Positions 1 to 15,040 of a stretch of 15,040 bases of DNA are shown here, in pieces. Made by a program: the position numbers and the translations under genes. Below the pieces are notes generated by a model, which saw only the letters and a list, made by a program, of their open reading frames with translations, was not told the origin of the DNA and did no database searches. Numbering within the stretch: position 1 is the stretch's first letter; each line of letters starts with the position of its first letter. Origin of the DNA: Thermoplasmatota archaeon (GTDB taxonomy: Archaea > Thermoplasmatota > Thermoplasmata > RBG-16-68-12 > JAJISG01); NCBI GenBank assembly GCA_022848835.1, contig JAJISG010000208.1, positions 1-15,040 of the forward strand, given 5' to 3'.

Positions 1-4
1 CCTC

Positions 5-16
5 CGATTCTTAAGC
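5..16 (+). promoter_or_regulatory. possible TATA box of the PLD-like gene
   Basis: An A/T-rich stretch (gattcttaagcc) lies about 22-33 bases before the ATG at 38, the spacing expected for a leaderless archaeal mRNA. There is no convincing Shine-Dalgarno sequence before that ATG. It is short and close to the window edge, so the call is weak. Confidence 0.3.
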
Positions 17-37
17 CTAGGGCTTGTCGATAAGGCC

Positions 38-2635
38 ATGAGGGCCCTTCCCATCCTCCTGGGCCTCGCGGTCATGATCGCGGGGCTCTTCCATGTGGAG
101 GCGGAGATGGAGGAGACCATCATAGTCATCAACGAGGTTCTCTATCACCCCATCGAGGGGGATGGGGAGTGGATCGAGCTCTACAACGCTGGTTCTGTCG
201 TGAACCTCGAGGGGGTGACTCTGAGCGACCAGGACGATCACCTCTACGTGTTCCCCAGCCTCGTCTTCCCCTCGGGAGGCTACCTTGTCCTAAGGGTGGG
301 TCCTGGGGTGGATCGGGGCTTCGAGAACGACTACGCCATGCTCCACATGGACTTCTCGACGCCGATCCTCAACAACGCTGGAGATGACCTCCTACTGGAG
401 GGCTACGGAGGGGTCCTGGACTTCCTCTGCTATGGAAAGGGTCCAGCGGTGGATCCATCTCCCCCTGAAGTGCTTTGGGAGGCCTGCGCCCAGACGGCTT
501 CTGAGGGGTTCTCCCTCTCCCTGCAGCCTAGCGGTCTGACTGAGGCTGAACCCAACAGCTGGAAAGCCTCAGAGCCCACCCCCGGCACCTTCAATGGCCC
601 GCGAGAACGTCAGGAGCTCCTCATTTCCGAGGTCCATTACAACGCTTATCGGGATAACGAGTATGTCGCCCTCTTCAATCCGGGTCCTTACTCGGTGGGT
701 CTGGATGGCTGGAGCCTCTCCGACGGAGAGGGCACATGGGTCTTGCGGGCCCCTGCGACCCTGGAGCCTCAAGGACGATTCGTGGTAGCGCAGAATGCCA
801 CCGCCCTTCTCGAGGATGCGGGATTGAGTGCGGATGCGTGTGTCACCGAGTGTGATCTCCTCTTGGACACACGCGGCTCTTTCGCCCTCGGGAACCTGGG
901 CGATGAGGTAGGCCTTCTGGACCCCTACGGCAGAGTGGTCGATGCCTTTCATTACGGCTCCTCCTCCGAGAGCGTGGGTTGGGAGGGAGGTGGCACACCC
1001 CTGCTGGGAAAAGGGCGCGTGGCCAGGAGACAGGGCTCCGACGGCTTCCTCCAGGACACCGATACGGCGGCTGACTGGGATTGGGGCAGGACATTCCGAC
1101 TGGGGCAGGGCTTTCGGAGCGTGGCGGAGTTCGATGATGTGTTCGCCAAGTCGTTCACTTCGCCTGATGACAGCCTCTGGCACCTTCTCTCTGTCCTGAA
1201 CGCATCCCAGGAAGAGATCACCCTCTCCGGCTTCGAATTGACCAGTAGCGCGATAGCTGAGGCTTTGGAGGACGCATCGATGCGGGGCGTTCGAGTGCAC
1301 ATAGGGCTGGAGGGGAATCCACCTGGTGGCGTGGATGATGAGCAGAGGGTCCTCCTGTCAAGGCTAGGGGCTGCCGGGGCGAGCATTCTGATCATGGACT
1401 CCAGCACTCAGAACGCCTTCAGGAGGTATGCCCTACATCATGCCAAGTACGTCGTTGTGGATGGGGCTTGGGTCGTCCTGGGATCGGAAAACTTCTCTGA
1501 GAACGGCTTCGGGACAGCCAGCGGAGGGAACCGCGGCTGGGGCGTTGTCGTGTTCAGTCCCGCTCTGGCTCGCTCCTTATCCAAAGTAGCCCGCGAGGAC
1601 TGGAACGTGAGTAGGACCGATGTTCACTCACTCCACGGCCTGCCACAGTGGGGAGAGATCACGGACGAGTCGGCATCTGCAAGCCCCTTTTCCCAGGAGG
1701 AGCTGTCAAAGGCCAGCGCAAGGCTTCTTCTCAGTCCCGACAACTCCCTCGCAGAGGATGGCATCCCTCGCATCCTGAGGGTGGCCGAGACCAGCCTCGA
1801 CCTCGAAATCTTCTACGTCCGCTGGGACTGGAGAGGATACGCGAATCCATTGCTGGTGGAACTGATGGAGGCTGCTCGGAGGGGAGTCAGGGTCAGACTC
1901 CTCCTGGACGGGAGTAGCTACAACCTGGAGGGAGGGGATGACAATGATGAGGCTGTGACTAGGATGAACCGCCTCGCTGCCAAGGAAGGAATCCCCCTGG
2001 AGGCCAGGCTCTTCAGTCCGGGAGATGGGGGACCGATCAAGCTTCACAACAAGGGTTTCGTGGTGGATGGGGACGGAGTATTCGTGTCGAGCATCAACTG
2101 GAACTACCATGGCGCCTACGAGAACCGAGAGGTGGGCCTCCACCTGAGATCCGAGTCGATGGCGGCTGCCTTCCTCAAGAGCTTCGAGGAGGATTGGAGG
2201 TCAGGGTATCGGCCACCGGGTGTGCTCATCCAGGGGCCGGAACTGCTGACGGTTGGAGAGGTGGGGAGGTTCACCGCGGAGACCTTGGCGAAGGAGTCGA
2301 TAGTCGGCTATGCCTGGGATCTACATGGAGATGGCACCTGGGATGGCACAGAACCCACCTTCACCTTCATCCCAGAGGAAGCCGCGGTCTACGTGCTTCT
2401 CCTACAAGTGTGGGACGATCAGGGGGGCTACGAGGAGGCCCAGGTGGAGATAGTGGTGCTTCCCATCCACGCAGGTGGCCCTCCGGCGGGCGTATATCTC
2501 TTCGTGGGAGTTGCCAGCGCTATCGCCGCCTCTCTCTGGTTCAGGAAGCTGAGAATCGTGGGAGAACCTACTAATAAACATCGGATAATCAAAAGACGTG
2601 AAGCCCGGGCTACAGATTTCCGCGGGCGAGATTGA
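38..2635 (+). CDS. secreted, membrane-anchored PLD-like protein with two lamin-tail domains and a PKD domain
   Basis: The 865-residue protein begins with a signal peptide (residues 1-21). Two lamin-tail (LTD) type beta domains follow, at about 27-135 and 194-310, marked by the repeated pattern 'hhINEVLYHP/LLISEVHYNA ... EWIELYN/EYVALFN ... LSD'. Two phospholipase D half-domains follow at about 365-525 and 560-725. Each has a full HxKxxxxD catalytic motif: H468/K470/D475 and H670/K672/D677. A PKD-like beta domain (about 745-808, with WDLHGDG and VWDDQGG) precedes a C-terminal membrane helix (about 817-835) and a basic tail. The topology implies an extracellular enzyme held at the membrane. PLD-family members of this layout may be nucleases or phosphodiesterases acting on lipid; both HKD motifs are intact, so it should be active, but the substrate is inferred. 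Its last 38 bases overlap the next gene, suggesting a shared transcript. Confidence 0.9.
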   Translation: MRALPILLGLAVMIAGLFHVEAEMEETIIVINEVLYHPIEGDGEWIELYNAGSVVNLEGVTLSDQDDHLYVFPSLVFPSGGYLVLRVGPGVDRGFENDYAMLHMDFSTPILNNAGDDLLLEGYGGVLDFLCYGKGPAVDPSPPEVLWEACAQTASEGFSLSLQPSGLTEAEPNSWKASEPTPGTFNGPRERQELLISEVHYNAYRDNEYVALFNPGPYSVGLDGWSLSDGEGTWVLRAPATLEPQGRFVVAQNATALLEDAGLSADACVTECDLLLDTRGSFALGNLGDEVGLLDPYGRVVDAFHYGSSSESVGWEGGGTPLLGKGRVARRQGSDGFLQDTDTAADWDWGRTFRLGQGFRSVAEFDDVFAKSFTSPDDSLWHLLSVLNASQEEITLSGFELTSSAIAEALEDASMRGVRVHIGLEGNPPGGVDDEQRVLLSRLGAAGASILIMDSSTQNAFRRYALHHAKYVVVDGAWVVLGSENFSENGFGTASGGNRGWGVVVFSPALARSLSKVAREDWNVSRTDVHSLHGLPQWGEITDESASASPFSQEELSKASARLLLSPDNSLAEDGIPRILRVAETSLDLEIFYVRWDWRGYANPLLVELMEAARRGVRVRLLLDGSSYNLEGGDDNDEAVTRMNRLAAKEGIPLEARLFSPGDGGPIKLHNKGFVVDGDGVFVSSINWNYHGAYENREVGLHLRSESMAAAFLKSFEEDWRSGYRPPGVLIQGPELLTVGEVGRFTAETLAKESIVGYAWDLHGDGTWDGTEPTFTFIPEEAAVYVLLLQVWDDQGGYEEAQVEIVVLPIHAGGPPAGVYLFVGVASAIAASLWFRKLRIVGEPTNKHRIIKRREARATDFRGRD
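2571..2578 (+). promoter_or_regulatory. possible internal TATA box before the Cas4-like gene
   Basis: The stretch ctaataaa lies inside the end of the PLD-like gene, 20-27 bases before the GTG at 2598. This spacing would suit a leaderless transcript for the nuclease gene, independent of or additional to read-through from the upstream gene. It is a weak call based on composition and position only. Confidence 0.3.
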
Positions 2636-3599
2636 GAAGTACGCCTACTGTCCTCTAAACTGGTGGCTCTACAGGGAGGGGATCTCCGCCAGGGGGAGAG
2701 GGCAGGCGGAGGGGACTGAGAAGCATCGGGACCTAGCTGAGGATCTCACTCTAATACTACGCAAGGAGGAGAGGGCCGGACAGTGGGAGACCCTGGTGGT
2801 CTACTTTGCCCTGGCCTCCTCCCTGGTGGCCATCCTTGGTCTCACCCTGCTGCAGCGGTTCGACGCCAGTTTCGCGAGCATCCTATCGGTCGTGGCCCTC
2901 ATATGGCTCCTTGCGGCCACATATCTCATCTATAGGGCGGAGCGGGTGGCACTCCCCGAGGACAAGCTCATCAGTGAGCGTCTTCTGGTGGTCTTCGCCA
3001 TGGTAGCTACGATCATCGCCCTGTTCTCCATATCCCTCTCCTTCCTGGAAGACCGGATAGTGGCCTCTGTCCTGGAGGTGGTAGCCCTGCTGTGGCTTAT
3101 CGGCGCCTCCTTTTTCCTCTACAGGTCAATGAGAGACCTGATGGAAGCGAGGGACTTTCGATTCGCGAAGAATATAGGGGAGAACCCGATCGCCTACGTG
3201 GACGACCCGGGGCAGAGCTCCGAGTTACTCGCGTCGAAGGCCCATGGACTCGCTGGCAGGCCAGATTTCATACTCCAGGAGGAGGATGGCTTGATACCGG
3301 TCGAGGTGAAGACAGGTCGGAAGCCGCGTGGTCCGCTCTTCTCTCACATTCTCCAGGTGACCGCCTACTGCTTCCTCATCGAGGAGACCAGTGGGAGGAA
3401 GCCACCCTACGGGCTCCTAAGGTATGGTGATACCGTCCACGAGATCGAGTACACGGACGACCTGAGAAATCTGCTCCTCTCCAAACTGGATGAGATGAGG
3501 GCTGTGGCGAATGGTGGTGAGGCCCACAGGAACCACCACAGACCTGGGAAGTGCGCCAACTGCTCCCGCCGCTACGCCTGCCCTGAGAGGCTTGCCTAG
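2598..3599 (+). CDS. membrane-embedded Cas4/RecB-like PD-(D/E)XK nuclease with inserted four-helix region
   Basis: The 333-residue protein has the signature of the Cas4-like RecB nuclease family. H43, D223 (GRPDF), E236-x-K238 (VEVKTG) and the QxxxY motif Q253/Y257 form the nuclease core. C18 together with C319, C322 and C328 (CxxCx5C) match the four-cysteine iron-sulfur site of Cas4. Unusually, about 120 residues are inserted between the first cysteine/H43 segment and the catalytic core, with four predicted membrane helices at roughly 64-86, 91-112, 128-150 and 153-175. The two hairpins align without gaps at an offset of 63 residues, so the insert arose by duplication. The catalytic part should face the cytoplasm. 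It starts at GTG 2598 inside the preceding gene. No CRISPR array or other cas gene is visible, so a role in adaptation is not supported; DNA processing at the membrane is inferred. Confidence 0.85.
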   Translation: MKPGLQISAGEIEKYAYCPLNWWLYREGISARGRGQAEGTEKHRDLAEDLTLILRKEERAGQWETLVVYFALASSLVAILGLTLLQRFDASFASILSVVALIWLLAATYLIYRAERVALPEDKLISERLLVVFAMVATIIALFSISLSFLEDRIVASVLEVVALLWLIGASFFLYRSMRDLMEARDFRFAKNIGENPIAYVDDPGQSSELLASKAHGLAGRPDFILQEEDGLIPVEVKTGRKPRGPLFSHILQVTAYCFLIEETSGRKPPYGLLRYGDTVHEIEYTDDLRNLLLSKLDEMRAVANGGEAHRNHHRPGKCANCSRRYACPERLA

Positions 3600-3922
3600 T
3601 CCTTCTTCTCCGCCTCGCGAGAGGAATCCAGTAGCTCCTCCAACCTCTCCTTGATGGCCCGAACCTCCTGGCGCATGCTCAGCATCTCCCTCTCGAAGGG
3701 CGTGAAGTCCGTGGAGGAGAAGATCCTGTGGGTCACGAAAACCCCTATGAACATCGCTCCCACAGCGCTCAGGACGGCCACGATGACGAAAGCTATGAGG
3801 AAGAGAATGGGGTTCGCAATGAGGTCTTCCAGTGTCACCACGCCCAGGAGCTCGAAGGCCAGTACGAGGAGGAGGATGGCGACGACGATGATCCACAGTA
3901 GTGTCCACCTGTTCAGGGTCAC
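3596..3922 (-). CDS. small two-helix membrane protein with C-terminal coiled coil
   Basis: No family recognised. From the GTG at 3922 the product is 108 residues: a first hydrophobic helix (about residues 5-26), a short polar loop (LEDLIANP), a second helix (about 34-57), then a charged, heptad-like C-terminus ending in many Glu, Arg and Lys, which looks like a coiled coil. The frame is open further upstream, but GTG 3922 is preferred because GGAGG lies just ahead and because it overlaps the upstream gene's TGA as GTGA, a translational-coupling arrangement. The gene converges with the Cas4-like gene; the two stop codons overlap in a single CTAG. It probably forms an operon and possibly a complex with the gene upstream; that is inference. 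Confidence 0.7.
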   Translation of the reverse strand: MTLNRWTLLWIIVVAILLLVLAFELLGVVTLEDLIANPILFLIAFVIVAVLSAVGAMFIGVFVTHRIFSSTDFTPFEREMLSMRQEVRAIKERLEELLDSSREAEKKD

Positions 3923-4395
3923 GCCGCCTCCCTCCTTTGCATCAGAGTGACGAAGGGGGAGACGGAGAGGTCGCCATCCGTCAGAACCTTCTGGCCGGAG
4001 ACGAGGAGAGTGAAAGACCAACCCTGCTGGGTCTCTGAAGCCGTCGCCTCGACAGTGAGGTCGAAGAACACGTTCCTTTGATCCTCCGCCACGGCCTCGA
4101 GGCTGAAGTGGGTTGTCTCGTTCAGGTACAGCTTCCCCTCCAGTCCAAGCGAGTTCGCAACCCGGCTTTGGGTGGTGTTCGGATGGTCGAAGGAGGTGAC
4201 GTTGAGATAGAGGGTCCTATACACATAGGTGCCCGAGAGGCTTGTGATAAAGATGATGAATTCGTCACTCTCGTAGATGAGTATCAGGCGCGGCAGGGTG
4301 GAGATGTCCTCACGAACACCGATGAGTCGAGGGGTGATGAGGACCAGGAGGAGAAGAAGTAGGACAATGGCTGCCATCAAGGCCTTCCTCAGCAT
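3919..4395 (-). CDS. N-terminally anchored extracellular protein of unknown function
   Basis: No family recognised. The 158-residue product starts with a basic residue pair and a very hydrophobic helix (about residues 6-24), followed by a predicted beta-rich outer domain. Three N-glycosylation sequons (N65-V-T, N73-T-T, N92-E-T) fit an extracellular location. The helix has no lipobox cysteine, so it is either an uncleaved anchor or a signal peptide. A TATA-like box sits 26-36 bases before the ATG, consistent with a leaderless mRNA. The stop overlaps the start of the next gene by four bases (GTGA), so the two are probably co-translated. Confidence 0.7.
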   Translation of the reverse strand: MLRKALMAAIVLLLLLLVLITPRLIGVREDISTLPRLILIYESDEFIIFITSLSGTYVYRTLYLNVTSFDHPNTTQSRVANSLGLEGKLYLNETTHFSLEAVAEDQRNVFFDLTVEATASETQQGWSFTLLVSGQKVLTDGDLSVSPFVTLMQRREAA

Positions 4396-4420
4396 CCAAT
4401 GCTGATAACGAGTCTGAAGA

Positions 4421-4430
4421 TAAAGCTTTC
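4421..4430 (-). promoter_or_regulatory. TATA-like box for the 3596-4395 gene pair
   Basis: On the minus strand the sequence reads gaaagcttta, 26-36 bases before the ATG at 4395. Position and composition fit an archaeal TATA box driving a leaderless transcript. Confidence 0.45.
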
Positions 4431-4470
4431 AAGGAAACGGTCGGGAGCCGGAGGAAACCAGCGTCCCACC

Positions 4471-4485
4471 AAAAAAAAAGGGGGG
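4471..4485 (-). terminator. poly-T terminator of the RHH regulator gene
   Basis: The plus strand has A9 (4471-4479) followed by G6. On the minus strand this gives C6 then T9, starting about 20 bases after the stop codon of the RHH gene. Runs of T on the non-template strand terminate archaeal RNA polymerase without needing a hairpin. The next gene on this strand begins further on, at 4395, so the run separates two transcription units. Confidence 0.6.
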
Positions 4486-4505
4486 AGGTAATCGTGATAT
4501 CCTTC

Positions 4506-4739
4506 CTACCTTCGAAGCATCTCGCGTTCCAGAGACTCGGCCTCTTCCAGCGCGACCTGGGCCTCGCGGATGCGTCTTATCTTCTCAGGCACCATATCGA
4601 TCCTGCTGTACACCAAGTCCCGTATGGCCGCCCGGATAGCCTCGGAACGGGAAGGGAAATCGTCCACGGCCACCAGGAAGTCCAGCGCCTTTATGAAGCG
4701 AGTGGGCAGGCGAATCGTGAGTTTCTCAGGACCTTCCAC
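4506..4739 (-). CDS. ribbon-helix-helix (CopG-type) transcription regulator
   Basis: The 77-residue product has a classic RHH fold. A short DNA-binding beta strand (EKLTIRLP, residues 5-12) precedes helix A (about 13-28), a turn, and helix B (SRSEAIRAAIRDLV, about 30-43); a charged helical C-terminus follows. RHH proteins bind palindromic operators as dimers of dimers. The GTG start is supported by a strong GAGGTGAT sequence eight bases ahead. A perfect 8-bp inverted repeat lies between the TATA box and the start codon, so negative autoregulation is likely. It is divergent from the class V aminotransferase, whose promoter could also be affected. No antitoxin-type partner toxin is seen next to it. 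Confidence 0.85.
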   Translation of the reverse strand: MEGPEKLTIRLPTRFIKALDFLVAVDDFPSRSEAIRAAIRDLVYSRIDMVPEKIRRIREAQVALEEAESLEREMLRR

Positions 4740-4758
4740 CAGCCAATCACCTCGTTTC

Positions 4759-4777
4759 AGAGGTCGTTTCGACCTCT
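4759..4777. promoter_or_regulatory. probable operator: 19-bp palindrome in the RHH promoter
   Basis: The arms agaggtcg and cgacctct are perfect 8-bp inverted repeats separated by ttt. The site lies just downstream of the minus-strand TATA box (4782-4789), around the expected transcription start of the RHH gene. This is a good position for a repressor site. RHH proteins commonly recognise such short inverted repeats; the link to this protein is inferred. Confidence 0.55.
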
Positions 4778-4781
4778 TTTG

Positions 4782-4789
4782 TATATCTA
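4782..4789 (-). promoter_or_regulatory. TATA box of the RHH regulator gene
   Basis: The minus strand reads agatatac within an A/T-rich stretch (aatagatatacaaaag). A start site about 25 bases downstream would fall near 4760, leaving a 20-base leader that carries the GAGGTGAT ribosome-binding site. Confidence 0.5.
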
Positions 4790-4812
4790 TTAGACCCCCG
4801 AATGCACCTATC

Positions 4813-4855
4813 AGTATATAAACTCTACCAGCCCACCGCTAGCAGGTCTTTAAGC
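4813..4855 (+). promoter_or_regulatory. promoter region of the class V aminotransferase
   Basis: Two TATA-like elements are present. The stronger one, agtatataaac (4813-4823), would give a leader of about 30 bases. A second, ctttaagc (4848-4855), is 21-28 bases before the ATG at 4876 and would give a leaderless mRNA. The first could also work on the minus strand. Which is used cannot be decided from the sequence. Confidence 0.4.
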
Positions 4856-4875
4856 GGTAGCGATGATGAGCCTCC

Positions 4876-6006
4876 ATGGACTATGAAGATACAACCCTGA
4901 TGCTGGCTGGCCCCGTCAAGATCCATCCCAGGGTCCTCAAGGTCATGAGCACACCCTCCATCGGCCACAGGACCAGCCACTTTAGGGAGGTGTGTCTCGA
5001 GATAAGGGATCTCCTCAGGTATGCCTTCGACACCGAGGGAGCCGTGGCAGTGATTTCCGGCTCAGGGACCGCGGGGCTGGAGGCCATGCTCTGCAGCACC
5101 CTGCGGGTCGATGACAGAGTCCTATGCATTACCAACGGCAAGTTCGGGGAGAGGATGTACGAGATAGCCTCCCTCTACTCTCAGGCCGATCAGTTGGACT
5201 TTCCCTGGGGCAAGGCAGTGAATCTACAAGTCCTCAAAGAGAGGCTGGATGCAGACGCGTACAGGGCGGTGACCTTGTGCCACAATGAGACCTCCACCGC
5301 AGCCACCAATCTCGCCTCGGAGGTTGGGAAGCTAGCGAGCAGAGATGACCTGCTCTACCTGGTCGATGGGATCACATCCGTTGGCGGACTACCCGTGGAG
5401 ATGGAGGCCTGGGGAATAGACGGCATCGTGCTCGGATCCCAGAAGTGCCTTGCGGCACCTGCGGGACTCTCAGCTGTGGCCCTCTCAGAACGGGGGTACG
5501 AAGTCCTCCGCGACGGCACCCCTTACTACCTCGATCTCAAGGCCCACGTGGATCGGCTGGGGAAGGGCGACACGCCATACACCCCCGCGATACATCTTCT
5601 CTTGGCCTTCCGGGAAGCCCTTCGGATGCTGAGGGAGGAGGGGCTTCGGTCGCGTATCGAGAGGACGGCCCTCCTGGGAAAGGCGTGCAGGGAGGCGGGT
5701 CGGGCCATTGGCCTCGGTCTCTACCCGGATCTTGAATGCGCCTCTGACACAGTATCTGCCTTCTGGTATCCGGACGGGGTGAAGGACGAGCAGTTCCGGC
5801 CTCGGCTGCGGGACGAGCATCGTGTGATGGTGGCCGGGGGGCAGGGTAGCATCCGGGGTAGGGTCTTCCGCATCGGTCATATGGGGGTGTGCAGCCTGTC
5901 GGATCTGCTCATCACCTATGCTGCGGTGGAAGCCGTGCTAGACAAGATTGGCCATCCTGTCCAGAAGGGCGCATCTCTGGAGGCCATCAGTAGACTCATG
6001 GTATGA
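4876..6006 (+). CDS. class V pyridoxal-phosphate aminotransferase (serine-pyruvate/alanine-glyoxylate type)
   Basis: The 376-residue protein has the full length of the alanine-glyoxylate/serine-pyruvate aminotransferase family. Landmarks are the N-terminal LAGPVKIHPRVL and GHR segment, the cofactor phosphate region SGSGTAGLEA (61-70), HNETSTA (136-142), the PLP-ring aspartate D164 in LVDGITSVGG, the Schiff-base lysine K190 in GSQKCLAAPAG, and a substrate-carboxylate arginine near R332 (FRIGHMG). It would transfer amino groups between small amino acids and 2-oxo acids such as glyoxylate or pyruvate. In some archaea related class V enzymes act on phosphoserine precursors, so the substrate is left open. 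The ATG at 4876 is chosen because the two nearby upstream ATGs (4863, 4866) are out of frame. Its stop is 8 bp from the convergent Kae1 stop. Confidence 0.9.
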   Translation: MDYEDTTLMLAGPVKIHPRVLKVMSTPSIGHRTSHFREVCLEIRDLLRYAFDTEGAVAVISGSGTAGLEAMLCSTLRVDDRVLCITNGKFGERMYEIASLYSQADQLDFPWGKAVNLQVLKERLDADAYRAVTLCHNETSTAATNLASEVGKLASRDDLLYLVDGITSVGGLPVEMEAWGIDGIVLGSQKCLAAPAGLSAVALSERGYEVLRDGTPYYLDLKAHVDRLGKGDTPYTPAIHLLLAFREALRMLREEGLRSRIERTALLGKACREAGRAIGLGLYPDLECASDTVSAFWYPDGVKDEQFRPRLRDEHRVMVAGGQGSIRGRVFRIGHMGVCSLSDLLITYAAVEAVLDKIGHPVQKGASLEAISRLMV

Positions 6007-6014
6007 TAGGGTGG

Positions 6015-7013
6015 TCAGGCGGTTGTGCCGGGAGAGAGCCAGGGGACCTCCGTGGAGTCGGTCCTCATGTTCTGCTCCACCATGGTGTCCTCGATCCCCA
6101 TCCTGACACCAGAGCGGTGCATCAGCAATCCCGTCCAGGCGATCATGGCCCCATTGTCCACACAGAACTCTGGCGGCGGAACGGTCATATCAGCACCCCG
6201 CTCCTCAGCCATCGTGGACACCATCTCCTGAAGTCGGCTGTTGCAAGCCACGCCCCCGCCCAGCAGGATCTCGTCCTTCTCCAGGTGAGCCATGGCCCGC
6301 TCGGCCACCTCTGTGACCATGGAGAAGGTGACCTCCTGCAACGAGAAGCAGAGGTCCTCGAGTCTACTCCCATTGCGATGGAGGGTCAAGGCGGCTGTCA
6401 GGATACCAGAGAAGGCGACATCCATGCCCTTGACAGTGTAGGGAAGCGACAGAAGTTCGGAACCCTTGAGGGCCGCCTTCTCGACCAGGGGGCCTGAAGG
6501 GAACGGAAAACTCACCTCCCTCCCAAACTTGTCCAGGAGGTTTCCCAGGCCGATGTCCAGGGTCTCCCCGAAGATACGATATCTGCCGTTGGCATACGAG
6601 ATTACTTGAGTGTTGCCCCCGGAAAGATAGAGTAGGACCGGATCCCGACAGTGGGTGACAATGCGACCGATCTCAAGGTGGGCGATACAGTGGTTCACGC
6701 CTATGATGGGGATTCCGAGGGATAGAGAGAGGGCCCTGGCAGCGGTGGCCACCGTTCTGAGAGAGGGGCCCAGGCCCGGCCCCTGCGAGAAGGCAATCAG
6801 TTCCAGGTTGCTGAGCGAAATTCCAGCATCCTCCAAGGCAGAAAGAAGAAGAGGATGGATCTTCTTGGCGTGATGGTTGGCCGCCTCTCGCGGGTGAATG
6901 CCGCCGACCGTAGGTCGGTACATCTCGGCCCTGTTCGCGAGTATGTTGCCGTCATGGTCCACGAGACCGATACCGATAGTGTGAGCGGTTCCCTCTAGGC
7001 CCAGGCAGATCAT
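6015..7013 (-). CDS. kae1: Kae1, catalytic subunit of the KEOPS tRNA t6A complex, unfused
   Basis: The 332-residue protein is a Kae1/TsaD/OSGEP family ASKHA-fold enzyme. It transfers the threonylcarbamoyl group from TC-AMP to A37 of ANN-decoding tRNAs. Visible landmarks are LGLEGTAHT at the N-terminus, GGIHPREAANHH (37-48), FSQGPGLGPSLR (75-86), the metal ligands H108 and H112 (NHCIAH), LSGGNTQ (130-136), GNLLDKFGRE (157-166), GGGVACN (252-258) and the third metal ligand D286 (CVDNGAM). The reading frame stops after the usual EVPW tail with no kinase domain. In many euryarchaea this gene is fused to Bud32, so Bud32 and other KEOPS subunits must lie outside this window. The ATG at 7013 is the first residue of the conserved core and is probably leaderless. 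Confidence 0.95.
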   Translation of the reverse strand: MICLGLEGTAHTIGIGLVDHDGNILANRAEMYRPTVGGIHPREAANHHAKKIHPLLLSALEDAGISLSNLELIAFSQGPGLGPSLRTVATAARALSLSLGIPIIGVNHCIAHLEIGRIVTHCRDPVLLYLSGGNTQVISYANGRYRIFGETLDIGLGNLLDKFGREVSFPFPSGPLVEKAALKGSELLSLPYTVKGMDVAFSGILTAALTLHRNGSRLEDLCFSLQEVTFSMVTEVAERAMAHLEKDEILLGGGVACNSRLQEMVSTMAEERGADMTVPPPEFCVDNGAMIAWTGLLMHRSGVRMGIEDTMVEQNMRTDSTEVPWLSPGTTA

Positions 7014-7034
7014 CGACTTAGCTATGGATTTTGG

Positions 7035-7044
7035 TCTAAAAAGA
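7035..7044 (-). promoter_or_regulatory. TATA-like box of kae1
   Basis: The minus strand reads tctttttaga, 22-31 bases before the ATG at 7013, in the 39-base gap after the upstream gene's stop. Spacing fits a leaderless mRNA, so kae1 may have its own promoter as well as read-through from upstream. Confidence 0.45.
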
Positions 7045-7052
7045 TGTGCCGT

Positions 7053-7808
7053 CTAGACCTGCTCCTCGACAGACTCGACCTCCGTCCCACCGTTTGTCGA
7101 GAACAGGCTGAACTCCCTGATTTGTTTCAGGGATTCATCGCTCTCCGGCATCCTCCGGAACTGGTGATAGAGGAAGACAATGATAGCGGCGATAGCGGCC
7201 ACTATCACGATCCCTATGAGGAGATTTGACCGGAAGGCTGTGAGTATGAGGTTGAAGGAGTAGGCGACCATGAATGTGCCCGCTAGGGCGCCAATGACAA
7301 TGGCCATCAAGACCTTCTTGGCGTCCACTCCACTCATCTTCCCGATGATGGTAGCGCCGATAGCGCCGGAACCCTGAAAGGGGACGATGACGAAGAGGAT
7401 CAGCCCGAGGAAGGCGAGCTTACTGAACCCCTTTCCCTCCTTTATCATCTTCTTGGCCTTCAGCTCCGTCTTTCTAGCCCATTTTCCCAGGAGGGGTACA
7501 TAGTATAGGATCCGATAGTTCGAGAGTAAGAAGAGACCCACTATGATGTCAACCAAGGCGATGGAGATAGCCATGAGGGCGGGGTGGATGCCCAAGGTGA
7601 CGCCCAAGGGTATGACAGACTCCTTCCCGAAGGGAGGGAAGAAGTAGGCGGCGAGAAGCGGAAGGAGCGTCTTGCCTACGTCGCCAAGGGTGTATATGTA
7701 CAGAAGGTAGATCGCGGCGATAGTGAGTGGGACCATCGCCGTCAACACTCCTCGAAGGAACTGACGGAGGGTCAGCTCCCTAATGCTGAACTTCGTTGCC
7801 TCGTACAT
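7053..7808 (-). CDS. COG2426-type integral membrane protein (putative small multidrug export family)
   Basis: A hydrophobic protein with about five to six membrane helices. It matches by eye the 'putative small multi-drug export' family (COG2426). The re-entrant-like segment PPFGKESVIPLGVTLGI is followed by a helix and by LLGKWARK. A second hallmark is FQGSGAIGATIIGKMSG with a downstream helix (GALAGTF). The family name is historical; the transported substrate is unknown, and the fold is related to DedA/VTT proteins. The start is uncertain. ATG 7808 gives 251 residues and begins just before the first conserved amphipathic stretch. The frame remains open to a GTG at 7880 (275 residues), but those extra residues look unconserved. 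A TATA-like stretch at 7849-7858 favours the shorter form. The C-terminus is a polar cytoplasmic tail. Confidence 0.75.
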   Translation of the reverse strand: MYEATKFSIRELTLRQFLRGVLTAMVPLTIAAIYLLYIYTLGDVGKTLLPLLAAYFFPPFGKESVIPLGVTLGIHPALMAISIALVDIIVGLFLLSNYRILYYVPLLGKWARKTELKAKKMIKEGKGFSKLAFLGLILFVIVPFQGSGAIGATIIGKMSGVDAKKVLMAIVIGALAGTFMVAYSFNLILTAFRSNLLIGIVIVAAIAAIIVFLYHQFRRMPESDESLKQIREFSLFSTNGGTEVESVEEQV

Positions 7809-7993
7809 CCTCCCGTGACTCCAGTCGGCATTCAGGGCCACGCAGTCAGATTTGTAAGAAAGGTTCGATGAGAATATCACTCCTGATTACTGGGGCTGGG
7901 AACCTCGACATGAGAGTGGCCATTCAGCCCTCCATCACCGCCCGCTAGCAGGCACTTACCAGGAGGATGGCCGTAACGTCTCCGACGTTGAAG

Positions 7994-8066
7994 TGGGCGC
8001 GGCAGGATTTGAACCTGCGACCTACGCCATGTCAAGGCGTCGTCATAGCCCCTAGACCACGCGCCC
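7994..8066 (-). tRNA. tRNA-Val(GAC)
   Basis: The 73-nt gene folds into a full cloverleaf. The acceptor is GGGCGCG/CGCGCCC with discriminator A. The anticodon arm is ACGCC/GGCGT around the loop TTGACAT, giving anticodon GAC at 8033-8031. The T arm is GCAGG/CCTGC with loop TTCAAAT. CCA is not encoded, and there is no intron. Confidence 0.95.
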
Positions 8067-8087
8067 CTATACGAGGAACACGGACCT

Positions 8088-8105
8088 CCATATAGGCTTT
8101 TAAGG
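8088..8105 (-). promoter_or_regulatory. TATA box region of tRNA-Val
   Basis: The minus strand has CCTATATGG (8088-8096), 22-30 bases before the tRNA 5' end, preceded by CTTAAAAGC (8097-8105). This is the usual position for an archaeal tRNA promoter. Confidence 0.5.
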
Positions 8106-8122
8106 TGAAAACTGCCACAAAT

Positions 8123-8130
8123 CCTTAACC
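8123..8130 (+). promoter_or_regulatory. TATA-like box of the class I aminotransferase
   Basis: The element ccttaacc lies 22-29 bases before the ATG at 8152, fitting a leaderless transcript. It is divergent from, and close to, the tRNA-Val promoter. Confidence 0.35.
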
Positions 8131-8151
8131 ATCTGCTTACTAGGACCGACC

Positions 8152-9255
8152 ATGGTTGGTGAGCGGGTCGACCTTTTCAGGTTCGCACATGAGCATCGTG
8201 GCGAAGTGGTATGGATGAGTCAGAACACCAACACAATCCCGTTGAATCCGAGCATCAAGGATGCCATATTGACCTCCACACAGAAGGAAGAGTACCACCT
8301 ATACCCCTACAAGCCAGGAGTCTTCGGGCTGACCGAGGCCATCAGGAATGACCTGTCAATCGATGGGTTTGATGTCTTTCTTACTAACGGGGGGATCGAG
8401 GCGCTCTACTCTGCTCAGAGGGCTCTCCTCCGGCAAGGTGACGAGGTGGTCACCACCGACCCGAGCTTTCTTCCCATCCACAAGCAGGCCGGGATGTCGG
8501 GTGCAAAGGTCGTGGAGGTCCCCATCTACGGCGAACCCTGGAAGCTTACGGTAGATGCTGTAGAGCGGGAGATGGGCGAGAGGACCAAGGCCCTACTCAT
8601 CATCGATCCTCACAACCCGTTGGGAATCGGCTACACGGCGGAGGAGTTGAAGGGACTGAGTGAGGTCGCAGAGGACAGGGGCCTCTACCTCCTTCACGAC
8701 ATCACCTATGGCGACTTCAATGACGGGCAAGTGCTCGCTACGGAGTTCTACCCTGAGAAGACGCTGCTATTCTACTCCTTCTCCAAGGGTGCGGGGCTTG
8801 CAGGCATGCGGATAGGCGCCCTCATCGGCACGCCGCAACTTGTGGAGAGGGTCAGGCACTTTGACACTAATATCCTGGGAGTAAATGTGCTGGCTCAGAG
8901 AGCGGCCCTAGCCTCCCTCAGGGGTAAGGACGACTGGCTGCCCAGACTCCGAGAGATTTGCGGGAGGAACCAGGCGGTCATTCGAGGCGCGGTGGAGCGG
9001 GTAGACGGCGCCTTCCTTCCTGTCTACCCCTCCAAGGGAAACATGTTCATCATCGACGTTCAGGATACCGGAGTAGATCCCGGGACCCTGGAGGAGAGGA
9101 TGCTTCTGGAGCACAGAGTCCACGTGCGCGCAGGCTACTACCTCTCCGAGAGGTTCGGACAGAACTTCATACGCGTGTCATTTTCGGTTCCACCCGAACA
9201 GTGCGACCGCTTCCCCAGAGCCTTCACTGAATCGGTGGAAGCTCTGAGGACGTAG
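8152..9255 (+). CDS. class I/II pyridoxal-phosphate aminotransferase
   Basis: The 367-residue protein is a fold-type I aminotransferase of the AspC/HisC superfamily. Landmarks are YPYKPGVFGLTEAI (51-64), the phosphate-binding start TNGGIEALY (78-86), N155 in DPHNPLG, D183 and Y186 in HDITYGDF, the Schiff-base lysine K212 in YSFSKGAGLAGMRIG with R220 as phosphate ligand, and the substrate-carboxylate arginine R341 (FIRVSFS). Reaction: transfer of an amino group from an amino acid to a 2-oxo acid. The specific substrate cannot be read from the sequence, and the neighbours (two tRNA genes on the other strand) give no pathway clue. ATG 8152 is chosen from the TATA spacing; no upstream alternative is better. 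Confidence 0.9.
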   Translation: MVGERVDLFRFAHEHRGEVVWMSQNTNTIPLNPSIKDAILTSTQKEEYHLYPYKPGVFGLTEAIRNDLSIDGFDVFLTNGGIEALYSAQRALLRQGDEVVTTDPSFLPIHKQAGMSGAKVVEVPIYGEPWKLTVDAVEREMGERTKALLIIDPHNPLGIGYTAEELKGLSEVAEDRGLYLLHDITYGDFNDGQVLATEFYPEKTLLFYSFSKGAGLAGMRIGALIGTPQLVERVRHFDTNILGVNVLAQRAALASLRGKDDWLPRLREICGRNQAVIRGAVERVDGAFLPVYPSKGNMFIIDVQDTGVDPGTLEERMLLEHRVHVRAGYYLSERFGQNFIRVSFSVPPEQCDRFPRAFTESVEALRT

Positions 9256-9335
9256 GGCGCCGCAAAGTGCAGGCGTTGATTGCCCTTATCTGGCGACGTC
9301 GTACGGGTCCTCGAAGCAGACAATAGGTGGAAGTA

Positions 9336-9435
9336 TGCTCCCGCCGGGATTTTCAAGGATCTAGGGTGAACCTGTTTGAACCCGGGACCCGGGCTCGAAA
9401 GGCCCGAATGATTGACCGAACTACACTACGGGAGC
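9336..9435 (-). tRNA. tRNA-Glu(UUC) interrupted by a 25-nt intron in the T-loop
   Basis: After removing 9350-9374 the sequence is a standard 75-nt tRNA-Glu. The acceptor is GCTCCCG/CGGGAGC with discriminator A. The anticodon stem is CGGGC/GCCCG around CTTTCGA (anticodon TTC at 9399-9397). The T stem is CCGGG/CCCGG with loop TTCAAAT. In the genome the loop is split after TTCAAA, between positions 59 and 60. CCA is not encoded. A TATA-like element lies 31-38 bases upstream. Without the intron the T arm cannot be recognised, so a standard scan may miss or misjudge this gene. Confidence 0.9.
9350..9374 (-). other. tRNA-Glu intron with bulge-helix-bulge motif, position 59/60
   Basis: The precursor forms a textbook hBHBh' structure. 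The outer helix is the T stem CCGGG/CCCGG. A 4-bp central helix pairs exon TTCA with intron TGAA. The 3-nt bulges are AAC and AAT on opposite strands. An inner helix AGG/CCT closes a 12-nt loop. Cutting each bulge after its second base releases exactly 25 nt and restores the loop TTCAAAT. The splice site is therefore defined by structure and by the mature sequence. Confidence 0.88.
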
Positions 9436-9465
9436 ACACCTCAGGTGGGGCATAGGGCGAGAGCT

Positions 9466-9473
9466 GTTAAAAT
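9466..9473 (-). promoter_or_regulatory. TATA-like box of tRNA-Glu
   Basis: The minus strand reads attttaac, 31-38 bases before the tRNA 5' end, in the short gap after the PAC2 gene's stop. Position is acceptable for an archaeal tRNA promoter. Confidence 0.4.
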
Positions 9474-9488
9474 CTACGCCCTGAACCG

Positions 9489-10253
9489 TCAACCTATGTA
9501 GCCGAGGTCCTTCCCGCCTGTGGGCTCATCAGGTTTGACCTCCGCTTCCCTCAGGCGTGAGGTGATTACGTCAATCTGTTTCGCCTTGTCCTCCAGTTCC
9601 GAGAAGTCTATCTCAAGGTCCAGGGCCTGGATGAGGACATCCAACACGGCTCTCGCGCTCTTGGGGTCAACGAAGTAACCGGATGTCTCTCCCATGAAGC
9701 AGACCGAGCGCATGTTGTGGAGTGCACCGAGACCCAGTAGTAGCCCACTGGCCCCGACTATACCTGTGCCTGAATCTACGCGAGAGAAGACCACTCCGTA
9801 TCCCTCCATCTCCTTCACCAGATCCTCTTCGGTAGCCGCTCCTAGGACCCTAGGCTTCTCCACAATTTTTCCAACCCCATAGCCACCCAGGGTGAAGATC
9901 TCCTCCACCCCGAACTCCGCCAGGACTCTCAGGATAAAGTCGGTGATCTCATACTGTCCTTCAGGGTTCATGCCCTGATAGTCGCCCACCAGGAAGATTA
10001 TGTCGACGCCCTTTCCCACGTCCTTAGCGTAGTAGAGCTCGTTATTGACGAGCTTAATCAGGCCACCGTCCAGGACCATGACCTGGGGCGGGAAGTACTT
10101 CGAGACGATCTCCGCGAACTTCTTGGCTCCCAGCTGATCTATCAGGTGCTCTGCCGCCAGCTTACCCACGTTTCCGATTCCCGGCAGGCCCTCTATGAAG
10201 ATGGGTTTCTTCAGTTTGGGCCTCTCCAGGTAGTGAATGACGATGTCGTCCAT
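9489..10253 (-). CDS. PAC2-family proteasome assembly chaperone homologue (COG2047)
   Basis: The 254-residue protein matches the archaeal PAC2 family. It starts with the conserved segment IFIEGLPGIGNVGKLAAEHLI (18-38), followed by FPPQVMV, FLVGDYQGM (91-99), FTLGGYGVG (120-128), and the SGTGIVGASGLLLGLG segment (161-176). A helical, charged C-terminus follows. Archaeal homologues (PbaA/PbaB) associate with proteasome alpha subunits or act as chaperone-like complexes. The C-terminus ends G-Y-I-G, so tyrosine is third from last rather than penultimate, and it is not a strict HbYX gate-opening motif. It is the last gene of the L44e-S27e-aIF2alpha-Nop10-PAC2 cluster, 4 bases after the Nop10 stop. 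This neighbourhood recurs in archaea. Confidence 0.88.
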   Translation of the reverse strand: MDDIVIHYLERPKLKKPIFIEGLPGIGNVGKLAAEHLIDQLGAKKFAEIVSKYFPPQVMVLDGGLIKLVNNELYYAKDVGKGVDIIFLVGDYQGMNPEGQYEITDFILRVLAEFGVEEIFTLGGYGVGKIVEKPRVLGAATEEDLVKEMEGYGVVFSRVDSGTGIVGASGLLLGLGALHNMRSVCFMGETSGYFVDPKSARAVLDVLIQALDLEIDFSELEDKAKQIDVITSRLREAEVKPDEPTGGKDLGYIG

Positions 10254-10257
10254 ATGC

Positions 10258-10416
10258 CTAAACTCCTCGTTTGAGCCTTCTTCTATATTCCCCGTATCGA
10301 TCCTCGGGCGAGTATCGCGGTGGCAAGGCCATCACAGTCCTGCCGTCACACCGATGGCACTCCTCCCTCAGCGTATAGGAACCGCAGGCAGTGCACTTCC
10401 TGATGAGGGTCCGCAT
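10258..10416 (-). CDS. nop10: Nop10, H/ACA ribonucleoprotein component
   Basis: The 52-residue protein is a typical archaeal Nop10. An N-terminal zinc ribbon, KCTACGSYTL then CHRC, gives two CxxC pairs. It is followed by the linear segment with TVMALPPRYSPEDRYGEYRRR that binds the Cbf5 pseudouridine synthase. Nop10 supports guide-RNA-directed pseudouridylation of rRNA. The frame is open eight codons further up, but ATG 10416 is chosen because family members begin with MRxLIRKC and because it lies one base after the aIF2alpha stop (TGAGATG), with GGAAGGAG just upstream as ribosome-binding site. Confidence 0.95.
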   Translation of the reverse strand: MRTLIRKCTACGSYTLREECHRCDGRTVMALPPRYSPEDRYGEYRRRLKRGV

Positions 10417-10417
10417 C

Positions 10418-11200
10418 TCACTCCTTCCTGTGGAACTCACCCTCGCCGCCTCGAGCCTTTATCCCCTCGACGACTTGAGTGGCCGCCTTCTGCAGCTCCT
10501 CTTCCGCGGTCTTGTAATCGGGAGCCCTTACCACGATCCTGTAGCGGGGTGCACCTATGTACTGAACCTTGACAGCGACGCCGTCCTCCTTCTGGATGCC
10601 CATCAGCACCTCCTTGAGGTGGACGATGCCATCGGGTCTGGGGCAGGTCATCTCCAAGTAGCCGTTGATCTTGACCGTTGGAGGGACGATGTTCTCCCGA
10701 GCAACTTCGAGGAAAGCCGCCATCCACTTCCCCTTGAACCCCTCGCGCGTCAACACCTCCTCATTTATGGCGGACTCCTCAAAAGCGCCATACAGGCTAC
10801 CGAAAGTGTCGACCAGGTCTCCCACGAAGGTGGTATAGGTCCACTCCATGTCCTTCTTCAACCTATGGGCCACGAGCTCCAGCAGCTTCTCCGCCTTCTG
10901 AGCGTTCTTCCAATGCTGGATCTTCTCCCTTTTCTGGTGCTCGTTGACTGCCTTCAGGCTGAGGTCGATATGCCCCTTGCTAGGGTCCACGCCGAGGACC
11001 TTGCACACGGCCTTCTGCCCTTCCCGGACGTGATCTCGGATGTACTTGATCCATCCCGGGGCCACCTCCGCAATGTGGATGAATCCCTCCTTTCCGCCGT
11101 ACTCTTCCAGGGACACGAAGGCCCCGAAGTTCTTCACCTTGCTGACGGCGCACACCACCAGCTCCCCCTCTTCCGGCCACTCAGGCCCGTAGCTGGTCAC
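10418..11200 (-). CDS. aif2a: translation initiation factor aIF2, alpha subunit
   Basis: The 260-residue protein matches archaeal aIF2alpha in length and order of domains. An N-terminal S1/OB domain (about 10-85, with [23 protein letters not shown] and [13 protein letters not shown]) is followed by a central helical domain (about 86-170). A C-terminal alpha-beta domain binds the gamma subunit (about 175-260, with [17 protein letters not shown] and YIGAPRYRI). As part of the aIF2 heterotrimer it helps deliver initiator Met-tRNA to the small subunit. The GTG start overlaps the S27e stop as GTGA, so translation is coupled. Nop10 starts one base after its stop. Confidence 0.95.
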
Positions 11201-11373
11201 GAGAGCACCTCCAGGATCTCGGCCTTGATGTCGGCCTTCCCACCGGTGGGCTCGGCCACTGTGGCGCCACAGACCAGGCAGCTCACCACGCTGGCAACCC
11301 TGTCGAAGGTGACCTGCTCGTTGCCGCAGTCCCTACACTTCACCCTCAAGAACTTGCTCTTGGTTTCCCACAT
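11197..11373 (-). CDS. rps27e: ribosomal protein S27e
   Basis: The 58-residue protein has the S27e zinc ribbon, [11 protein letters not shown] then CLVCG, giving two CxxC pairs, with the conserved PTGGKA segment (about 42-47) near the C-terminus. It binds 16S rRNA in the small subunit. The frame extends upstream, but ATG 11373 starts the family-typical short N-terminus and lies one base after the L44e stop (TGAAATG). Its own stop overlaps the aIF2alpha start by four bases. Confidence 0.95.
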
Positions 11374-11374
11374 T

Positions 11375-11653
11375 TCAGACCTCGACAAGCTCCAGAGTCT
11401 TGGCTCGAATAGTGGGTCGATGGTGGGCCTTTCCACAGGACCTACAGCGGAAGCGAATGTTGATCCTCCTCGTAGGCTTCTCACCATGGGGCTTTGGCCT
11501 GGGAAATCCTCCGTAACCCTTCAAGGCCCTTCTGAACCTCCTCTGGCCGGCCCTCATCTCACTCCTTGGCCTAGACTTCACTCTCTCAATCTCCAGCTCC
11601 TGGTGGGAATTGCAGCGGGGACAATATCCCTTGATGACCCTGGGCAGCTTCAT
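11375..11653 (-). CDS. rpl44e: ribosomal protein L44e
   Basis: The 92-residue protein is L44e of the large subunit. It has an N-terminal CPRCNSHQE and a later CRSCGK, forming the zinc-binding site, with the basic [20 protein letters not shown] stretch between. ATG 11653 is chosen because the family begins MKxPR; the frame stays open for ten codons upstream. It is the first gene of the translation cluster. A weak A/T-rich element (about 11685-11694 on the minus strand) may be its promoter. Confidence 0.95.
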
Positions 11654-11938
11654 ACTTGTCCTGAGGCTGCAATACGAGGGCACACTATTTCAAACTTGGG
11701 AGCCTGAAGAATTGCTGGCTATCGCCCCGAGGGGGATTGGGGATACTGAGAACGGTGCTCTTGACCAACACTAAACCCGAGCAAGGCCTCTGCGGCGTGC
11801 GACAATTCTCGTTTCATATCGAACTAAAGGAAGATCATTGATCTGGAGTGAATATCTACAGAATGAACTCCCCTATATTTATAGAAGAAAAGCCTTTATC
11901 ATTCGGTTCAAAAGCCATTCTGGATCGGGGAGGAGAAT
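11654..11938. other. intergenic region upstream of the A/T-rich island
   Basis: No convincing gene is seen. It contains the presumed promoter of the L44e cluster on the minus strand near 11690. On the plus side it contains a perfect palindrome gatcattgatc (11833-11843), a ggagt/actcc inverted repeat (11845-11871) and a strong TATA box (11874-11883). A+T rises from about 11800 onward. Confidence 0.5.
11833..11883 (+). promoter_or_regulatory. promoter of the glycosyltransferase unit with nearby inverted repeats
   Basis: The TATA box tatatttata (11874-11883) would start transcription near 11905. Directly upstream lie an 11-bp palindrome (11833-11843) and a 5-bp inverted repeat (11845-11849 with 11867-11871), either of which could be an operator. 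The TATA call is good; the operator role is guesswork. Confidence 0.45.
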
Positions 11939-12169
11939 ATGCTAGTTCAAAAGTCGGTGCCCTTTCTAGAACTGAGGGGAATCGTTCCCAATCCAGCGGT
12001 CAAGGTTCTCAAGTCGGAGTCTCTTGGAGCACCTACCCGCCTTGATGTCCCTTGCGAGAGATTGCTATTGTCGGTTCGAAACCCGCAGCACAGCCGGCCA
12101 ACTCTCATACTGAGATTTAGGAGTCTTGTTCCAGCCGTGCCAAAGATCGGGGATAATTTCAATGTCTAA
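11939..12169 (+). CDS. possible small protein upstream of the glycosyltransferase
   Basis: A 76-codon frame that I do not recognise. Its support is positional. The ATG has a strong GGAGG (11929-11933) at five bases' spacing, a TATA box lies about 60 bases upstream, and its TAA overlaps the start of the glycosyltransferase (ATG 12162), as coupled genes often do. The sequence has no membrane helix and no clear domain; it is mixed and rather proline-rich. It could also be leader sequence or the remnant of an older gene. Confidence 0.35.
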   Translation: MLVQKSVPFLELRGIVPNPAVKVLKSESLGAPTRLDVPCERLLLSVRNPQHSRPTLILRFRSLVPAVPKIGDNFNV

Positions 12170-13190
12170 AACTAGAATCTCCATGATTACAAGGCTAAGA
12201 CAGGTCAGAAGATGGATGAACATCATTAATCCCGGAGGAATGGGCACAAATGTTCCTCAGGTTTCTCAGGAATTGAGGAAGCTGGGTTATGAAGTCTTGA
12301 TAGATCAGCCCAGGAGAGACTTCGACGTTTTGGATATTCATATTCCTCTCTTCTCCTCATTCGTTTTGGCCTACAAAACCCGGGGCAAGAAGCCGCTGGT
12401 CATCCATGCTCGACATATACCAGAACTCGTTAAGGGTGGGATCATCTTTGGCGATCTCCTCTATTTTCCGCTCAGATGGTATTCCAGATACTTCTATAAT
12501 CTTGCGGATGTCGTAATATGCCCCACTCCATATGTTAAGAAACTTCTGATCAAGGAAGGAATAGAATCTCGCTTGGAAATTGTACCCAACGGCGTCAATC
12601 GAAATGTCTTTAGGAACTCCGAGGAAGGAAGGAGAAGATTCAGGGAGAGGTATGGGTTCCTAGAGGATGACTTTATCGTTCTAAGCGTGGGACTAAATAT
12701 CCCTAGGAAGGGCGTCAAGACCTTCTTGGCGGTTGCGAAAGCGTTCGAGAAGAAGAAGAGTATGAAATTCCTCTGGGTAGGTTCTTCCGAGCCATTCCTT
12801 CACAAGGTGGAAATAGACCACATTCCCAGAAACGCATTCTTTCTGGGTCATCTCCCTTTTACTCAGATTCCTGATGCTTACTCGGGGAGTGATCTATTCC
12901 TCTTTCCTTCATACGCTGAGGGTTATGGAAATGCGTTGTTCGAGGCCGCAAGTTCTGGAAAGGCTTTGATTGTTAGGAATATCCCAGCGTGGGAGGGCCT
13001 CTTTGTTCACGATAGGAACTGTCTGAAGGGCACGAGCGTTGATGATTTTGTCTCTTATGTTTCTACTCTTCATAATGACGATAGATCGAAGAGTGATCTC
13101 GAAAGAGGCTCTTTGGAAATTGCAGAGGAACATGATATGGGAAGATGCGCAGTGAAACTGGCTCGTGTGTACGATGGGCTCTGTAGCTGA
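12162..13190 (+). CDS. glycosyltransferase, GT4-like (GT-B fold)
   Basis: From ATG 12162 the product has 342 residues. The N-terminus has the GT4 layout: a beta strand (RISMITRL) followed by NPGGMGTN, the glycine-rich acceptor/donor loop (23-30). VPNGVNRNVF (141-150) marks the start of the C-terminal Rossmann domain, FIVLSVGLNIPRKGVKTFL (171-189) the sugar-nucleotide strand, and E253-GYGNALF-E261 the EX7E catalytic motif. It would transfer a sugar from a nucleotide donor to a lipid, glycan or protein acceptor, probably for surface polysaccharide or glycolipid. The frame extends to a TTG at 12126, but ATG 12162 gives the standard N-terminus. Codons are much richer in A/T than in surrounding housekeeping genes. 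The next gene follows after 11 bases. Confidence 0.85.
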   Translation: MSKTRISMITRLRQVRRWMNIINPGGMGTNVPQVSQELRKLGYEVLIDQPRRDFDVLDIHIPLFSSFVLAYKTRGKKPLVIHARHIPELVKGGIIFGDLLYFPLRWYSRYFYNLADVVICPTPYVKKLLIKEGIESRLEIVPNGVNRNVFRNSEEGRRRFRERYGFLEDDFIVLSVGLNIPRKGVKTFLAVAKAFEKKKSMKFLWVGSSEPFLHKVEIDHIPRNAFFLGHLPFTQIPDAYSGSDLFLFPSYAEGYGNALFEAASSGKALIVRNIPAWEGLFVHDRNCLKGTSVDDFVSYVSTLHNDDRSKSDLERGSLEIAEEHDMGRCAVKLARVYDGLCS

Positions 13191-13201
13191 GAGGCTGTTG
13201 C

Positions 13202-13792
13202 GTGGTTGTGGAGAGTGTTTATGATTTCTTTGAAGCTTTTGGCCCACTCGGAATGTTGCTAGCGCTTTTTCTTATATTCAATATTGACGGGATACTGTGT
13301 CCTTCTCTGCCTGAATTCTTTGTCGTTGTTACCTTCGGATTGTATCCTTCGATAACCTGGGGGATACTTGTCCTGGCGGTAGCTGTCGTTGGAGGGGTGA
13401 CTGCAAATGCCGCCTTGTATTCTGTGGCCAACAGAGCAAAGCTCCCAAGATGGATAAGGAACAGAATGAAGAATTACATTTCAATGCTACTGATAAAAGA
13501 CGAGAGGATCATACTCCTTAACAGAATTATGCCAGTTGTACCCTACACCGGTGCCTTCATTGCAGTCTGCAATTGGAATGTTGCGAAATCATTGTCCTAC
13601 GTTGCTCTGGGAAACTCCTTGAAGTATGCTGTATTAATCCTGTTATCTGACGTATTTTTCGTCACTTATGGGACTGAGATGGCTCGAGTCATCACAATAG
13701 GACTCGTGATACTATTCGTGGGCGCGAGCTTTCTATATTCTTTCGCATACAAAAGGAGGCTAAGAAAGAGGACCTCCGCAAGCCGAGAATAG
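13202..13792 (+). CDS. VTT/DedA-like integral membrane protein
   Basis: The 196-residue hydrophobic protein has about five to six membrane helices. It has VTT (SNARE-associated/DedA) character. A proline-containing segment (about 33-37, LCPSLPEFF) leads into a glycine-rich helix (VVGGVTANAALYSVANRAKLPRW). Further on, LLNRIMPVVPYTGAFIAVCNW precedes a helix with ALGN, as in DedA-type re-entrant loops. DedA-family proteins are linked to lipid flipping and undecaprenyl- or polyprenyl-phosphate recycling. Pairing with a glycosyltransferase 11 bases upstream would fit a lipid-linked sugar pathway, by inference. The GTG start has GAGAGG about 8 bases upstream. Base composition is A/T-rich like the gene before it. 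Confidence 0.7.
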   Translation: MVVESVYDFFEAFGPLGMLLALFLIFNIDGILCPSLPEFFVVVTFGLYPSITWGILVLAVAVVGGVTANAALYSVANRAKLPRWIRNRMKNYISMLLIKDERIILLNRIMPVVPYTGAFIAVCNWNVAKSLSYVALGNSLKYAVLILLSDVFFVTYGTEMARVITIGLVILFVGASFLYSFAYKRRLRKRTSASRE

Positions 13793-14072
13793 GACAGCGC
13801 TCTGCGAGGTTGTGATGAAGCTCTTACAGCACCATACTACCGGAAAGCATACTCGTTTGTCGAGAAGAACGTTGACAACAAGATAGCAGTTTGACATCAA
13901 GCATAGGCCACCGGTTCATGCAAGCTTTGATTCCCTCGGCACCTTGACCACCGAAACCTATTTCTATCCCCTCCAATATATAAATCAAAATCCATACGGG
14001 GAAGGAGAGGGAACAGTTCACTTAGATCAAATGTAGATTGAAAAATACTCTATGCCGGGATAATAGGGGGAG
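13793..14072. other. intergenic region between the accessory pair and the winged-helix gene
   Basis: No convincing gene. The only sizeable frame (minus strand, GTG at 14021) has no ribosome-binding site, and a TATA-like box lies inside it. Two TATA-like elements are present: aatatataaatc (13975-13986), which is readable on either strand, and a proximal one at 14040-14048. A small RNA cannot be excluded. Confidence 0.45.
14040..14048 (+). promoter_or_regulatory. proximal TATA box of the winged-helix regulator
   Basis: gaaaaatac lies 25-33 bases before the ATG at 14073, fitting a leaderless transcript. The purine run aggggggag abuts the ATG with no spacing, so it is unlikely to act as a Shine-Dalgarno sequence. 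The distal box at 13975-13986 would instead give a leader of about 65 bases. Confidence 0.45.
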
Positions 14073-14447
14073 ATGGCGATCCGGGCTTCCAGAGAGAAAA
14101 GGCTGGTGGACCTCCTCATGCGCACAGGCATGTCCAGGAACCTAGCTAGGACCCTGGTATTCCTCACAGCGAAGGGGGAGACCACCTCCGTCGAGATCGA
14201 GAAGATCGCTGGGATGCGACAGCCCGAGGTCTCCATCTCCATGAAGGAGTTGAGGCGGAGAGGGTGGGTTACGAAGAAGGACTTGAAGAAGGAGGGGAAG
14301 GGCAGACCACTTCACGCGTACCGCCTGGTAAAGCCATTCCACAGGATTGTCAAGGAGATCGTGGCGAAAGAGAGGGAGAAACTGGAGGCGGTTGAGGAGG
14401 ATCTCAACCGGCTGCAGCAGCAGGCTAAGGCCTTCTCATCTCAGTGA
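14073..14447 (+). CDS. winged-helix transcription regulator (TrmB/MarR-like) with C-terminal coiled coil
   Basis: The 124-residue protein contains a winged helix-turn-helix. Helix 1 (SRNLARTLVFLTAKG, about 20-34) is followed by TTSVEIEKIAGMRQPEVSISMKELRRRGWV, which holds helices 2 and 3 with the recognition helix at about 49-62. A wing with basic residues follows (KKDLKKEGKGRPLHAYRL). The last 35 residues are strongly charged with heptad-like leucines, a likely dimerisation coiled coil. No ligand domain is present. Targets are unknown. The gene ends by overlapping the convergent rpiA gene by 23 bases. Confidence 0.85.
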   Translation: MAIRASREKRLVDLLMRTGMSRNLARTLVFLTAKGETTSVEIEKIAGMRQPEVSISMKELRRRGWVTKKDLKKEGKGRPLHAYRLVKPFHRIVKEIVAKEREKLEAVEEDLNRLQQQAKAFSSQ

Positions 14448-15040
14448 TCCCTTGAGGGCGACCTACGAGAACCGTATCCGCCATGCCTAGGAAGAGGCCG
14501 TGCTCCATGACGCCCGGGATCGCCTTGATTCTGTCAGCCAGGTCAGAGGCCTCCTCGATATGGGGAAACCTGCAGTCTAGGACATAGTTGCCGTTGTCAG
14601 TGATGAATGGCTGGTCATCCACCTCCCTGAGAGAGGGTGTACAGCCCAGCTCCTCTAGCCTCCTCCGGGTCTGCTTCCACGCAAAGGGAAGCACCTCTGT
14701 GGGGACAGGCGTCCTCTGACCGAGAAAGTCCACGAGCTTGCTCTCGTCGACGATCACGATCATCTCGCTGGAGGACAGGGCTACCAGCTTCTCCCTGAAG
14801 AGGGCCCCGCCCATTCCCTTGATCAGGTTCAGCCTCGGGTCTACCTCATCAGCGCCATCGATGGTAAGGTCAACCGCGGGGTGTTCGGACAGGGAGGTCA
14901 ACGGTATGCCCAGGGAGCGAGCCAACTCCGCCGTGGCATCGGAGGTAGGAATGCCGAGGATACTGAGACCCTCACTCATCAAACGGCCCAGCTCCTCGAT
15001 GGCATATCTGGTGGTCGAGCCCGTCCCGAGACCGAGCACC
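14425..15040 (-). CDS. rpiA: ribose-5-phosphate isomerase A, N-terminus cut by window edge
   Basis: About 205 residues of an RpiA-type enzyme, which interconverts ribose 5-phosphate and ribulose 5-phosphate. The visible part begins at the phosphate loop LGLGTGST. Next is PTSDAT, then the catalytic region IDGADEVDPRLNLIKGMGGALFREK with the conserved aspartates, lysine and glutamate (E. coli D81, D84, K94, E103 equivalents), then VIVDESKLV and PVPTEVLPFAW. Family length is about 220-230, so only some 20 N-terminal residues are missing. The start lies beyond 15040. The 3' end overlaps the winged-helix gene on the other strand. Confidence 0.95.
   Translation of the reverse strand, partial: VLGLGTGSTTRYAIEELGRLMSEGLSILGIPTSDATAELARSLGIPLTSLSEHPAVDLTIDGADEVDPRLNLIKGMGGALFREKLVALSSSEMIVIVDESKLVDFLGQRTPVPTEVLPFAWKQTRRRLEELGCTPSLREVDDQPFITDNGNYVLDCRFPHIEEASDLADRIKAIPGVMEHGLFLGMADTVLVGRPQGITEMRRP

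Follow-up and report, generated by a model that had tools for sequence, protein, structure and literature searches.

A Probable Bulge-Helix-Bulge Intron at Position 59/60 of a tRNA-Glu(UUC) Gene in the Euryarchaeal Class Thermoplasmata, and Similar Introns in Related Genomes

The stretch of DNA analysed here (the window) is 15,040 nucleotides in length. A tRNA-Glu(UUC) gene lies on its minus strand at positions 9336..9435 and is 100 nucleotides long before splicing, including the discriminator A73. All parts of the gene given below are on the minus strand. Exon 1 (9375..9435, 61 nucleotides) corresponds to nucleotides 1-59 of the tRNA, and exon 2 (9336..9349) corresponds to nucleotides 60-73. 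Between them, at position 59/60 in the T-loop, is a 25-nucleotide insert (9350..9374), which is identified as an intron by the bulge-helix-bulge (BHB) geometry at its ends and by the tRNA that is restored when it is removed. The anticodon TTC is read directly from the sequence (9397..9399). After removal of the intron, the acceptor stem has 7 of 7 pairs and the T-stem 5 of 5, with an anticodon loop of CTTTCGA and a T-loop of TTCAAAT.

A strict BHB is formed at the two joints. The outer helix of 5 base pairs is composed of the two strands of the T-stem, CCGGG (9381..9385) on the 5’ side and CCCGG (9344..9348) on the 3’ side. The 4-base-pair central helix is composed of TTCA (nucleotides 54-57 of the tRNA, 9377..9380) and TGAA (9352..9355), and it includes nucleotide 57, which covaries with its partner in relatives. 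Inside it is the inner helix of AGG (9371..9373) and CCT (9356..9358). The two bulges are 3 nucleotides each, with AAC (9374..9376) on the 5’ side and AAT (9349..9351) on the 3’ side; the predicted cuts fall between AA and C, and between AA and T, respectively. Two features of archaeal BHB introns are present, namely the motif at the joints and an excision that leaves regular tRNA stems. When the 25-nucleotide intron was subjected to 200,000 simple shuffles, the 4-base-pair center together with a 3-base-pair inner helix was obtained in a fraction of 1.85e-4. A preliminary description of this locus had named the same tRNA, intron, strict motif, and restored TTCAAAT; its coordinates and stems are confirmed on the minus strand, and its geometry is exact.

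A TTTTAA sequence located 32-37 nucleotides upstream of the gene (9467..9472, minus strand) was identified by eye as a possible box A. The upstream neighbor, taken from the list of open reading frames, is an ORF at 9489..10253 on the minus strand, which is presumably PAC2-like. An intronless tRNA-Val(GAC) at 7993-8066 is the sole tRNA of the window for ARAGORN and for Rfam at its gathering threshold. The unspliced tRNA-Glu is not detected by either program at these settings, and the part of it that scores in Rfam reaches 18.9 bits, with a cut-off of 29. The minimum-energy fold of the naked 100-nucleotide precursor (−38.9 kcal/mol) is other than the BHB cloverleaf, which has −32.8 kcal/mol when drawn without the D-stem. 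This fold says little about the precursor because the spliced tRNA likewise gives no cloverleaf in silico.

On the sequence evidence, the locus very probably encodes a functional tRNA-Glu(UUC) whose transcript contains, at position 59/60, an archaeal BHB intron that is spliced by proteins. The T-stem of this transcript would act as the outer helix, and the invariant TTCR of the T-loop would pair with a YGAA near the 3’ end of the intron, leaving the two 3-nucleotide bulges. The splicing endonuclease EndA would cut both bulges and release the intron. A ligase would then join the exons and restore TTCAAAT, and folding and modification of the T-loop would come after splicing.

The source genome is a 1.46-Mb MAG in 286 contigs with a completeness of 94.2%. 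A second Glu(UUC) gene was not found in these contigs with a pattern allowing 37/38 introns and up to 30 nucleotides in the T-loop, and an intact copy could fall in the missing part of the MAG. The T-loop BHB pattern is present at 15 places in this genome, as against 2 for a backwards control. One match, on contig C216, was judged by eye not to be a tRNA and was rejected. Among the tRNAs of this genome, six are interrupted at 59/60: Glu UUC, Lys CUU, Lys UUU, His GUG, and two with a CAU anticodon, one of which is initiator-like. These tRNAs score low or nil in a plain Rfam search, and the Rfam matches of the genome include no other Lys, His, or CAU tRNA (a few anticodons were read by eye). If the six genes were dead, the cell would be without lysine, histidine, and CAU-anticodon tRNAs, or every one of these would need to be encoded in the few per cent that the MAG lacks. 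The preliminary description had offered an endonuclease that cuts outside the anticodon loop as one explanation; this is most likely, given that 59/60 introns interrupt the sole Glu(UUC) match as well as every Lys, His, and CAU tRNA found.

Some tRNA genes of the source genome have additional sequence elsewhere. Lys(UUU) (contig C125 near position 8114, locus L040) has three introns, located in the D-loop, at 37/38, and at 59/60. With all three removed, ARAGORN calls the sequence Lys(ttt); by eye, a strict BHB is not formed by the 37/38 intron. The initiator-like CAU tRNA (contig C207 near position 3215, L044) has extra sequence in the D-arm region besides its 59/60 intron, and tRNA-Trp (contig C203, L003) contains a 92-nucleotide intron.

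The preliminary description treated the intron of the window as a lone exception, which does not hold, as introns at this site are widespread, both within the class and outside it. The search pattern required TTC/GAA, a 3-nucleotide spacing, and NNTC, so that the strictness of the motif is partly built in. Within the order, the pattern is present in 36 of 37 genomes, with 92 matches (some of which are not tRNAs) against 4 in the backwards control. Within the class, it is present in at least 97 of 121 genomes. The class verification set consists of 80 stretches and the six genes of the source genome, for a total of 86 loci, and 65 of these are verified tRNAs with a 59/60 intron. The other 21 gave no verified tRNA, and some of them look like tRNAs that are too long for the scan. 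The 59/60 introns of the class were read in the isotypes Lys, His, CAU, Leu, Ala, Arg, Gln, Gly, Asn, and Glu. In 15 control genomes from other euryarchaea, the pattern has 6 matches against 9 backwards, and none of the 6 was verified. In 19 further genomes of the control-group search, there are 57 matches against 14 backwards, and over the 15 and 19 genomes together, 15 of 30 examined loci were verified.

The insert at 59/60 is 18 to 46 nucleotides long among verified genes, and some of these genes are also interrupted at 37/38 or in the D-loop. Both Methanomassiliicoccus sp. UBA345 and UBA6 have a Lys(UUU) with introns in the D-loop and the T-loop, and an Arg(UCU) with introns at 37/38 and in the T-loop. 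Genome MXMAG1 also has a Lys(UUU) interrupted in the D-loop and the T-loop; all of these anticodons were read by eye. A search for the D-loop intron of Lys(UUU) gave 41 matches, some of them genes counted twice, all with a CTAG/CTAG center, a word largely demanded by the pattern; three inner pairs are present in 39. From its sequence, this intron looks strict as well. Two or three introns per tRNA, among them introns at 59/60 and in the D-loop, are found in this large euryarchaeal class.

Two features are left free by the search pattern, the pairing of nucleotide 57 and the inner helix, and only these test the motif independently of it. A total of 125 loci from 69 genome handles (some of which may be one genome) were offered, and 123 were verified. 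The loci were picked because they were verified or tRNA-like, and the counts describe structure and not frequency. Two loci were dropped: L363, which is a half gene, and L334, a tRNA-His with a T-G wobble in its central helix that evaded the GAA filter. Nucleotide 57 pairs with its unconstrained partner in the intron in all 121 distinct verified genes, with 80 G-C, 38 A-T, and 3 G-T pairs. The inner helix of the same genes is paired at 79% of positions, compared to 42% after permutation and a permutation maximum of 50%. Among pattern matches that are not tRNAs, A stands against C in 7 of 42, and the inner helix pairs at 43%. ARAGORN recognizes 82 of 88 sequences with a 59/60 intron when spliced and 6 of 88 when unspliced, although its anticodon calls are unreliable for genes with additional introns.

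Genome G155 (the genome of locus L060, matching G036 of the order) is a chromosome record, CP070767.1, in one contig. It appears to be closed, judging from the record title and the single contig. It has 32 Rfam matches, of which 30 were typed by ARAGORN, and none of the 30 is a His or CAU tRNA. The other two matches, both weak, correspond to a CAU tRNA (elongator Met or Ile2) and a tRNA-His, and each of these has a 59/60 intron. The tRNA-His was read by eye, and it is the gene with the T-G wobble mentioned above. Lys(UUU) and Gly(UCC) of this chromosome are also interrupted. The recovered set is an incomplete list, as it includes no initiator Met and no Ile or Trp tRNA.

These results bear on whether the gene of the window could be a decayed tRNA-Glu pseudogene with a chance 25-nucleotide insertion, the working copy being in the missing part of the genome. 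The incompleteness of the MAG (94.2%) leaves room for such a copy. Against it, the acceptor, anticodon, and T stems of the mature tRNA are intact and accompanied by an exact BHB of a kind found in 1.85e-4 of shuffles. The same arrangement is seen at this joint in five other tRNAs of the genome, and pseudogenes would not all share it. The covariation extends over 121 genes, and the one-contig chromosome yielded no His or CAU tRNA other than those interrupted in this way. Decay or chance has very little probability and was rejected on the sole copy, the pairing, and the covariation.

A second alternative is that the insert is retained and that the tRNA works with an enlarged T-arm. It draws on the fact that cutting is predicted from sequence. 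A retained insert would, from general knowledge, break the elbow between the T-loop and D-loop. Insert lengths vary from 18 to 46 nucleotides, yet both joints and the pairing partners are fixed, and some of the genes have further interruptions at 37/38 or in the D-loop. Retention is accordingly regarded as extremely improbable, and removal by splicing is the preferred reading.

The EndA of the source genome is encoded by one ORF of 351 amino acids with two PF01974 domains and has a fused two-unit form. Unit 2 contains a Tyr, a His, and a Lys, which we take to be the catalytic residues, while unit 1 is without the Tyr and the His. The enzyme would be of the alpha’2 type by sequence, being a single chain of two units, the second of which alone has the catalytic residues. 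The loop of about 10 residues found in the Aeropyrum subunit is absent from unit 2 in an alignment, and none of the 22 EndAs extracted from this and other genomes (26 were sought) has an insertion at the site of the crenarchaeal loop. The lysine-carrying loop insertion near the active site that marks broad-specificity enzymes, the CSL of (alpha-beta)2 or the ASL of epsilon-2, is lacking. Among the best matches of this EndA are PDB entries 5x89 from Methanopyrus kandleri (2.1e-40) and 2gjw, the Archaeoglobus alpha’2 enzyme (2.1e-27). The entry 5x89 is presumably an artificial fusion of two subunits. The EndA of the source genome is one chain of two complete units; the Archaeoglobus chain has 313 residues. 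In the available part of a review (PMC6379350), both of the matching EndAs are described as without the crenarchaeal loop, and the loop is linked to broad EndA specificity.

The long two-unit EndA is found in most families that have 59/60 introns. Family f18, which has a short EndA, has 9 pattern matches against 10 in the control over 18 genomes. A strict correspondence of 59/60 introns to EndA length was rejected, as genome G163, with an EndA frame of 286 amino acids, has a verified 59/60 intron; the association of long EndA with these introns is a tendency only. In the column of the catalytic His, the EndA of genome G071 (L301) has a Gln and three EndAs of f18 (L328-L330) have an Asn. A strict EndA may suffice for splicing at 59/60 because the motif there is itself strict.

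The age of the window intron was approached through relatives. The nearest named record is CSMAG_355 (L047), of the same family, with 77% identity in eIF2-alpha; the next nearest are MAGs named Euryarchaeota, Methanomassiliicoccales, or Thermoplasmata archaeon. On these matches, the source genome is assigned to Thermoplasmatota. Synteny is present in 12 relatives, where a tRNA-Glu gene is located approximately 1-2.7 kb downstream of eIF2-alpha. This gene is intronless in 11 of the 12, and in L047 it has a 37/38 intron and another tRNA body. A Glu(UUC) pattern gave 54 matches in 51 of 130 class genomes, with a T-loop intron in the window gene alone; the pattern misses introns longer than 30 nucleotides and other acceptor stems, and 79 of the 130 genomes are unmatched. 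A 55th row in its output is not a tRNA. Because only the window gene has the intron among these 54 matches, the intron was probably gained recently, in the branch of the species or in the stem of its family. Recent gain was also put forward in the preliminary description, and it is supported by these matches and by the 12 syntenic tRNA-Glu genes, none of which has a 59/60 intron.

The Glu(UUC) gene at position 6753 of L047 has a body that by eye resembles the Glu(CUC) of the source genome (L022), as if one Glu gene overwrote the other.

A different age is compatible with the splicing reading, namely an intron that this gene has kept since the ancestor of the order and that other lineages have lost. 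Great age is possible for such introns, given that Lys 59/60 introns are present in several families of the order. The history of the gene is also not simple, as the relative of the same family has another Glu(UUC) body and a 37/38 intron, and Glu tRNAs with a 59/60 intron, identified by eye, are present in another class (L352, L359, L360, L368, and L393). The intron is absent from all other Glu(UUC) genes matched in the order, within the limits of a pattern that misses introns over 30 nucleotides and other acceptor stems, and many losses would be needed. An old intron is considered unlikely, and recent gain is preferred.

Outside the class, a sample of the phylum identified three families (f27, f37, and f45), belonging to another of its classes, that are rich in the 59/60 pattern. 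From these families and a few other genomes, 54 stretches were taken, and 46 of them verify, with an acceptor stem of 7 of 7 pairs and a T-stem of 4 or 5 of 5. A search with the EndA of the source genome as query gave no match in 400 kb from four genomes of these families. A tRNA-Trp from outside the class (L397, genome G191) has a verified 59/60 intron, which speaks against a restriction to Thermoplasmata. L397, L398 (G207), and L399 (G198), from other families of the phylum, are all tRNA-Trp-like and have a long intron in the anticodon region in addition to an apparent 59/60 intron; only L397 is fully verified.

In families f27, f37, and f45, near-identical 59/60 introns recur among different tRNAs of the same genome. 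Five tRNAs of genome G195 (f37; L351-L354 and L356), read as Leu CAA, Glu CUC, Asp GUC, Ala UGC, and Arg CCU, share such introns. Nine of the ten intron pairs are above the 75% cut, at 79-98% identity; the corresponding exon 1 sequences are 56-69% identical. All five host tRNAs have A57, matching a T in the intron. In genome G215, an identical 45-nucleotide 59/60 intron is present in a Gly and an Arg tRNA (L366 and L367). One milder case was found in the class of the window, where two Lys genes of genome G071 have introns with 80% identity. As judged from their sequences, the near-identical introns point to copying between tRNA genes. On contig C4 of genome G184 (L362 and L363), a second Arg(CCU) copy on the same contig keeps the 3’ half and the intron but has no pairing 5’ half.

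No such copy was seen for the intron of the window. Its 22-nucleotide core has no second copy within 3 mismatches in the source genome, and a recently transposed copy was rejected, there being no near-identical intron in the other tRNAs of that genome.

A tentative proposal, put forward here as a possibility, is that short introns ending in YGAANN use the T-loop as a universal landing site and are mobile across tRNAs, without a broad-specificity endonuclease, in Thermoplasmata and other classes of the phylum. The T-loop word GTTCRAATC, near-universal in tRNAs, would supply half of a BHB ready-made. An intron ending in YGAANN could then settle at 59/60 of almost any tRNA and be removed at once by an ordinary, strict EndA. 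If true, this would speak against the rule that unusual intron positions follow a relaxation of the endonuclease.

The presence of 59/60 and D-loop introns in Thermoplasmata, alongside a fused EndA without the loop tied to broad specificity, helps to separate an unusual place from an unusual motif. The origin of tRNA introns becomes testable with a near-universal target in the T-loop and near-identical copies in several tRNAs of some genomes. On a practical level, the number of tRNAs in such MAGs may be underestimated, because ARAGORN missed 82 of 88 unspliced sequences and plain Rfam scores were low or nil in the source genome.

Introns in euryarchaeal tRNAs are described in the accessible portion of one review as single BHB introns at the canonical position of each interrupted gene, with non-canonical and multiple introns tied to the subunit make-up of the endonuclease (PMC4090602). 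The excerpted text of another source gives few exceptions, listing tRNAs with multiple introns for the euryarchaea Methanopyrus kandleri and Methanothermobacter (PMC4033280). BHB introns in the tRNA-Pyl of another euryarchaeote are mentioned in the part available of PMC9071458, and tRNAscan-SE 2.0 includes a search for non-canonical introns according to the excerpt of PMC8450103. In the portions available of PMC8450103, PMC12397907, PMC4090602, PMC4033280, PMC6379350, PMC4153887, PMC11291895, PMC9071458, and PMC3218864, there is no report of T-loop introns in Thermoplasmata. The same applies, at the level of titles and the starts of abstracts, to the matches listed for literature on tRNA introns and endonucleases in Thermoplasmata, Methanomassiliicoccales, Angelarchaeales, and Thermoplasmatales; supplementary tables and GtRNAdb fall outside both statements and could include entries for some of these genes.

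Position 59/60 and transposition are already known from Thermoproteota, and what is new here is the lineage, Thermoplasmata, and the type of EndA. Known non-canonical BHB introns likewise have BHB joints and may occur several per gene, but they are reported as abundant in Crenarchaeota and Nanoarchaeota, whereas the present ones are in euryarchaeal Thermoplasmata with a different EndA. In Thermoproteales, introns that closely resemble one another across the tRNAs of a genome are attributed to transposition (Fujishima et al. 2010, as cited in the available parts of PMC4090602 and PMC4033280). The comparable cases here come from another class, in families f27, f37, and f45, and concern one site, 59/60; the window intron is not among them. 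Asgard genomes, in which 92-95% of tRNA genes are interrupted according to the accessible part of PMC11291895, also have many non-canonical and multiple introns but belong to another phylum, and the likeness is one of description alone. The intron of the M. kandleri pre-tRNA-Glu(UUC), as presented in the portion available of PMC6379350, is also in a euryarchaeal Glu(UUC) with an EndA that has neither CSL nor ASL. Compared by description, that intron has a relaxed BHB, whereas the BHB of the window gene is strict.
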